From Leptothermofonsia sichuanensis E412 (GTDB lineage Bacteria; Cyanobacteriota; Cyanobacteriia; Leptolyngbyales; Leptolyngbyaceae), in contig NZ_CP072600.1 of assembly GCF_019891175.1 (NCBI RefSeq), positions 4,588,001-4,652,000 of the forward strand: a stretch of 64,000 nt of DNA, in the 5' to 3' direction. Positions 1 through 64,000 of the stretch are shown piece by piece. Each line of letters starts with the position of its first letter. Within the stretch, counting starts at the first letter, position 1. The position numbers and the translations under genes were made by a program. The notes under the pieces are model-generated. The model saw nothing but the letters and a program-made list of their open reading frames with translations. It was not told where the DNA came from and made no database searches.

Positions 1-473
1 CCTTCTATACTGTGAATGGCTTCGGGTTGAAACTGATGGTTCTCGTCCAGGACCCAGCTTTGAGCATTCGTGGCTTTGCCCTGGAGGACGGAAACAATCA
101 GGTAGGAGTATTGGGACCAGGCAAGGCGGCGATCGCATTCTGAAGGAACCGCCGGATGGTCGGGATGGGAATGGTAAATCCCAATAATTTCCAGATTCTG
201 CTGACGGGCATCCTTCATTGCAGACAGCATTTCTTCTGGAGCAATCCAGTAGTGGTGGGCTTTAGTGGCTGGCAAATGACTGGCTGGCGCCCTCTCTAGA
301 AGCCCCTCCGCCATGTCGGCTGTCCAGCGATTTTCAGTGCTCCAAACGTTTAAGGTGACTCGCTCCAGCGCTGTGAGCTTGCCAACTAACAAACCGCAGC
401 ACTCATCAGGATAAGTCCGCTCGGCATGGCTTACGATGGTTTCTAGCTGATGATCGTTAAGGATAAGAGCCAC
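1..473 (-). CDS. M67 family (JAMM/MPN+) metallopeptidase, 3' end cut by window edge
   Basis: The reading frame runs from a GTG at 471-473 down to base 1 without a stop, so the C-terminus is outside the window. About 157 residues are visible. The protein has the family's early DECCGLLVG segment and later a full zinc motif, HSHPDHPAVPSECD, which matches H-x-H-x7-S-x2-D of JAMM deubiquitinase-like metallopeptidases. Prokaryotic members often cleave C-terminal tails of ubiquitin-like sulfur carriers, or act in cysteine and cofactor sulfur metabolism; which applies here cannot be told from this sequence. No ATG lies in frame upstream, so GTG is the likely start. Confidence 0.85.
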   Translation of the reverse strand, partial: MALILNDHQLETIVSHAERTYPDECCGLLVGKLTALERVTLNVWSTENRWTADMAEGLLERAPASHLPATKAHHYWIAPEEMLSAMKDARQQNLEIIGIYHSHPDHPAVPSECDRRLAWSQYSYLIVSVLQGKATNAQSWVLDENHQFQPEAIHSIE

Positions 474-601
474 AGCAGAAGAACAGACACACTTCAGGAA
501 CGCAACGTCCAGTCAAGTTTCCTATTGTAAAGCAGGATCTCTACCGGAATATCACTTTAAAGTTTCAGATTTTAGGATCGAGGATTGAACGACCTGTAGA
601 A

Positions 602-775
602 ATAACCACGAAGGCACAAAGGACACAAAGTAAGCTTCTGGTGCCCGATACCCTCTGGGCAGGCGGTACCAATGGATCTGAAAGCCTATCCGAAACCTTC
701 TTCAGTCTGGAGTTGAGCTTTGTCCATTGGGGCTTTTCGGATAGGCTTTTAGTGTGCTTTGTGTCTTTGTGGTTC
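602..775. repeat. Composite repeat: family A arms flanking a family D inverted repeat
   Basis: Outer arms ACCACGAAGGCACAAAGGAC (from 604) and its near complement ending at 775 enclose an inner inverted repeat, AAAGCCTATCCGAAA near 682 and TTTCGGATAGGCTTT near 735. A homologous copy in the opposite orientation lies at 2684-2811. The repeat fills most of the 474-915 gap between the peptidase and the regulator, and I see no other gene there. Confidence 0.8.
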
Positions 776-915
776 AACCTGAAACTGGCGGGTTATTTTC
801 GGCAACCTCCACTAGCCTAAATTTACATTTTCGATTAATCCACGATTCCTGAAATTTCTCACTTTTGGGTCGAGTTGACCTATTCTAGGGGTGAATCCCT
901 GTATCTTTGTGCTCT

Positions 916-1629
916 ATGCCTCTCACGATTCTTGTTGCAGATGACGATCTGGGCACCCGTCTATCTATCAGCGATTATCTTGAGGCAACCGGGTATTTTG
1001 TCGTCTCGGCTGAAAATGGCCGTGAGGCACTCAGGCTGGTTGAAGATTACCAGCCGCATCTGGTCGTAACGGATATCACCATGCCCCAGATGGACGGCTA
1101 TGAGCTGGTGCGCCAGATCCGCCAGCGTCCGGCTCTCCGATTGCTGCCAGTTGTGTTTTTAACAGCAAGAACCGAAACGCGAGAGCGGGTGCGGGGTTAT
1201 CAGATAGGCTGTGATGTTTACCTGTCTAAACCCTTTGAGTTGCAGGAACTGGGAGCGGTTATTCGCAATTTGCTGGAGCGCCAACAGATGATTGAGTCAG
1301 AATGGCGCTTTGCCAGAGGGGAAGGGGGGCTGACTGGCGAGGGAACTCAATCACCTGATGCGGCTCTTAAACCAGAAGCCCATCCAGAAACGGTGGAACC
1401 AGACAAGAAACCGCTGACCGCGATCGCGAGTGCAGCTTTCAATCTGACACCCCGCGAACAGGAGGTCTTAAAAGTACTGGCAGATGGCTTTTCCAATGTT
1501 CAAATTGGGGAACATTTGCATCTCAGCCCCCGCACCGTTGAAAAGCATGTGAGCAGTCTGCTCAAAAAAACAGACACCAGCAATCGTGCCGAACTTGTCC
1601 GCTTTGCCATGGATCACCACCTGGTATAA
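916..1629 (+). CDS. rre1: NarL/LuxR-type response regulator, Rre1 (Ycf29) type
   Basis: This 237-residue DNA-binding response regulator has a receiver domain (residues 1-118) with acidic D9-D11, phospho-acceptor D53 (VVTDITMPQMDG), T83 and K105. A variable linker (130-170) leads to a LuxR-type helix-turn-helix (about 177-232, TPREQEVLKVLADGFSN). The start MPLTILVADDDLGTR and the receiver are as I remember Rre1/Ycf29, the stress regulator paired with kinase Hik2 in cyanobacteria; the assignment rests on that resemblance. A TTG nine bases upstream is also in frame, but ATG gives the family N-terminus. It is transcribed alone, with converging minus-strand neighbours downstream. Confidence 0.8.
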   Translation: MPLTILVADDDLGTRLSISDYLEATGYFVVSAENGREALRLVEDYQPHLVVTDITMPQMDGYELVRQIRQRPALRLLPVVFLTARTETRERVRGYQIGCDVYLSKPFELQELGAVIRNLLERQQMIESEWRFARGEGGLTGEGTQSPDAALKPEAHPETVEPDKKPLTAIASAAFNLTPREQEVLKVLADGFSNVQIGEHLHLSPRTVEKHVSSLLKKTDTSNRAELVRFAMDHHLV

Positions 1630-1688
1630 GAGCGCAGAAGATAGCAAGAGCCATGGGAGTCAGGATAAGCTTGCGATCGCAAAGGCGC

Positions 1689-2183
1689 TTATGAAAGTTG
1701 GTTGCCGATTGCCAACTCCTGCTTGACGTGAGCTAACAACCCTTCACAGGCATCCAGCAGTAGATCGATAACCTGGTTAAACCCCTCCGGACCGCCGTAA
1801 TAGGGATCGGGGACTTCCTTGAGGGTGTAATCTGTACAAAAATCACACATCAAGCGGACTTTCTCCCGGTATGCTCCCTCAGGGTCAAGGTAAGTAATCT
1901 CGGCAAAATTATCCCGATCCATCGCCAGGATCAGATCAAACGCCTCAAAGTCTGACCGGGTAAATTGACGGGCACGCCCTCGCAGAACAATCCCTCGCTG
2001 CTTAGCCGCTGCGGCCATGCGGCGATCAGGCGGGCTACCGATATGGTAGCTGGAGGTGCCCGCCGAATCACACACGATATGCTCACCCAACCCAGCCTGT
2101 TGAATCAGATGATTCATAATATTCTCCGCCGATGGAGAACGGCAAATATTGCCGAGGCAGACAAAGAGTAGCTTATAGGGCAT
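1689..2183 (-). CDS. Low-molecular-weight protein tyrosine phosphatase
   Basis: The protein has 164 residues. The P-loop VCLGNICRSPSAE near the N-terminus carries the nucleophile Cys9 and Arg15 (C-x5-R-S), and the general-acid loop DPYYGG is near residue 123; both are diagnostic of LMW-PTPs. The family dephosphorylates phosphotyrosine proteins and, in some bacteria, phosphoarginine or regulators of exopolysaccharide export. The ATG at 2183 gives the normal family N-terminus; an in-frame GTG at 2198 overlaps the TAG of the upstream ybaB gene by one base and would add five residues. It is the last gene of the murC-murB-ybaB strand block, so co-transcription is likely. Confidence 0.9.
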   Translation of the reverse strand: MPYKLLFVCLGNICRSPSAENIMNHLIQQAGLGEHIVCDSAGTSSYHIGSPPDRRMAAAAKQRGIVLRGRARQFTRSDFEAFDLILAMDRDNFAEITYLDPEGAYREKVRLMCDFCTDYTLKEVPDPYYGGPEGFNQVIDLLLDACEGLLAHVKQELAIGNQLS

Positions 2184-2197
2184 TGCTGGATAGGCCA

Positions 2198-2542
2198 CTA
2201 AATTCCTGGCAGATTTAGCCCGCCAGTCAGTTCTTCCATTTTCTCCCGCATTGTTGCGGTCGATCGGTTATAAGCATCCCGCATGGCCGTTGTAACCAGA
2301 TCAGAGAGAACCTCTGCTCCCTCGCCCAAAGCCTCTGGTGAAATCGCCACTCGTAGAGGCTCTTGATTACCACTCAGAACCACCTTGACCAGTCCGCCAC
2401 CAGACTCGCCTTCAATTTCCATCTGTTCCAGTTCTTCCTGAAGGCGCTTGGCTCCTTCCTGAACCTGTTGAGCTTTTTTGAAGGCTTCCGTCAGCTCTTT
2501 CATTTTGCCAAGCCCGAAGCCAAATCCCTGTCCTTGTGACAT
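2198..2542 (-). CDS. ybaB: YbaB/EbfC family nucleoid-associated protein
   Basis: This is a 114-residue protein with the family layout: a Gly/Phe/Gln-rich start ([12 protein letters not shown]), a first helix [22 protein letters not shown], a beta section [21 protein letters not shown], and a C-terminal helix with [20 protein letters not shown]. YbaB dimers bind DNA without strict sequence specificity. The frame extends upstream to 2689, but that extension is repeat-derived intergenic DNA and the ATG at 2542 gives the usual family length. It follows murB on the same strand, an order I recall from other cyanobacteria, but the gap here is stretched by inserted repeats. The next gene starts within 15 bases of its stop. 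Confidence 0.9.
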
Positions 2543-2683
2543 AACGTATACGGATGATGAGTTAGTTTGAGCAGTCAACTGTCTAATTATGACATTGCTG
2601 ATTCCAGCAAAGTTATTTTTCCCAAAATCAGTCCCTTTTCCTCCAGTGCGGGTTGCCAAAAATAACTCGCCAGTTTTAGATTG

Positions 2684-2811
2684 AACCACAAAGACACAAA
2701 GCGCACTAAAAGCCTATCTGAAAAGCCCCAATGGACAAAGCTCAAACCTAGACTGAGGAAGTTTTCGGATAGGCTTTAAGAAACGTTATGTCCCCTCATG
2801 CCTTTGTGGTG
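2684..2811. repeat. Composite repeat of families A and D, opposite orientation to 602-775
   Basis: AACCACAAAGACACAAAG begins at 2684, AAAAGCCTATC follows, and the mirrored arms TTCGGATAGGCTTT and CCTTTGTGGT close it at 2811. Its middle (GCCCCAATGGACAAAGCTC) matches the complement of the copy at 602-775. It lies in the murB-ybaB gap (2543-2927). Confidence 0.8.
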
Positions 2812-2883
2812 AAAAACTTCTGCCGCAATGCACGAGTGGTTTGCCAACCTTGAAATTGTGAGTCTGGAATCAGGAAAAGGGTA

Positions 2884-2931
2884 TTATTTTGTGGGTTTTA
2901 ACCCACAAAATAATTCTTGACAGACCACTAG
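2884..2931. repeat. Family E palindrome with 30-bp identical tail, touching the murB stop
   Basis: A perfect 14-bp stem (TTATTTTGTGGGTT at 2884-2897, complement at 2900-2913) has a 2-base loop. Bases 2902-2931 are identical to the reverse complement of 63489-63518 at the other end of the window. The TAG stop of murB lies inside the shared segment. Confidence 0.85.
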
Positions 2932-3965
2932 GCCATCTGAAATTCCCCCAAAATTTTTACTTCAGGTTCCAGGCACAAAGACCACCGCTGCTCAACAGCC
3001 TGCTGGACATGGCGAATCAGATGAAAGATGTCGCTGGCGGTCGCTCCACCGCAGTTGAGGATAAAGTTGGCGTGGCGTTCTGCTATCTGGGCACCCCCAA
3101 TCTGATACCCTTTTAACCCGGTTTGCTCAATTAGCCAGCCCGCCGTATATTTGCCGGGGTTACGGAAGACGCTGCCACAACTGGGCAGATGATAGGGTTG
3201 GGTGGTTCGACGATGATTCAAATGGTCGGCTGTGGTGGCCGTGACGAGTGCCGGGTCAGCACCGGGTTGCAATTGAAAGGTTGCCTGAGTAACCACCCAT
3301 CCCTTTCCCTGCAAACAGGATGTGCGGTAGCGGTAATGCAAATCCTGGGGAAGCAAGATTTTTGAAGTGCCATCCGGTAAAAGGACTTGAGCACTGACCA
3401 GGTAGTCAGCGATGCAGCCCCCGTGGGCACCTGCGTTCATTACAACCGCACCTCCAACAGTACCAGGAATGCCAACAGACCATTCCAACCCTTGCCAGCC
3501 TTTCTCGGCAGCCTGCCAGGCCAGCCGGGGCAGTGGTTCCCCTGCACCGACAGTAACCAGCCCGGTGTCCAGGTCAAAATGGGAATGACGCAGACGACGG
3601 GTACCAATTACCAGACCGTCCAGTCCGCGATCGCTAATCAGCAAATTGGAACCAGCCCCCAGCATGGTAACGGGGAGTCCCTGGGTCTGTGCCCATTCAA
3701 AACTGGCCTGTAGTTCCTCCAGCGTCCGAGGAGCCACATACCATTCGGCAGGTCCGCCCACCCGGAAAGATGTGAGGGTCGCTAGGGGTACCAGCGATTT
3801 AATCAAATTGTCCGTTCCAGGTAGTCGCAGCAATTGAACATTATTCGCCTGAGGATACTGGTACGGTTCAAGGGTCAAACGGCTGACCCCAGACACGTTC
3901 ACTTTAGGAGGGTCGTATGAGAGAGTCATAGTATGAATATCATTCTGATGCCCCAGATTAAGCAC
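2928..3965 (-). CDS. murB: UDP-N-acetylenolpyruvoylglucosamine reductase
   Basis: MurB reduces the enolpyruvyl group of UDP-GlcNAc-enolpyruvate to give UDP-MurNAc, using FAD and NADPH, in the cytoplasmic stage of peptidoglycan synthesis. The sequence has the FAD-binding elements [11 protein letters not shown] and [19 protein letters not shown], the YRYRTS segment, SCGSVFRNP with the catalytic Ser, and the C-terminal [15 protein letters not shown] with the catalytic Glu region. Length (345 residues from 3965) is normal for type I MurB plus about 40 N-terminal residues; M13 at 3929 is an alternative start. It lies 44 bases after murC on the same strand and is almost certainly co-transcribed. 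Its stop codon sits within a dispersed repeat. Confidence 0.95.
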
Positions 3966-4009
3966 CGCTGGTGAATTTCATTCTGGTAATCTCAACTGGC
4001 GAGATGAAT

Positions 4010-5575
4010 TTAAGCTTGGTTGCACAAACCTTGAGATGCTCCCTGTTCAAGGCTCTGGTAAAGCGCCATTAACTCAGGAATGAGTTGATTTAGATTTCCC
4101 GCCCCCAAAAAGAGCGCAATATCTCCCGGCATCAAAATTTCGGTCAATAGATGACTGACTGCTTTCAAAGACGCTTCATAAAAGACTTTGGAATGGTGGC
4201 TGGCTACCAGATCAGCAACCTGCTGACCCGTAACCCGACCCTGGCTCAATTCACCGGCACTGTAGATGTCAGTCAGCACAACCACGTCTGCCTCTTCAAA
4301 TGAAGTTGCAAACTCCGATAGAAAAGCTTCTGTACGGCTATAGCGATGGGGCTGAAAGATTGCCACCACTCGCCGCCGTCGTGGATTGCGCCATGCTTTT
4401 GCCTGGAGACGAGCCGCCTTCAGGGTCGCCCGGATTTCGCTGGGGTGGTGGGCATAGTCATCTACGAACAGAATTCCGTTATACTCACCCCGCTGTTCAA
4501 ACCGACGGCGGGCACCTTCAAACGTTGCAATCGCCCGGGCGATCGCTGAAAAGTCCAGCTTCAACAGGCGCCCAACAGCAACGGCTGCCAGCGCGTTACT
4601 CAAATTGTGTTGCCCCAACAGGCGAACATCCAGCCGCCCCAGAATGACCCCCCGTTCCCATACTCTGGCAGTCGTGCCATCGGGACGATAGGTAATGCAG
4701 TCAACTGTATAATCGGCTCCAGAATTGATATCCAGGCTATAGGTGATAGCAGGCTTGAGAGCGTCTCGTACCGTAGCGCAGTCGATACAACCAACCAGCG
4801 TTTGACAGCGACTGGCAAAGGCTTTAAAGATATCTACGACTTGATTCAGGTCATGGTAGTGGTCAGGGTGATCCAGTTCAATATTGGTCACGACCCCAAT
4901 TTCGGCTGCCAGTTTAACCAGAGAACCGTCTGATTCGTCTGCCTCAGCCACCAGGAAGTCGCCTCCACCAGAACGGGCATTGCCACCCCAGGCATTGACT
5001 TCGCCACCCACCACAATCGTAGGATCCAGCCCTGCTTCCAGCAGCAAGTAGCCAATCAGGCTGCTGGTTGTTGTTTTTCCATGGGTCCCGGCGACTGCCA
5101 CGCTCCGATAATCACCCATGAGTCCTGCCAGCACATCCGAGCGATGGAAGATAGGACAACCCAGTTCACGGGCGGCTACATATTCAGCGTTCGCGGCATG
5201 AATTGCCGTGGAGCAAATCACTTGCGGCAAACCATTGGTTGCGGGCTTCGCTGGCGCTGAACTATTGCCAGACATAACGCCCTGGGCTGGGGTGCTTGCC
5301 AACTCAAGAAAAGCGGAACTGGTTTTTTCGGGAGTTCGTGCTGACTCGCCAGAACCAGCATTGGACTTGAAAAACTCTAAATTGTTTGGATCCTGACTCC
5401 AAAATATATGGATGCCCTCTTCCTGCAGGCGTTGAGTAATATGACTCAATCGCAGATCTGATCCAGATACAGGCAACTTACGTTTTGCTAAAACGTAAGC
5501 AAGGGCTGACATTCCAATTCCACCAATACCAATAAAGTGAAATGGTCTGCCGGTGAAATCGACAGAGTTCAGCAT
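4010..5575 (-). CDS. murC: UDP-N-acetylmuramate--L-alanine ligase
   Basis: MurC joins L-alanine to UDP-MurNAc using ATP. Motifs in order are the N-terminal Rossmann GIGGIGMSALA (residues 16-26), the ATP loop GTHGKTTTSS, EADESDGSL, the central-domain ELDHPDHY, and the C-terminal DDYAHHPSEI and QPHRYSRT. At 521 residues it is longer than most MurC proteins (about 450-490). The excess is a Ser/Ala/Thr/Pro-rich insert at about residues 72-116 between the N-terminal fold and the conserved VICSTAIHAAN; the frame is intact and all catalytic motifs are present, so it should be active. It is the first gene of the murC-murB-ybaB-phosphatase block. Confidence 0.95.
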   Translation of the reverse strand: MLNSVDFTGRPFHFIGIGGIGMSALAYVLAKRKLPVSGSDLRLSHITQRLQEEGIHIFWSQDPNNLEFFKSNAGSGESARTPEKTSSAFLELASTPAQGVMSGNSSAPAKPATNGLPQVICSTAIHAANAEYVAARELGCPIFHRSDVLAGLMGDYRSVAVAGTHGKTTTSSLIGYLLLEAGLDPTIVVGGEVNAWGGNARSGGGDFLVAEADESDGSLVKLAAEIGVVTNIELDHPDHYHDLNQVVDIFKAFASRCQTLVGCIDCATVRDALKPAITYSLDINSGADYTVDCITYRPDGTTARVWERGVILGRLDVRLLGQHNLSNALAAVAVGRLLKLDFSAIARAIATFEGARRRFEQRGEYNGILFVDDYAHHPSEIRATLKAARLQAKAWRNPRRRRVVAIFQPHRYSRTEAFLSEFATSFEEADVVVLTDIYSAGELSQGRVTGQQVADLVASHHSKVFYEASLKAVSHLLTEILMPGDIALFLGAGNLNQLIPELMALYQSLEQGASQGLCNQA

Positions 5576-6112
5576 TCTAGCTCCTCACATACCACACCAC
5601 AGCAATATCACGCGCTATCATATCAAGGATTACCTTTATGGCGATACAGGCTTTCAATGATTTGCCCGCTGGGGAGACGTGGAGCATTATGAATAGCCTG
5701 AATTTTGATTGTCGTGAAAGTTATATCACCCCTTTCAACCTTTCTGCAGATCCTCAGTGAAATTCGTGAAACTTTTTCAATTCTTTTTCTGCCTTAAAAT
5801 TATTTAGCCTCCTGATTTAAGCTTCGATTTTGATTCCCTTCGAAGGGAGAGAAAGTTGAATTCAGGCTGGACAACGTCATCTTGATTGGGTTCATCCCTG
5901 ACGCTGAATCCGGGCAATTTAACTTAGATGAATTCAGACTTTATACTCAAATTTCCCAATGAGCATCTGTCAGAGTACACAAAAGTTTGTTTCCCATCCA
6001 GAACCCGTTGAGCAACGGTTTAATGCTTGCCATTGTCCCAGTACAGATTGCGCACGATATTAACGTTGCTGGGCTGACACAGAATTAACCCAGGCAGGGG
6101 CATACATAATTG
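5576..6112. other. Divergent intergenic region between murC and nadD
   Basis: This 537-base AT-richer gap must hold the promoters for both divergent genes. I see no conserved coding frame and no member of the repeat families found elsewhere; a minus-strand frame over 6020-6244 overlaps the start of nadD and looks like chance. Confidence 0.5.
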
Positions 6113-6724
6113 ATGGAGAACATTGGGATCTTCGGTGGTACGTTCAACCCGATCCATTGGGGGCATCTGCTCGTTGCCGAAACAGCATTTAACCAGTTTG
6201 GTCTGGATCAGGTCATCTGGGTGCCAGCCTACCAGCCTCCCCATAAACGCCAGCCTCTACCCACCTTTAGCCAGCGCCTGGAAATGGTCCAGTTAGCGAT
6301 CGCAGATCACCCTGGTTTCAGGGTATCCAGCCTGGAAGCTGAGGCACCCCATATGTCCTATGCGATTACCACCCTGGCCAGCTTACAAGCCCTTTACCCC
6401 AACACTCACTGGCACTGGATTGTTGGCATGGATGCTTTTCAAACCCTGCCTAAATGGCGCAACAGTTCAACCCTGGCAGCACAGTGCATCTGGCTTGTAG
6501 CACCCCGACGAACCGGTGGTCAGCAGGAAGGAGCACAGGCAGCGATCGACCAGCAAGTCCTTGCCCCCCTGGGTTCCCTCCGCTGGTATCCGTTGTCAAT
6601 GCCCTTGATTGAAATCTCATCCAGTTTGATTCGTCAGTACTGCCTGGAAAGTCGTTCTATCCGATATCTGGTCCCCGATCCAGTGAGAACTTACATCGAA
6701 AAGCTAAAACTATACACAAAATAA
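6113..6724 (+). CDS. nadD: Nicotinate-nucleotide adenylyltransferase
   Basis: NadD adenylates nicotinate mononucleotide to deamido-NAD. The 203-residue protein has the nucleotidyltransferase signature GGTFNPIHWGHL near residue 8, the substrate-loop region VPAYQPPHKR, the central WIVGMDAFQTLPKW typical of NadD, and the C-terminal ISSSLIRQ (SSSxIR) motif. ATG at 6113 is preferred over the adjacent in-frame TTG. Codon use and HIP1 octamers resemble the surrounding genes. It is followed after 229 bases by gap2. Confidence 0.92.
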   Translation: MENIGIFGGTFNPIHWGHLLVAETAFNQFGLDQVIWVPAYQPPHKRQPLPTFSQRLEMVQLAIADHPGFRVSSLEAEAPHMSYAITTLASLQALYPNTHWHWIVGMDAFQTLPKWRNSSTLAAQCIWLVAPRRTGGQQEGAQAAIDQQVLAPLGSLRWYPLSMPLIEISSSLIRQYCLESRSIRYLVPDPVRTYIEKLKLYTK

Positions 6725-6742
6725 GTTAAAATACCTACTCAA

Positions 6743-6902
6743 AGACTGGGGCATCTGGAGACCCAGCGCAGGACGGGGAAGCCTCGCTATCCAGTCTCGT
6801 GGGAAAAGCAAAATTCCCATAGAGGCTGAAAAGCTGATGCAGAAGTTCTTGCAGTGGTGCGGCCTGGCTACCGAGTGATTGCACTGGGATCCATAGAGTC
6901 TT
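6743..6902 (+). ncRNA. Candidate structured RNA or 5' leader upstream of gap2
   Basis: Between nadD and gap2 there are several well-paired hairpins: AGACTGG (6743-6749) with CCAGTCT (6791-6797) enclosing CTGG/CCAG (6755-6758/6763-6766), and TGGGAA (6800-6805) with TTCCCA (6814-6819). AAGACT (6742-6747) can alternatively pair with AGTCTT at 6897-6902, so two exclusive folds are possible. I do not recognise it as a known riboswitch, 6S RNA or tmRNA. It may be the gap2 leader or a separate small RNA. Confidence 0.3.
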
Positions 6903-6953
6903 ATGATCGATTTGATTGCGGGTATCTATTTAGCAGACAGAGGGTAAGACGCA

Positions 6954-7967
6954 GTGATTAGAGTAGCAATTAATGGGTTTGGACGTATCGGGCGAAATTT
7001 TGCCCGCTGCTGGCTGACAAGGGAAAACAGTCAGTTGCAGTTAGTCGCTATCAATGACACTTCTGATCCAAAAACAAACGCCCATCTATTGAAATATGAT
7101 TCAATGATCGGCACCTTTGGCGGCGAGGTCAGCGCAGATGAGAACACAATTACGGTCAACGGCCATACAATCAAATGCACCTCTGACCGCAATCCTGAAA
7201 ATTTGCCCTGGAAGGACTGGGATATTGACCTGGTGATTGAGTCTACGGGGGTCTTCGTCAGCAAAGAAGGGGCTTCTAAACACATTACAGCAGGAGCCAA
7301 GAAGGTTTTGATTACGGCTCCTGGCAAAGGCGATGATGGCACCTTTGTCGTCGGTGTTAACCACCATGACTATGATCATCACAAGCATCATGTCATCAGC
7401 AACGCAAGCTGCACAACGAACTGTCTTGCGCCAATTGCGAAAGTCCTCCACGAGAACTTTGGCATCATCAAAGGTACTATGACCACCACCCACAGCTACA
7501 CAGGTGATCAGCGTCTGCTGGATGCCAGCCACCGCGACCTGCGCCGGGCACGGGCAGCGGCGATGAACATTGTGCCCACCTCAACGGGAGCCGCCAAAGC
7601 GGTTGCCCTGGTATTGCCTGAACTGGCTGGTAAGCTGAATGGGATTGCACTGCGGGTGCCCACTCCGAACGTTTCTATCGTGGACCTGGTGGTGCAGGTT
7701 GAAAAAAGCACGATCGCTGAGCAGGTGAATGATGTCTTAAGAAGTGCTGCCGAAGGTCCTATGAAAGGAATTCTGAAGTACTGTGATCTTCCCCTGGTCT
7801 CTACCGATCATGCAGGAACTGATGAATCCTCGATTGTCGATGCTGCCCTGACGATGGTTATGGGCGGTGACATGGTGAAGGTGGTTGCCTGGTATGACAA
7901 TGAGTGGGGCTATAGCCAGCGGGTTGTAGACCTGGCTGAAACGGTTGCTCAAAAGTGGGTGGCTTAG
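6954..7967 (+). CDS. gap2: Glyceraldehyde-3-phosphate dehydrogenase, photosynthetic Gap2 type
   Basis: This 337-residue enzyme interconverts 1,3-bisphosphoglycerate and glyceraldehyde-3-phosphate in the Calvin cycle and gluconeogenesis. It has the NAD(P)-binding [10 protein letters not shown] at the N-terminus, [19 protein letters not shown] as in cyanobacterial and plastid Gap2, catalytic Cys153 in SNASCTTNC, and His180 in [14 protein letters not shown] start at 6954 follows the purine-rich AGAGGGTAAG. A long leader with possible RNA structure lies upstream. No CP12-like gene is adjacent. Confidence 0.95.
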
Positions 7968-8004
7968 GATTGTGAATTAAGTAACCTGAAAAATCTGGGG
8001 CTTT

Positions 8005-8050
8005 ACCACAGAGGCACAGAGGATGGGAAGCTATTTCTTTGTGCCTCTTT
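8005..8050. repeat. Family A hairpin repeat
   Basis: ACCACAGAGGCACAGAGG and the partly complementary CTTTGTGCCTCTTTCTC form a short hairpin between gap2 and the convergent gene at 8052; the repeat ends two bases from that gene's stop codon. Confidence 0.75.
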
Positions 8051-8051
8051 C

Positions 8052-9044
8052 TCATAAACCAACCACCTCTGTTGTGAACAGATCTTGCATGGCCTGTAAA
8101 TAAGGATGGAAGTAGGTACTGAGAAGGGGAGAAACCCTTTTATTGATGGCTTGCTCCAGAAGTTGGACTAATAACCGTACCAGCCGCCATTCGACCTTTA
8201 GCGGAGGATACAGCATAACACACAGTGGAAAGAGTTCTTCCTGAAAGGCTGCAATCGCATTTTCGAGGGCGCAGACACAGAGATAGATCTGGAACATTTC
8301 CACATCTCGAATGCTCGAAATTAATACTTGAGGATCTGGTAGTACGCCACTATAAGAGCGATAGGTACTAAATTCTTGAGCGACTTGCGTACAGATGGAT
8401 TGGGCAATTTTTCCACTTTGTGGCAGCAAGGACTGAACGGCTTCTAGTTCAAAGGAACCCTCATCCTGGTTTGCAGCCGCTTCGTATGCCCGTTGGAGTG
8501 GCATGTAAAGATGATCATCCAGGACTTTGAAATAATCCACCATCAGAATTTTTTCTGTATCCGAAAGTGGCTCCAGCAGCATTTGTCCAGTGTAATGAAT
8601 TTGCATACTGGTGAAACCAATGACCCGAGGATCCTGGGCAGAGACCATCCGGCGTACCCGACCACATTCTGCACTGATCACGGTTGCCAGACTTTGCGGT
8701 GGTTTTCCCTGCTGATAGACCGCTAAAACCATCTCGAACAGTTGATGAGACTCACGGGCAATCAACCAGGGGTCAATATGTTGGGGATTGATCTGATGGC
8801 GCTGAACCTCTTGTGTCAATAGGGATTCGGTTTTGCTCCAGGCTTGGGCACTGGCAAAGTTGAGCGATTTAAGCAGTTTTGAGGCAGTTTGTGCTCTACC
8901 TTCCAGGGAAGAAATTTCCGCAAACTGATTCCGATCGCGATCGCTCAACGACTGAGAATAACTCAGTAAACTCTGAACATATCGCTTGCCCCACAATTTT
9001 GCCAACGAGGATGACGGCTGACTGTCAGAATTAGATTCAACCAT
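8052..9044 (-). CDS. Conserved hypothetical protein, helix-rich, cytoplasmic
   Basis: This 330-residue protein has no signal peptide, membrane segment or recognisable catalytic motif. It is rich in predicted helices, with amphipathic stretches such as ALENAIAAFQEELFPLC and WRLVRLLVQLLEQAINKR, and a Ser/Gln-rich N-terminal 15 residues. Codon use and a GCGATCGCGATCGC stretch inside it match the genome, so it looks native. The ATG at 9044 is the first available start. It converges on gap2. I cannot assign a function; it looks like a cyanobacterial protein of unknown function. Confidence 0.75.
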   Translation of the reverse strand: MVESNSDSQPSSSLAKLWGKRYVQSLLSYSQSLSDRDRNQFAEISSLEGRAQTASKLLKSLNFASAQAWSKTESLLTQEVQRHQINPQHIDPWLIARESHQLFEMVLAVYQQGKPPQSLATVISAECGRVRRMVSAQDPRVIGFTSMQIHYTGQMLLEPLSDTEKILMVDYFKVLDDHLYMPLQRAYEAAANQDEGSFELEAVQSLLPQSGKIAQSICTQVAQEFSTYRSYSGVLPDPQVLISSIRDVEMFQIYLCVCALENAIAAFQEELFPLCVMLYPPLKVEWRLVRLLVQLLEQAINKRVSPLLSTYFHPYLQAMQDLFTTEVVGL

Positions 9045-9175
9045 TGCGATGGGCTAACATTTACTCCCAATCGAAAAATTTAAAGAGGTAGCAGAGGATA
9101 GAAAACAGGGAAAGACCAATGACAGGAGCAGGTGTTGAACTTTCTAATTTGCCCTGACCTGGATGGCTTTGCTAT

Positions 9176-9233
9176 ACCACAGAAGCACAGAGAACGCAGA
9201 GCCATTCCTTTGTGCCCTCTGTGTCTCTGTGGT
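9176..9233. repeat. Family A hairpin repeat
   Basis: The sequence opens ACCACAGAAGCACAGAGAAC and closes CTCTGTGTCTCTGTGGT, a near-perfect stem. Confidence 0.8.
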
Positions 9234-9406
9234 GAAGTTTTAAATTATAAAATCCTACTTCTTAAGTATAAACTGAGACAGATGTAAACAGGGATCTTGC
9301 CGCTACACCCGATCGCTCACATCAGGAAGAGATGTTTAGAAGTAGATGCTTGGGATCGTGGACTTAGTAAAAAACTTACAATCTTACCACAAAAACTTAA
9401 AATTCT

Positions 9407-9464
9407 ACCACAGAGACACCGAAGACACCGACGAATTGTTCTGTGTTCTCCGTGCCTCTGTGGT
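9407..9464. repeat. Family A hairpin repeat
   Basis: The sequence opens ACCACAGAGACACCGAAGAC and closes TCTCCGTGCCTCTGTGGT, with paired changes near the middle of the stem compared with the copy at 9176. Confidence 0.8.
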
Positions 9465-9504
9465 GAAATTTCAGGTTACAAAGTCCTCATTCCTTGCGGC
9501 TTTT

Positions 9505-10896
9505 CTATGGGACGTATGATCGCCAGGGGCGACGTTTGAAGCGATCGGTACCTGCCCGTTTTGCCAGGTCATCCGCTGCTTTCTGGGATTCCCGCATCAC
9601 TTCTTCCTCGGAAACTGTCACCATCTGCCGGTTTTTCATCACGATTTGACCATCTACTAATACGGTTTCTGGTTCATTGCCCAGGGCAGAATAGACCAGG
9701 GACGAAACCGGTGCATGGACAGGGGTAACAAAGACATTGTCCAGCTTCAGGATGACTAAATCCGCTTTTTTACCAGGTTCAATTGAGCCAATTTCATGTT
9801 CCAGCCCCACTGCCCGGGCGCCATCAATAGTCGCCATTTCTAACACTTTTTCGGCTGTAATAATCGTGGGATCTCGGTGATAGCCCTTATGAATGAGTGC
9901 TCCAAACTTGAGCGTATGGATCATATTGCTATTGTTATTGCTGGCAGGACCATCGCAGGCCAGACTGACAGTCACTCCCTGGGATAGCATCTCCGGGATT
10001 GGGGCAAACCCTGACGCCAGATACATATTGCTACAGGGATTATGAGACACTTTGACCTGATGCCGTTTTAGAATGTCAATATCCTGCCCCTCGCAGTAAA
10101 CACAGTGGACTGCCAGTACATCTGGTCCCAGAAAGCCAATCTGTTGAAGGTATTGCAGATCGGGCATCCCAAACCGTTGCATGGAGTTTTCTAGTTCAAA
10201 CGGCGTCTCAGAAATGTGTATGGTAATCAGCGCTTTCAGGTCACTTGCCAGCCTGCGGGTCTTATCCAGGGTGTCCTGATCAACGCTCCAGATCATGCAG
10301 GGAGCCAATCCCACCTGGACCCTTGCCCCCGGCTGGTTATATTGTTCAATTAAGTGGCAGGCGTCAGAGAGGGCTTTGTCAATCGGTTCAATCAAGGGCT
10401 TGGGGACACCAAATTCTTCCCCCAGGGTTAAGTAGCCGCGTGCTACGATGCCGCGAATGCCGGTTTCCCGAAAGGCTTTAATCACAGCTTCAGTCAATTG
10501 CCCCCGTGGATGGGCGTACATGAAGTCCACCAGGGTTGTGGTCCCAGACTTAATCGCCTCCACACAACCATGGCGGGCAGCGGCATAACAATCTTCCGGC
10601 ACAAGTTGGGTGGCAGAAGGTCCAGTCATGCCACAGAACCAGTCTTTGAGTACCCGGTCATCCCCCAAGCCTTTGAGCAGGGTTTGAAACAAATGGGTGT
10701 GAGTGTTGACCATTCCAGGGATGATGACGCGATCGCGGCAGTCCATCAATTCGGCGTCGGGATAATGGGGGAGCATCGCTTCAGTCGCGCCAACTGCCAC
10801 GATGCGATCGTCCTGAAGATAGATGGCACCATCCTCCAACACATCCCGGTTAGAGTTCATCGTTACCACGGTGGCATGGGTCAGCAGTCGTTTCAT
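9505..10896 (-). CDS. Amidohydrolase of the MTA/SAH deaminase-chlorohydrolase family
   Basis: This 463-residue protein is a metal-dependent TIM-barrel hydrolase. Metal ligands are visible as NTHTHLF (His66, His68), HISET (about 228) and HCVYC (about 263), with the catalytic Asp in ACDGPASNN (about 310). The C-terminal IEPGKKADLVILKLDN closes the beta-sandwich domain. Relatives deaminate 5'-methylthioadenosine, S-adenosylhomocysteine or guanine, or dechlorinate triazines; HISE-type members with this spacing are commonly annotated as MTA/SAH deaminases, but the substrate cannot be settled from sequence alone. ATG at 10896. No operon partner is evident. Confidence 0.85.
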   Translation of the reverse strand: MKRLLTHATVVTMNSNRDVLEDGAIYLQDDRIVAVGATEAMLPHYPDAELMDCRDRVIIPGMVNTHTHLFQTLLKGLGDDRVLKDWFCGMTGPSATQLVPEDCYAAARHGCVEAIKSGTTTLVDFMYAHPRGQLTEAVIKAFRETGIRGIVARGYLTLGEEFGVPKPLIEPIDKALSDACHLIEQYNQPGARVQVGLAPCMIWSVDQDTLDKTRRLASDLKALITIHISETPFELENSMQRFGMPDLQYLQQIGFLGPDVLAVHCVYCEGQDIDILKRHQVKVSHNPCSNMYLASGFAPIPEMLSQGVTVSLACDGPASNNNSNMIHTLKFGALIHKGYHRDPTIITAEKVLEMATIDGARAVGLEHEIGSIEPGKKADLVILKLDNVFVTPVHAPVSSLVYSALGNEPETVLVDGQIVMKNRQMVTVSEEEVMRESQKAADDLAKRAGTDRFKRRPWRSYVP

Positions 10897-10916
10897 TGTG
10901 GGTAAACAGCAGTAGG

Positions 10917-11005
10917 TAAAGGGGGGGTGGCAGGCGGGCAGAAGTCAAGCAGCAGGGAACAGACAGCAGGGAACAGAAAACAGAGAACAGGGAACAGGGT
11001 AAAAA
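10917..11005. repeat. Degenerate short tandem repeats (CAGGGAACAG-like)
   Basis: The stretch contains repeated GCAGGGAACAG, ACAGAGAACAG and GGGAACAGGG units in the gap upstream of the amidohydrolase. It is low complexity and probably non-coding. Confidence 0.6.
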
Positions 11006-11163
11006 GACTGGATAGGTTTGCGTTTGCTAATTTAGCCTGACCTTTGTAGCTCTGGCGATAGGTTCTGCTCCGCTCATGGGGTAACCGAATATAGAACAAG
11101 GGGCACAGTTCTGCTGCGCCCCTTTAAGCTTACGCTTTGAAAGTCCTGGGGATGTTAAGGAGA

Positions 11164-11868
11164 TTACATTTCGGGGGGTAAAATTACCTTGTCGATGACG
11201 TGAATCACACCATTTGTGGCTCTAATGTCAGGGGTTGTGACTCTGGCGTCGTTGACCATGACACTTGCACCATCGACACTGACTTCAACAGGTGTCCCTT
11301 CAACGGTTTGAACCTGTCCACTCTTAAGAGCGGTGGACTCTACTTCGCCTGGTACGACATGGTAGCTCAGAATCTTTTTGAGCACCTGCTTGTTCTCTGG
11401 CTTCATAAGCTTTTCTACAGTGCCTGGAGGGAGGGCTTCAAAGGCTGCATCGGTTGGGGCAAAAACCGTAAATGGTCCCTGCCCGGACAGTTCCTGACTG
11501 AGTCCAGTAGCTTCCAGTGCTGCTGCCAGCGTTGTGAAGGATCCATTGGAGGAGGCAATATCAACAATGGTGCCACCTTCAGCCGCCTGGGGTTCGGTTG
11601 TGGTTGACGCTGGTGCAGTGGACTCAGGGGTGGTGGCGTCTGGAGCCACTGGTTCGGCAGTCATGGGAGCTGGGGTAGTTGACTCGGTGGTCATCGGGGC
11701 GGGCGTCGCCGGAACTTCCTGGGAAGTTGTTTGGGGCTTGTTTTTCATCCTGTTGACAGCTTCGCCCACACCTGCCAGTGCCGGAAGGCTAAACAGAGCA
11801 GCAGTCGAGGCGATCGCCATCAAACCTGCAACTTTGCTGACCGAGTGCTTTACCGTTTGAATCTTCAT
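11164..11868 (-). CDS. Secreted fasciclin (FAS1) domain protein
   Basis: This 234-residue protein has an N-terminal signal peptide (residues 1 to about 32, hydrophobic core VAGLMAIASTAALFSLPALA). A Thr/Pro/Ala/Glu-rich linker follows (about 45-95, with repeated TPAPMT, TTESTT and TAPAS blocks), and then one complete FAS1 domain (about 98-234: TIVDIASSNGSFTTLAAALE, FTVFAPTDAAFEALP, VLKKILSYHVVPG, NGVIHVIDKVILPP). FAS1 domains mediate adhesion at the cell surface or in the matrix. The ATG at 11868 is preceded by GGAG at good spacing; longer in-frame starts to 11976 would bury the signal peptide. Confidence 0.9.
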   Translation of the reverse strand: MKIQTVKHSVSKVAGLMAIASTAALFSLPALAGVGEAVNRMKNKPQTTSQEVPATPAPMTTESTTPAPMTAEPVAPDATTPESTAPASTTTEPQAAEGGTIVDIASSNGSFTTLAAALEATGLSQELSGQGPFTVFAPTDAAFEALPPGTVEKLMKPENKQVLKKILSYHVVPGEVESTALKSGQVQTVEGTPVEVSVDGASVMVNDARVTTPDIRATNGVIHVIDKVILPPEM

Positions 11869-12062
11869 TGGTGCAAACTCCGTACAGACTATAAAGTTCT
11901 GCTTAAGACTATTGCGAAACATTAAAGTCTCTATGAACCCAGGGAGGTATTTTAAGGGGATCGATGGATGGCTCAAAATAGACCTCAGGATAGATTGCCG
12001 ATCATGTCCTCTTAAACTTTATTGCCCGATTCCTTAACTCGTCCGCTCCCTGGGAGGTTCTG

Positions 12063-12695
12063 TTGTCCATCGTCCGAGTCCGCGAGCATGTTAATCCCCT
12101 CAGCAAGAAATATCAGACCCCAATTACTCCGCCCGACTGGCAAACGGTATATGCCTTACCAGACCAACCCTTGCATCTTGACATTGGCTGTGGAAAGGGG
12201 CGCTTTCTGCTGGAGATGGCACGGCAGCAGCCAGACTGGAACTTTCTTGGATTGGAAATTCGGGAACCCCTGGTTGCGCAGGCAAACCGCTGGCGAGAAG
12301 AACTGGGACTGGTGAATCTGTTCTATTTGTTCTGTAATGCGAATAACTCCCTGGGTCCGCTCCTGGAATCCCTACCGGCAGGGTTGCTACAACGGGTCAC
12401 CATCCAGTTCCCTGATCCCTGGTTCAAGCGAAAACATCAGAAACGTCGGGTAGTCCAGCCGGAAATCGTTATCGTTCTGGCAAACGCACTGTCTACGGGC
12501 GGCTCAGTTTTGCTTCAGTCAGATGTGGAAGCCGTTGCGGTAGAAATGCGCGATCGCTTCGACAATCACCCTGCCTTTACCCGCCAGCACAGGGACTGGT
12601 TGGCAGACAATCCAATGCCTGTCCCCACAGAGCGAGAAGTCTCCACCCTGAAACGAGGGGAACCCGTTTATCGAGCACTGTTCCTGAGAACCTGA
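12063..12695 (+). CDS. trmB: tRNA (guanine-N7-)-methyltransferase
   Basis: TrmB methylates G46 of tRNA using S-adenosylmethionine. The 210-residue protein has the SAM-binding LDIGCGKGRFLLEMA (residues 39-53), GLEIREPLV, the family hallmark FPDPWFKRKHQKRR (about 118-131) and the C-terminal PTEREVSTLKRGEPVYRALF. The start is a TTG with a strong GGGAGG element six bases upstream and gives the expected N-terminus SIVRVREHVNPLS; no ATG is available nearby. It stands alone on the plus strand, and a family B repeat starts 16 bases after the stop. Confidence 0.93.
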   Translation: MSIVRVREHVNPLSKKYQTPITPPDWQTVYALPDQPLHLDIGCGKGRFLLEMARQQPDWNFLGLEIREPLVAQANRWREELGLVNLFYLFCNANNSLGPLLESLPAGLLQRVTIQFPDPWFKRKHQKRRVVQPEIVIVLANALSTGGSVLLQSDVEAVAVEMRDRFDNHPAFTRQHRDWLADNPMPVPTEREVSTLKRGEPVYRALFLRT

Positions 12696-12710
12696 GGGAT
12701 GGGGGATCAA

Positions 12711-12828
12711 TTAACGCGAAGTGGGCAATCTTCAGATCCCCGGTATCTGCGGAGGTTAGCCAGTCAATTTGATTGAAGTCCACAAGACACCGGGGATCCT
12801 GGCTTCCAGGTTGCACATGGCGTAATTA
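12711..12828 (+). repeat. Family B palindromic repeat, copy 1
   Basis: Begins TTAACGCGAAGTG and ends CAGGTTGCACATGGCG. Arms AGATCCCCGGTATCT and AGACACCGGGGATCC pair except for two A/C mismatches. Same orientation as the copies at 49181, 55465 and 56351. Confidence 0.85.
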
Positions 12829-12873
12829 ACGATACTGTCCTGAAAAGAACCCCAAAACACATTGGCGTAGCCT

Positions 12874-12975
12874 GCTCAGAGGGCATAGGGTACCAGAAAT
12901 TTGCTTTGAGTCCTTTGTGTTCTTTGTGCCTTCGTGGTTATTTCTATGCAGGTTCTCAAATCCTCGATCCTGAGG
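12874..12975. repeat. Family A half-element, related to the left part of 602-775
   Basis: Contains TTTGTGCCTTCGTGGTTATT followed by CAAATCCTCGATCCTGAG, which matches the complement of the sequence around 567-660. Only one arm is present. With copy 1 of family B it fills the 12696-13066 gap. Confidence 0.65.
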
Positions 12976-13066
12976 GGGTGCCAGAAACTATCGTGTTCTT
13001 TCCGGGTATCCTTTACCCTCTACAGTTCCTTCTATAATTCCTTATCTATAATTCCTTATCTATAAT

Positions 13067-13768
13067 CTATAATTCCTTAAATTCATACATCACCACGCCA
13101 CTTTCAGGATCGTTTCCGATGTCCACGTATCCAGTTTTGACCAGATCCTTCAGGGTGGCTTCAACATCAGCAAAGCTTCGACCTGTTAACATCACGCCCT
13201 GGGTAACGGAAATTTTGCCCCCCCTGGTGCAGGCAGCTTTCAGAAGCTCAACAGTGATCTGGTTGCCCTGGGGTTTGAACTCAGGAATGATCACACTCCG
13301 AGTAGGCTCATGACTGACTTCAGCATAGCCAGATCGCACCATTGTTCGAAATGCCGTTTCAACTTCTGAAAAACTTGCCCCCGTTTCCAGAACACCCTGA
13401 GTGACCGTCAATCTCCCACCCTGGTTTTTTGCGGCATTCAGCAGCTTCACCATCAGTTGAGAAGAGGCCAGGTCTTCCGTTTGACTCTCCTGCCTCAGAA
13501 TGACTCTTTGAACTTCAGGTTTGACCAGCGGCACACCCATTGGGGAAAGGCCATATTTTTCTCTTGCTTTCTGATTGTGCTCCTGAACCATGTGGGGGAT
13601 CAGCAGTAAATCCACAAGTTGACCCACACCAAATAAGCCAAGGCTAAACATCCACAGCAAGCCGGTAAAAATCTTACCGTTATAGAGGCGATGTAGCCCA
13701 TGCAGTTGAAACAGGGCACCGAGCCAAAGAATATAGGCAGTACCGATATTGTTCATACCGTCATTCAT
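13067..13768 (-). CDS. TM2-domain membrane protein with two tandem winged-helix-like repeats
   Basis: This protein has about 233 residues. The N-terminal part (about 5-60) has two hydrophobic segments and the pattern AYILWLGALFQLHGLHRLYNGKIFTGLLW, typical of TM2-domain proteins. After a linker come two copies of a roughly 60-residue unit: LLNAAKNQGGRLTVTQGVLETGASFSEVETAFRTM (about 107-165) and LLKAACTRGGKISVTQGVMLTGRSFADVEATLKDL (about 173-233). Each ends in SGY or TGY plus a beta hairpin and looks like a small winged-helix. The start could also be 13795 (TTG) or 13756 (ATG). Function is unknown. Confidence 0.75.
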   Translation of the reverse strand: MNDGMNNIGTAYILWLGALFQLHGLHRLYNGKIFTGLLWMFSLGLFGVGQLVDLLLIPHMVQEHNQKAREKYGLSPMGVPLVKPEVQRVILRQESQTEDLASSQLMVKLLNAAKNQGGRLTVTQGVLETGASFSEVETAFRTMVRSGYAEVSHEPTRSVIIPEFKPQGNQITVELLKAACTRGGKISVTQGVMLTGRSFADVEATLKDLVKTGYVDIGNDPESGVVMYEFKEL

Positions 13769-13795
13769 GCCATCGTGCTGCTTTGCCAACTTCAA

Positions 13796-14141
13796 AGGGA
13801 GGAGTCTTCAGAACCTGCTTGAGTTAATCATAAGGATTTTGCTCAAAGTTGGCAGCATTCCCACAGAGGTCGAACCCGGTTGGTAACAAAAGTTGAAGCT
13901 GTGTTGCAACTCTTAACGCGATCGCTGCGATTCAATAACACAGAGCCTGATAGACTTGGTTTCGTAATGGATTGCTGTCATGCCACAAATGCAGTCTGGC
14001 AAAAGCAGCGTTCTTCTTTTGCAATCCTCCTCAGAGGAGTGATGCCCGCAGAGCAGTGATGCTTTGTTGCGATCTCATCCACTGATAAAGATCCGGATCA
14101 TTGACCTGAATTTGTAGAATCCCGAAACAAACGAGCGACCC
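13796..14141. other. Intergenic region upstream of acsF
   Basis: This 346-base gap separates the TM2 gene from acsF and must contain both promoters. I see no dispersed repeat here and no coding frame of substance. Confidence 0.4.
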
Positions 14142-15218
14142 ATGGTAGATTCCCTTAAGAAGCCTGCTTTTGAAGAGATGCGTCCTGGGGTAAAGGTTCC
14201 TGCCAAGGAAACGATTCTGACCCCCCGCTTCTATACCACCGACTTCGATGAAATGGCGAAGATGGATATCTCCGCCAACGAAGACGAGTTACAAGCAATT
14301 CTGGAAGAGTTCCGGGCAGACTACAACCGTCACCACTTTGTCCGGGATGAAGAGTTTGAACAGTCGTGGGATTTCATTGATGGGGACACTCGCCGACTGT
14401 TCGTCGAGTTTTTAGAGCGTTCCTGCACGGCTGAATTTTCTGGCTTTTTGCTTTACAAGGAATTGGGGCGGCGACTGAAGGACAAAAGTCCAACCCTGGC
14501 AGAGTGCTTTACCCTGATGTCCCGTGACGAGGCGCGTCACTCTGGTTTCCTGAACAAGGCATTGTCGGATTTTAATCTGACCCTCGATCTGGGATTCCTG
14601 ACCAAGAGTCGTAAATACACCTTCTTTAAGCCCAAGTTCATCTTCTACGCCACCTACCTGTCCGAGAAGATTGGATACTGGCGCTATATCACCATCTACC
14701 GCCATCTGGAGTCCCATCCAGAAAACCGGATCTACCCCATCTTTCGGTTCTTTGAAAACTGGTGTCAGGATGAAAACCGCCACGGCGATTTCTTCGATGC
14801 CATCATGCGGGCGCAGCCCCAGGTTTTGAATGACTGGAAAGCAAGGCTGTGGAGCCGGTTTTTCCTGCTGTCGGTTTTTGCCACCATGTACCTGAATGAT
14901 GTGCAGCGGGCTGACTTCTACCGGGTATTGGGTCTGGATGCCCGGGAGTATGATAAGCATGTGATTGAAAAGACCAATGAAACCGCTGCCCGGGTCTTCC
15001 CCATTGTTCTGGATGTGGAAACCCCAGAGTTCTACGATCGCCTGGAAGTCTGTGTTCGCAATAACGCGAAACTGACGGAAATTGCGAATTCTGGCGCTCC
15101 CAAAGTTGTCCAGTTCTTCCAAAAATTGCCCTATTATGTCTCCAACGGATGGCAGTTCCTGCGTCTGTACCTGATCAAACCGATAGATGTTAAGCATCTG
15201 GAAGGAACGGTTCGTTAG
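14142..15218 (+). CDS. acsF: Mg-protoporphyrin IX monomethyl ester oxidative (aerobic) cyclase
   Basis: AcsF (ChlE/CHL27) forms the fifth ring of chlorophyll, using oxygen and a diiron centre. The 358-residue protein shows ligand motifs [26 protein letters not shown] and [15 protein letters not shown], and family segments [20 protein letters not shown] and [17 protein letters not shown]. It is soluble but membrane-associated through partners such as Ycf54, which is not seen nearby. ATG at 14142. A strong intrinsic terminator follows 28 bases after the stop, so the transcript ends here and the gene is monocistronic or last in its unit. Confidence 0.96.
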
Positions 15219-15245
15219 GTTGATTCAGTTGCCCCTTGGTTGTTG

Positions 15246-15293
15246 ACGGCTCTGCTCTGTGCTTAAACGCTGACAGCGCAGAGCCGTTTTTTT
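15246..15293 (+). terminator. Rho-independent terminator of acsF
   Basis: A perfect 10-bp stem (ACGGCTCTGC at 15246-15255 with GCAGAGCCGT at 15278-15287) is followed by a run of T through 15293. Confidence 0.9.
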
Positions 15294-15338
15294 ATGTCTT
15301 CTGTTATGAAGTGAAGGAACAAGCTCGAATTGAGTTTT

Positions 15339-16193
15339 ATGACGCCAGGAAGCCTGTTGCGATTGGATGCCTCTGATGGGCTGAGTTTGGAGTGTGCTAC
15401 AGGGTTTGCCTCAAAATTGATCATCTATGGGTTGTTGTTGTCTGGCGTGGTTACTTCAGCTTATTCAGTTCAGGCCTTGCCATCGGCTTCTTACTCCGCC
15501 CGTGATTTGCGAGAACAGAAAGAAGTCGGTCTGGCAGAGGCGATCGCAGACACTCCTAAAACGACTCAAAATCCAGAGGTTCCCCCTCCTGCTACCTCAC
15601 CCCTTGATTTAGACCCCCAACTGATTGAGTCCAGTCCAGTGTTGCAGCGGTGGCTCGATCAGGTGCCAGATGTACTGGAGGATATTAAGCGGGATCCCAG
15701 CTTTCGCACCCGGCTGCGCCTGGGTTACTCTTCCTTTGCGTCCTCCAACCGGGCAGGGGGCTGGCATGTCGGGTTAGAGGATGTTTTCCTTGGGCGCACA
15801 GGCTTGACCCTCAGTGCCGACTACCAGGCATCGTTTAACGGCAGGCGCAAGGCATGGGGAGCGGATTTACGTTACTATGTGCGTCCACTGGGGAGTCATA
15901 TCAATCTTGCTCCTGTCCTGGGCTATCGACATCTGGAAACGTCCCGTTACACAACCGAAGGGCTGCATGTGGGAGCACGGTTACTACTGGTTCCCTCCCG
16001 CACCGGAGCGGCGGATATTTCCCTGACTCAGAGCTGGGTTTCTCCAGGTACCGGGGAAGAAGTGGGATTAACGACCCTTTCCTTTGGCTATGCCTTGACC
16101 CGGAATCTGCGGCTTTCAACTGAAATTCAAAAGCAAAATGCACGGCAGCGCAAGGATAGCCGGGTTGGAATAGGCCTGGAATGGATGTTTTGA
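15339..16193 (+). CDS. Secreted beta-barrel-like envelope protein, unknown function
   Basis: This protein of about 284 residues has a long N-terminal region with a hydrophobic segment (about 26-45, LIIYGLLLSGVVTSAYSVQA) consistent with a signal peptide. A Pro-rich linker follows (around 75-92), then a domain of alternating beta strands with aromatic ends (LRLGYSSFASSN, WHVGLEDVFLGRTGLTLSADYQASF, INLAPVLGYRHLE, LTTLSFGYALTRNLRLSTEI). It ends in a terminal Phe (GLEWMF), as outer-membrane barrels often do. An outer-membrane or periplasmic location is inferred. ATG at 15339 is preferred over a TTG nine bases upstream. Confidence 0.7.
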   Translation: MTPGSLLRLDASDGLSLECATGFASKLIIYGLLLSGVVTSAYSVQALPSASYSARDLREQKEVGLAEAIADTPKTTQNPEVPPPATSPLDLDPQLIESSPVLQRWLDQVPDVLEDIKRDPSFRTRLRLGYSSFASSNRAGGWHVGLEDVFLGRTGLTLSADYQASFNGRRKAWGADLRYYVRPLGSHINLAPVLGYRHLETSRYTTEGLHVGARLLLVPSRTGAADISLTQSWVSPGTGEEVGLTTLSFGYALTRNLRLSTEIQKQNARQRKDSRVGIGLEWMF

Positions 16194-16361
16194 TTTCAGG
16201 CTTTTGGAGCAGGGGGCAGGGTGATTGTCCTGACCCCAATGGCTACTGCTATAGATAGAGGAAAGTTGAGGGCAGAATAGCTAATCTTAAGGATAGTTCT
16301 ATATATTCAGTCCTAAATATCCCGCGTCTTAGGACAATCCTGGCGAGTTCTGAGGTTTTTT

Positions 16362-16625
16362 ATGCGAAGAACGGTCAAACAGCCTGAGCAACCAGAAGTG
16401 GTTGAGAGTCCAGAGTATCTGAGGGGTTACCGGGATGGGCAGCGCGATCGCCTGGCCCGGTCGCGAGCTATTGCTGGCGATGGCGTTTTAGGAGCACTCC
16501 TGGCCATTGCTCTGATTGCAGGGATTGGTTACTTTGGCTACAACTATGTCACCACGGGGCGATTCTTCCCGGCTGACGTGGACTGGCGATCGCTGCCAGA
16601 ATTGGTTCCGGCTCAACCCCAATAA
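16362..16625 (+). CDS. Small single-pass membrane protein, hypothetical
   Basis: The 87-residue protein has a charged N-terminus (RGYRDGQRDRLARSRA), one transmembrane helix (about 46-66, LGALLAIALIAGIGYFGYNY) and a short Pro-rich tail. HIP1 octamers within it suggest a native gene. I do not recognise the family. Confidence 0.6.
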   Translation: MRRTVKQPEQPEVVESPEYLRGYRDGQRDRLARSRAIAGDGVLGALLAIALIAGIGYFGYNYVTTGRFFPADVDWRSLPELVPAQPQ

Positions 16626-16626
16626 G

Positions 16627-16738
16627 GCTATGTACAACTTAGAAGCTAAGATCCCCCGTGTCTTGTGGGTTTCAATCGAATTGACAGGCTAACCTTGCCA
16701 GACACCGGGGATCTGAAGATTGGCGCACTTTGCGTCAA
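16627..16738 (-). repeat. Family B palindromic repeat, copy 2, inverted orientation
   Basis: Read on the minus strand it begins TTGACGCAAAGTGCG and carries AGATCCCCGGTGTCT with AGACACGGGGGATCT (one G/G mismatch). It starts one base after the stop of the small membrane gene. Confidence 0.85.
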
Positions 16739-16789
16739 TAGGTTTCTGATGCGTCCTATCCTGAAGCCTGATTTCCCTTGCCTCTGAGA

Positions 16790-17500
16790 TTAAGGCTGTA
16801 AGATTAGTTCCCACTCTGCACGTCTGGTGTTCCATGTAGGGAGGGCAGTTTCACCAACGACATAGGGACCCCAGTAGCGCCGGGAGCCATCCTGGGCAAA
16901 GGCGACCAGAATGTCGCCTTTCTGGACCTTCAGGTTGCGATTTGGGAGAGACACAATCAAGCCCTTCGTTCCACCTTCCTGGGGAGCAAAATCCCAATGG
17001 GCAGGCAGGTCATAACTGGAGGTTGTTCCTCCGGAGGAAGTCGCCTCTGGTTTCTTTGCCAGAAGCGCCACCCGCACCGGGTATCCCGTGGGGTTGCTGA
17101 TGCGTAACTCCCCCTGACGAACAGCCGTAGCAGATCCTTCCAAGGTAGCCGTTGAACGACTTGAATGGAAATCAGCCGAAGCGGCGCTCATAGCCGCGGG
17201 ATCGGTAACGCTGCCTGGGGCAGAGGGTTTTCCCTGGGATGGAATTGGAACTGGGGAAGGGGTTATGGTTGGCGAAATTGCGATTTGTCGAGAGGGGTTC
17301 TGCTCTGTTTCAGAAGAGAGAGCTTCAGAAGGAATCTCTGAAGATTTGGATTGGGGAGAATCACTGACAAACCAGCGATGGGTAAGCAGCACCACCAAAC
17401 AGGCTGTCATCACGATGCCCAAACTGCCCAATGCCATCCAAAAACCAGCGCGTCTTGAATCGTTGACCTGTCTGCCCCACATTACCTTCGCCACCCGCAT
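16790..17500 (-). CDS. Membrane-anchored envelope protein, hypothetical
   Basis: A protein of about 236 residues has a short cytoplasmic N-terminus, one transmembrane segment (about 20-42, FWMALGSLGIVMTACLVVLLTH) and a Ser/Pro-rich low-complexity stretch (about 48-105). A C-terminal folded part follows with GELRISNPTGYPVRVALLAKK, LKVQKGDILVAFAQDGSRRYWGPYVVGE and WELILQP, which reads like a beta-sandwich. Start candidates are TTG 17533, ATG 17500 and ATG 17482; ATG 17500 follows a purine-rich AGAGATAGGA. No function is assigned. Confidence 0.65.
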   Translation of the reverse strand: MRVAKVMWGRQVNDSRRAGFWMALGSLGIVMTACLVVLLTHRWFVSDSPQSKSSEIPSEALSSETEQNPSRQIAISPTITPSPVPIPSQGKPSAPGSVTDPAAMSAASADFHSSRSTATLEGSATAVRQGELRISNPTGYPVRVALLAKKPEATSSGGTTSSYDLPAHWDFAPQEGGTKGLIVSLPNRNLKVQKGDILVAFAQDGSRRYWGPYVVGETALPTWNTRRAEWELILQP

Positions 17501-17728
17501 TCCTATCTCTAGTGATAACAGTCTTTCTACCAATTTGAGGGGAGAATATTCTGATCCCCGTTGAAAAGTATTTCGACTTAAGAAGGATAATAAACAGAGA
17601 ATCGTTGTACCCCAAATGGCAGTTGATCCGTTTGAAAATTGCTGTGTGTAGTCATGCTCGTCCGGACATGATTTCTAATCCCAGCGGCTTCTGCTAGATT
17701 CATCTTTAACACTGTCATTGATTGCCCT

Positions 17729-18061
17729 ATGCAAAATACCCGTCTGAATAGTGTTTTTACTAGCGCAACTGACCGGCTGGTAACCTGGCTGCGTAACCCC
17801 TGGCGGCGCTTATCTGTTTTGATCATTAGCTTGCTGTTCGGCAATTTTTTAGGGATCGCCATTTCAGCCGTGTCGGGGCAACAGGGTACTCAGGATGTTG
17901 TCTATGCTGTGTTTCTGGCCGCGATCGCCGAATTCATAAGTTGGGTAACTTACCGCCATAAGCCTGAGGTGGCGCGATCGCTGTTGATCGAATCGACTAA
18001 TGCTCTCAAAATCGGTTTGACCTATGGATTGTTTCTGGAAGCCTTCAAGTTGGGTTCTTAG
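17729..18061 (+). CDS. ycf20: Ycf20 family (DUF565) membrane protein
   Basis: This 110-residue protein matches the Ycf20 layout: MQNTRLNSVF start, NPWRRLSVLIISLLFGNFLGIAIS (first membrane helix), a second hydrophobic region around AVFLAAIAEFISW, and the conserved end ALKIGLTYGLFLEAFKLGS. Ycf20 is encoded in algal plastids and all oxygenic cyanobacteria I know of; algal and plant homologues have been linked to photoprotection. It is expressed alone; the 18062-18400 gap downstream holds a family C palindrome. Confidence 0.9.
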   Translation: MQNTRLNSVFTSATDRLVTWLRNPWRRLSVLIISLLFGNFLGIAISAVSGQQGTQDVVYAVFLAAIAEFISWVTYRHKPEVARSLLIESTNALKIGLTYGLFLEAFKLGS

Positions 18062-18400
18062 CAAAGCCCACGCAGGGAGGTAGTGAATCCTGCTGGAAAA
18101 CCGCTATAACTTCAAATAGTAAAGCTTATAGTGGGTTCTATTCCCCAAAGTGCTCTCTTGATCCCTCAAAATTAATGTTCCCGAACGTCTGAACGCCCCA
18201 GAGCGGGCAGGACTTTCAATGGATAGAAAATGGTTATAGATGAATGGCCCTGAATTAAGCCAAACAGGATTGCTCAGATCTCCAACCTCTCCGAGAAGTT
18301 GGAGATCTTTAAACCCCTCATATTAGTGCCATTCGGTTATAGATAAATTCACTTTTAGTGTCACCTTTTTCCGCTGCCCCTTTCCTCTTGATGTTTCCTA
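18062..18400. other. Intergenic region with a family C palindrome
   Basis: The 339 bases between ycf20 and the aminopeptidase gene hold a family C repeat (18276-18308) and its conserved downstream flank ATTAGTGCCATTCGGTTA. No coding frame is credible. Confidence 0.5.
18276..18308. repeat. Family C palindrome, copy 1
   Basis: AGATCTCCAACCTCT pairs with AGAAGTTGGAGATCT apart from one mismatch. A second copy with a perfect 15-bp stem is at 20793-20825, and flanking sequence such as GTGCCATTC and CTGCCATTC is also shared. Confidence 0.85.
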
Positions 18401-20296
18401 ATGTCTCCCATTGACCTGCTACAACCTCAAACATCCTTTGCGACCACTCGTGCCAAACTTGAAGATTTGCGATCGCTCCTTACCGCCCATCAGCTCGACG
18501 CTTACCTGATCCCCTCTGCTGATGAACATCTGAACGAATACCTGCCAGAAGCAAAGCAACACCGCATCTGGGCCACAGGGTTCACCGGATCCAGAGGGGA
18601 CTTGCTGCTGGGGCGAGATTTAGCCTGGTTATTTGTAGATTCTCGCTATTACGAACAGGCGGAGTTAGAGGTTGACCCCACGTTGATCCAGATTGTAAAG
18701 GTGGGACTGGAAGGGCAGAAGACCCTGGAGGAAACCCTGGAAGACCTGGGGCGGGAAGCGAACCAGCACGGCAAAGAATTCCGGTTGGGGTTTGACCCGT
18801 TCACGCTGGCAGTCAGTCAGTATCGGGAATTCCAGAAGCAGATCGAGCCTTGTGGGGTAGTGCTGGTGCCATTGCGGGAAAACCTGGTGGAAACGGTGCG
18901 ATCGCTGCCTCTTTGGTCCGAAACCGAACCATTTCCTGGGTTTGCCAATTCAAAGCTGTTTTATTTGCCAGAAACCCTGACTGGTGAGACACCGGAGCAG
19001 AAGCTAGACCGGGTCAGGGAAGCGATGGAGAAAAAGAACGTCCAGATTTTGCCCGTTACCAAGCTGGACCAGATCGCCTGGCTGTTTAACCTGCGCGGGT
19101 GGGATGTACCTTACAATCCCGTGTTCATTGCCTATGCCATCATTACCCGCCAACAGGCATTTTTGTTCACCAATCCTGAACGGATTGAGCCTGCAATTCA
19201 ACAACGGCTTCGATCCTGCGTCACCCTGTTGCCCTACGAAGCGTATGCAGACCACCTGCGATCGCTCCTTGCCCAGGCCGTCTCCTGCCGGGTGCTTCTG
19301 GATCCCAAACGCAGCACCCTGGGAACGTATCAGATCCTCAAGGATCACCCCAGCAGACCTAAAATTTTGGAAGCCGATAGTCCAATCGAGGGCATGAAAG
19401 CCTGCAAGAATGCAGTTGAGCTGGCTCAGATGCAGCAGGCAAACCTCAAGGCCAGTCGGGCAAAAATTCGTACCCTCAAGTGGCTCTCTGGTCAACTTGC
19501 GAAAGGAAATTCTGTCACTGAAGCAGATGTGGCCGCGACCGTCGAACGGTTTTATGCGGCAGAAGAAGGCTTCCAGGGCTTGAGCTTTAACACCATTGCC
19601 GGTGCAGGTGCCAACAGTTCCATTGTCCACTATGGAACGCCCAATCCTCAGCGGTACCTCAGCCCTGGAGAACTGCTACTGCTTGACTCTGGCGCCCAGT
19701 ATGCTTCCGGTACCACAGATGACACTCGCACGGTTATCATTGGTGAACCCACGGCTGAACAGATTGAGCGTTACACTGAAGTGCTCAAAGCCCACATCAA
19801 CTGTGCCATGCAGCGTTTTCCTAAGGGAACGACAGGAGCGCAACTGGATGGAATTACCCGTGCCACCCTGTGGCAAGCCGGGTTGGACTACGGGCATGGC
19901 ACCGGGCACGGCGTTGGCGCATTTCTTAACGTCCATGAAGGACCTAACGGCATCAGCAAGTTGGTGAATAAACCCCTGGAACCAGGGATGGTCACCAGCA
20001 TTGAACCAGGATTTTACGAACCTGGTTGGGGAGGAATTCGAGTTGAGAACCTGTATGTGGTCAAAGACCTGACAGAATTCCAGCCAGAAGGATCTGCCCC
20101 CTCCAAAGTAATCTGGTATGGGTTTGAGCCACTCACCTATATTCCATTTGATCAGCGATTAATTGACCTGAATCGACTCAGCGATCGCCAGCGGGAATGG
20201 TTACAGGCCTACCATCAGGCAGTTGTGGAAAAACTGGCTCCAACCCTGAATGAAACAGAGGCTCAGTGGCTGCAAGCCGCCTGTGTTTTGCAGTAA
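18401..20296 (+). CDS. Xaa-Pro aminopeptidase (aminopeptidase P), M24B family
   Basis: This 631-residue enzyme of the long aminopeptidase P type removes N-terminal residues preceding proline. Two creatinase-like N-terminal domains (about 15-150 and 165-330) precede the catalytic pita-bread domain (about 345-560). Ligands of the dinuclear metal centre appear in LLLLDSGAQYASGTTDDTRT (two Asp), GTGHGVGAFLNVHEG (His), IEPGFYEPGWGG (Glu) and IRVENLYVVK (Glu). A C-terminal extension (about 560-631, FEPLTYIPFDQRLID) is typical of the long form. The ATG at 18401 is well placed. A small membrane-protein gene follows after 24 bases, so the two are likely co-transcribed. Confidence 0.93.
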   Translation: MSPIDLLQPQTSFATTRAKLEDLRSLLTAHQLDAYLIPSADEHLNEYLPEAKQHRIWATGFTGSRGDLLLGRDLAWLFVDSRYYEQAELEVDPTLIQIVKVGLEGQKTLEETLEDLGREANQHGKEFRLGFDPFTLAVSQYREFQKQIEPCGVVLVPLRENLVETVRSLPLWSETEPFPGFANSKLFYLPETLTGETPEQKLDRVREAMEKKNVQILPVTKLDQIAWLFNLRGWDVPYNPVFIAYAIITRQQAFLFTNPERIEPAIQQRLRSCVTLLPYEAYADHLRSLLAQAVSCRVLLDPKRSTLGTYQILKDHPSRPKILEADSPIEGMKACKNAVELAQMQQANLKASRAKIRTLKWLSGQLAKGNSVTEADVAATVERFYAAEEGFQGLSFNTIAGAGANSSIVHYGTPNPQRYLSPGELLLLDSGAQYASGTTDDTRTVIIGEPTAEQIERYTEVLKAHINCAMQRFPKGTTGAQLDGITRATLWQAGLDYGHGTGHGVGAFLNVHEGPNGISKLVNKPLEPGMVTSIEPGFYEPGWGGIRVENLYVVKDLTEFQPEGSAPSKVIWYGFEPLTYIPFDQRLIDLNRLSDRQREWLQAYHQAVVEKLAPTLNETEAQWLQAACVLQ

Positions 20297-20320
20297 ATAT
20301 GAGAATGGAGAACAGCGGGA

Positions 20321-20695
20321 ATGTTGAAAAAACTACGGGGCACGGTCTTGATGGGAGTTGGCTATATGCTGTCACCCTTCTCCTGGTGGAATGATTTATT
20401 CTTTAACTTACCGATCGCGTACCTGTTTGCCTATCTCTTCAGTTGGATCTACCCTGGTTCTTTCATGGTGTTTACGATCATCGGCTACTGGCTTTCCAAC
20501 ATTCTGGGGATTGTTATGATGCAATTTGGTGCCGTAGATGTATTTTTTGAATCGCGATCGCAAAACCGAAAGCGAGATTTGTTGATTGGGTTTGCAGGTT
20601 CAACTGTTTATACCGCCATTGTTATGATACTTATGTATTTCCATGTTCTTGGTCTGCCAGATTTTTTGGCATTGCTGAATCTGGGTATGAATTAG
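20321..20695 (+). CDS. Small integral membrane protein, hypothetical
   Basis: This 124-residue protein has three predicted membrane segments (about 25-45, 47-70 and 93-113) and a basic N-terminus. Conserved-looking features are SPFSWWNDLFFNLPIAY and the DVFFESRSQNRKRDLLIGF loop. The ATG follows GGAG/GCGGGA-type purines at 20310-20318. Proximity to the aminopeptidase gene suggests one transcript. I recognise it only as a cyanobacterial protein of unknown function. Confidence 0.7.
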   Translation: MLKKLRGTVLMGVGYMLSPFSWWNDLFFNLPIAYLFAYLFSWIYPGSFMVFTIIGYWLSNILGIVMMQFGAVDVFFESRSQNRKRDLLIGFAGSTVYTAIVMILMYFHVLGLPDFLALLNLGMN

Positions 20696-20700
20696 AGCGT

Positions 20701-20731
20701 GTATGAATTGAAACTTCGTTCCAATTCATAC
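20701..20731. other. Hairpin downstream of the aminopeptidase unit
   Basis: GTATGAATTGAAAC and GTTCCAATTCATAC form a 14-bp stem with one mismatch and a 3-base loop, starting three bases after the stop codon. There is no T-run, so this may be an mRNA 3' stabiliser or a weak terminator. Confidence 0.55.
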
Positions 20732-20792
20732 TGCTATTCAGCAGCGCCGCCAGATTTTTTAGCCAGCGGCATTGCCCAATAGTCAATCGCCC

Positions 20793-20825
20793 AGATCTCC
20801 AACTTCTTCAAGAAGTTGGAGATCT
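20793..20825. repeat. Family C palindrome, copy 2
   Basis: AGATCTCCAACTTCT (20793-20807) pairs perfectly with AGAAGTTGGAGATCT (20811-20825). The copy sits between convergent genes and could act as a bidirectional terminator. Confidence 0.85.
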
Positions 20826-20909
20826 CTTATCCCTTATGTCACTGCCATTCAATTAAAGACTTTCAATCCATAGGGCTATGCAGCACCATCAAAAACTCAG
20901 ATGGGTATA

Positions 20910-22028
20910 TCAGATGGGTATATCCCGAATTGTGAAATAAAATGTTGTCCCCACATCCAGTTCCGAGTCTACCCAGATCAGTCCACCATGATTTTCGACA
21001 ATCTTCTTACAGGTCGCTAAACCAATGCCAGTACCAGGATAGTGTTTGGCTGACTGAGTGCGCTGGAATATTTCAAATATCTGGTCAAGATTATGAGACG
21101 CGATTCCAATTCCATTATCGTGTACTCCAAATATCCAATAGTTTTCTTGGTTCTTAACTGAGATCTTGACCTGTGGAATTACATTAGGATGAACAAATTT
21201 AATCGCATTACCAATTAGATTTTGCAAAAGCTGAATCAGTTGAGCTTCATTACCCATCACAACTGGCAATGAATCGTAGGAAAGAACGGCCTGTTTTTCA
21301 GCGATCGCAAGTTGCAAATTATCTAAAACTTGTTTCAACACATGACAACAATCAACTGGCTGGAATTCCTGATTCTGACTACCCACCCTGGAATAAGCCA
21401 GTAAATCTTGAATTAACCGTTGCATACGACTCCCGGCATCATGAATTCGGTTGAGATAGTCCAATGCTACGTCATCAAACTCATCCTGGTACTTTAACTG
21501 AATAAGCTTGATGAAACCTGTAATACTTTGCAGGGGTTGTTGTAAATCATGGGAAACCACATAGGCAAACTGCTCCAGTTCCCGATTAGAACGAGCGAGT
21601 TCCTGATTTTGTTCGGTCAATTGCTGCTGTAAACTCTGAATGCGCAATTGGTGTTCAATGCGGGCTAATACTTCAATTTCCTGAAATGGTTTTGTCACAT
21701 AGTCTACACCCCCTACAGAAAAGGCTTTTACCTTATCTAATGCATCGTCCAATGCACTGATGAAAATGATAGGAACCTCACAGGTTTGTGGATCCGATTT
21801 CAGGTGTTGACAAACTTCATAGCCATCCATTTCAGGCATTTTGATGTCCAGCAGGATCAGATCTGGCGGGTCTGCCTGAACAGAGGCGATCGCCCGCTGC
21901 CCATTCAATGCTTTGCGAACTTCAAACCCCTGATTGGTCAACATCGCAGATAGGACACGCAGATTATCAGGTGTATCATCCACCAACAAAATATCTCCCC
22001 GTAGGGTATCAGATAAATACTGTGGCAT
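20910..22028 (-). CDS. Hybrid REC-histidine kinase
   Basis: This soluble 372-residue protein has an N-terminal receiver (about 12-128, phospho-acceptor D61 in LLDIKMPEMDG, K113), a coiled-coil linker (about 128-155), a HisKA domain with H160 in VVSHDLQQPLQ, and an HATPase domain with N-box LLQNLIGNAIKF, DNGIGIA and GTGIGLATCKK. The DLQQPLQ H-box is of the phytochrome-kinase type, unlike the ELRTPLN boxes of its upstream neighbours. The ATG is preceded by AGAGGAGTTAAAT, a strong ribosome site. It lies 37 bases after the truncated kinase and appears to be the last gene of the operon. Confidence 0.92.
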   Translation of the reverse strand: MPQYLSDTLRGDILLVDDTPDNLRVLSAMLTNQGFEVRKALNGQRAIASVQADPPDLILLDIKMPEMDGYEVCQHLKSDPQTCEVPIIFISALDDALDKVKAFSVGGVDYVTKPFQEIEVLARIEHQLRIQSLQQQLTEQNQELARSNRELEQFAYVVSHDLQQPLQSITGFIKLIQLKYQDEFDDVALDYLNRIHDAGSRMQRLIQDLLAYSRVGSQNQEFQPVDCCHVLKQVLDNLQLAIAEKQAVLSYDSLPVVMGNEAQLIQLLQNLIGNAIKFVHPNVIPQVKISVKNQENYWIFGVHDNGIGIASHNLDQIFEIFQRTQSAKHYPGTGIGLATCKKIVENHGGLIWVDSELDVGTTFYFTIRDIPI

Positions 22029-22065
22029 ATTTAACTCCTCTACAGGATTATCTTCAGAACTCTAC

Positions 22066-23952
22066 TCAGGATTCAAATCTGGCATCCATCAATTGTTGAA
22101 TCAAATCTGTCACTTTATCAAACTGGAAATCTCTCACCCATGTTGTCAGACTGGTGGCCAGAAGGTCACAGTCTATGGGGATTTGAGTGACCAGTTGAAA
22201 AATTTCCTGATCAAACCCTTTAATTGCAGCCTGGTGGAGTTGGGCAGTCCACTCAGGTGACATCCGAGCCAGACAGCCAACGAGCTGCTGATCGATAACC
22301 TGTTCATCGGTTTGAGGTCTGGTTTCTGATTTCAGCCTCAATTCCAGGTCGAAGCGATTACTGGCGGGCGGGGGCTGGCTCCCGTCAATTTTAGCAATCT
22401 CCAGCAGATCATTAATCAAAGCCAGAAGATAATTGCCATTACGATGCATAATCTTTAAGCGTTCTTGATGTTCTGCTGTGAGTGAGGAGTCCCGTTGTAA
22501 TACCTGAGTTGCACCCAGAATGGCATTGAGGGGCGTTCGCAGTTCGTGACTCATGGCTTCCAGAAATTTACTTTTTGCCAAACTGGCGGATTCAGCCGCT
22601 GTCTTAGCCTCCACCAGTTCGGCTGTGCGATGGGCAACTCGATCTTCCAATTCAGTAAAGGCTGACTTCAGGCGGATTGCCATCTGGTTCAAGGACTGGG
22701 ACAGATTCCCCAGTTCCCGAATCCCTTGCACCTCAATCATCTGGTCAAAATTACCATTGGCGATCTCCTGACTGACCATAACCAGATGCTGAATCCGTTG
22801 GCTGAACCAGCGTGAAGTCAGCAGTCCCAGCAGGATGGCCGATGCCAGAGATAATAAACATAACAGAATGGTAGTCCGGGTGTTGGCATTAATTTCTTCC
22901 ATGAAATCAGATTCTGGTACGGCAACGACCACCAGCCAGTCCAGTCCGTGATCGTCTTTCCAGGGAGTGACCTGAACAAATTGCTGTTGCTCAGCCATTG
23001 CAAAACTCAGTTGGTGGACGGATTGAATGTGCGCCAATGTGCTAAAGTGCCGGGTGAGGTAATCAATTGTTGCTTTGATCAGGGGGTCACGGCTTTGGAA
23101 TGCGGCCATCCGTTCAGCCTTACCTGCCCTCAGAATGAATGGTGGCTCTGAAGCAGAACTTGCTACCAGCAATCCACTGCGCTCAATGATAAAGATTTTG
23201 CCGGCTGGGTTGGGCTGTATTTTTTGCAGAAAAAGCCCCAGGTCTGAAAGAATCAGATCAACCCCAATCACCCCTAACAGTTGGTTTTGAGGGGTGTAAA
23301 TTGGGTAACTAGATGAAATTGACAGCACCTCCGGTTTGTCATCCCATGGATAGATTGCACTCCAGAGCGGTTTTTGGGCCTTAGCCGCATCCGCATACCA
23401 ACCTTCTTCATACACTGGCGCTTCCACAGAAAGAATAGTTTCCAGCTTAACCCGGTTGCCCTGTTCATCGGTTTTATAGATGAACAGACTGGAGAGGGAA
23501 GGTCTGCGAGTCTCATTAATGACAATCGCTCCGTCCGCCAGTCGTTCAACCCCAATGAATTCCCCTTCAGGATTCGCAAAGTTGATGTAGCCAACTTTAA
23601 AGATTTGCATCTGCCGATAGAACGTGCGTCCCAGGCGATCGAAGTCTTGCAAGTTAAGGGAGCCAACCTTGATGGCATCCAAATTTAGTTGATTAATTTG
23701 ATGGGGAAGCCGCAATTGATCTGCAAGATGGTCTGTGACTTGAGTGCTGGTTTTGCTGCGTAATTGAGTGGCCAGATCCTTAATCGCTTTTTCTCCATTA
23801 CGAAGGGACAGCCAGCCCGTTAATCCCACAGCGATCAGAATTTGTAGCACAAATAGTACAACCAAAACCAGACGTAGTGGCACGCCACAAAAAAGGAGGG
23901 GCGATCCACGAAAACCTTTAGAACTGGAAGGGAAAGGAGGCAAGACGTGCAT
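22066..23952 (-). CDS. Cache-HAMP-HisKA sensor protein lacking ATPase domain
   Basis: Of about 628 residues, TM1 covers about 25-46, an extracellular dCache-like domain about 55-345, TM2 about 360-380, HAMP about 382-435, a coiled coil about 435-460, and a HisKA domain has its phospho-acceptor His at about 469 in EAMSHELRTPLN. After LLEIAKIDG the sequence keeps only the short RFDL element and then passes straight to MSPEWTAQLHQAAIKG, the C-terminal module shared with the two upstream kinases. No N, G1 or G2 box and no receiver are present, so it cannot autophosphorylate alone. The frame is intact. Start at ATG 23952; a TTG at 23970 is possible. It begins 28 bases after the preceding gene's stop. 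Confidence 0.88.
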   Translation of the reverse strand: MHVLPPFPSSSKGFRGSPLLFCGVPLRLVLVVLFVLQILIAVGLTGWLSLRNGEKAIKDLATQLRSKTSTQVTDHLADQLRLPHQINQLNLDAIKVGSLNLQDFDRLGRTFYRQMQIFKVGYINFANPEGEFIGVERLADGAIVINETRRPSLSSLFIYKTDEQGNRVKLETILSVEAPVYEEGWYADAAKAQKPLWSAIYPWDDKPEVLSISSSYPIYTPQNQLLGVIGVDLILSDLGLFLQKIQPNPAGKIFIIERSGLLVASSASEPPFILRAGKAERMAAFQSRDPLIKATIDYLTRHFSTLAHIQSVHQLSFAMAEQQQFVQVTPWKDDHGLDWLVVVAVPESDFMEEINANTRTTILLCLLSLASAILLGLLTSRWFSQRIQHLVMVSQEIANGNFDQMIEVQGIRELGNLSQSLNQMAIRLKSAFTELEDRVAHRTAELVEAKTAAESASLAKSKFLEAMSHELRTPLNAILGATQVLQRDSSLTAEHQERLKIMHRNGNYLLALINDLLEIAKIDGSQPPPASNRFDLELRLKSETRPQTDEQVIDQQLVGCLARMSPEWTAQLHQAAIKGFDQEIFQLVTQIPIDCDLLATSLTTWVRDFQFDKVTDLIQQLMDARFES

Positions 23953-23980
23953 ACCCAATGAACCGAACAATGAATCTGGG

Positions 23981-26900
23981 TCAGGAGGGTGATTTCACAA
24001 GTGGCTGGGTTAAATGGATAATTTCATCAAACTGAAAATTCTTGATCCAGTTAATCAGTGACTGTGCCAGAGGATCAGAGGTTTCAGGAATTTGCTCAAT
24101 TAATTGGAAGATCAGCCTATCCGATCCCTTGATTGCCGCCTGATGCAGTTGCCGGATCCAGGCGGGTGGCATCTGAGCCAGGAGAATCCCTAAATCATGC
24201 TCTGTAGATGGAGGGGGAAATGGCTCTTTCCAGTCATTTTCCGGGTTGTCAGCGTTTTCGTACACATAGCGAACCCCCAGATGTTCGGCTAATTTAGCCA
24301 GCAGGGTACTTTCCTGAATCGGCTTGCGCAAGAAGTCGTCACAGCCGATCGCAGCCGCTGTCATTTGGGTTTCCTCAAAAACACTGGCCGTAAGCGCAAG
24401 GATTTTAGTGTGGGAGTGAGGGCAGGAGCCAGGGTAGGAGTGGGCCAGAGCGGATGAGGCTATTGCATGGGGCTGGAATTTGCCAGCATCCCTGGCCTGT
24501 TCGATCGCCCGAATCTTCTGGGTCGCTTCTGCCCCATTCATCCCAGGCATTCGCATATCCATCAAAATCAGATGTGGACGCCACCTTTCCCAAAGTGCAA
24601 TCCCTTCTTGCCCATTTCTTGCTTCACACACCTCAAATCCAAGGGGAACTAATAATTTCACCAGAAACTGGCTGTTTTCCCACTGGTCTTCCACGATCAA
24701 GATGCGCCAGGGGGGCTGGTCAGGGGCAATGCTAATAACCCGTGCCTGGTTTAGGGGAGGGGCTATGTCTGCGGCTGGGGACTGGCTAACCCGGATATGA
24801 AATTTGAACAGGCTTCCCTGGGAAATTGCACTACACACCATAATGTCCCCTCCCATAAGATGAATGAACTTCCGACTAATTGCTAGTCCTAAACCCGTTC
24901 CCTCATTGGCTTGCTGACCGGCGCTGGCTTGGGCAAAGGGTTGAAACAAATCTTTGAGTTCTTCTGAGGCAATGCCGGGTCCAGTGTCTTCAATCTCAAA
25001 CATCAGGGTGATAGGGGAATAGATGAGGGCAGATGGGGCATCAGCGGATTTCCCATTCTTCCATGCTTCTGCTTCGGCTCTCTCGACCTGTGCCCGTAGC
25101 GTTACCCTGCCTGTTTCTGTAAATTTGATCGCATTGCCAATTAAGTTCAGCAAAACCTGGCGCAGTTTGCTTTCATCCGTAATGATATATCGGGGTAGAT
25201 CGGGGGCGCGCTCAAAGGTGAGCATCAGTTGCTTGGCATTGGCTCTGACGCGCAGCATGATTTCCAGATCATCCAGCAGGTGGTACAAGTCAAACCTAGT
25301 TTCATTGAGCCGGACCCTGCCTGCTTCGATTTTGGACATTTCCAGGACATCGTTGATCAACCCCAACAAATGTTGTCCGCTACGGTTAATGATGTCCAGA
25401 TGGGTTTGATGTTCGGCACTCAGGGAAGGGGCATGATTCATCACTTGAGTAAAGCCCAGAATGACATTCAGAGGCGTGCGTAACTCATGGCTCATATTTG
25501 CCAGAAATTCGCTTTTAGCCCGGTTGGCTTTTTCACTCCGAGCCGCTTCGCGAATGGCGATTTCTTTTGCCTGTTGTAGTTCAGCTTCTGCCTGTTGATG
25601 GTCGGTAATATCTTCAAGGAGTAATAGAAAGCCGTCTATCTGGTTGATCGAGTTTCTGCGACTTGGGAAGGTGGGATAGGTTAAAGGTTGCAGTATGAGG
25701 TCAAACCAGCGATCGCCCTGCTGCAAATTCCCGTATTTGATGGGGTTTCCTGCTTTTAAGCGGTCCAGACTGATCTGCCACTGTTCTGGGCTGAGCCAGT
25801 TAGCCATCCGCTGGTCATTCAGATGGCTACCCACCTCTACCTGAAGCAAACGGGCAGCCACCGGGTTACAAAACCAGACATCCCCATTCAGATCCGCTGC
25901 CAGCAACCCGATCGGGAGGGTTTGGGCGATCGCCGTTTGGGCTGAATGGGAACGCCCCAACTGCTCCGCGAGTGCCGCCAGTTGAGCCACCCGTGACAGA
26001 GCATTTTTAGGTTGAGGTAATTTCTGCTTCTGCACGGGAATTAACGGATGGTTAGTATCGACCCCATTCATAATCAGGTCCTGGCGGTAGTGTTGCCAGA
26101 GATGGTCAATCTGGCGGCGTAACAGGTAGTCTTCCCTCAGGCGATCGCTCAGCGCCACAACGACCGCCGTTGTGGCAAACAGGGCAATAGCAGGCGAGAT
26201 TGGCAGCCAGTAGTGGGCCTGAAACAACAACAGAGCCAGTAATGCCCAACCGCTACACAATCCAGCAATGACAACCAGTTGTTGGCGGGTGTTCCAGGCT
26301 GACATCAGCCAGCTTAAAGCCGGTGCGCTCAACAGCAACAGAACCCATAGCCCGCTTCGCTGGAGGGGGTGCAAGGGATTCTGCTGTAACAGATTTTGGA
26401 TCAGGGTGGCGTGGAGATAAACACTACTGGTAGGGGGATTGCGATCAAATGGAGTGACCAGCGGATCTAGCCCGGCTGCCGTTACTCCCACTAACACAAT
26501 CTTGTGGCGCAGGTTCTGGGCAGAAACGTTGCCGTGAATCACATCAACCAGGGAATAGGAGCGTAACTGTGAGCCTGGGCTGACCCAGTTGATCCAGAAG
26601 GGTTGATCTAAATCAGGCAGCGGGACAGGGGTCTGGACCAGGCTATAGGATTGCACGGCTGCCACGCTCAAAGCGGGGTGTCCATGGATTTGTAAATCAA
26701 CCTGCCGGACTAAACCATCGGTATCTTCTCGCTTCAGGACATGCCCGGTGGCGATCGCATCTGTGGCCAGCTCAGGAACAGGCACCAGGGGGGTTCCGGT
26801 TTTGTCCCATGCCTGTGCCAGGACAACCATTCCCTGACTCCTGATTGCCTGTGATAGTTGAGTGTCCTCTGGACTGGGTTCTGACCACAGTAAGTTGATG

Positions 26901-27181
26901 ACAACAACGCTGGACTCGGCGGCTGCCAGGGTGTTGAGTAGCCGGGTATAGTATTTCCGGGAGAGGGGATAGCGCCCCAGTTGTCGGAGACTGACATCAT
27001 CAATTGCCACGACCACCAGCCGCTCATCCCAGGGCATCGCTCCCCGTGCTCGAAACAGGTGATGATAAGCGATATGCTCTAATGGCTGAAAAGCACCCTG
27101 ATGCAGCAGCAACGCGATCGCGATCGTGGCGACTGCACCCGGCAGAAACCGCCATGCGTGTTTGCATAGAAGCCTATTCAT
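23981..27181 (-). CDS. CHASE2-PAS hybrid histidine kinase with C-terminal receiver
   Basis: This protein has 1066 residues. A first TM (about 13-30) precedes an extracellular CHASE2 domain (about 33-280, VVVAIDDVSLRQLGRYPLSR, DPLVTPFDRN) and a cluster of TMs (about 283-345). Then come a PAS-like domain (about 415-520), HisKA with H565 (NMSHELRTPLNVILG), HATPase with LRQVLLNLIGNAIKF, DTGPGIA and GTGLGLAIS, a receiver with D875 (LILMDMRMPGMNG), and a C-terminal 60-residue module (about 1002-1062). It probably signals from the periplasm to its own receiver. Its ATG overlaps the preceding gene's stop by eight bases (ATGAATAG), indicating translational coupling. Confidence 0.93.
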   Translation of the reverse strand: MNRLLCKHAWRFLPGAVATIAIALLLHQGAFQPLEHIAYHHLFRARGAMPWDERLVVVAIDDVSLRQLGRYPLSRKYYTRLLNTLAAAESSVVVINLLWSEPSPEDTQLSQAIRSQGMVVLAQAWDKTGTPLVPVPELATDAIATGHVLKREDTDGLVRQVDLQIHGHPALSVAAVQSYSLVQTPVPLPDLDQPFWINWVSPGSQLRSYSLVDVIHGNVSAQNLRHKIVLVGVTAAGLDPLVTPFDRNPPTSSVYLHATLIQNLLQQNPLHPLQRSGLWVLLLLSAPALSWLMSAWNTRQQLVVIAGLCSGWALLALLLFQAHYWLPISPAIALFATTAVVVALSDRLREDYLLRRQIDHLWQHYRQDLIMNGVDTNHPLIPVQKQKLPQPKNALSRVAQLAALAEQLGRSHSAQTAIAQTLPIGLLAADLNGDVWFCNPVAARLLQVEVGSHLNDQRMANWLSPEQWQISLDRLKAGNPIKYGNLQQGDRWFDLILQPLTYPTFPSRRNSINQIDGFLLLLEDITDHQQAEAELQQAKEIAIREAARSEKANRAKSEFLANMSHELRTPLNVILGFTQVMNHAPSLSAEHQTHLDIINRSGQHLLGLINDVLEMSKIEAGRVRLNETRFDLYHLLDDLEIMLRVRANAKQLMLTFERAPDLPRYIITDESKLRQVLLNLIGNAIKFTETGRVTLRAQVERAEAEAWKNGKSADAPSALIYSPITLMFEIEDTGPGIASEELKDLFQPFAQASAGQQANEGTGLGLAISRKFIHLMGGDIMVCSAISQGSLFKFHIRVSQSPAADIAPPLNQARVISIAPDQPPWRILIVEDQWENSQFLVKLLVPLGFEVCEARNGQEGIALWERWRPHLILMDMRMPGMNGAEATQKIRAIEQARDAGKFQPHAIASSALAHSYPGSCPHSHTKILALTASVFEETQMTAAAIGCDDFLRKPIQESTLLAKLAEHLGVRYVYENADNPENDWKEPFPPPSTEHDLGILLAQMPPAWIRQLHQAAIKGSDRLIFQLIEQIPETSDPLAQSLINWIKNFQFDEIIHLTQPLVKSPS

Positions 27182-30100
27182 GACCCAGAGACTCTATCAG
27201 TTCCACTATCTTATCGAAATGGAAATCAAGCACCCATGCCTTTAAGCCCTGTGCCAGATGAGAATGGGCATCGGGCAGTTGTCCAATCAGATTCAGTATC
27301 CACCGATCCTTACCCAGGACGGCCGCCTGATGCAACTGAGCAATCCAGTCAGCCGGTATTCCATCCAGGGATGAACTATCCAGAATCTGCTCTTCCCTAA
27401 AAGAGCAGAACGAAGATGAGTCGAAGTCATCATAACCACTGATCATTTCTCCGATCTCATCTCTGGTTTCGTAGGCGTATTGAACATTCAAATGTTGCGC
27501 TAATTTAGCAAAAACCTCCTCTGCCCGGAATGGCTTGCTGATAAAATCATCACACCCTGTCTTCAAAATAGCCGAGCGATCTTCATCAAAGGCGCTACTG
27601 GTGACCGCAATGATCCTGGTCGTCTCAGGCAACCCGCCAATCCGGTTCCCTTCTTTGCGAATCTGTTCCTCCCTCGCCCGGATTTGCCGGGTTGCCTCAT
27701 AGCCATTCATGACTGGCATTCGTATATCCATCAACACCACATGCGGACGCCAGCTTTCCCAAAGAATTATGCCCTCTCGCCCGTTGCTGGCAACCTGGAC
27801 ATCAAACCCTACGGGTTGCAGTAGATTCACCAAAACCTGCTGATTTTCCCAATGGTCTTCCATAATCAGCACACGGTAGGGCGGGTGGCCGGGAACCAGA
27901 CTGACAACCCGTTGTGATGGATAGGAGACAGGGGGTTGTGCCGTTTGAGCTGGGGTAGCCTGAATATTAAACCGAAAAATACTACCTTGACCGACTACAC
28001 TGTCAACGGTGATGGTGCCTCCCATCAACTGGACAAACTTCTGGCTAATGCTTAATCCCAGGCCAGTGCCTTCAGAAGGTCGCTGCCCTGTACGGATTTG
28101 CACAAAAGGCGTGAACAGTCGTTGTAAATCCTGGGGGGCAATACCAGACCCCGTGTCTTCAACCTCAAAGCAAAGGGTGATGGGGTGATCGGGGGAAGCG
28201 ATCGATGGTTTTGGCTTGATGGCCTGGTGCTCCTGCTCGCCCTCATTTTTACGCACTCCAAAATTCTCACCCACCACGGACACCCGCAGGGTCACGCCCC
28301 CTTTCTGCGTAAACTTAATCCCATTGCCCAACAGATTTAACAAAACCTGCCGCAGTTTTCCTTCATCCGTAGTGATATATCGGGGGACATTGGGAGACTG
28401 TTCAAATGTGAGGCACAGTTGCTTAGTCCTGGCTTTGAGATAAAGCATCTCGTAGAGAGTATCCAGTAGCGCGTAAAGATCGAAGCTGGCAGATTGCAGC
28501 TTCAGCCTGCCTGCCTCAATTTTGGACATTTCTAACACATCATTGATCAACGCCAGTAAGTGTTGTCCACTGCGGTTAATGATCGTCAGATACTCCCGGT
28601 TGCGCAGGCTGAGGAGATTGTCATGGCTCATAATCTGAGTGAAGCCTAGGATCGCATTGAGGGGCGTGCGCAACTCATGGCTCATGTTTGCCAGGAACTC
28701 GCTTTTAGCCCGATTGGCAGCTTCCGAAGCATCTCTGGCTTTTTCCAAAGCGATGGATTGCTCTTGAGTTTGGACCAGAAGTTTTGACAAAGCGACCTCT
28801 GCCTGTTTGCCCTCTTTATAAAGAGACAGCGCAAACGCCGCCGCACTCAGAAGACTAATTTCTAAACTGTCCCAGTTTCGGGCTGTCACACAGTTGTCAA
28901 ACCCAATAAATCCACAAAATTCCCCTTCTACAATCAGGGGCAAAATCAGAATGGCAAGAATGCCCTGGGGTTCCAGAACAAAACGCTCTGAATCAGGAAA
29001 ATCTGCAACGACACCGTTGATGATGGTTCCCTGGGATAAAGCGGTTGCCCACCGGGGGAAAAAATCTTGATAGGAAAGGTTTTGCAGCATCGGGTTGTTG
29101 ATTTCGGGTGAGATTCCTTCCGCACACCACTCGGCGCGTTGACTCATCAACAGGTTGCCCTGCTCATCCCGGCTATTTTCAAACAAGTAAACTCTCGATG
29201 CCCCAGAGGCTAACCCCAATTGCTGGAGGATTTCGTTATGGTGGACTTGATTATTTTTGGAAGCAAGTAGCAGGCGTTGAATCTCTACTAAGGCCATGAG
29301 ATATCGTTCCCGCTTTGCCAGGGCGGCTTCTGACTGTTTGCGATCGCTGATATCGGTTGCCACGCCAAGGACTAAGATAGATTGACCATCCATGGCCTCA
29401 ATCGGTTTTTTGATGGTCTGAAAATCACGAGTTTCGCCAGCGGCAGAAGTCACGGTTTCATCCAGCAGCCTGGGTTGGCGAGTACGGATGACCTGCCGAT
29501 CTGTCTCCAGAAAGTGCTCAACTTCAGCCAGATTAGGATTGAAGTCTGCATCTCTTTTACCAATCAAGTTTTCAACCGTTGTGCCATAAATTTCGGCAGT
29601 GGCTTTGTTTGCCAGAACAAATCTACCGTTCCAGTCTTTGGCAAAAATCAGATTGGGTGCGGTATCAATCACATTGCGAAGAAATGTTTGTTGCCGCCTC
29701 AGGGCTTCTTCGGCCTGTTTGCGATAGGTAATATCCGTATCGACCATGAACACAATCCAGCAATTTGCCTTCTCATCCCATTGCACAGTGTAGGTTTCAG
29801 CCAACCAGTGCCAGTTTCCATCAGCATGGCGGAAACGGTACTCAATTTTCCCCTCCCGCCCTGCCTCGATATCAGCCCGGAGTTGGGTCAGGTATCGGGC
29901 CAGATCCTGCGGGTGCACTTGTGACATCCACAGATTAGAATCGGCGGCATGCTCCTCAATGGAAAGGCCAAAGAGTTGTAAATATCCGGCTGAGCGGTAA
30001 TCCACAATCCAGGTGCCATTCGGAAAAAACCGAACACTGGCAATTGCCGCTGGCACCTTATTAAGAATATTGTTGAGTTTTGTTTCCGAAGCTTGCAGGG

Positions 30101-30989
30101 CAAGTTCAAGCTGTTTGCGATCGCTGATATCTGTACTGGAACCCAAAACTCGAATCGGGTTTCCAGCCTCATCCCACACTGCCAAAACCCGATCCAGAAC
30201 CCATTTGTATGTGCCATCCTTGCAACGCAGACGGTACTCTTGCGTTAACTGTGGAATCTCTCGTCTGAGGTAAGCTTCTTTGGTAGCAAGGACACGATCG
30301 CGATCGTCCGGGTGCAGAAGTTCGAGCCATTGCTCTCTGGTATGGGCAAACTCCTGGTCTGAGTATCCCAGCATTTGCTTAAACCGCTTCGAGTAGCAGC
30401 CTTTCCCCGTTGTCAGGTCGATATCAAAAATGCCATCATTGCTGGCTTGAATCACCAGTTGCCAGCGCTCTTCGTTCTTGCGTAATTCGTCCAGGGCACG
30501 GTTACCCTCAGACTGAAGCTCCGAACGAGCGTTCTGGTCATTCTGTTCTCGATGCCTGATTGCCTTGAGTAAACTATTGGCTGTGATTAAACCAACGGGT
30601 TGATGTTGGTCATTAATGATTGGCAGGGCAGAGATCTGGTGTTGCTGAAACAGGGTCAATACAAAATCTATATCCTGGAGATCCGTGTGATTCAATACTA
30701 AATTCTGATTGCTAATCACAGTCGAAACAGGCTGAGTCATTGCGTCAGTGTCGAGACCAATGAAGCGCAACCCATCTCGTTCGCTAAATGAACCAACTAG
30801 TCTCGAAGAATCTGCTTCAACCACCAGCAGGCACGGAGATTCTGTTTCCCTCAACAAGGCGATCGCCGCTTTCAGACTAGCATTTGCTGCGATCGTGGGT
30901 GGATGCCAGTTAATAGCCGCCGTGAGTGAACTATCTATAGACTGCATCGGGCGATCGGTTTCAATATTCTTCGATTCCACCATAATCAT
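27174..30989 (-). CDS. CBS-PAS-GAF hybrid histidine kinase with C-terminal receiver
   Basis: This soluble 1271-residue protein has a CBS pair (about 20-145), PAS/PAC units with characteristic DRKQ or YRKQ ends (about 165-295, 300-430 and 435-555), a GAF domain (about 570-735), and a coiled coil. HisKA carries H771 (NMSHELRTPLNAILG); the HATPase has LRQVLLNLLGNGIKF, DTGSGIA and GTGLGLSIS; the receiver has D1088 (VVLMDIRMPVMNG); and a terminal module is near 1205-1268. CBS domains often bind adenine nucleotides, so energy or second-messenger state may be sensed. It starts 25 bases after the EAL gene. M3 is an equally good start. Confidence 0.93.
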   Translation of the reverse strand: MIMVESKNIETDRPMQSIDSSLTAAINWHPPTIAANASLKAAIALLRETESPCLLVVEADSSRLVGSFSERDGLRFIGLDTDAMTQPVSTVISNQNLVLNHTDLQDIDFVLTLFQQHQISALPIINDQHQPVGLITANSLLKAIRHREQNDQNARSELQSEGNRALDELRKNEERWQLVIQASNDGIFDIDLTTGKGCYSKRFKQMLGYSDQEFAHTREQWLELLHPDDRDRVLATKEAYLRREIPQLTQEYRLRCKDGTYKWVLDRVLAVWDEAGNPIRVLGSSTDISDRKQLELALQASETKLNNILNKVPAAIASVRFFPNGTWIVDYRSAGYLQLFGLSIEEHAADSNLWMSQVHPQDLARYLTQLRADIEAGREGKIEYRFRHADGNWHWLAETYTVQWDEKANCWIVFMVDTDITYRKQAEEALRRQQTFLRNVIDTAPNLIFAKDWNGRFVLANKATAEIYGTTVENLIGKRDADFNPNLAEVEHFLETDRQVIRTRQPRLLDETVTSAAGETRDFQTIKKPIEAMDGQSILVLGVATDISDRKQSEAALAKRERYLMALVEIQRLLLASKNNQVHHNEILQQLGLASGASRVYLFENSRDEQGNLLMSQRAEWCAEGISPEINNPMLQNLSYQDFFPRWATALSQGTIINGVVADFPDSERFVLEPQGILAILILPLIVEGEFCGFIGFDNCVTARNWDSLEISLLSAAAFALSLYKEGKQAEVALSKLLVQTQEQSIALEKARDASEAANRAKSEFLANMSHELRTPLNAILGFTQIMSHDNLLSLRNREYLTIINRSGQHLLALINDVLEMSKIEAGRLKLQSASFDLYALLDTLYEMLYLKARTKQLCLTFEQSPNVPRYITTDEGKLRQVLLNLLGNGIKFTQKGGVTLRVSVVGENFGVRKNEGEQEHQAIKPKPSIASPDHPITLCFEVEDTGSGIAPQDLQRLFTPFVQIRTGQRPSEGTGLGLSISQKFVQLMGGTITVDSVVGQGSIFRFNIQATPAQTAQPPVSYPSQRVVSLVPGHPPYRVLIMEDHWENQQVLVNLLQPVGFDVQVASNGREGIILWESWRPHVVLMDIRMPVMNGYEATRQIRAREEQIRKEGNRIGGLPETTRIIAVTSSAFDEDRSAILKTGCDDFISKPFRAEEVFAKLAQHLNVQYAYETRDEIGEMISGYDDFDSSSFCSFREEQILDSSSLDGIPADWIAQLHQAAVLGKDRWILNLIGQLPDAHSHLAQGLKAWVLDFHFDKIVELIESLGHE

Positions 30990-31014
30990 AGGCTGCGGTT
31001 AAGCGGATGTGCCT

Positions 31015-32148
31015 TTAAGTTGCCTCAGGCAATGGCGTAAACGATTTGGAAACATGGAGATGACGATTAGCTTGCATTTCAGTACTTGACCGAAAAGATT
31101 GGATGAGAGCACTTGCCGCCTGACTGTCCAGTGGTTTGGAAAACAGATAACCCTGCATTTTGGTACAGCCCACTGCCTGCAATGCTGCCAGGTCTTCAGT
31201 GGTTTCAACCCCTTCTGCAATTACCTCCAATCCCAGCCTGGTGGCTAACTGAACGATCATTTCGCTGATATCCCATTGTTTACTTTGAATAAAGGAGCGA
31301 TCAATTTTCAATACATCAATGGGTAACCCCTGCAAGCGATTCAAGGAGGAATAACCTGTACCAAAATCATCCACATAAAGCTGGATTCCCAGTGCTCTCA
31401 GTTCTAAAAGCACGGCAAGGGCACTTTCCTGATTTTCAATTAAGGCACTCTCAGTAATTTCTAGCTTCAAACTGTCTGGCGCAATTCGGCTTTCTGCCAG
31501 AATGTGCTGGATCTCTTGACTTAAACCGGGCTGCATAAGTTGCAGAGCAGAGAGATTGACACTAACCGTCAGGGGTGGCGTAGAGGGAAATTGCTGCTGC
31601 CAGGCAGAAATCTGGTTACAGGCGCGCTCCAGAATTTTCATACCCAGGACATGAATACATCCCATCTTCTCTGCTAGTGGAATAAAGATCGCAGGCGGGA
31701 TCATGCCTCTGGTGGGATGGTGCCAGCGAGCCAAGGCTTCAAATCCAAGGATTTGATGGTTGTCAGTCGAAATAATGGGCTGGTATACCAGGCAAAATTC
31801 CTGGCGTTCAAGCGCCTCATGCAATTCATTCTCTAGCTGTAGTTGCTGAATGACTTCGTCTGATAAAACGGTCATTGGCAGGATGGGCCTGTTTTCAATG
31901 GCATTGGCCAGACGAACCAAACGATTGGCATTGTTGATCGCGATCGCCAGTATGCGCTGCCCCTCATCGGACAAACAACCCAACTGCCCGGTGTTTAGAA
32001 GCCCAAGTGCTCCTTGAATGGAAGTCAATGGTGTGCGTAATTCATGGCAGATGTATAGTGTGGCATCTTTCAGATAGCTGATTGAGGAGCTTTCAGTATC
32101 ACCCCCATGCCCAAAACTGGTCTGATGAGCGTCTTCAGACATAACCAT
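31015..32148 (-). CDS. HisKA-EAL fusion, putative c-di-GMP phosphodiesterase
   Basis: This protein has about 377 residues. An N-terminal HisKA domain (about 25-95) carries a phospho-acceptor H35 in YICHELRTPLTSIQGALGLL but is not followed by an ATPase domain. A full EAL domain (about 104-350) follows with FEALARW, SVNLSALQL, LEITESAL, VDDFGTGYSSL, LKIDRSFI and AEGVETTEDL, the metal- and substrate-binding set expected of active c-di-GMP phosphodiesterases; no GGDEF domain is present. No membrane segment is seen. The ATG at 32148 is chosen; an in-frame TTG at 32247 would add 33 residues. It precedes the CBS kinase by 25 bases. Confidence 0.92.
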   Translation of the reverse strand: MVMSEDAHQTSFGHGGDTESSSISYLKDATLYICHELRTPLTSIQGALGLLNTGQLGCLSDEGQRILAIAINNANRLVRLANAIENRPILPMTVLSDEVIQQLQLENELHEALERQEFCLVYQPIISTDNHQILGFEALARWHHPTRGMIPPAIFIPLAEKMGCIHVLGMKILERACNQISAWQQQFPSTPPLTVSVNLSALQLMQPGLSQEIQHILAESRIAPDSLKLEITESALIENQESALAVLLELRALGIQLYVDDFGTGYSSLNRLQGLPIDVLKIDRSFIQSKQWDISEMIVQLATRLGLEVIAEGVETTEDLAALQAVGCTKMQGYLFSKPLDSQAASALIQSFRSSTEMQANRHLHVSKSFTPLPEAT

Positions 32149-32286
32149 TATCACTGAATCCCTGATAGAAATTTGGTTGACCCTCGGTCTGGTATTTGCG
32201 TGCTGATTGAGCGATCGGGGGTTGCTGAGCAGTTTCCCTATGGTCAAGGTAGTTCAAGCTACCCCGCAGGACTTTTCAAACACCTG

Positions 32287-32616
32287 CTAAAATTCCTTCC
32301 TGAAATCGGCATCTCCCTGGCTAAGCGATCGCAAACTGAGCCAGACCGTATAGCAGATTTTAGAAACCGTAATACAGACCCTGATTCCCTGTTCAGTCTG
32401 GGCATAGGCAACTTCATAGGCTTTCAACCGTTCATTGGGAGAAAAGGATTGATGGTGGGCATAGAGTTCATTGTTGTAACGGATTCCTGGTTGAATCCCT
32501 TCGTCCCAATACTTGAATGGGATGACCAGACCTTCATCCAGTACCAGGGGGGGAGTTATCTCTACTGAATTCCTGCTTGGGGGCAATGACTGTCGGTAAT
32601 CGGGTTGTGCCAGCAT
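32287..32616 (-). CDS. Small hypothetical protein upstream of the HisKA-EAL gene
   Basis: This frame of 109 residues includes VLDEGLVIPFKYWDEGIQPGIRYNNELYAHHQSF, NERLKAYEVAYAQTEQGIRVCITVSK and YTVWLSLRSL, a composition that looks like a genuine soluble alpha/beta protein rather than noise. It lies on the operon strand, 138 bases before the EAL start, and may be its first gene. There is no clear ribosome site at ATG 32616, and later starts are possible. A plus-strand frame over the same bases looks less protein-like. Confidence 0.5.
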   Translation of the reverse strand: MLAQPDYRQSLPPSRNSVEITPPLVLDEGLVIPFKYWDEGIQPGIRYNNELYAHHQSFSPNERLKAYEVAYAQTEQGIRVCITVSKICYTVWLSLRSLSQGDADFRKEF

Positions 32617-33055
32617 AAATTGGGGGAGAGGGTTGAGATGGACGATCAGTCAGGGGGCTGTCAACTGATGACGGAACCACAAATGGGGTTGACCCGTTTG
32701 AAATTTGCTGTAAGACCCTGTGAGACAGACTCTAAATAAAGAATTTAAAGAAAAAATGTGACATCGGCGTGAAAATCAAAAGCCAGAATGGTTTACTTCT
32801 GGTTTGCCAGAGGAAGATTGCCTGCTCATCTCAGGATTGTGGCTTGAATAGACTGAAAGACCTGGCATCCTGCTACAGAGACACAGAGGTCACAGAGGAA
32901 TGACCCTGTGTTCTCTGTGCCTCTGGGGTGAAAATTCAGCTCATACAGCAGGGCAGGAAAGATGACGGAATCAGGCTTTGAGGGTTCTCATTTGTCCTGA
33001 CAACCTTGGATGGCTGACACTATGTTTCTAAAGACTCCAAAAGCTTAAAAATATA
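32617..33055. other. Intergenic region between the two signalling units
   Basis: These 439 bases hold a family A hairpin (32873-32930) and presumably the promoter for the minus-strand signalling operon. I see no gene. Confidence 0.5.
32873..32930. repeat. Family A hairpin repeat
   Basis: CTACAGAGACACAGAGG faces CTGTGTTCTCTGTGCCTCTG as a long stem with one weaker arm. Confidence 0.75.
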
Positions 33056-33442
33056 TTAAAAATCGGCTCTCCAGTTGAGTGCGGTAGCAATTTGATTGCC
33101 CAGTAGCCCTGGGTCAAAGGGTTTCGTCAGAACTGCCTGGGCACCCAGTTCAGCATACTGACGTTGAGTAACAACATTCCCGGTTGCGGTTAACATAATC
33201 ACCGGAATCGGTTTGGTTTCTGGGTTGTTTTTGAGTGTTTTGAGGGTCAAGAGTCCATCCATTTCGGGCATCACCACATCCAAAAGGATGGCATCGGGAT
33301 GGTATTTGGTGGCGATCGCCACTCCTTCTTCGCCAGAGGCAGCGGTCAACACCTTCCACCGTTTGGTGATTTGCAGGCTCATTTTGGCTATTTCACGGAT
33401 ATCTGCCTCATCATCGATTACCAGGATTTGTTTCACGCTCAT
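33056..33442 (-). CDS. Single-domain (CheY-like) response regulator
   Basis: The 128-residue protein consists of one receiver domain: acidic pair in VIDDEADI, phospho-acceptor in ILLDVVMPEMDGL, Thr in MLTATGN and Lys in LTKPFDP. With no output domain it must act through protein contacts or as a phosphate carrier in a relay. ATG at 33442, with another ATG one codon upstream. It lies downstream of, and on the same strand as, the kinase and REC-wHTH-HPt-REC genes but is separated from them by 320 bases including a family A repeat, so co-transcription is uncertain. Confidence 0.9.
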   Translation of the reverse strand: MSVKQILVIDDEADIREIAKMSLQITKRWKVLTAASGEEGVAIATKYHPDAILLDVVMPEMDGLLTLKTLKNNPETKPIPVIMLTATGNVVTQRQYAELGAQAVLTKPFDPGLLGNQIATALNWRADF

Positions 33443-33765
33443 CACGATTCAATTCCTAAGCAGCAATCACAGCAATCAGGAGCTTAAATTCCTACCAACC
33501 AGATAAAGTGTTCCCTGATTGGGGAGCAAACATTCCATTCCCTGTTCTGTCATCATACGATAGGGGAAAATCATGAACCTGAGCTACACCAGAATCTTTA
33601 GTACGGCATCTTAATCAATTCACATTCCCAAGGAACGAGGGTTTTATCACCTGAAACTTCACCACAGAGGCACGGAGAACAAGAACACAGAGCAATTCCT
33701 CTGTGCCTCTGGGGTAAGTCCTGAGTTTTTCGGTTGATTGAATCCACGATCCTAAGCGTTCTAAT
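33443..33765. other. Intergenic region with a family A repeat
   Basis: The 323-base gap between two same-strand regulator genes contains the family A hairpin at 33661-33715 and no other recognisable element. Confidence 0.5.
33661..33715. repeat. Family A hairpin repeat
   Basis: ACCACAGAGGCACGGAGAAC faces CCTCTGTGCCTCTGGGGT. Confidence 0.8.
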
Positions 33766-35319
33766 TTATCCTGGTTTCTGCCAGGTTCGCAAAAGCCGAT
33801 TCCGTTCCAGACGATTGAAGATCCGCGTGACAATCTCCGGTTCGATGAAGGGCTTGGACACATAATCATCTGCCCCAGCACTATACATTTGCAGGACAAT
33901 CTCCGGATTTCGATAGGCAGTCAGGAACAGAATTGGTAGTCCGCTCCAGGCACTCTCGTTACGAATTGCCCGACATAACTCAATGCCACTGACCTGGGGC
34001 ATATCCACATCCAGGATCAGGAGGTCAGGCATTTCGGTTGCCAAAACATCCCACAGTTGCAGCGGATCGCTGAGTGTGGAGATTTCAATACCCCAATGGG
34101 GGAGGAACTGACGTAAAGTTTCCAGAACCAGGGGGTCGTCATCCACCGCCAGCACTTTAATTGGGAGTGATGGTAGATTCTGGGCCTGTCGCCCTGTGAT
34201 ACAGGTCGATGCTGGAGGCTGGTCAGCCAATGATGGTTGCTCCGAAACCGTCCTGCTATCTGTACTCTCCTGACTCAGGGAGATGAGTAAATCGTCATCG
34301 GACAGTTGGGGGGGGTGCTGAAGGGTTTGCTGCAACTTTGTGACCAGGGATTGCAGTTGTTCAACGCTCTCAGTTCCGGCGGCTTGAAACCAGCGTTCAA
34401 TTTCCTGCCCCAGTTGGGTACCGGCTGGAAAACCAAACATGCCCAGGGAGCCTGCCAGTTTATGGGCAGCGGCAGTGGCAGCCCGGCCCAGTTCCTCAGG
34501 CAGGTTGCCAGCGGTCAACGCTTCAACTGCCTGCTCCAGGGTTGCCACCCGTTCTAAAATTGAGGGTTTGAACTGCTCCCAGAGGGCGATCGCCGCTGCC
34601 CGTGCCTGGTCAGTTGTTGACGATTGCTGTGGGATTGGGGTGTCCCTTTCTACTGGAGGTTTAAGGCGATACCCCATCCCATAGACCGTATCAATCATAT
34701 CCTCTATGCCTGCGGATTTAAGTTTGCGGCGCAATCGCTTAATGTGAGTCCTGATGGTCTCTTCCCCAGGAGCATCAAATCCCCAGAGATGTTCCAGGAG
34801 GATGCTACTGCTGAACACCCGTTGGGGATTGCGCAGGAATAGCTCTAACAAACCGTACTCCTTCGGTGATAGCGCCAATCGTTGCCCCTGATAGGTGACT
34901 TCGCAGGTGCCCGGATCCAGGACCAGGTCACCCCACTCCAGAATGGGGCTGGTGGACGGATTGTAACGGCGCGTCAAGGCCCGAATCCGGGCAGACAGTT
35001 CTTCTGTGGTGCAGGGTTTAACCAGATAATCATCCGCACCCGCATCCAGACCTATGACTTTATCCGCACTGCTGCCCAGAGCAGTCAGCAAGAGAATGGG
35101 TACGGTACATCTGGCTTGCCGCAGTTTTTGGCAAAGCTGGATGCCATCCAGTTTCGGCAGGTTGATATCCAGCACAATCAGGTCATAAGCCGCCGAACGT
35201 GTATAGTCCCATCCGGCTTCACCATCTTTTGCCACATCCACCACATAGTGCTGCGATGTCAAATGACTTACCAGGGTTTGGATCAGCAGTTCATCGTCAT
35301 CCACTAACAGGATTCTCAT
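33766..35319 (-). CDS. REC-wHTH-HPt-REC phosphorelay transcription factor
   Basis: This protein of about 517 residues has an OmpR-type receiver (about 1-118, D51 in VLDINLPKLDG, K101) and a winged-helix DNA-binding domain (about 125-222, ALSPKEYGLLELFLRNPQRVFSSSILL and TIRTHIKRLRRKL). An HPt domain follows (about 240-335) with H286 in AAHKLAGSLGMFGFPAG, and a second receiver (about 387-510, D437 in LILDVDMPQVSG, K-P-F at the end). All relay residues are present. ATG at 35319 gives the normal receiver start and has AGGGTGAC upstream; ATG 35337 is possible. The kinase gene ends 14 to 32 bases upstream, so the pair is cognate by position. Confidence 0.92.
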   Translation of the reverse strand: MRILLVDDDELLIQTLVSHLTSQHYVVDVAKDGEAGWDYTRSAAYDLIVLDINLPKLDGIQLCQKLRQARCTVPILLLTALGSSADKVIGLDAGADDYLVKPCTTEELSARIRALTRRYNPSTSPILEWGDLVLDPGTCEVTYQGQRLALSPKEYGLLELFLRNPQRVFSSSILLEHLWGFDAPGEETIRTHIKRLRRKLKSAGIEDMIDTVYGMGYRLKPPVERDTPIPQQSSTTDQARAAAIALWEQFKPSILERVATLEQAVEALTAGNLPEELGRAATAAAHKLAGSLGMFGFPAGTQLGQEIERWFQAAGTESVEQLQSLVTKLQQTLQHPPQLSDDDLLISLSQESTDSRTVSEQPSLADQPPASTCITGRQAQNLPSLPIKVLAVDDDPLVLETLRQFLPHWGIEISTLSDPLQLWDVLATEMPDLLILDVDMPQVSGIELCRAIRNESAWSGLPILFLTAYRNPEIVLQMYSAGADDYVSKPFIEPEIVTRIFNRLERNRLLRTWQKPG

Positions 35320-35351
35320 GTCACCCTGGCTTCCCATACATTGTTCTGTTT

Positions 35352-37160
35352 CTATGATGCCCTAATTTGCAGTACAGAACGGGAATTAGACTCTGTGCCT
35401 GATCGGGCCGGAGGAGAGGGAGCAGACTCCGGCTGCAAGATGGGAATTTCAATTACAAATTCGGTGCCCTGCCCCACCTGTGAATGGCATTGGAGTCGCC
35501 CACCGTGTTTTTCGACAACGATTTTATAGCTGATGGATAGCCCTAATCCAGTTCCTTTGCCAACGGATTTAGTGGTAAAGAAGGGATCAAAGATTTTGGA
35601 CCGGATGGATGCCGGAATACCGGGACCATTGTCTGCAATCCGGATAGCAATCAAATTATGGGGCAGAACTTCGGTGTGAATGGTGATGGTCGGCAGAGAG
35701 GAGAGACAGGTCTGGTTCACCTCAGAATTCAACACTTTGGACTGAAAACTGTCTTCCAGGGCATCAATCGCATTACTCAAGATATTCATAAATACCTGAT
35801 TCAGTTGACCGGGGTAGCAATCAACGAAGGGTAAGGCACCATAGTCTTTAATGACTCGAATGCCCACAAAGTCAGGTCTTTCCTTCAGACGGCTGTGCAA
35901 GATCATCAGGGTGCTATCAAGGCCTTCATGAAGATTAGCGGCTTTGAATTCCGCTTCATCAAGGCGGGAAAAGTTACGCAGAGATTTGACAATTTCACGA
36001 ATGCGATTCGTGCCAGCCTGCATGGATTGAAATAGCTTGGGTAAGTCTTTTTCAAGGAAATCAATGTCAACCTCATCAAGTTTTTGCTGAATCTGAGATG
36101 CTAAACCAGGATCCGACGCCGGAGTCTGGTTTCGATAAAGACGCACCAGATCCAGTAAATCCTGGGAATATTCCTGGGCGTATCTGAGATTGCCATGAAT
36201 AAAATTGACTGGATTGTTAATTTCATGGGCAACTCCGGCAACCATGACACCTAAGGCAGACATTTTTTCTGATTCCACCAATCGGGCTTGCATGGCCTGA
36301 AGATCATTAAATGAATGCTCTAACTGAGCAGTCTGCTCTCTCAAAAAGGCTTCTGCCTGTTGCAATTTTTGAAATGCCTGTTCCCGCTCTCGCTGGCTTG
36401 CCTGCACCTGCTGAGCCAGTCTGTGACCATAGGCGGTAACGCTGACAATCATAATCAGTAGCATGAGGGCGATCGCAACTTCATACAGCTTTAACGTATC
36501 GGTTTCCTGTTTCTGTTGGGTAAACGTCTGCTGCTGAATTTCACTCACATTCTGACGCAGGTGGTTCAGTACCTGATTTACCCGGAAGTATTGGCGATCC
36601 ATCATTGCCATCCGTCTGCCTGCCATTTCTGGCTGATTTTGCCGGAAGTCAGAAAAGATCAGCCTGGCTTCATTGACCATGACTGCCATTGCCTGCTCCA
36701 GAGCATCCAAATTCTTAAGTAGGGGACCTGACTGAGTCGCGTCTACGTGGATGCGCAATTCCCGCCGGGTGTCTGCCACTTTTTGATAAAAGTGCTGTAA
36801 TGCGGCATTCAGTCGGGCTGACTCTGCCGCAGGGTCATGGGAGGCAAACACATCATTGCCGGGAGCATTCACCGCTGCGGCCAATTGACCCAGCTCAGAA
36901 TAGTCTTGCAATCGAGTTGCCCAGTCCCGATTTACTTCAACGGATTGGGCATAGGTCATTGTGATTTTATGGCTGAGATAGAGACTGGCTGAGATAGCCA
37001 GCAGATTAAATATCGCCAGCAGATAATAGAGGTAGTGCCATCTGGGTTTTGGTAGCTCCGTCGCCTGTGGGTAAGGACGATGTTTCAGCAGTCGGCTGAC
37101 TGGTGTGTTATCGAACCACTGGGAAACCTTTTGAGGGATGGGCAATTGAGCCTGTGCCAT
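35352..37160 (-). CDS. Membrane histidine kinase, partner of the REC-wHTH-HPt-REC regulator
   Basis: This protein of about 602 residues has TM1 (about 46-68), a helical periplasmic sensor of roughly 170 residues rich in Arg/Gln (about 70-240, [19 protein letters not shown]), and TM2 (about 243-263). A coiled coil follows, then an H-box in [22 protein letters not shown], with N-box [23 protein letters not shown] and [13 protein letters not shown] in the ATPase domain. The [12 protein letters not shown]-box is common in cyanobacterial kinases. It ends in a Ser/Pro-rich tail. ATG 37160 is used; the frame extends to 37316, but that part is unlikely to be coding. Confidence 0.9.
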
Positions 37161-37291
37161 CGCTGGGAACCTTGTGCAGAAATCTCCACAAAGTTTAGGT
37201 AGGAAATGTGACAAGCGCGTGGCAAAGAAGAGCTGTCTGTATAAATTTTTATGATTTTCACCTGGAAGTGAGAATTTCATAAGCTGAACTT

Positions 37292-37352
37292 TACACGACA
37301 GAAGCACAGGGAACACAAAGCAATTCCTCTGTGCCCTCTGTGTTTCTATGGT
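37292..37352. repeat. Family A hairpin repeat
   Basis: ACACGACAGAAGCACAGG faces CCCTCTGTGTTTCTATGGT, a diverged copy upstream of the kinase gene. Confidence 0.7.
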
Positions 37353-37419
37353 AGAGTTCTAGTTTTTCGGTTGATTTGAATCCACAATCCTTAAGTAATA
37401 CCACTCCAGACCACTGGTT

Positions 37420-38376
37420 TTACTCGTGTACCGTTCCATCGGGCATAATCGCTTCCTTTAAGCAAACCCCATGGAGATTAGTGCCCCTGAGATTTGCCCC
37501 CTTCAGATTTGCCCGGTGCAGGTTAGCTCCTTCCAGATCTGCCAGACTCAGGTTTGCCTGGCTTAAATTGGCTTCCCGCAGATTTGCCCGACTCAGATTC
37601 GCATTAATCAAACTGGCTTCGCTTAAATTGGTCATGCTGAGCGTTCCTTCCCGCAGGTCAGCTTCCCGCAGGTTTGCCCTGACCAGGGATGCTTTATAAA
37701 GATTTGCTCCGATCAACGTGGTGTTGACCAGATTCGCCTGGTGCAGATTGGCATCTATCAAGTTGGACATACAGAGGTTTGCCAATCTCAGGTTTGCCCG
37801 GCTCAGGTTGCTGCCATACAATGTTGCCCCTACCAGATTTGCCATGCACAGGTTTGCCATACTGAGGTTGGTCAGACTCAGGTTTGCCTCACGCAGATTT
37901 GCCATGTTGAAATCCGCCTCCCGTAAGTCTGCTTTGTAAAGGCTGGCTTCCCATAAATTTGCCTTGTAGAGAATTGCGGTGTAGAGGGTGGCTCCTTCCA
38001 GCACAGCCGTACACAGGTTTGCTTCGCGCAGATTTGCCATGCTCAGATCAACCTGGCTCAGGTCAGCTTCCCGCAGGTCTGCCCTGTACAGATTTGCCTC
38101 CCGCAGGTTGGCTTTGTAGAGAACGGCGGTATAGAGCGTTGCTCCCTCCAGAATGGCAATCCCCAGGTTTGCCCCTTCCAGGTTTGCCATACTGAAGTCT
38201 ACCCGGCTGAAGGTTGCCTCCCGCAAGTCAGCCCGATAGAAGTTGACTTCCCTCAAGTTCGTCTCCTTGAGGTTGACACCTTCGAGGTTAGGCTTATTTC
38301 TGGGATGATTCTGCCACCATTCGTTCCAGGTTGTCACGCCTTGCTTGAGCAGGGCAAGGTGTCCCTCGTCAGCCAT
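37420..38376 (-). CDS. Pentapeptide-repeat protein
   Basis: This 318-residue protein starts with a short helix (HLALLKQGVTTWNEWWQNHP) followed by about 53 tandem A(N/D)LxX pentapeptides (NLEGV NLKET NLREV and so on) from residue 30 to 305, predicted to form a right-handed quadrilateral beta helix. A block of about ten pentapeptides (SMANLEGANLGIAILEGATL onward) is repeated with few changes about 50 residues later. No signal peptide or membrane segment is seen. Such proteins are very common in cyanobacteria and mostly of unknown function. ATG 38376 gives the conserved N-terminal helix; the frame extends nine codons further. Confidence 0.88.
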   Translation of the reverse strand: MADEGHLALLKQGVTTWNEWWQNHPRNKPNLEGVNLKETNLREVNFYRADLREATFSRVDFSMANLEGANLGIAILEGATLYTAVLYKANLREANLYRADLREADLSQVDLSMANLREANLCTAVLEGATLYTAILYKANLWEASLYKADLREADFNMANLREANLSLTNLSMANLCMANLVGATLYGSNLSRANLRLANLCMSNLIDANLHQANLVNTTLIGANLYKASLVRANLREADLREGTLSMTNLSEASLINANLSRANLREANLSQANLSLADLEGANLHRANLKGANLRGTNLHGVCLKEAIMPDGTVHE

Positions 38377-38746
38377 GTGTTTCGTACCTCTAGCTGTCAC
38401 CAAAAATCGGATGAGAAGGTACCAGGTGTCAGGTATCAGGTGTGCTGGTAAGACTATGAAAAAGAATCAGAAGCTACCTTTGTGTCCTGTCTACTGGTTA
38501 AACCTTGATGGTCTGCGACCAGTAAAAATGGACTCCTGAAAAACCCTGTTGCTACCGTAAAGTTTCTGATCCCAGTATTCCCAGGCACAGGGGATTCTAC
38601 TCACAATTTTTTTTGCAACTGCAAAAGAATTGGCGGGATCGTGAAGATGGGATCAAAAGCCTATCCGAAAAGCTACAACGGTCGAAGCCGTGACCCAGAC
38701 CTCGGAGGTTTTTGAAAACCTTCGAGGTCTAAGTCCAGATCAAGGC
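38377..38746. other. Intergenic region with family D half-element and hairpin
   Basis: The gap holds a lone family D arm (AAAAGCCTATCCGAAA, 38655-38670), a hairpin at 38698-38729, and a short degenerate repeat around 38419 (ACCAGGTGTCAGGTATCAGG). No gene is seen. Confidence 0.55.
38698..38729. other. Strong hairpin downstream of the AAA ATPase gene
   Basis: Fifteen paired bases (GACCTCGGAGGTTTT with AAAACCTTCGAGGTC, one G-T wobble) and a 2-base loop lie 17 bases beyond the stop of the minus-strand AAA gene. It may serve as a terminator or 3' stabiliser; there is no long T-run. Confidence 0.6.
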
Positions 38747-40144
38747 TTAAGAGGTTAGTCGGCTCAAGTCGGGAATGTCTTCTGGCAGAATGGTGGTGAG
38801 GACTTCTTTTGTCAGGGAGGGCATGACTGCCAGCCGATTTGCCTGCTGTTCAATGGTTTTCTCAAACAGGTTGCGTGCCAGGCGGGCATTGCCAAAGGTT
38901 CTGTCGCGGCGATCGTAGAGGTGATTGAACAGGTCGTAGAGTTTTTGGCTGGCAGCTTCCGTCGGTTCAAAATGACTGTCTTTGCAGAACTTGTTAAAAA
39001 TGGCAACCAGTTCATCCGGGGTGTAGTCCTGGAAGTAGAAGTAGCGGTTGAAACGGGACTTGAGACCGGGGTTCGCTTCTAAAAAGGTTTGCATTTCATC
39101 CGGGTAACCGGCAACGATGACAACCAGGCGCTGACGATAGTCTTCCATGCGTTTGAGCATCGTATCGATCGCCTCCTGCCCGAAGTCCTTGTCTGAGCCT
39201 GTCTCCAGGGCATAGGCTTCATCTACAAACAAAACCCCATCCAGGGCAGACTCCACAAGCCTGGTTACCTTCTCGGCAGTGCCCCCAATGTGGGATGCCA
39301 CCATCCCGGCGCGATCGGTTTCTACCAGGTGGCCTTTTTTTAAAAAGCCGAGGGCGGTGAAAATTCTGCCCATCAAGCGGGCAACGGTAGTTTTCCCGGT
39401 ACCGGGGGGACCGCAAAAGACTGAGTGGAGGGAGACGTTTGTTTTTGCCAGACCCTGTTCTACCCGTGCCTGTTGCACTTTCAGGAAATTGGTCAAGGTT
39501 TGAATTTCACGTTTGATGTTGTCCATCCCAATTAACTGATGGAGTTCATGCAGGACTTCCTCCAGACTCTCGGACTGGCGGGTAGTGCTCTCACCAGTTT
39601 TCTGCTGAGGCATCTCTACGACTGCATCGTAGGTGTGTAGTAGTTTCCAGATCAGGGATAGGGCCTCCAGGTCTTGTAGGGTGCGCCTGTCATCGACTTT
39701 AATGATGACCTGGGCAAACTGGTAGAACGCATTAACCACTTTTTCAAGAAAGCGGGTGCCCTTCTCTTCATCCAGTCGGTTCAAAACCGTGGGCAGCATC
39801 AACTGATCGTTTGAGGTGCTTCCCTCAGTCAGTTCCAGGATGAGTCTGAGACTCTCTTTTTCATACCTCTGCCGGGTTTCGGTTGTCATGTCCCACTGGT
39901 AAATGGCAACATTCAGCTTTTCAGAATCTTTTTTAATCAATGCATAGACCAGCAGAAATGCCAGCAACTCGTTGGAGGTAATATCTCCTTTTCCCCGCCC
40001 ACAAATTTGAACGACCTTTGCCAGGTCTTTGAGAATCAGTGGTTCATAGTTCGCATCTGTCTCCAGTAATGGCTCCAGGACTTTATACAGATCGCGGGCT
40101 TTTCGTTTAACTTCCCTGGTGTCCACATCTGGCTCCTCAATCAA
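38747..40144 (-). CDS. CbbX/SpoVK-family AAA ATPase with N-terminal helical domain
   Basis: This protein has 465 residues. An N-terminal acidic helical region of about 190 residues, which I do not recognise with confidence, precedes one AAA module (about 205-440). That module has [14 protein letters not shown], Walker [16 protein letters not shown], Walker [13 protein letters not shown], arginine-finger region [13 protein letters not shown], and sensor 2 [12 protein letters not shown]. The fold is closest to CbbX (Rubisco activase of red-type enzymes) and SpoVK/EccA proteins. The missing context of red-type Rubisco genes argues against a strict CbbX role; ATP-driven remodelling of an unknown target is inferred. 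Not in an evident operon. Confidence 0.85.
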
Positions 40145-40383
40145 TTTCTGGTCGCTATGCCATCGGCAGAGGATCGCAATTCATCCTATTCTCTGGCAGG
40201 AATGACCTGCTGTGAATAATAGCGACATTCAGGTCCTCGGGAACCTGCTGCAATGCGGCAGAAATTTTTCACACCGGGGGCCAGAGGGACCCAAAGTTTC
40301 TTGGTGTGCCGGGTGTCTTTGACGCCTTCCAGGTGGAAATTGACACTCATGCTCTGATCGGCTTCTGTCCAGGTGGAGCAATA

Positions 40384-41226
40384 TTACGCTGGAGGCAATT
40401 CCAGGGCGATCGCCCCTAAAGCTCCTTTACGAAAGTCCTGTAAAAGTTCACGGGCAGTGCGTTCAACATCTCCCTGATGGCGAGTGGTTGCCAGACTGTG
40501 GAGATAGGCTTCGCCAGTCATTAAAGTAGCATCCAGGTCATAACGGGACTGTAAGAGAGCGGCAACCTGAAGTTCTTTTAACAGATCGACTAAGACAGCG
40601 GCAACGCGCTGGTTATCGTAGGCAGCTTCCCCAATGTCGTCACAAATGGCCAGTTTTAATGCGGCCTGCTGGTCGTTCAAGCGGGAAGGCAAAACCCCAG
40701 GGGCATCCAGTAATTCGATCTGCTCAGAAATTCTGACCCAGCGCAGTTGGCGGGTCACCCCTGCACGCCGGGCACTTTCCACAACGCGCCGCTTGAGCAA
40801 GCGATTAATCAGAGCAGATTTGCCAACATTGGGGAAGCCAATCACTCCGGCACGCACGGGACGGGGTAACATGCCGCGATCGCGCCGGCGTTGATTCATC
40901 TGCGCCCCCGCTGCTTGGGCTGCCTTCGTCACGGCTTCAATTCCTTTGCCATGCTGGGCATCGGTGAAATAAGGTTCTTCTCCCTGTGCTCTAAACCAGT
41001 CAGTCCATTGCTCCCGTGCCTGAATCGGAATCATATCCAATCGGTTCAGGACCAGCACCCGTTGCTTATTGCCCAGCCATTGCCTGACCTGGGGATGCTC
41101 AGTGGATAGGGGGATACGGGCATCCCGCACTTCCAGCACCACATCGACCAGCTTAAGTTGTTCCCGCAAAGCCCTTTCAGCCTTTGCAATATGACCGGGA
41201 TACCACTGGATAGGAGGGGAAGACAT
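40384..41226 (-). CDS. rbgA: Ribosome biogenesis GTPase YlqF/RbgA
   Basis: This 280-residue protein is a circularly permuted GTPase that helps assemble the 50S subunit. The G motifs appear in the permuted order: DAR-type G5 (VRDARIPLS), G4 as LNRLD, G1 GFPNVGKSALINRL, G2 GVT and G3 LDAPGVL. The start IQWYPGHIAKAER and a C-terminal helical RNA-binding tail are characteristic of the family. ATG at 41226. It is followed on the complementary side by a short gap; the Usp gene lies 57 bases upstream on the same strand. Confidence 0.93.
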   Translation of the reverse strand: MSSPPIQWYPGHIAKAERALREQLKLVDVVLEVRDARIPLSTEHPQVRQWLGNKQRVLVLNRLDMIPIQAREQWTDWFRAQGEEPYFTDAQHGKGIEAVTKAAQAAGAQMNQRRRDRGMLPRPVRAGVIGFPNVGKSALINRLLKRRVVESARRAGVTRQLRWVRISEQIELLDAPGVLPSRLNDQQAALKLAICDDIGEAAYDNQRVAAVLVDLLKELQVAALLQSRYDLDATLMTGEAYLHSLATTRHQGDVERTARELLQDFRKGALGAIALELPPA

Positions 41227-41283
41227 TGGGGCAGCGTATGGGGAACAGGAGGAGAGGACGGGGGCGGGCGTTAAACGTTGAGT

Positions 41284-41688
41284 TTAAGGCACAATCAACA
41301 CCGGGCAGGGAGACAGGTTAATCACCCGATTGGTAACGCTATCAGCAATCCCTTCGTCGGTTAAACCCAAACCACGGCAGCCCATCACAATTAAATCGGC
41401 TTCCACTTCATCGGCAACATCGCAGATTGTGAAGGCAGGCTTACCTTCCCGTTCAATGGCTTCAGCTTCAAGCCCCTGTTGCGAAAACAGCGTTTTTGCA
41501 CTTTCCAGGAGTTCCGCGATCGCCTCTGGAGAGGTCATGACATCCCCTGGAGCCTCCCCATTCGGCACTTCAACCACCGACAGCAAAATCAATCGACTAC
41601 CGTGGATTTTTGCCAGACTGGCAACGGTTTCAGCCGCCTGACGTGACTCGCGGCTCTGATCAATTGGAAAGAGAATTGTCTTAAACAT
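41284..41688 (-). CDS. Universal stress protein (UspA family)
   Basis: This 134-residue single-domain protein starts FKTILFPIDQSRESRQA and ends GCRGLGLTDEGIADSVTNRVINLSPCPVLIVP, the classical Usp fold. The ATP-binding loop pattern G-x2-G-x9-G-S/T is nearly met, but the last Gly is replaced by Asp (IADSVTN), so nucleotide binding is doubtful. It shares its strand with rbgA, which follows after 57 bases. Short TTCGTTGTTCG repeats occur upstream. Confidence 0.88.
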   Translation of the reverse strand: MFKTILFPIDQSRESRQAAETVASLAKIHGSRLILLSVVEVPNGEAPGDVMTSPEAIAELLESAKTLFSQQGLEAEAIEREGKPAFTICDVADEVEADLIVMGCRGLGLTDEGIADSVTNRVINLSPCPVLIVP

Positions 41689-41928
41689 CAGCGATCACTC
41701 CTTGGTTGTTGGTCACCTGGCATTCGTCGTTGCTGGTTATTCGTTGTTCGTTGTTCGTTATCTGGCTGGTGGCTCATGGCTCAGAGTGAGGTCTACCCCT
41801 TACGCCTGACCACCTGTCCTCTGCACCTCCAACAAATGATCCGTCATGAAAAATGACAAATTTTGTTAAGTTCATGAGAAGATAACAATAGGTAAAAAAA
41901 CTTATTAATTCGTTAGGAGGTTAGTCCG

Positions 41929-43149
41929 GTGCCCAAAAAGACTGTAGCAAATTTATCGTCCTCTGATTTATCCGGTAAGCGGGTTTTGGTCAGGGTTGAT
42001 TTCAATGTGCCATTGGACGATCAGGGCAGCATTACAGACGATACGCGCATTCGGGCTGCCCTGCCAACGATTCAAGAGCTTACCTCTAAAGGGGCAAAGG
42101 TCATCTTAGCTAGCCACTTCGGTCGTCCCAAAGGCGATGACTTTGCTGCCCGTGCTCAGGATAAGTTTCGGTTGACTCCCGTTGCAACGCGACTGTCGGA
42201 ACTACTGGGTAAGCCAGTTGCCAAGCCCAACGACTGTATTGGGGATGAAGTGGCAGCCGCAGTCGCCACTCTACAAAATGGGGATGTGCTTTTGCTGGAA
42301 AATGTCCGGTTTCATCCTGGCGAGGAAAAGAACGACCCAGAATTTGCTAAACAGTTGGCAGCGGTTGCTGATCTATATGTAAACGATGCCTTTGGTACTG
42401 CCCACCGTGCCCATGCCTCTACAGAAGGGGTGACCCATTACCTCAGCCCGTCTGTGGCGGGGTTCCTGATTGAGAAGGAACTGAAATATTTGCAGGCGGC
42501 GATCGACAATCCTCAGCGTCCCCTGGCAGCCATTATTGGTGGGTCCAAAGTTTCCAGCAAGATTACGGTGATTGAGAGCCTGCTGGAGAAAGTGGACAAA
42601 CTGCTGATCGGCGGTGGCATGATCTTCACCTTTTACAAAGCGCGTGGGTTGAGTGTGGGTAAGTCTCTGGTTGAAGATGAATTCCTGGATCTGGCGAAGT
42701 CCCTGGAAGCCAAGGCGAAGCAAAAAGGGGTAGAACTGCTGCTACCAACCGATGTCGTCGTGGCGGACAATTTCTCTCCCGATGCCAATGCCCAGACGGT
42801 CAGTGTGGAAAGCATTCCGGATGGTTGGATGGGTCTGGATATTGGTCCTGATTCGGTGAAAGTCTTCCAGCAAGCCCTGGCAGATTGTAAATCAGTCATC
42901 TGGAATGGACCGATGGGCGTGTTTGAATTTGATAAGTTTGCAGTGGGAACTGAGGCGATCGCCCGTACCCTGGCAGACTTGACCAAAACCGGAACCACGA
43001 CCATTATTGGTGGAGGCGATTCCGTGGCAGCGGTTGAAAAAGTCGGAGTTGCCGATCAGATGAGCCACATTTCCACTGGCGGCGGTGCCAGCCTGGAACT
43101 GCTGGAAGGTAAGGAACTCCCTGGAATTGCAGCCCTGGACGACGCTTAG
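41929..43149 (+). CDS. pgk: Phosphoglycerate kinase
   Basis: Pgk transfers phosphate between ATP and 3-phosphoglycerate in the Calvin cycle and glycolysis. The 406-residue protein has [16 protein letters not shown] at the N-terminus, the substrate-binding HFGRPKG and [26 protein letters not shown], the nucleotide site [11 protein letters not shown] and [13 protein letters not shown], and [13 protein letters not shown] near the end. The start is GTG at 41929 with a strong AGGAGG eight bases upstream. A hairpin terminator follows the stop. Confidence 0.96.
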
Positions 43150-43180
43150 GGGTTTGCTCTGTCCCATTCCTCACACCCTC

Positions 43181-43232
43181 AGCCCCTGCCCTTTTCCCTC
43201 TCCGGGAAGTATCCATTGGGGTGGGGGCTTTT
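43181..43232 (+). terminator. Probable intrinsic terminator of pgk
   Basis: AGCCCC (43181-43186) pairs with GGGGCT (43224-43229) around a long imperfect interior, ending in TTTT. It lies between convergent pgk and the minus-strand gene at 43242 and may serve both. Confidence 0.6.
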
Positions 43233-43241
43233 CTGTCCGTC

Positions 43242-43853
43242 TCAACTGTTTTTCTGTACCCCATCCCCCATCCCCGGCACCCGGTTGAACGCATTCTTAA
43301 ATCCCAATCTGGATCTCGATTTGATCTGGGTTACCAGGATTTCATCCTTCACAATCTCAAATTTCATAGTGGCATCGGAGGAAGAGACGATGGTTCCTGG
43401 CTGGCTTTTGATCGTGACTTCCTCATTCAGCACGTAGGTGGCGATCGCCGTTTTCCGATCAGGCATCACCTGGATCTTCAGGTCAGCGTAGCTGCCCTGA
43501 TAGTTTTCTGTAATATAAAAACCCTGTTGCAGATACTGGTAATACTGCGATCGGGTCAGGCTCATGGTTTGGGATTGCCCCATCCCCTCAATAGTCATGA
43601 GAACTGTTGCATTGGGAGCCAGAAATTTCATGATGGTTTTGGTATCCCGTTTGTTGCTGGCAGCCTGCATTTGCTCCAGAATAGTGCGGATCTGACCTTC
43701 GCTGATGGTTGTTGCCTTCTGGGTGGCGGCAAGGGTTAAGGGATAGGTCACAGGGTCAGCCGAAACGATACCCAGGGCAACTATTCCAGCCGCCACACTG
43801 GCGGTAATCCGGGCTGTCCAATGGTTTGTGGGAATCAAAAGGTTCCTGCTCAT
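43242..43853 (-). CDS. Exported NTF2-like (SnoaL-like) protein
   Basis: This 203-residue protein has a signal peptide (about 1-33, ARITASVAAGIVALGIVSA) and then an NTF2-like alpha+beta domain (about 50-185): an N-terminal helix ISEGQIRTILEQMQAASNKRDTKTIMKFLAPNATV, curved strands containing YLQQGFYITENYQGSYADLKIQV and KTAIATYVLNEEVTIKS, and KFEIVKDEILVTQIKSRSR. No catalytic residue set is clear. A periplasmic or thylakoid-lumen location is inferred. It faces pgk tail to tail. Confidence 0.75.
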   Translation of the reverse strand: MSRNLLIPTNHWTARITASVAAGIVALGIVSADPVTYPLTLAATQKATTISEGQIRTILEQMQAASNKRDTKTIMKFLAPNATVLMTIEGMGQSQTMSLTRSQYYQYLQQGFYITENYQGSYADLKIQVMPDRKTAIATYVLNEEVTIKSQPGTIVSSSDATMKFEIVKDEILVTQIKSRSRLGFKNAFNRVPGMGDGVQKNS

Positions 43854-44083
43854 GGTGCTTTAATCGGCGATCGCCTCCCGCATCATAGCATCCTGCCATC
43901 GAGAGGATGCCTCATCAAGTTTCCCATGCCACGGTTCAATAAAAGTTGTTAGAGAGGGGTGATCAGTCAGAAACAAAACCACCAGCGAACAGCGTCAAAT
44001 GATAGAAAGTTGCTACCGTTATTTCCCTAAGAAATCAACAGCTTGCGCCTTGAACCGGGTTGCCAAGCTTGCTCAAGCGCTAA

Positions 44084-45001
44084 CTAATCCATCTCACCTA
44101 ATTCCAGAATTGGGCTGTTTTGCTCCAGAACCCCATACTCCTCCAGCAAATTGGCGGTCACCAGACGGGCCACTCGCTTACTCCGCCAATACCGGCTGTG
44201 CTCTGATACCAGCCCCAGAGCCATGGCCACATCCCCAATATTTTTCTTCAGAAAGTTGCGCTCTCCCAGGTAGCAATCCCGCAAATACAGGGTCGAATCT
44301 TCCAGTTCCAGGCTGGCTTTAATCGGATAAGCAAAGATATCAGAGGCATGGATGACATTAATCCAGCGCAGGGGAGTCGCCACATAGCGTCGGGCAAACT
44401 GTTTCAACCGCTGCACATCGATATTCAACACCTGGTTGAAAAAAAGAAGGGGGGAGCCGAGTGTCGTGACGCTTCTCAGCCTCACTTTCCGTCCCTGACC
44501 CGCTCCACTCAAGCCTTTAATGACATTACGGATGTAGAATGCCGGGTCGTTGGGAGCAAAGGTATCAGAGAACAAAATATCCCATAAAATGATGCTGCCG
44601 AGGGAATGGGCAACAATGTGGAGGTCTTCTTCAAAGGGGGTGTCCGCCAGGAAATTGAGCAACTGAAGGGCAATAATACGGCGAACTTCTTTTCCCTGGA
44701 CTGGATTGAGGTAGGTGAAGATGTCATTGAAAAACCCGGAGATCAACTGCTCTCGCCGCTGCCGATAGTGAAAAATATCATCAATATCAATCTGAGGATA
44801 CTCCAGTTTGAATGTCTCCAAATCCTGCTGCACCCAATCCCAGAGTTGATGAGTATCACCCAGGGCATCGCCCCAAAAGCTGGAGTAAAACTCTGGTAGT
44901 GCCAGTCCCCGATTTGAGAATTCCTCCACCAGCCGCGATCGCAACGGGTCTGCATAACCCACCTGTCTGACCGATGCCCCATGCATAAACCAAACCAGCA
45001 T
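44084..45001 (-). CDS. Putative alpha/beta hydrolase
   Basis: The 305-residue protein starts with a beta strand and an oxyanion-type motif, VWFMHGASV, and has a nucleophile elbow HIVAHSLGSIILWDIL (Ser in A-H-S-L-G) near residue 138, followed by VTTLGSPLLFF, as in lipases. A late His is plausible in VIHASDIFAYP. No signal peptide is seen. It follows phoH by 100 bases on the same strand and may be part of that transcript. The substrate is unknown. Confidence 0.75.
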   Translation of the reverse strand: MLVWFMHGASVRQVGYADPLRSRLVEEFSNRGLALPEFYSSFWGDALGDTHQLWDWVQQDLETFKLEYPQIDIDDIFHYRQRREQLISGFFNDIFTYLNPVQGKEVRRIIALQLLNFLADTPFEEDLHIVAHSLGSIILWDILFSDTFAPNDPAFYIRNVIKGLSGAGQGRKVRLRSVTTLGSPLLFFNQVLNIDVQRLKQFARRYVATPLRWINVIHASDIFAYPIKASLELEDSTLYLRDCYLGERNFLKKNIGDVAMALGLVSEHSRYWRSKRVARLVTANLLEEYGVLEQNSPILELGEMD

Positions 45002-45101
45002 TTCTCTCTCACCCCCCTGGGTTTCACGCCACCCTGCGGGAACGCCAAAGGCGAATACCCCTTACCAGTAACGAACAACCAACAACACCACGAACAACGA
45101 A

Positions 45102-46058
45102 TCAGCCCTTCTCATGCTGCTCATAGGCTGCCACAATCCGCTGGACCAGCGGATGCCGGATTACATCCGCTTTCGACAGGTGGCAGAAAGCAATCCCCTC
45201 AACCGAGTGCAAAATTTTCTCCGCGATCGCCAGCCCAGAGGGCTGGTTCGGGGGCAAATCCGTTTGCGTCAGGTCACCGGTGACGACCATGCGAGAGCGG
45301 AACCCCAACCGCGTCAGGATCATTTTCATTTGAGCTGGGGTGGTATTCTGTGCCTCATCCAGAATTACGAAAGAATTGTTCAGCGTCCGTCCCCGCATGT
45401 AGGCAATGGGTGCCACCTCAATCACCCCCCGCTCCATCAAACCGGGAATCTTCTCCGGGTCTATAAACTCATACAGTGCATCGTAGAGGGGGCGCAGGTA
45501 GGGATTCACTTTCTGCTGCAAGTCCCCTGGCAAGAAGCCCAGCTTCTCCCCAGCTTCGACGGCAGGGCGGGTCAGAATCAGGCGTTCATACTGATTGTCC
45601 AGCAGTGCTTGGACTGCTAAAACAGCCGCCAGAAAGGTCTTTCCTGTACCAGCAGGCCCAATGCAAAAAGTGAGGTCATGGCTGCGAACGGCCTGAATAT
45701 ACTGCCGCTGCCGGAAGGTTTTCGCCCGAATTTCTTCCCCCCGGCGGGTGCGGGCAAGCACATCCTGTTGCATGTCCTGAAGATCACTCTGGCGCTGCGT
45801 ATCCAGAGCATGGCGAGCGGTCAGAATATCCACTCCGGTGACGGGCTTGCCCTGACTCCAGAAATCTTCCAGTGCCCTCACCAGACGGCTGCTCAGATCA
45901 ATCTGGTTATCCGTGCCACTGATGAGCAGATCCTGCCCGCGCAATACCAAACGGGCACCCGTCTGCTGCATCAGGGTTTTCAAGTTCTCTTCCCGCTCAC
46001 CGGCGAGGGCGATCGCGCTCTCAATACTGGGCAACTGGATGATGAGAGGTTCTGCCAT
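45102..46058 (-). CDS. ybeZ: PhoH-like (YbeZ) ATPase
   Basis: This protein has about 318 residues. An N-terminal KH-like region (about 1-95, including NLKTLMQQTGARLVLRGQDLLISG) precedes the PhoH ATPase domain: Walker A CIGPAGTGKTFLAAVLA, ILTRPAVEAGEKLGFLPGDLQQKV, RGRTLNNSFVILDEAQNTTPAQMKMILTRLG (Walker B) and SRMVVTGDLTQTDLP. YbeZ-type proteins act in ribosome maturation and RNA metabolism, in many bacteria with YbeY. It starts eight bases from the TGA of the KH gene. ATG 46058 is preferred; an overlapping TTG at 46067 is possible. Confidence 0.92.
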   Translation of the reverse strand: MAEPLIIQLPSIESAIALAGEREENLKTLMQQTGARLVLRGQDLLISGTDNQIDLSSRLVRALEDFWSQGKPVTGVDILTARHALDTQRQSDLQDMQQDVLARTRRGEEIRAKTFRQRQYIQAVRSHDLTFCIGPAGTGKTFLAAVLAVQALLDNQYERLILTRPAVEAGEKLGFLPGDLQQKVNPYLRPLYDALYEFIDPEKIPGLMERGVIEVAPIAYMRGRTLNNSFVILDEAQNTTPAQMKMILTRLGFRSRMVVTGDLTQTDLPPNQPSGLAIAEKILHSVEGIAFCHLSKADVIRHPLVQRIVAAYEQHEKG

Positions 46059-46063
46059 CAGGC

Positions 46064-46429
46064 TCAAGCAGGATGATTACGCGATCGGGGTCTGGGAGTG
46101 CCTCTGCCACCAGAGCGGCGGGAATTTGAGCGCTCCGGAGCGTCATGGTGACCGTCCCCGTCCCGTGAATTGGGAAACCCGCCATAAATATCGAGGTGGG
46201 CAGCATACCCGGCTGAGCGGGCAACCCCCTCAAGCACCGTTCGAATCGCCTGAATATTCCGGCCTCCCCGCCCAAACACACGCCCCTTGTCAGACCCGTC
46301 AAACGCCAGCCGTACCCAGATTTTTGCTTTACTCCGGGAAACTTCACAGTCAACCCTCAGGGACTCTGGCGTTTCCAGGAACGGTTCCACAAGAAACCTG
46401 ACTAACCCGGCGTAGTCTGGAGCGATCAT
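46064..46429 (-). CDS. khpA: KH-domain RNA-binding protein (KhpA type) with basic tail
   Basis: This protein of about 121 residues starts MIAPDYAGLVRFLVEPFLETPESL, followed by a KH domain with GSDKGRVFGRGGRNIQAIRTVL (GxxG loop as GRGG) and AHLDIYGG. It has an Arg/Ser/Gly/His-rich tail (about 90-121), likely disordered and RNA-binding. KhpA proteins bind RNA and follow rpsP in many genomes, as here. ATG 46462 overlaps the rpsP stop by eight bases and is a possible coupled start. phoH follows at once. Confidence 0.9.
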   Translation of the reverse strand: MIAPDYAGLVRFLVEPFLETPESLRVDCEVSRSKAKIWVRLAFDGSDKGRVFGRGGRNIQAIRTVLEGVARSAGYAAHLDIYGGFPNSRDGDGHHDAPERSNSRRSGGRGTPRPRSRNHPA

Positions 46430-46454
46430 GTTAGAGGATGGTTGCGTAACGAAT

Positions 46455-46703
46455 TCAGGCATTGACCTGTTCAAAAACGTTGGCTTTTTGCAAAATACTA
46501 CGGACGGTATCGGTGGGTTGTGCCCCTTCCTTCAGACGCTTGACGATCGCCGGTACATCCAACCGGGTCTCATCCGTCCGGGGATTGTAAAAGCCGAGTT
46601 CCTCCAGGGGACGCCCATCCCGACGAGAGGTACTGGTCATCGCCACAATCCGGTAGCTGACTTCACGCTTTTTGCCGTATCGCTTTAATCGCAGTTTGAT
46701 CAT
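46455..46703 (-). CDS. rpsP: 30S ribosomal protein S16
   Basis: This is an 82-residue ribosomal protein. [38 protein letters not shown] and [19 protein letters not shown] are hallmark S16 segments. It heads the rpsP-khpA-phoH order with minimal gaps, so a single transcript is expected. The upstream gap of 188 bases contains an A/T-rich stretch suited to its promoter. Confidence 0.97.
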
Positions 46704-46891
46704 GTTGTGTAAGGGGTTGCTTCCAAATAAATGACAGAATCAATCACAAGAGTTGAGGGAAAGGAGTCAGCCGCCACCTGTTAGAAACCCTCAAAAAAAG
46801 ATCACAGACTCATTATTTTATCACGGGAAGGCGATCGCGCCATCCCTTTAGTCGAGAGAAGGGTAAATCGATGGCATCTATTCAAATCTAT

Positions 46892-47566
46892 TCAAAGAGT
46901 ATCCGGATCTTCTCCCAATTCCCGCAACCGCGCTGCCAGTCGTTTAGCCCGCTCTTCTGCCTGTTGGCGGGCAATTGTTTGTTGCTCTAAGGCGTCCGCA
47001 AGTTCATCAGGAATTAACAGCTTTTCCCCCGTGTCCAGACGATAAAACCCAATGAGCTTGCCCTCTACCACAAGCCGCAACTGCAAGGGTTGGCATTGAA
47101 AATCCGTGATGACTTCATAAGTCTCCCCCCGCAGGCGATAGCCCCGTAACTTTTCGGGTATCCATTCTCCTTTGGGATCAAACTGCCAGTATTCCTGAAC
47201 GCCTAACTGTTCGTACAGGGTTTTCTTAAAGCCCTCATCCTGATATCGAGTTTCTTCAGAAGTCATCTCAAAGATGACCCCAGGAACCTGCCCCTCCTCC
47301 CAGATTTTGTAGCTATCCCGCCCACCCGGAGGGACATCAAAAATCACCATGATGTCTGGAGCCGTCCGCAAACGCGGAAACCCCTGGGCGTAGTAGAGAT
47401 ACTGATTACCCAATACGGTTGCCTGACGGCCTGCCAAAAACTGACGCAATACCTCCAGAACAACAATCAGAGCATACAAATGGTCAAAGGTTTCTGCCAC
47501 AGGTTCACCATCGCCCGTTGGATAAAAGGGCTCAGCAGGCTGAAGGTCTGGTAAGAGTGTTGTCAT
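46892..47566 (-). CDS. Uma2 family (DUF820) putative endonuclease
   Basis: This 224-residue protein follows the cyanobacterial Uma2 pattern: VLGNQYLYYAQGFPRLRTAPDIMVIFDV (catalytic Asp in PDI), GVIFEMTSEETRYQDEGFKKTLYEQLGVQEYWQFDP (Glu and Lys of the PD-ExK-like core) and GYRLRGETYEVI. A C-terminal coiled coil follows (EQQTIARQQAEERAKRLAARLRELG). Uma2 proteins are hugely expanded in cyanobacteria and their role is unsettled; some are encoded by IS elements. It lies between ffh and rpsP, splitting genes that are often neighbours, and uses ordinary codon choice. Confidence 0.88.
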   Translation of the reverse strand: MTTLLPDLQPAEPFYPTGDGEPVAETFDHLYALIVVLEVLRQFLAGRQATVLGNQYLYYAQGFPRLRTAPDIMVIFDVPPGGRDSYKIWEEGQVPGVIFEMTSEETRYQDEGFKKTLYEQLGVQEYWQFDPKGEWIPEKLRGYRLRGETYEVITDFQCQPLQLRLVVEGKLIGFYRLDTGEKLLIPDELADALEQQTIARQQAEERAKRLAARLRELGEDPDTL

Positions 47567-47666
47567 GGGAAACCTGGCAACTCGCGATTTTATTGATGGC
47601 CTGGGTCATCTGGCTTACCACACCTGATACCTGATGCCCGGCACCCAAACGGCTGTAAGCCCAACT

Positions 47667-49121
47667 CTAAAGGGTTCCAAACCCTTTCTTCTTCTTTTCC
47701 TTTTTCTTCTTCTTCCCACCGGGATTTGGGCTGGAATACCCCCGCCAGCCGGGTTGGGGCATCCGGTTTCCCCCTCCCATTCCTGGCATTCCCATTCCGG
47801 GCATACCGGGCATTCCTGGAAAATTGCCCTGCCCCATTTGTTGCATCATGTTCCGCATCTTCTGAAACTTGCTGACCAGCTCACTCACATCCCGTTCCGA
47901 TCGCCCTGAACCCCGTGCCACTCGCCGTCGCCGACTGGGTGAGCCTGCCAGCAAATCCGGATTCTTCCGTTCCTCAATCGTCATAGAGCCGATCATCGAC
48001 TCTGCTTTCTTCAGTTCCGCTTCTCCCTGCTGAAGCTGGTCGTCACTGATTTTGTTCATGCCTGGAATCATTTTCATAATCCCACCCAGAGAACCCATCG
48101 TCTTCAGCAGTCGAGTCTGCTTCATGAAATCCGTAAAGTCAAACTTGGCAGACAGAATTTTCTCCTGCATTTTCTCTGCTTCTGCCAAATCTACCTCTTC
48201 CCGTGCCTTTTCAACCAGGGTCAGTACATCCCCCATGCCCAAAATGCGAGACGCCATCCGGTCTGGGTAGAAGGGCTGAAGAGCCTCGACCTTTTCACCC
48301 ACCCCAATGAATTTAATGGGCTTGCCCGAAATCTGCCTGACGGAAAGGGCAGCCCCACCACGGGTGTCACCATCCATCTTGGTGAGGATGGCTCCTGTAA
48401 TCCCAATCTGTTCATGGAAAGTCTGGGTCAGATTCGCCGCTTCCTGACCCGTCATGGCATCCACAACCAGCAGCACTTCATGGGGCTGCACCGTTTCTTT
48501 GATGCGGGCAAGTTCTGCCATCATATCCTGGTCGATTTGTAGACGACCGGCTGTGTCAATGATGACGGTGTTAATGCCCTCTTCTCTGGCTTTCTCAACC
48601 CCCTGACGGGCAATTTCCACCGGGTTTGCATCCTTACCCAACTCAAACACCGGCACATCGATTTGTTTACCCAGAGTGAGCAACTGGTCGATCGCTGCCG
48701 GTCGGTAAACATCCGTTGCCACTAACATCGTGCTGCGCTTTTCCTTCCGCAGGTGGAGTGCCAGTTTGGCAGTTGCAGTCGTTTTACCGGTCCCCTGCAA
48801 GCCTGCCATCAGGATAATCGTGGGTTTGGTGTCGGCTTCTGCCAGGGGTTCATTTTCGCCCCCCATCACAGCCACCAGTTCGTTGTAGACAATTTCAATG
48901 AACTGCTGATCGGGTCGCACCCCCGCAATTACTTCTGCGCCTTGAGCTTTGGCTTCGACCTCTGCCACGAAGTTTTTTACTACCTGGAGGTTAACGTCTG
49001 CCTCCAGCAGGGCACGGCGGACTTCTCGCACCGCTTCCTTAATATTCGATTCAGAAATTTTGTCCTGACCGCGCAGTTTTTTCCAGGCAGATTCAAGGCG
49101 ATCGGAAAGGGCTTCAAACAT
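47667..49121 (-). CDS. ffh: Signal recognition particle protein Ffh (SRP54)
   Basis: Ffh binds 4.5S RNA and signal peptides of nascent membrane proteins. The 484-residue protein has the N domain, then the GTPase with MAGLQGTGKTTATAKLALH (about 107-125), DVYRPAAIDQL, VIIDTAGRLQID and TKMDGDTRGGAALS, followed by the methionine-rich M domain (about 305-430). A long Gly/Met/Pro tail (MPGMPGMGMPGMGGG) and a Lys-rich end follow; such tails are found in cyanobacterial Ffh. ATG at 49121. No ffs RNA gene was recognised nearby. Confidence 0.95.
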   Translation of the reverse strand: MFEALSDRLESAWKKLRGQDKISESNIKEAVREVRRALLEADVNLQVVKNFVAEVEAKAQGAEVIAGVRPDQQFIEIVYNELVAVMGGENEPLAEADTKPTIILMAGLQGTGKTTATAKLALHLRKEKRSTMLVATDVYRPAAIDQLLTLGKQIDVPVFELGKDANPVEIARQGVEKAREEGINTVIIDTAGRLQIDQDMMAELARIKETVQPHEVLLVVDAMTGQEAANLTQTFHEQIGITGAILTKMDGDTRGGAALSVRQISGKPIKFIGVGEKVEALQPFYPDRMASRILGMGDVLTLVEKAREEVDLAEAEKMQEKILSAKFDFTDFMKQTRLLKTMGSLGGIMKMIPGMNKISDDQLQQGEAELKKAESMIGSMTIEERKNPDLLAGSPSRRRRVARGSGRSERDVSELVSKFQKMRNMMQQMGQGNFPGMPGMPGMGMPGMGGGNRMPQPGWRGYSSPNPGGKKKKKEKKKKGFGTL

Positions 49122-49617
49122 AGGTGTCTCTTTTGCAGAACGATTCGGGGTGGGATGGGGAAGGTATCGGAAATACTACTTTACGCGAAGTGCAATAATC
49201 TTCAGATCCCCGGTGTCTGGGGAGGTCAGCCAGTCATTCGATTGGAGTCCATGAGACACCGGGGATCTTAGTTTCCAAGTTGCACATGGCGTTACTTTAA
49301 TTATTTATACAGATTAGCGCTTTCAGTCCTGTTGGTTCCGGTTGGAGGAGAACAGGGTGTGAAAAAGGGTGATGTAAAAGAAGAAATAAGAATCTAGGTT
49401 AGACATGGATTCATGCAGGCGAAAGAGGCAAACTAGAGCTTGAATGCCTATCCGAACAGCCCAGGCACCAGCCCACAGCCAGTGTTGCTGAATAGTCAGA
49501 TGATTGAACCTTGAATTCATCCAACTCTGGATTCATCCCTGAAATCAGCCGCGCCCAGGCTAGTTGGTGTTTTTTGGACAGGCTGGAAACCTGAATCGTC
49601 ATAGGAATTATTGATCG
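49122..49617. other. Divergent intergenic region between ffh and the GAF gene
   Basis: These 496 bases hold a family B repeat (49181-49295). A 65-residue minus-strand frame over 49323-49520 has no convincing protein character. Promoters for both divergent genes must lie here. Confidence 0.5.
49181..49295 (+). repeat. Family B palindromic repeat, copy 3
   Basis: Begins TTACGCGAAGTGC and ends TTGCACATGGCGTTAC. Arms AGATCCCCGGTGTCT and AGACACCGGGGATCT pair perfectly. Confidence 0.9.
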
Positions 49618-52041
49618 ATGCACACTTCTGAATCGACCGCTGGAGTGTCGCTGGAAACCCCCACGGCACAGAGTATTCAGCCACCCGAAAAATCGAGTCG
49701 AAATCAACTGGCAGGGACCCAGGGGCTACGCAAACTGGCGGCCCGGTTTCCAGAGGTGGCTGAGCTTCAGCAGCTTCAGGCTCTGGTGGAGCATACCGAT
49801 TGGCTGAATTATTTTCAACGGTGTAGTCGGCTGCTGGTAGCCGTAATTGAGCCAACTACCCTGGTTTTGAGGTATGCCAATGATTATTTTTGCAGGCTGG
49901 TGGGGGTTGGAGGCGATCGCCCCTCTACTGAGAACCCTGGATTTCTGGGGGAAGATTTGGGGAATGTCCTGAATCACTTACTGACAGAGGCAGACAACGC
50001 AGCCGTGCAACGATTGTATCGCCGGCATCTGCTTCATCTCGTGTTGCGGGATGTTTACCAGGTTGAGCCTCAGGATTGCCGCTTGCTGGATGAACCAGTC
50101 ATGCTGACGTTGCCCAGTCCTGTCTGTACAGGTCCTCGCCATGTCGAATGCTGGTTTCGGTCTGAACAACTGACGATTACCCGCTTAAATCCTGAGTTGG
50201 ATGAATTTGCTGACCTGGGCTTGCCGCAGATGGGAGTTGAACAACTGGAGCGGCAATTGGCTGACCCCAACCAGGTGCGGCGGTTAGAGCAACGGTTAAA
50301 TCTGGAGAACTATCAGGTAGAGGGATGGCTGCTGCTGGAAGGGGTAGATGTGACCGATCGCGAAATGATGCATCGAATTACCCAGCTACTGATCAATCAG
50401 GACTCGATCTTACAGGCAGAGAAGTTTCGGGAAGTGGATGGACAGTTGCGATCCCTCTTCCGTGCCCGTAATAGCGTTATTCTGTGCATTGAGGGCAATC
50501 AGACTCGTCTTTTCACAGGTTCAGTCAGTGAAGACCTGGACCATTCCACCTACTCCCTTGATGCGTTGCAAAACTCCCACTTTTTGCAAGCGGTTCAGAC
50601 CAATCAGGTGCTTGCCGTTCCTGACCTGGCACAGGACTGCCACAGTGAACCGGGACAGAAGTTGCTGGCGTTGGGGGTGCGATCGCTGCTGCTGATTCCC
50701 CTGGTACCCCAGATGCCAGGCAGAGGAGCAGAGGGAGAGGGGCAAGTGGGGGAAAGGGGGGAATGGAGAGACGGGGAAAATCCCCCATCCAAAATCCCCC
50801 ATCCAAAATCCAAAATATCCAACTCTTCCTATCCGGTGGTGGGAGTCGTTGCTTTGTTGAGCGATCGTCCCCATAACTTTGATGCATTGGACTGTCGTCA
50901 TGCCGAACAACTCATCCCGGCATTTACAGCGGCCCTGACCGATGCTCAACGACAACTGATGCAGCGACGATTTATTACCAACATTCATCCCGCAGTGGAA
51001 TGGCGGTTTCTTCAGGAGGCAGAACGCCGTAGTCTGGGATTGCCGCCGGAACCTATTGTTTTTACCGATGTCTACCCCCTGTATGGGATCTCAGACATCC
51101 GTGGGTCCTCCGATGAACGCAACCGGGCAATTCAGGCAGATTTATTGGAGCAGTTTCGGCTGGGACTGGCCGTGGTGGACGCTGCCTGTGCCGCTCAGGA
51201 GGTTGCTCTGGGGCAGCAACTGCGGCTTGACCTGCTGGAACAAATTCAGCGCCTGCAAGAATCCGTCACTGTCGATGCGGAGGTTTCTGGTATTCGTTAC
51301 CTGCGAGACAACCTGGAGTCCTATTTCGACTATTTTTCTAGCTGTGGCGAGGCGGCGGTTGCTGCCATCAATGCCTACCGATCTGCCTGCGACAACGAGC
51401 ACCAGTGTGTCTATCAGGCACGCACCAGCTATGACGAGATGATTGGCAAAATCAACAGCCTCCTGCGAGAAACCTGGGAGCGCTGGCAGGTAAAAATGCA
51501 GCAGATCACTCCCCACTATTGCGACCTGGAATCAACCGATGGCATTGATCACATGATCTATGCTGGAAAGTCTATCGACCCCCAATTCAGCACCTTTCAG
51601 CTTCGCAGCCTGCGCTATGAGCAATTACGGGCTGTCTGCGAATGCGCCCGCGCGGCAATGGGTTTACAGGAAAGATACAACACCAGTATGCAAGTCACCC
51701 ACCTGGTGCTGGTGCAGGATTTAACCGTGGATATTTTTCATGACGAAACCACGGAGCGGTTGTTTGATGTGCGGGGCACCCGCGACACCCGCTATGAAAT
51801 TGTCAAAAAGCGGATTGATAAGGCGATTGACGAAGAGACTCAGACGCGGATTACCCAACCAGGAATGCTGACACTGGTTTATTCCACAGAAGAAGAATGG
51901 AACGAGTATCAGCAATATCTGCGCTACCTGATGCGAGAGGGTTGGGTCGATCGCTCAGTTGAAAGGGGATCAGTTCAGCCACTTCAGGGAGTCAATGGCT
52001 TAAAATATGTTCGCGTCAGGGTGCTGCCCGCAACCGGATGA
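49618..52041 (+). CDS. Large GAF-domain protein with conserved C-terminal region
   Basis: This 807-residue soluble protein has an N-terminal helical and PAS-like region (about 30-260), a GAF domain (about 275-445, VILCIEGNQTRLFTGSVSE, VRSLLLIPLVP, YPVVGVVALLSDRPHNFD) and a long C-terminal part (about 450-807) with VEWRFLQEAERRSLGLPPEPIVFTDVYPLYGISDIRGSSDERN, then helices and PGMLTLVYSTEEEWNEYQQYLRYLMREGWVD. The ISDIRGSS segment recurs in GAF proteins of other phyla. About 43 residues inside the GAF domain (about 362-405) are low-complexity and encoded by repeat-like DNA. The biochemical role is unknown. ATG at 49618. Confidence 0.8.
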   Translation: MHTSESTAGVSLETPTAQSIQPPEKSSRNQLAGTQGLRKLAARFPEVAELQQLQALVEHTDWLNYFQRCSRLLVAVIEPTTLVLRYANDYFCRLVGVGGDRPSTENPGFLGEDLGNVLNHLLTEADNAAVQRLYRRHLLHLVLRDVYQVEPQDCRLLDEPVMLTLPSPVCTGPRHVECWFRSEQLTITRLNPELDEFADLGLPQMGVEQLERQLADPNQVRRLEQRLNLENYQVEGWLLLEGVDVTDREMMHRITQLLINQDSILQAEKFREVDGQLRSLFRARNSVILCIEGNQTRLFTGSVSEDLDHSTYSLDALQNSHFLQAVQTNQVLAVPDLAQDCHSEPGQKLLALGVRSLLLIPLVPQMPGRGAEGEGQVGERGEWRDGENPPSKIPHPKSKISNSSYPVVGVVALLSDRPHNFDALDCRHAEQLIPAFTAALTDAQRQLMQRRFITNIHPAVEWRFLQEAERRSLGLPPEPIVFTDVYPLYGISDIRGSSDERNRAIQADLLEQFRLGLAVVDAACAAQEVALGQQLRLDLLEQIQRLQESVTVDAEVSGIRYLRDNLESYFDYFSSCGEAAVAAINAYRSACDNEHQCVYQARTSYDEMIGKINSLLRETWERWQVKMQQITPHYCDLESTDGIDHMIYAGKSIDPQFSTFQLRSLRYEQLRAVCECARAAMGLQERYNTSMQVTHLVLVQDLTVDIFHDETTERLFDVRGTRDTRYEIVKKRIDKAIDEETQTRITQPGMLTLVYSTEEEWNEYQQYLRYLMREGWVDRSVERGSVQPLQGVNGLKYVRVRVLPATG
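50716..50820 (+). repeat. Purine-rich and CCATCCAAAAT repeat inserted within the GAF gene
   Basis: A G/A-rich run (50720-50776) is followed by tandem CCATCCAAAATCCC-type units (50784-50820). The composition is typical of cyanobacterial intergenic repeats and unlike the flanking coding sequence. The reading frame stays open. Confidence 0.7.
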
Positions 52042-52232
52042 GCAACAGACCTGACTGAAAATGGGATAGGTCCCTGCTCAACTTTATCCAATTAAATCAG
52101 TACGTAGCCCTTTTCAAGGGTGTGAGGTACAGTGAGGGTGCGGAGCACCGTGCCTCATACTCCCGTACTTTACTCAATTGAGAAACACTATATCCCTCTT
52201 CTGTCACTGCTGCTGGAAAAATTTATAACCAA

Positions 52233-52346
52233 CCCTCGTTCCGGGCTTCCAGCCTGGACTGGAGGTTCAGAGGCGCTGCCTCAAGTAAACCTGAAAGGAG
52301 GCAGCGCCCCGGATTTGCCATTTCCAGGCAGAGCCGTGGAAACGAG
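52233..52346. repeat. Family F inverted repeat (CCTCGTT...AACGAGG)
   Basis: The outer arms start CCTCGTTCC and end GGAAACGAGG. An inner 11-bp perfect stem, GGCGCTGCCTC (52272-52282) with GAGGCAGCGCC (52298-52308), is present. It occupies much of the 52042-52422 gap upstream of pstS. Related GCTCCAGCCTGG sequences occur at 63409-63432. Confidence 0.75.
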
Positions 52347-52422
52347 GTACTTTCCAGAATTTATCTGCTTCAAGTGTGATTAAAAAGGGATAAGGTTTTC
52401 AGGGAAATCATTTGTAAGATTG

Positions 52423-53547
52423 ATGGGGCATGTCCCCCGACGGCAGATCTACTACACCGAGGTTCCTGTGTTTACCAGGTTTGTTTCTTCTCGACGAGAG
52501 TTTTTGGTTTCTCTAGCGGCTGTTGCTCTTGGCATTAAAGCCTGCCAGCCCCAAACCCAAACGCCTCAAACCACAGCCAGCCCTGCCGATGCTTCTCCGG
52601 TATCTCTGTATGGGGCAGGGGCTACCTTTCCATCCTTTCTCTACCTGCGCTGGTTCAGTCAGTTTAACCAGCAGCATCCCAATGTCCAGGTCAGCTATCA
52701 GCCAGTTGGGAGTGCTGCTGGGATTCAGCAATTTATTGCCAATACGGTGGACTTTGGAGCCAGTGAGGTAACCCTGACCGATGCAGAGATTGCCCAGGTC
52801 AACCAGGGAGTTGTGCTGTTACCGACGGCGGCTGGCAGTATTGCAGTTGTTTACAATCTGCCTGGGGTTGAAAGTGGGTTGAAGCTTTCTCGTGAAGTCC
52901 TTCCTGAGATTTTTCTGGGCAGAATCAGTCGATGGAATGACCCCAAAATTGTTGAATTGAATCCGGGTGTCATGCTACCGGATGAGAAGATTTTGCTGAT
53001 CCATCGCTCTGATGGCAGTGGTACCACTGCGGCATTCACAGCGCATTTGAGTGCAATCAGCCCAGAGTGGAAGGAAAAGGTCGGTACGGGGTTGAATGTT
53101 GCCTGGGTTGCCGGAGTCGGCATTAAAGATAATTCCGGCATTGCTGCCCAAATTCAGCAGGCAGCAGGCACGATTGGCTATGTGGAGTATGCGTTTGCCA
53201 AGCAGTTGGGATTGGCGATCGCCACCCTGCAAAACAAGGCAGGGCAATACGTGCCTCTGACCGATGACACAGTTGCTAAAGGGTTGGCTTCCATTACCCT
53301 GTCCGATGATCTGCGCGGTTCCGTTGCGGATCCCGATGATGCCAATGCCTACCCCATCGTCACCTACAGTTGGATTCTGGCATACAAACGCTACAGTGAC
53401 CCACAGAAAGCCAGGGCGCTGAAAGAGGTCATCCGCTGGGGCCTGACCGAGGGGCAAAAACTGGGTCCCGACCTGGGCTATGTACCCATACCGGCTGATA
53501 TTGCCCAGCGATCGCTGACTGCCTTAGACCAGATTGAGAGTTCGTAA
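52423..53547 (+). CDS. pstS: Phosphate ABC transporter substrate-binding protein PstS
   Basis: This protein has about 374 residues. After an N-terminal export signal (about 22-45, SSRREFLVSLAAVALGIKAC) comes the PstS fold: LYGAGATFPSFLYLRWFSQFN, VSYQPVGSAAGIQQFIANTVDFGASE, the phosphate site HRSDGSGTTAAFTAHLSA, and YVEYAFAKQLGLA. The twin-Arg-like RREFL before the hydrophobic core and the Cys at its end suggest a secreted, possibly lipid-anchored protein, although the lipobox is poor. PstS captures phosphate in the periplasm for PstCAB, which is not in this window. ATG 52423 is used; GTG 52468 would also keep the signal. Confidence 0.9.
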   Translation: MGHVPRRQIYYTEVPVFTRFVSSRREFLVSLAAVALGIKACQPQTQTPQTTASPADASPVSLYGAGATFPSFLYLRWFSQFNQQHPNVQVSYQPVGSAAGIQQFIANTVDFGASEVTLTDAEIAQVNQGVVLLPTAAGSIAVVYNLPGVESGLKLSREVLPEIFLGRISRWNDPKIVELNPGVMLPDEKILLIHRSDGSGTTAAFTAHLSAISPEWKEKVGTGLNVAWVAGVGIKDNSGIAAQIQQAAGTIGYVEYAFAKQLGLAIATLQNKAGQYVPLTDDTVAKGLASITLSDDLRGSVADPDDANAYPIVTYSWILAYKRYSDPQKARALKEVIRWGLTEGQKLGPDLGYVPIPADIAQRSLTALDQIESS

Positions 53548-53616
53548 CCTGATGGGCCATTTGGTTTTCAGGATCTCTGGTGTCTCAGGAGTGAGAATTT
53601 TATAGTTTGAAATTTC

Positions 53617-53665
53617 ACCACAGAGGCCCGGAGAACACAGAGCAATTCTTCTGTACCTCTGTGGT
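53617..53665. repeat. Family A hairpin repeat
   Basis: ACCACAGAGGCCCGGAGAAC faces TCTGTACCTCTGTGGT, between pstS and the next gene. Confidence 0.8.
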
Positions 53666-53839
53666 AGGACGATAAGTTTTGGTTTATTTAATTCACGATC
53701 CTTATCATTCTGAACTTCCGATACTCCATACCCGCACCCCGATCCCCCTATCCGCTACTCCCCATTAATGGTAGATTGATGCACTAAGACAGTGTTTGTA
53801 TCCTATTTGGCTGTTTGTGCTGTCCTGGAGGGATGTTTT

Positions 53840-55375
53840 ATGACCCAAGACCCACCGTCTCCAGACCTACCAGAGCAGGAACCCCAGGGAGAGCCTGACA
53901 CTCCCCCAGACCATTCTGAACCATCCGAATTCTCTGAGACGACCTCAGAACTCTCTGAATCCCTGGAACTCCCTGAGGCACCAGCAGAACTCTCTCAGCC
54001 ATTAGAATCAGAACTCTCTCAGACGCCAGCGGAGCGATCGAAAACGCTGCCAGACAGGTCTGAAATTTTATCCGAAACAACACCATCAGCCGAAACTCTT
54101 GAATCCGTCGTGTCAGACCTTGCGGATACAGCATCGGAAGTGGCTGAGACATTACCCGAAACCCTTGAATCCGTCGTGTCAGACCTTGCGGATACAGCAT
54201 CGGAAGTGGCTGAGACATTACCCGAAACCCTTGAATCCGTCGTGTCAGACCTTGCGGATACAGCATCGGAAGTGGCTGAGACATTACCCGAAACCCTTGA
54301 AGGAGCATTGCCAGAACCCTCTGACGCCCTTCCGATAGCTGAAGTATCGCAGGCGGAAGCAGTGCCGCCGCCCGCTTCTGAGGTGTCACCAGTCACTGAA
54401 CCATCCATCACCCAGACACTCCAGGAATATTGGGAGCGGGCGCGTCCGGTGATTCAGGCTCAAACGATTCGGGCTTTGCGGGCAATAAGTCAGGTATTGC
54501 AGGGTGCTGCCGCTCGATTAGAGTCAAAGTCAGAACAGGGGACTGATTTGCCTGCCACCCCAGGGGCAGTTCCTGGCTCCTCCACCCCTGAATCTCCCAC
54601 TTCTGAATCTCCCACTCCTGACCTCCCTGCCTCTGGTAAATCTGCCACTTCGTCTTCGGTAGAGGAGTTATGGCAGAAGGTGCGCCCTGCCTGGGAGCAG
54701 TTTCAGGTCTGGTGGGCAAAGCTGCTGGTATGGGTGCGATCGCGCCTGCCTGAAGACTGGAATGAGAAACTGTCTGATCGGGTATTATCAGCGGCGATCG
54801 CGGGTATCCTCTTGCTCCTGCTGTGGATCAGTTCTGGGATATTTTCTGGCAAACCCAAACCTGCCAGCGTTGCGATCGCCCCTTCTCCCCCATCCACCAG
54901 TCCTGTCAACCCACCCACCTCTCCCCAGGTAAAAGCGCGAAGACCAGAACTACCCGGGCTGACGAAACCGTCTGGTGAGCAACCTGTGGCTCAAAAGCCT
55001 GCCGTGCGGGTCAGCCCTGCCCCTACAGTCAAGCCATCTCCTCCCCTCAAACTCACCCCTGAGCAAAAGCTGATTGCCCAGATTCAGGACCAGGTAGCCG
55101 AAATTACCAACCAGTATGTCAACGGGCTGATTCAGGCTGTGCAGGCAAACTTCCGCAGTAGCCGGTTAATCGTGAAAGTGGGGAACGGCTGGTATGGGTT
55201 AAGTCAACCCCAGCAGAATAAACTGGCTAACGAAATGCTGGGACGGGCCAGACAACTCAATTTCAGCAAGCTAGAAATTACAGACCCCGAAGGAGTGTTA
55301 CTGGCACGCAGTCCGGTCGTTGGACCAGAAATGATTATTTTGAAACGCCAGATCGAACCTCAGGAAACGGCTTAG
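53840..55375 (+). CDS. Large repeat-rich membrane-anchored protein, hypothetical
   Basis: This protein of 511 residues has a Ser/Glu/Pro-rich N-terminal third containing three exact copies of a 22-residue unit (LESVVSDLADTASEVAETLP, about 88-153). It is followed by a helical region (EYWERARPVIQAQTIRALRAI), a second helical part with one membrane segment (about 325-346, VLSAAIAGILLLLLWISSGIF), a Pro/Lys-rich linker and a folded C-terminal domain (about 410-500, LIAQIQDQVAEITNQYVNGLI, VKVGNGWYGLSQPQQNKLANEMLGRARQLNFSKLEI). ATG 53840 has GGAGGGATG upstream; an in-frame GTG at 53792 is less likely. Function is unknown. Confidence 0.8.
   Translation: MTQDPPSPDLPEQEPQGEPDTPPDHSEPSEFSETTSELSESLELPEAPAELSQPLESELSQTPAERSKTLPDRSEILSETTPSAETLESVVSDLADTASEVAETLPETLESVVSDLADTASEVAETLPETLESVVSDLADTASEVAETLPETLEGALPEPSDALPIAEVSQAEAVPPPASEVSPVTEPSITQTLQEYWERARPVIQAQTIRALRAISQVLQGAAARLESKSEQGTDLPATPGAVPGSSTPESPTSESPTPDLPASGKSATSSSVEELWQKVRPAWEQFQVWWAKLLVWVRSRLPEDWNEKLSDRVLSAAIAGILLLLLWISSGIFSGKPKPASVAIAPSPPSTSPVNPPTSPQVKARRPELPGLTKPSGEQPVAQKPAVRVSPAPTVKPSPPLKLTPEQKLIAQIQDQVAEITNQYVNGLIQAVQANFRSSRLIVKVGNGWYGLSQPQQNKLANEMLGRARQLNFSKLEITDPEGVLLARSPVVGPEMIILKRQIEPQETA
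54091..54301 (+). repeat. 66-bp tandem repeat, three full units plus a partial, inside a gene
   Basis: Units begin at 54091, 54157 and 54223 with a partial one from 54289. Apart from one T/C difference in the first unit (CGAAACTCTT against CGAAACCCTT) they appear identical. The period is a multiple of three, so changes in copy number keep the frame. Confidence 0.92.
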
Positions 55376-55386
55376 GGGAAAGAGGA

Positions 55387-55452
55387 ATGAGGAGTAAGGA
55401 GTGAGGAGTGAGGAGTGAGGAGTGAGAAGTGAGGAGTGAGGAGTGAGGAGTG
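55387..55452 (+). repeat. Microsatellite-like 7-9 bp tandem repeat (GTGAGGA)
   Basis: GAGGAGTGAGGAGTGAGGAGT-like units run just after the stop of the repeat-rich gene. Similar short runs occur at 60370-60410. Confidence 0.8.
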
Positions 55453-55464
55453 GTTGGTTGTTAG

Positions 55465-55580
55465 TTACGCGAAGTGCGATAACCGTCAGTTCCCTGGTGT
55501 CTGGGGAGGTTAGCCAGTCATTCGATTGAACCCCACGAGACACTGGGGAATTCTGACTTCCAGGTTGCACAGCGCGTTAC
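55465..55580 (+). repeat. Family B palindromic repeat, copy 4, overlapping the nanE stop codon
   Basis: Arms AGTTCCCTGGTGTCT (55488-55502) and AGACACTGGGGAATT (55538-55552) pair at all 15 positions, using wobbles and one base-pair swap relative to copies 3 and 5. The end GCGCGTTAC covers the TAA of nanE. Confidence 0.9.
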
Positions 55581-56281
55581 TCAGCTAATTTTCCCTTGAT
55601 GGCAGAGCAATAGGCCTTGACCTGAAGATCAATTCCGGTAATTGCAGTGCCCACGACGACGGCATAGGCTCCCTGGTTAATGGCCTGTTGCGCCATAGCG
55701 GGTGAACGAATGCCTCCCTCGCAAATGGCAGGGACTTTCAGGGTTTCAACCATCTGGGTCAGAAGGTCAAACCCAGGGGGAGAAAATTGTCGGGTTGCAG
55801 CCGTGTAGCCGTAGAGGGTTGTGCCCACCAGGTCAGCACCAGCCGCCGCTGCCGCGATCGCGGACTCCAGGGTGTCTACGTCTGCCATGACCCGCTTCCC
55901 CAGTTCCCCATGAATCTGCTGGATCAGGGATGGCATGGTTTCCCCACCGGGGCGTTGCCGCAGTGTGGCATCGATCGCAATAATATCCGCACCTGCCTGG
56001 GCGATCGCAACGGCATGGCGAAACTGAGGGGTTATGTAGACCTCAGACCCTGGGATCGACTGCTTCCATAGCCCAATGATGGGTACCGCCACCCGCTGCT
56101 TCACGGCGGCTACGTGGGCGGGGGTATCCAGCCGGATGCCCACTGCACCCTGGTTGACAGACGCTTCTGCCATTGCTGCAATTACCCCAGGGTCATGCAT
56201 TGGTGAGCCTGCTGGAGCCTGGCAGGAGACAATCAATCCCCCTTTGAGGGAATCAATGGGATCTGAAGAAATTTGGGACAT
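55577..56281 (-). CDS. nanE: Putative N-acetylmannosamine-6-phosphate 2-epimerase
   Basis: NanE interconverts ManNAc-6-phosphate and GlcNAc-6-phosphate. The TIM-barrel protein of about 234 residues has GGLIVSCQAPAGSPMHDPGVIAAMAEAS, VPIIGLWKQSIPGSEVYITP (catalytic Lys region), AGADIIAIDATLRQRP, VMADVDTLESAIAAAAAGADLVGTTLYGYT and VPAICEGGIRSPAMAQQAI. The ATG at 56281 gives the normal start; the frame continues upstream to 56455 only because a family B repeat happens to be open. It is flanked by two direct copies of that repeat. No other sialic-acid genes are nearby, so its role in amino-sugar recycling is inferred. Confidence 0.88.
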   Translation of the reverse strand: MSQISSDPIDSLKGGLIVSCQAPAGSPMHDPGVIAAMAEASVNQGAVGIRLDTPAHVAAVKQRVAVPIIGLWKQSIPGSEVYITPQFRHAVAIAQAGADIIAIDATLRQRPGGETMPSLIQQIHGELGKRVMADVDTLESAIAAAAAGADLVGTTLYGYTAATRQFSPPGFDLLTQMVETLKVPAICEGGIRSPAMAQQAINQGAYAVVVGTAITGIDLQVKAYCSAIKGKLAE

Positions 56282-56350
56282 TGAGTGGGGAGAAGGAACT
56301 GGGGAATGAGGGCGGATTGGGATGGTATGTAGACTTCGCCTTGTTGTACC

Positions 56351-56466
56351 GACGCGAAGTGCAACAACCTCCAGATCCCCGGTGTCTGGGGAGATCAGCC
56401 AGTCAATTCGCTTGAAGTCCACGAGACACCGGGGATCTTGGCCTCCAGGTTGCACATGGCGTTACT
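56351..56466 (+). repeat. Family B palindromic repeat, copy 5
   Basis: Begins GACGCGAAGTGC. Arms AGATCCCCGGTGTCT (56373-56387) and AGACACCGGGGATCT (56424-56438) pair perfectly. Same orientation as copy 4, so the two bracket nanE as direct repeats. Confidence 0.9.
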
Positions 56467-56567
56467 AGTAGAGTAAACACTTAATTTTGCAACATCAAGG
56501 CTTTGGAATAGCCAAGTTTCGCGATCTCTCTATCCAACCTACGTTGCAGAACTTTTAATTTGCTCTA

Positions 56568-57326
56568 CTAGCTGCGCAACAAGCCATCTTCCAGATAAAC
56601 GACCCGATCTGCCACGTCAATCAGGCGAGGATCGTGGGTCACGATCAACACTGTGCGGTTTGACTCTTTTGCTAACTGGCGCAGTAACTCTATCACCGCA
56701 TGACCATTGTGGGAGTCGAGAGAAGCGGTGGGTTCATCTGCCATGATGAGCTGGGGATTGCCTGCCAGGGCGCGGGCGATCGCCACCCGTTGTTTTTGTC
56801 CCCCCGAGAGTTCCCTGGGTAACTGGTTTGCCTTTTCCGAAAGCCTGACCTGCTCTAACAATTCCAGTGCCTCCCGTCGAACTGCTGCACCCTTTATACC
56901 TTTTACCTTGAGTGCAACTTCCACATTTTCAGCCGCAGTCAGAGCCGGGAAGAGATTAAACCCCTGAAAGATAAAGCCAATGTTGTCCAGGCGAAACTGA
57001 GACAGGCGATCGCGAGACATGCTGGTAATTTCCTGCCCCAGGAGCCAGACCTTGCCCGCCGTTGGGGTCAAAATTCCCGCCAGAATTGACAGTAGTGTTG
57101 TCTTGCCGGAGCCGGAGGGTCCCATCAACAGTTGGATGTCTCCCCGCTGAATTTCCAGGTCGATCCCGTGGAGGACAGGGGCAAGCTCTGCGCTGGAGTG
57201 ATAAACCATCTCAATTCCCTTGGCTGCGATCGCAGGAGAGTCTGCTGAACTGACAGCAATTAGGGGAGAAGCTTCCTGACCTGGCTCTTTCACGCTGTTT
57301 AGTGCTCTAATTTTGGCAGCAGTCAT
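56568..57326 (-). CDS. ABC transporter ATP-binding protein, DevA/MacB type
   Basis: This 252-residue ATPase has an N-terminal extension of about 35 residues, Walker A MGPSGSGKTTLLS (about 68-80), Q-loop FIFQGFNLFPALTAAENVEVAL, signature LSGGQKQRVAIARALAG, Walker B LIMADEPTASLDS and H-loop VTHD. The sequence groups with the LolD/MacB/DevA class that drives export of lipids, glycolipids or peptides. The permease lies 303 bases upstream on the same strand. ATG at 57326. Confidence 0.93.
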   Translation of the reverse strand: MTAAKIRALNSVKEPGQEASPLIAVSSADSPAIAAKGIEMVYHSSAELAPVLHGIDLEIQRGDIQLLMGPSGSGKTTLLSILAGILTPTAGKVWLLGQEITSMSRDRLSQFRLDNIGFIFQGFNLFPALTAAENVEVALKVKGIKGAAVRREALELLEQVRLSEKANQLPRELSGGQKQRVAIARALAGNPQLIMADEPTASLDSHNGHAVIELLRQLAKESNRTVLIVTHDPRLIDVADRVVYLEDGLLRS

Positions 57327-57629
57327 TTATTTATTGGATACATAGGGTGTGGAATTGAGTGGTGAGAAGAGAACAAACGTGGAGGGAACCGGAGCTAGAA
57401 CTGGGAAAATCGTCAAAGTGGCTTCACAGGCAAACGATTTCAATCCGGACACGGCTATCTTTAAGACACAGAACTTTAACGAATAAGTATTTTAAATAGT
57501 GTAAAGAAAAATGGATACATTAACCTCCCCTTGTCAGGTGAATTGGGTCAAATTGCCGTGGAGCGGATCAGTTCGCCCGCGGTGGACTGATACACTGAAC
57601 CAGTACGATGGGCTGAGAGCCTGGCTAAA
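57327..57629. other. Gap between the permease and ATPase genes
   Basis: The 303 bases contain no frame resembling the periplasmic adaptor (HlyD-like) expected with DevCA systems and none of the dispersed repeats. An A/T-rich stretch near 57480-57520 could hold a promoter for the ATPase gene. Confidence 0.5.
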
Positions 57630-58898
57630 TCAGGCCTTGAACACGATTGCCGGATCAATATGGGTGACTTTTTGAATTGCGAACAGGGCAGAACCCACAC
57701 ACATAATCACCGTAATCCCGAAGACGCCAAAAGCCGTTGCGGGGGTAATCAGGATCATGATTCCCCTGGTTGCCACCGTCCATGCACCTAACCCAAAACA
57801 AAGTACCATACTGGGCAGATAGCCAAGCACTGCCATCCACAATGCCTGTTCCGTAATAACCCGGTAGATCACCCAATCAGAGGCACCCATTGCTTTTAAG
57901 GTGCCGAATTCCTTCAGGTGATCTGAGACAGAGGAATAAAGAATTTGACTGACAACGACCACCCCCACAACAAAGCCAACCACTGCGCCTAATCCCAGAA
58001 TAAAGCCTACACCTGTGCGCTCTCGCCAGTAGGTACGGGTCAGATCAGCCATCTCCTGGGTGGTGTAGGCGCGAGTGCCGGGTAAAGCCTGTTCCAAATT
58101 TTTTCGCACTTCCTCAAGATGTTGACCCGGTGCCACTTTAATCAGGATGTAGGTAATTGGATCTGACAGGTTCAGTTTTCGGGGTGGCTTCACCTCAAAG
58201 GTTTTAGAGTCCGATTTTGGGGCAGACTCAAACTCATTCAGGCAGCGCAGGTCACCCGCCTCAACTTTGCAGTTAACCCTGGCAGAAAGCCCCCCAAACA
58301 AGTAAGCATTGGCAGATTCCAGGGAGGCAAACGAATAGGGACTGGATGCCATTGATTGAGTATCTTTGCTTAACCCAATTATGGTGGCGGGCAGAGAAGC
58401 AATTTCTCCCGTTTCGCCCACCCGATCAATTCCCAGGACGTTGATGTTGGAGCGATCTGTGATCAGGGTATAGGGTTGTCTGAGGCTGCTGATCTGCCCC
58501 TCAACCATGCTCACATGACCAAATAACTGACCATCCGGGTTAAACCCAAAAATCCGGACGTTGTCAATCCGCCCGTTGGGAGAACGCCAGCGAGTCCCCT
58601 GAATCGACAATGCTTCAGCCAGTTCGACCCCCTTAACCCCTGGCTTTCCGTTGCTGCCACGCACCGTCAGCAGTTGCTCAACCGAGAGCGCAGAGGTAAG
58701 TTCAAAAAACTCCATCGATTGATGGGCAACCCAGAGGTCAGCAGTGGATTGCTCAATCAGACGAACTGTGGAATGGCTGAACCCATCCAGAATCCCTTTC
58801 TGAATCGTAATCAGGCTGACGGCAAACATAATGCCTGCCTGGGCAACCAGGAACCGAGGAACATCCTCAAACAAATTTTTACGGGCGATCGAAGCCAT
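57630..58898 (-). CDS. DevC/FtsX-like ABC transporter permease
   Basis: This 422-residue protein has the MacB/FtsX-type layout of four membrane segments: TM1 (about 16-36, FLVAQAGIMFAVSLITIQKGI), a large periplasmic domain (about 40-290), then TM2 (about 300-325, GVGFILGLGAVVGFVVGVVVVSQIL), TM3 (about 355-375) and TM4 (about 390-412). The loop HLKEFGTLKAMGASDWVIYRVI is the ATPase-coupling segment typical of FtsX/DevC. The start MASIARKNLFEDVPRFLVAQAGI fits the DevC class. No membrane-fusion (DevB) gene is adjacent. It lies 53 bases after the amidohydrolase gene, which may be co-transcribed. Confidence 0.9.
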   Translation of the reverse strand: MASIARKNLFEDVPRFLVAQAGIMFAVSLITIQKGILDGFSHSTVRLIEQSTADLWVAHQSMEFFELTSALSVEQLLTVRGSNGKPGVKGVELAEALSIQGTRWRSPNGRIDNVRIFGFNPDGQLFGHVSMVEGQISSLRQPYTLITDRSNINVLGIDRVGETGEIASLPATIIGLSKDTQSMASSPYSFASLESANAYLFGGLSARVNCKVEAGDLRCLNEFESAPKSDSKTFEVKPPRKLNLSDPITYILIKVAPGQHLEEVRKNLEQALPGTRAYTTQEMADLTRTYWRERTGVGFILGLGAVVGFVVGVVVVSQILYSSVSDHLKEFGTLKAMGASDWVIYRVITEQALWMAVLGYLPSMVLCFGLGAWTVATRGIMILITPATAFGVFGITVIMCVGSALFAIQKVTHIDPAIVFKA

Positions 58899-58951
58899 AG
58901 ATTGAAAGAATCAGGGACACAGCGCTCCTTACATCTTAGAGAGTTTCCCCC

Positions 58952-60352
58952 TCACCTCACCACCAGGTTAGGAGAAGCCGTGACATAGCCGGGTAGGGAC
59001 TGGCGCAGGCGATCGCCATACAGTGCCAGGGCATTTCCACCCAGCAGCAGCCTGAGGTGGTCGCGATCATAATCGGCGACGGCGGCGGCATCTCTGACAC
59101 ACCCCTGGAGGACGCCATCCCAGTGCCCGTAGTCGCCAGAAAAACAGGCAACCTGTTTGCCGACTTCCCCCATTCCTACGGGCAGATAGGCTGGGCTGGG
59201 ATCATCGGATTCAAAGGAAACAAAAATTTGACCCCGCTCAAAATATTCCATCGGGTCACGGTGTCGAATGTGGAAATGTTCGTAGAGGCTGGCATCATCA
59301 ACCCTGGTGGGATCTTTGTCTGCGGTCCACAGCAGGTCAAACAGGTTCTTTGCCTGACTGATGATATTGGTACTGGCGTGGGTTCCCTGTTCCTGGATCA
59401 TCAACTTTGTGAACTCCATCAGGGAAGGACGATAGGGATTTTTAGGGTCAAAATCGCGGATGCGTTTTTCCCAGTGCTCGTGCATGGCATGGGCCAGGTC
59501 AGGGAGCCAGCCGCACCCCCCTTCCAGAAAGCCAACGCGCAGGGTGGGAAACTGCTCAAATGCACCGTCAAACACCATCCGAGCCAGGGCGTGCTGCTGC
59601 TGGTTCCGCTGCACAAAAATATGGCTGAGGACAAAGGTTTCCATGTGGTCAGCAATCCCACTCATCATAAAACTACCAGGACTACCATGAATTCCCAGGG
59701 CAATATCCAGATCAACGGCTGCCTGGAGAATGGGGCGAAAATCAGGATGGCTGATTGCTTTGCAGGTGCGAATTTTGGGAAACGCTTCTGGTGCATCTGG
59801 ATGGGGAACAGGCAGATTTGGTGGCACGGCAACTGCAATCATGCCCAGTTCATTGATGCAGCGGTACATTTCTTTGACGGCTTCTTCCACATCCTGCAGT
59901 GGAAGGACGCCAATCCCTTTCAGCCGGTTGTCGTACCCCCGACAGTCGTCGGCAATGTAGTTGTTGTACCCACGGCAGAGGGCGATCGCCAGATCTTTGT
60001 CAATCAGACTGGAGAAGATCAGGTTCAGCGTGCCATAGATGACATGCACATCGATCCCTTCCTGATCCATATGTTCAATCCGCACCCGATTAAACATGGC
60101 TCCCATGCTTGTTTCTGGATGGAGTCCCCGGAAGACACCCATGCTTAAACCACGGGGTCGAGGAAACATCTGTACCAGATCATTCTGTCCCGTTGCTGGG
60201 TTATAGTCCAGGATCCTTGCCCGCTGGTCTCCGCGGTCATCAACAATTAGACCAACCCGGTTGCGGTACTCTGGTGCGATGTAGTCCCGCAGCACCAGAG
60301 GATTTTCGAGCTTGTGAGCATCAGCATCAATGACTAGCAGACCGTCGTACAT
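58952..60352 (-). CDS. Amidohydrolase-2 family metal-dependent hydrolase
   Basis: This 466-residue TIM-barrel protein has an N-terminal metal site VIDADAHKLENP, DQEGIDVHVIYGTLN, ALGIHGSPGS (barrel His near 238), VGFLEGGCGWLPDLAHAMHEHWEKR and CFSGDYGHWDG (late Asp). These are the landmarks of the decarboxylase-like amidohydrolase-2 family, whose members include aromatic acid decarboxylases and uncharacterised hydrolases. The substrate is unknown. AAGGAGAAACC stands directly before ATG 60352. It heads a same-strand group with the permease and ATPase. Confidence 0.85.
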   Translation of the reverse strand: MYDGLLVIDADAHKLENPLVLRDYIAPEYRNRVGLIVDDRGDQRARILDYNPATGQNDLVQMFPRPRGLSMGVFRGLHPETSMGAMFNRVRIEHMDQEGIDVHVIYGTLNLIFSSLIDKDLAIALCRGYNNYIADDCRGYDNRLKGIGVLPLQDVEEAVKEMYRCINELGMIAVAVPPNLPVPHPDAPEAFPKIRTCKAISHPDFRPILQAAVDLDIALGIHGSPGSFMMSGIADHMETFVLSHIFVQRNQQQHALARMVFDGAFEQFPTLRVGFLEGGCGWLPDLAHAMHEHWEKRIRDFDPKNPYRPSLMEFTKLMIQEQGTHASTNIISQAKNLFDLLWTADKDPTRVDDASLYEHFHIRHRDPMEYFERGQIFVSFESDDPSPAYLPVGMGEVGKQVACFSGDYGHWDGVLQGCVRDAAAVADYDRDHLRLLLGGNALALYGDRLRQSLPGYVTASPNLVVR

Positions 60353-60486
60353 GGTTTCTCCTTAAAAAGTGAGGGGTGAGGAGTTGTTAGAGAGGGGTGA
60401 GGAGTGAGAAGGGAGGAAGGCAGGGCGAAACTCTGTGCAGAGGCAAGGGATTACATCTGCACGGAGTCAGGAACTTTTGGGTAGCC

Positions 60487-60933
60487 CTATTTCCTGCTCT
60501 CCAGGTTTGACTGGTGGCTGAAGTAGTTAAGGATCTGGCGCAAACCAAACCAGTGGTCAAGGGACCAGGAGAGGGATGCCAGGATGGTAATGCCGCCGGG
60601 GTATTTAACAAAGGCGGGTTCGTTTTTCTCAAACAGGATGTGACCGCCGATCGCAAAAACCTGGGTCAAAACCAGGCAGATTAATGTGATTCGCCAGTCA
60701 AAGAAGAGGAAGATAGCAGCGGCGATCGCCAGAATATTGGTCAAATGGTGCAAAGCTTGATTTACCGGATTCTGGTGAGCCGCAACAAAATAGGCTTTTG
60801 CCTCCTGGAAATAGCTCAAAAGCTTCTCCTTATTGAACCTGGGACATTTTTCTGGAACAATACCACAGGAAGCCGGAGGAAGGAGCGAGCGATCGGAATC
60901 TTTTTGGGATTTGGGAGAGATGCCTACCACCAT
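60487..60933 (-). CDS. Mpo1-like (DUF962) membrane protein
   Basis: This protein of about 148 residues has a disordered N-terminus (about 1-40) and then the Mpo1-like core: NPVNQALHHLTNILAIAAAIFLFFDWRITLICLVLTQVFAIGGHILFEKNEPAFVKYPGG, with conserved His residues in LHHL and GGHILFEKN and three or four membrane segments. Yeast Mpo1 is an iron-dependent dioxygenase that breaks down 2-hydroxy fatty acids by alpha-oxidation; this function is not proven in bacteria. The ATG at 60933 overlaps the stop of the upstream hydroxylase gene by ten bases (ATGGTGGTAG). ATG 60987 would cause a 64-base overlap. Confidence 0.85.
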   Translation of the reverse strand: MVVGISPKSQKDSDRSLLPPASCGIVPEKCPRFNKEKLLSYFQEAKAYFVAAHQNPVNQALHHLTNILAIAAAIFLFFDWRITLICLVLTQVFAIGGHILFEKNEPAFVKYPGGITILASLSWSLDHWFGLRQILNYFSHQSNLESRK

Positions 60934-61421
60934 CGAAGCTGCCAGTAAGTCCGCTCTGGCTGGCTCAGCTCTTGCTCGGTTAGCCATTCAACAGGCTGGT
61001 AGGTTTTGAAGACATGGTCCCACCAATCCACTCCCAGACCAAAATTGTGGTGCCACATGTTGTACTTATGGTGAACATAGTGGACGGGCATTTTCATCCA
61101 AAAACAGCGGGTTGGGTTGTCGTGTTGAAGCTGATGGGCATAGGAGGAGAAGGCGGCGTAGACCACTCCGCCCAATGTCCACCCAATACCAGCTTCCAGG
61201 GAGATCAGGAACATGGGTGCCATGATAATGAGGGTGCCCTTGACGTAATCAAGGAATTCCCAGAGAACGCCCTGTCCTTCATTGCGGCGGTGGTGGTCCC
61301 GGTGGCGCTGTCCAAAGCGGGGCGAGACGTGCATCCATCGATGCACCCAATATTCCACTAAACTTGCCAGGACAAAGGCGATCGCAAAAAAAACAGCCCC
61401 CACAATTAACTTCGCTGGCAC
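60924..61421 (-). CDS. Fatty-acid-hydroxylase superfamily (sterol desaturase-like) protein
   Basis: This 165-residue membrane protein has two or three hydrophobic segments and the diiron His clusters VHRWMH (about 26-32), QRHRDHHRR (about 38-46), HQLQHDN and HYVHHKYNMWHHNFG (about 114-128). The compact size resembles Scs7-type 2-hydroxylase or carotene-hydroxylase cores rather than full-length sterol desaturases. The start is GTG with a strong AAGGAGAGGGG upstream. Its end overlaps the Mpo1-like start, so translation is coupled. It diverges from the alpha-oxoamine synthase gene across 411 bases. Confidence 0.87.
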   Translation of the reverse strand: MPAKLIVGAVFFAIAFVLASLVEYWVHRWMHVSPRFGQRHRDHHRRNEGQGVLWEFLDYVKGTLIIMAPMFLISLEAGIGWTLGGVVYAAFSSYAHQLQHDNPTRCFWMKMPVHYVHHKYNMWHHNFGLGVDWWDHVFKTYQPVEWLTEQELSQPERTYWQLRWW

Positions 61422-61832
61422 AGCCCCTCTCCTTCTGTCTACACACCTGCACTCTATACACCTGCACAGAGAACATTAGCGGATCTTCTCCAATTTTGTC
61501 ACCCTGGGGAATTGGGTGAACTCTGAACTACATCCTCTCAATTCTCAACGCTGCTTCCCTTATTCCTTTCTCTGGCTTTTGTAATGAAAAGTTAAGTGTT
61601 ATGATTCACACCAAGTTAAGGATCGGATTGATGTCATTAAATAACTACACGGCTTATGCTAACTGAGGGTTAGCCCTGGATACAGGGGCACAAAGATTAG
61701 AGGCAGGTCGTCCATCATTTCTACGACACGGTTAGTTTTTTGTCAGTCTAGATAGCAAATAGTTCAGACAGGCAAATATACTGTTGAGCGTGTGGCTGGC
61801 TATCTAAGCAAGTAAGGTGAGAGGAGTTTATT
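61422..61832. other. Divergent promoter region of the lipid-related genes
   Basis: The 411-base gap has A/T-rich stretches around 61585-61640, consistent with promoters for both directions. I see no dispersed repeat and no gene. Confidence 0.5.
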
Positions 61833-63110
61833 GTGCAAGTTGTTAAGGAGTACGTCCAACGCTGGTACGAGAGTGGTCTCGACCCAGACGAATATATCTG
61901 CCATCGCAAACAGGGCAACCTTGTAGAAATTGAGGAACCGGCAACCGGCAACCGCCGGACGGTCCTGACCTTCTGTACGAACGATGTTTTGGGGCTGACT
62001 CAGGAGGAGTCGGTCAAGCAGGCAGCAATCAACTCTATCATGCAGTATGGGACCTCCAATAGTTCCTGCTCGGTATTGAGTGGTCGGATTGATTTGCACC
62101 GTCAGCTTGAGGATGAGATTTCAGCCTTTAAGCACCTGCCCCATACCCAACTCTTCATCAACGCCTGGATGGCAATGCAAGCACTGATGGATGCTTTCTG
62201 TCACCTGGCAATCCCGGTACCGGGGTTTCAACACACCCGTGAGTCACTGATTTTGACGGATGTGCTGAACCACGGTTGTATTGTTTCAGCAGTAGCCAAT
62301 GCGGGTACTCGCTCTGGAAAGCTATTTGGGCACAGCCCCCGGGTGCGGGTGCGGGCTTATCGCCACTGTGATCCAGAGGATCTTGCCCGTAAACTGCAAC
62401 GCTATGCTCGCCCAGACGATCGGATTCTGGTTGTCTCCGATGCTGTCTTCTCAATGGATGGGGACATTGCCCCGCTGCCTGACATGATTGATGTGATGAG
62501 CAAGTATGAAGGTAGCGTTTTGGTGATGGATGAGGCCCATGCCAGTGGTTCCATTGGGGCGACCGGGCGCGGTATTTATGAATATTTTGATCTGTTACCT
62601 CAGCAGGCGATCGAGCGGGGAGTGATTCCGCTGATTATGACCACGTTCTCAAAGTTTGCGGCTTCAGCGGGAGCGGCCATTAGCACCCACGTAGCAGAAC
62701 TAAAACCCCTGCTGAATGTTTCGCCCACTTCAATCGGTACGATTTCTCTGGCTCCTCCGCTGACAGCGGCAGCCCTGGAAAGTATTCGTCTGGTACGCCG
62801 GTTTCCGGAGCGCGTCAAGCGATTGCAGGACAATACCCGCTATCTGCGATCGCGGCTGGCTGCCCACGATTTTCTGGCGATTGGGGAAACCAATGTGGTT
62901 CCAGTGATTCTCCCACCAGAGCTTAACCCCAAACTCTATGCCAGAGAGCTTTTAGATTACGGCATTTGGGTCTCCCCCATCTGGTTCATCGCCAAACCCC
63001 GCATTCGGATCACGGTCAATGCTCTCCACACCAGAGAGGAAATTGATCGATTAGTTTCGGCGATGGTCAAAGCACGAGATCTGGCTTACAAACCAACCAT
63101 CAGCGCCTGA
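61833..63110 (+). CDS. Alpha-oxoamine synthase family PLP enzyme
   Basis: This 425-residue fold-type I PLP enzyme has GTSNSSCSVLSGRIDLHRQLEDEISAF (about 73-99), the PLP-stacking His147 in TDVLNHGCIV, SDAVFSMDGDIAPLPDM, D233 and H236 in VMDEAHASGSIGATGRG, and the Schiff-base K274 in TTFSKFAAS. The family condenses an amino acid with an acyl thioester (BioF, KBL, ALAS, serine palmitoyltransferase). Usual BioF landmarks around the acyl site are altered (FINAWMAMQAL), so a non-biotin substrate is plausible. GTG start with GAGAGGAG eight bases upstream. No biotin genes are nearby. Confidence 0.88.
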   Translation: MQVVKEYVQRWYESGLDPDEYICHRKQGNLVEIEEPATGNRRTVLTFCTNDVLGLTQEESVKQAAINSIMQYGTSNSSCSVLSGRIDLHRQLEDEISAFKHLPHTQLFINAWMAMQALMDAFCHLAIPVPGFQHTRESLILTDVLNHGCIVSAVANAGTRSGKLFGHSPRVRVRAYRHCDPEDLARKLQRYARPDDRILVVSDAVFSMDGDIAPLPDMIDVMSKYEGSVLVMDEAHASGSIGATGRGIYEYFDLLPQQAIERGVIPLIMTTFSKFAASAGAAISTHVAELKPLLNVSPTSIGTISLAPPLTAAALESIRLVRRFPERVKRLQDNTRYLRSRLAAHDFLAIGETNVVPVILPPELNPKLYARELLDYGIWVSPIWFIAKPRIRITVNALHTREEIDRLVSAMVKARDLAYKPTISA

Positions 63111-63429
63111 GGAATGGCAACAGCTTCTGAGACAATGGCTGTCAATCCTGCTTTGCTTAACCCGCTTTAATCATGCTCGGAATGTGATAAGTGCTGAGAA
63201 CACTTTGTTTTCAGGCCAGAGCATGGGATTAGCGCCATTTACATAGTGCCATTTCATAGTGCCTTTACACGCATTGCCAGGCACACGCTAAAGCCCGGTG
63301 GGCATACCAGAAAGGCGATGCCAGAGAGGAGGCTCCAGCTTCTACCTGCCGATCGCTCTGGCTATCTGTCACTGGCCCAGGGACTCTGGAAGCTGGAACT
63401 TCTACACCGTTACCAGGCTCCAGCCTGGT

Positions 63430-63465
63430 AACGAGGTTATGAACGAGGTTATGAACGAGGTTATG
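63430..63465 (+). repeat. 12-bp tandem repeat, three exact copies
   Basis: AACGAGGTTATG is repeated three times without interruption. Confidence 0.95.
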
Positions 63466-63488
63466 AGTACACGCTAGTTGCCTACAGG

Positions 63489-63536
63489 CTAGTGGTCTGT
63501 CAAGAATTATTTTGTGGGCTGAAAACCGCAAAATAA
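63489..63536. repeat. Family E repeat, copy 2
   Basis: Bases 63489-63518 are the exact reverse complement of 2902-2931. The following palindrome (TTATTTTGTGGG with CCGCAAAATAA) is slightly decayed. Confidence 0.85.
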
Positions 63537-63650
63537 TAACTCCTTCTCCATCCCAGACTCACAAGTACAAAGTTGACAGTTTACTGGAAGCCTGGAACAG
63601 GTGTTGGTTAGAATTCTTTCCAGCAACCGTGACAGAAGAGGTTAAAGGGC

Positions 63651-64000
63651 GTGGTCAACTTGTTTCAGCGCTGCGGATCAGGAAACCGCGGACCAGGAAG
63701 GCAATCCCTGATTTTGATAGCAGTATTTTTTGGGGGGGGATTACCTGTGGTGTCATGGACCAGCCTTACGACGGCACAGACTGGTCGTGAAACCCCAGTT
63801 CCTCCTGCACCGCAGCCGAATCAATTGATTCCAGACAATCCATGGACGCCCAATCAGTTGCAGCGGGCAATGGTCACCGGTACAGATATGCCAATCGTTG
63901 AACCCCTGCCATTCTGGTCGTTGAAGCCCCTTCCAGAACCTGCAAGCCCTGTCCCATCAGGAGATGGAACAGGCTCTATGCCCGATTCACAACCTGATGC
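63651..64000 (+). CDS. Secreted Pro-rich protein, 3' end cut by window edge
   Basis: A frame opens after a stop at 63630 and runs to the window end. From GTG 63651 (AGAGG about ten bases upstream) it reads a basic N-terminus, a hydrophobic core SLILIAVFFGGGLPVVSW and a cleavage-like LTTAQT, that is, a signal peptide. A Pro/Gln-rich stretch follows (RETPVPPAPQPNQLIPDNP). A TTG at 63660 is an alternative start. About 116 residues are visible and no domain is recognisable. Confidence 0.6.
   Translation, partial: MVNLFQRCGSGNRGPGRQSLILIAVFFGGGLPVVSWTSLTTAQTGRETPVPPAPQPNQLIPDNPWTPNQLQRAMVTGTDMPIVEPLPFWSLKPLPEPASPVPSGDGTGSMPDSQPD

Follow-up and report, generated by a model that had tools for sequence, protein, structure and literature searches.

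What can a protein do with the phospho-acceptor hairpin of a histidine kinase when no ATPase domain follows it and a c-di-GMP phosphodiesterase domain stands there instead? The question is raised by a 377-residue protein, here named HE, encoded on the minus strand at positions 31015..32148 (ATG start at 32148) of the 64,000-nucleotide stretch of the Leptothermofonsia sichuanensis E412 genome analysed here, which we call the window. The original prediction, which left the strand unstated, held that this HisKA-EAL protein leads an operon of full kinases and could be phosphorylated by them in trans or form mixed dimers with them, giving direct phospho-control of c-di-GMP hydrolysis without a receiver domain. 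We characterized HE through its open reading frame, Pfam matches, an AlphaFold2 model and a 26-row family alignment, and set it against its genomic neighbours and the kinases that most resemble it.

Domain composition and family of HE

HE contains a HisKA (DHp) hairpin at residues 32-84 (31897..32055; Pfam PF00512, E 7.5e-11, 42.4 bits against a cut-off of 26.9) and, starting 23 residues on from the end of that match, an EAL phosphodiesterase domain at residues 107-339 (31132..31830; PF00563, E 1.8e-74, profile positions 2-236 of 236). These were the only domains found: Pfam gave no HATPase match in HE at E ≤ 1 and no Response_reg match in the chain, and neither a PAS input domain nor an ATPase-like domain appeared in Pfam or in the model. 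The hairpin bears the phospho-acceptor box CHELRTPLTSIQGALGLL, in which the putative acceptor His is residue 35 (codon 32046-32044), and the EAL domain bears all of the motifs FEALARW, SVNLS, LEITES, DDFGTGYSSL, KIDRSF, AEGVET and QGYLFSKP, whose residues we take to be catalytic or metal-binding. The AlphaFold2 model, made from a 21-row alignment with a mean pLDDT of 83.2 (a single-sequence prediction at 49.1 was set aside), consists of a two-helix hairpin (residues 19-53 and 61-86), a poorly ordered linker at about 87-96 and a confident EAL fold, leaving no space for a concealed ATPase domain. Pfam and the model together ruled out such a hidden domain, and the recurrence of the identical architecture in many genomes ruled out a frameshift or assembly artefact.

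The best structural match was the BifA EAL domain (8arv; Z 34.6, rmsd 1.3, 249 aligned, VIA-align), in a comparison whose rows span residues 94-355, thus the EAL part only, and have no bearing on the HisKA fold. RocR in the PDB likewise matched the EAL part, as did the NCBIfam PvrR model, far under its cut-off. Judged by its motifs, the EAL domain looks active as a phosphodiesterase, and HE should not autophosphorylate because the ATPase domain is absent. The observation at the core of the original prediction has held up: a HisKA domain is fused to an EAL domain with no ATPase domain, the phospho-acceptor box looks complete, the metal- and substrate-binding motifs of the EAL domain are in place, and self-phosphorylation is not to be expected.

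A search for HisKA-EAL proteins without HATPase, proposed at the outset as a check, uncovered a conserved cyanobacterial family. A profile spanning the HisKA-EAL junction found it in 13 of 386 cyanobacterial genomes sampled across the phylum, with at most 10 candidates scored per genome and no match falling between E 1.7e-49 and 4e-31, and full-length HE was present in 10 of the 42 genomes of the window's order, a tally made by eye from the match listing (G000, G001, G002, G003, G012, G013, G028, G032, G033 and G039). Given that full-length homologs with the same domain order occur in many genera, the architecture is more than a chance product. The family set comprised 26 distinct genes from 25 loci, with open frames of 327-426 residues. 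In EAL-only trees, all 26 HE rows grouped together against 43 other EAL rows, most of them from the same genomes (SH-aLRT 96), and were separated from five outgroup rows with support 99/98, so that HE lies on one side of a branch, which fits a single origin. Relatives beyond Cyanobacteria were sought in 29 loci from genome contigs (two of them, L038 and L039, being the same contigs as L009 and L012), among which four carried full-length HE, all cyanobacterial (L038-L041). Most of the remaining loci matched in the EAL part only and one, L066, in the HisKA part only; a Sulfurovum locus (L045) matched HE residues 15-342 within a 1105-aa frame, and a Deinococcus plasmid match spanned HE residues 15-351 in a gene of 716 aa annotated as an EAL protein.

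Within the family, residue 35 is His in 21 members, Tyr in three (L098 plus L100 and L157, which are near-identical relatives), Asp in L091 and Gln in L097, a distribution that takes at least four changes on the EAL tree. All five His-less members retain the EAL motif residues in the alignment. Every one of the 26 members has the individual motif positions E(AL), N, DD, K, E(G) and Q, and LEITES lacks its first Glu only in L069_9903, a protein that bears His. This exception is the second of two tandem HE genes in genome G028 (L069 8821-11069), whose contig also carries a third HE; it reads FEAIAQW, LKITEG and DDFGIAYSLL, and its EAL domain may be impaired.

Around residue 35, Arg38 and Leu41 are invariant, Glu36 is kept in 25 members and Thr39 in 22. 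The conservation of Glu36, Thr39 and their neighbours indicates a hairpin conserved beyond the need of a mere dimeriser, yet one in which the acceptor His is dispensable. Since His35 was lost in 5 of 26 members with the EAL motifs kept, the family as a whole cannot have phosphorylation of this His as its core function. The HisKA regions of the four His-less proteins that were scanned scored 16.9-26.2 bits, under the Pfam cut-off of 26.9, and are therefore possibly decaying domains. His35 may still play a role in the window's own HE, most of the family having kept the residue.

Neighbouring genes, HisKA types and the stand-alone receiver

HE lies among two-component genes on the minus strand. 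Downstream of it, by Pfam, are a CBS-PAS-GAF-HisKA-HATPase-REC hybrid kinase (27174..30989, 25 bp away), a CHASE2-PAS-HisKA-HATPase-REC hybrid kinase (23981..27181), a dCache-HAMP-HisKA protein (22066..23994, a stop-to-stop frame whose true start lies further in) and a REC-HisKA-HATPase kinase (20910..22061). Upstream are a conserved 109-aa protein (32287..32616), a stand-alone receiver that we call RECl (33056..33445), a REC-winged helix-Hpt-REC protein that is a probable phosphorelay member (33766..35337) and, further upstream, a HisKA-HATPase histidine kinase (35352..37316). Two full hybrid kinases thus follow HE on the same strand, as had been claimed, but the third gene of the supposed operon of full kinases has a HisKA domain without a HATPase match, and the minus-strand genes upstream mean that HE may not be the first gene of its transcript. 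With the gene embedded in a two-component locus, phospho-control of c-di-GMP hydrolysis through a partner is likely, and that part of the original prediction stands; the part about control without a receiver probably does not, a receiver domain being likely to reside on another polypeptide.

The dCache-HAMP-HisKA protein is the second ATPase-less HisKA protein of the locus. Neither it nor its homologs in L070, L040 and L075 (48-66% identical) gave a Pfam HATPase match, each of those homologs lies next to a receiver-bearing gene, and the C-terminal tail of the window's protein is like that of the hybrid kinases, as though both the ATPase domain and the receiver were excised. Its HisKA domain resembles, by eye, those of the co-operon kinases, making mixed dimers more plausible there than for HE. 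The REC-winged helix-Hpt-REC protein is common in the window's order (33 of 42 genomes at E ≤ 1e-90) and so not HE-specific, and REC-REC relatives occur upstream of RECl in several HE loci. REC-REC proteins at L068 4978-7380, L098 6536-8917 and L233 11226-13793 have a terminal GGDEF domain, and one phosphorelay may accordingly set both synthesis and breakdown of c-di-GMP.

We built a profile of the HE HisKA domain from 12 His-bearing family rows and scored it over the 77 HisKA places of the window's genome. HE itself reached 115 bits, five full kinases, all with their ATPase domains, reached 73.7-83.1 bits, and the next place reached 41, whereas the two co-operon hybrid kinases scored 28.4 and 27.5 bits, respectively. 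Pairwise identity followed the same order, with 28-32 of 62 positions identical to the five HE-type kinases against 20 of 61 and 19 of 60 to the co-operon kinases. The 80 distinct kinases of the fetched loci gave a bimodal distribution, 15 lying at 58-91 bits and the rest at or below 30, and all 15 HE-type kinases retain the His. Compared with most of these kinases, HE has lost the KDEF-type entry ahead of the hairpin and, behind it, the ILD(L/I)ER-type hinge, and retains the middle of the hairpin.

Stand-alone receivers lie upstream of many HE genes, and most of them are closest to each other, forming the subfamily RECl, whose window member is the proposed partner of HE on the grounds of its Pfam Response_reg match, subfamily alignment, linkage and co-occurrence. 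The acidic pair, phospho-Asp, Thr and Lys of the receiver active site are invariant in the subfamily alignment. A RECl profile picked out six genes in the window's genome at 160-210 bits, the next scoring 103: one is in the window, three lie downstream of HE-type kinases, and no HE-type kinase was found in the stretches fetched around the remaining two. The five HE-type kinases had been selected by HisKA similarity alone, and RECl lies directly downstream of three of them (at 1.825, 1.870 and 4.255 Mb) and of none of the 71 other HisKA places, judged by the positions of the six RECl genes (Fisher p 1.4e-4, a value that, like the other p-values given here, overstates the evidence because the rows are related by descent). 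In the pooled loci, RECl adjoins 7 of the 15 HE-type kinases and none of the 65 others, three of the seven being in loci fetched for RECl and both the RECl and the HE-HisKA profiles being partly built from loci on which they were counted. RECl therefore looks like the cognate regulator of the HE-type kinases, and HE appears to carry their receiver-binding face.

RECl is also associated with HE itself. Of the 26 HE genes, 19 have it in their fetched stretch, 14 at a distance of no more than 2.5 kb, and none of the 39 GGDEF-EAL control genes does, the control stretches being on average slightly shorter; the seven HE genes with no RECl in their stretch include two, L073 and L075, that have less than 1.6 kb of upstream sequence. 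By genome, the window's RECl found a relative at E ≤ 1e-40 in 8 of the 10 HE genomes of the order, G013 and G039 giving none at that threshold, and in 1 of the 32 others (G011; p 3e-6). Across the phylum sample, RECl was found at E ≤ 1e-38 in 7 of 13 HE genomes against 3 of 373 others, and the other six HE genomes carry a more diverged RECl at most 173 bp from HE, overlapping it in one (L092-L097). The RECl profile matched in all 13 HE genomes, but also in 59 of the 373 HE-less genomes. When any upstream same-strand stand-alone receiver within 2 kb was counted, 10 of the 23 HE genes with 2.5 kb of upstream sequence had one, against 4 of 41 control rows (p 0.003), and of these four control receivers one belongs to the L078 fusion described below, the other three being of a different subfamily. 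Given that RECl also occurs in HE-less genomes and that half of the RECl genes of the window's genome stand beside kinases, the linkage could reflect shared regulation rather than contact. In the second RECl cluster of genome G012 (L208 9341-10116), a 108-aa EAL fragment, possibly the remnant of an HE copy, lies between two RECl genes.

A second protein joins the same HisKA type to c-di-GMP enzymes. At L078 8506-10200 (genome G037), Pfam delineated a HisKA-GGDEF-EAL protein of 564 aa with Tyr at the position of the acceptor His. An HE-type kinase gene and then a RECl gene precede it, the latter 157 bp away, and 179 bp beyond it comes a relative of the 109-aa protein. The EAL domain of this fusion groups outside the HE clade in the EAL-only tree. 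Shared transcription alone does not readily account for two fusions of one HisKA type to c-di-GMP enzymes that each lie next to RECl. A search for more HisKA-GGDEF fusions gave none in 273 genomes, an uninformative sample since it held no genome known to carry one.

The 109-aa protein was followed by blastp, alignment and profile, and in 9 of 26 family loci one of its relatives is encoded no more than 600 bp from HE. In L072, such a relative is near HE with neither RECl nor a same-strand kinase nearby. The window's protein matched no Pfam family at E ≤ 1 and no plasmid sequence, and its best PDB match, at E 0.017, was not convincing. Its wider family occurs in 36 of 42 genomes at E ≤ 1e-6, and the high scorers (≥132 bits, in eight genomes) all lie beside HE or the L078 fusion, in a search whose profile was built from them.

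Proposed mechanism and competing readings

Taking HisKA type, linkage and co-occurrence together, we tentatively propose, at somewhat less than an even chance, that HE is a split response regulator in which the HisKA hairpin serves as the docking site for RECl and the chemistry of the His is optional. The input module of HE would be the hairpin of a cyanobacterial kinase class whose own response regulator is RECl, with the ATPase half of the kinase gone and the EAL domain placed after a short linker. The HisKA domain of HE would dimerise like that of a kinase. RECl, having received its phosphoryl group from HE-type kinases or through the local phosphorelay of hybrid kinases and Hpt protein, would dock on the hairpin beside residue 35, just as it presumably does on its cognate kinase, and docking would alter the arrangement of the two EAL domains, switching c-di-GMP hydrolysis on or off. 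Where His35 is present, it may add return phosphotransfer or dephosphorylation of RECl~P, neither being essential to the design. A wider version, which we regard as possible and rather doubtful, is that kinase docking domains were excised and fused to c-di-GMP enzymes at least two times (HisKA-EAL and HisKA-GGDEF-EAL), such that one stand-alone receiver would obtain its phosphoryl group from its cognate kinases and be sensed by phosphodiesterases mimicking those kinases, with a small protein of the 109-aa type as a third part.

Retention of His35 in 21 and of Glu36 in 25 of 26 members is more than docking needs and counts against a pure docking role. It would suit a HE that acts as a phospho-accepting or phosphatase module for RECl~P, with phospho-His or phosphate flux controlling the EAL domain, a reading that we consider unlikely though substantial. 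In the available part of a study of histidine kinases, the DHp domain alone suffices for phosphatase activity, with Glu at H+1 bearing on kinase activity and Thr or Asn at H+4 on phosphatase activity (PMC3510030), the latter position corresponding to Thr39, kept in 22 of 26. The phosphorelay parts of the locus, namely the Hpt protein and hybrid kinases, are in keeping with such a module, and the association with RECl supports it as much as it supports docking. The distribution of RECl leans the same way, RECl lying within 2.5 kb of 13 of 21 His-bearing members and 1 of 5 His-less ones; among the latter it is close only in L097, about 7-8 kb off in three, and none was seen at L091. What weighs against this module is that the His is absent in five members and the Thr at the phosphatase position in four, with the EAL motifs kept (one Thr-less member, L071, bears the His), and that the independent L078 fusion has Tyr in place of the His.

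Phosphorylation of His35 in trans by the full kinases of the operon, or mixed dimers with them, as in the original prediction, could draw on the two hybrid kinases that follow on the same strand, on the mostly kept His and Glu, and on neighbourhood counts: within 1 kb downstream, 14 of 26 HE loci have a HATPase gene on the same strand, compared with 6 of 43 EAL controls (p 8e-4), and any kinase lies within 1.5 kb of 19 of 26 HE genes against 15 of 39 controls, the last comparison being weak evidence. Around seven of the 26 HE genes, by contrast, neither strand carries a kinase within 1.5 kb (L072, L073, L076, L091, L094 and both L069 genes). Together with the mismatch of HisKA type, the co-operon kinases scoring below 30 bits and the HE-type kinases above 70, and with the five losses of His, this weighs against the reading as the function of the family; we consider it improbable, although it may still apply to the window's own HE. 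That the hairpin is a constitutive dimerisation scaffold for the EAL domain with no phospho-input, its neighbours reflecting shared transcription, we hold to be improbable. In its favour, EAL enzymes are active as dimers, DHp hairpins bring about dimerisation, and the His is dispensable in the family; the residues near the His, however, are conserved beyond what a coiled coil would need, with Arg38 and Leu41 in every member, and a scaffold leaves the RECl association without explanation.

If the split response regulator is the correct reading, a second-messenger enzyme would be under two-component control with no receiver of its own, carrying the face of a kinase and borrowing the response regulator of that kinase. 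The usual flow would be reversed, with a receiver controlling a kinase-like domain, and one receiver would gain several outputs. Some of the 'incomplete kinases' set aside in genome censuses could then be receptors for receivers. The naturally His-less members and the match to a kinase type make the idea directly testable with two or three purified proteins.

Relation to known systems

HE resembles REC-EAL regulators of the RocR and PvrR type in that its EAL phosphodiesterase is proposed to be switched by a receiver, and differs from them in having no receiver in its chain, RECl being proposed to act in trans. It also resembles the DHp-type phosphotransferases Spo0B and ChpT, which have a helical hairpin with a His and no kinase activity. 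Unlike HE, these proteins retain a degenerate ATPase-like second domain and have no enzymatic output, whereas HE has its EAL domain at that place.

In Caulobacterales and Rhizobiales, EAL proteins have been described that also bear HisKA, HATPase, Hpt and HAMP domains (PMC9756655, available part, which does not enumerate all architectures); HisKA and EAL in one chain are common to those proteins and HE, and HATPase and Hpt, both in the cluster described there, are absent from HE. A census of thermophilic cyanobacteria describes HisKA-only phosphotransfer proteins as stand-alone (PMC9953108); a HisKA domain without HATPase is shared with HE, and the word EAL is absent from the available main text. 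In their available parts, these two and three further reviews or censuses (PMC8846402, PMC13075795 and PMC1183210) mention EAL proteins with HisKA and HATPase, or HisKA-only proteins, and not HisKA-EAL proteins without ATPase, for which a literature search, with subscription papers and supplements outside its reach, yielded no paper recognised as describing them.

The nearest parallel to the proposed use of the hairpin is DivL-DivK of Caulobacter, in which, as proposed for HE, the DHp surface of a former kinase would sense a receiver that stands alone. According to the available part of PMC4211667, DivL is a pseudokinase with Tyr in place of the His; it uses the receiver-docking face of its histidine kinase region to bind phosphorylated DivK and can act in vivo without kinase activity. 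Receiver docking has been tested for DivL, and for HE we infer it from linkage, co-occurrence and HisKA type. Tyr replaces the His, as in DivL, in three HE members and in the L078 fusion. Unlike HE, DivL keeps ATPase-like and PAS domains and acts on another kinase, whereas HE has an EAL output of its own.
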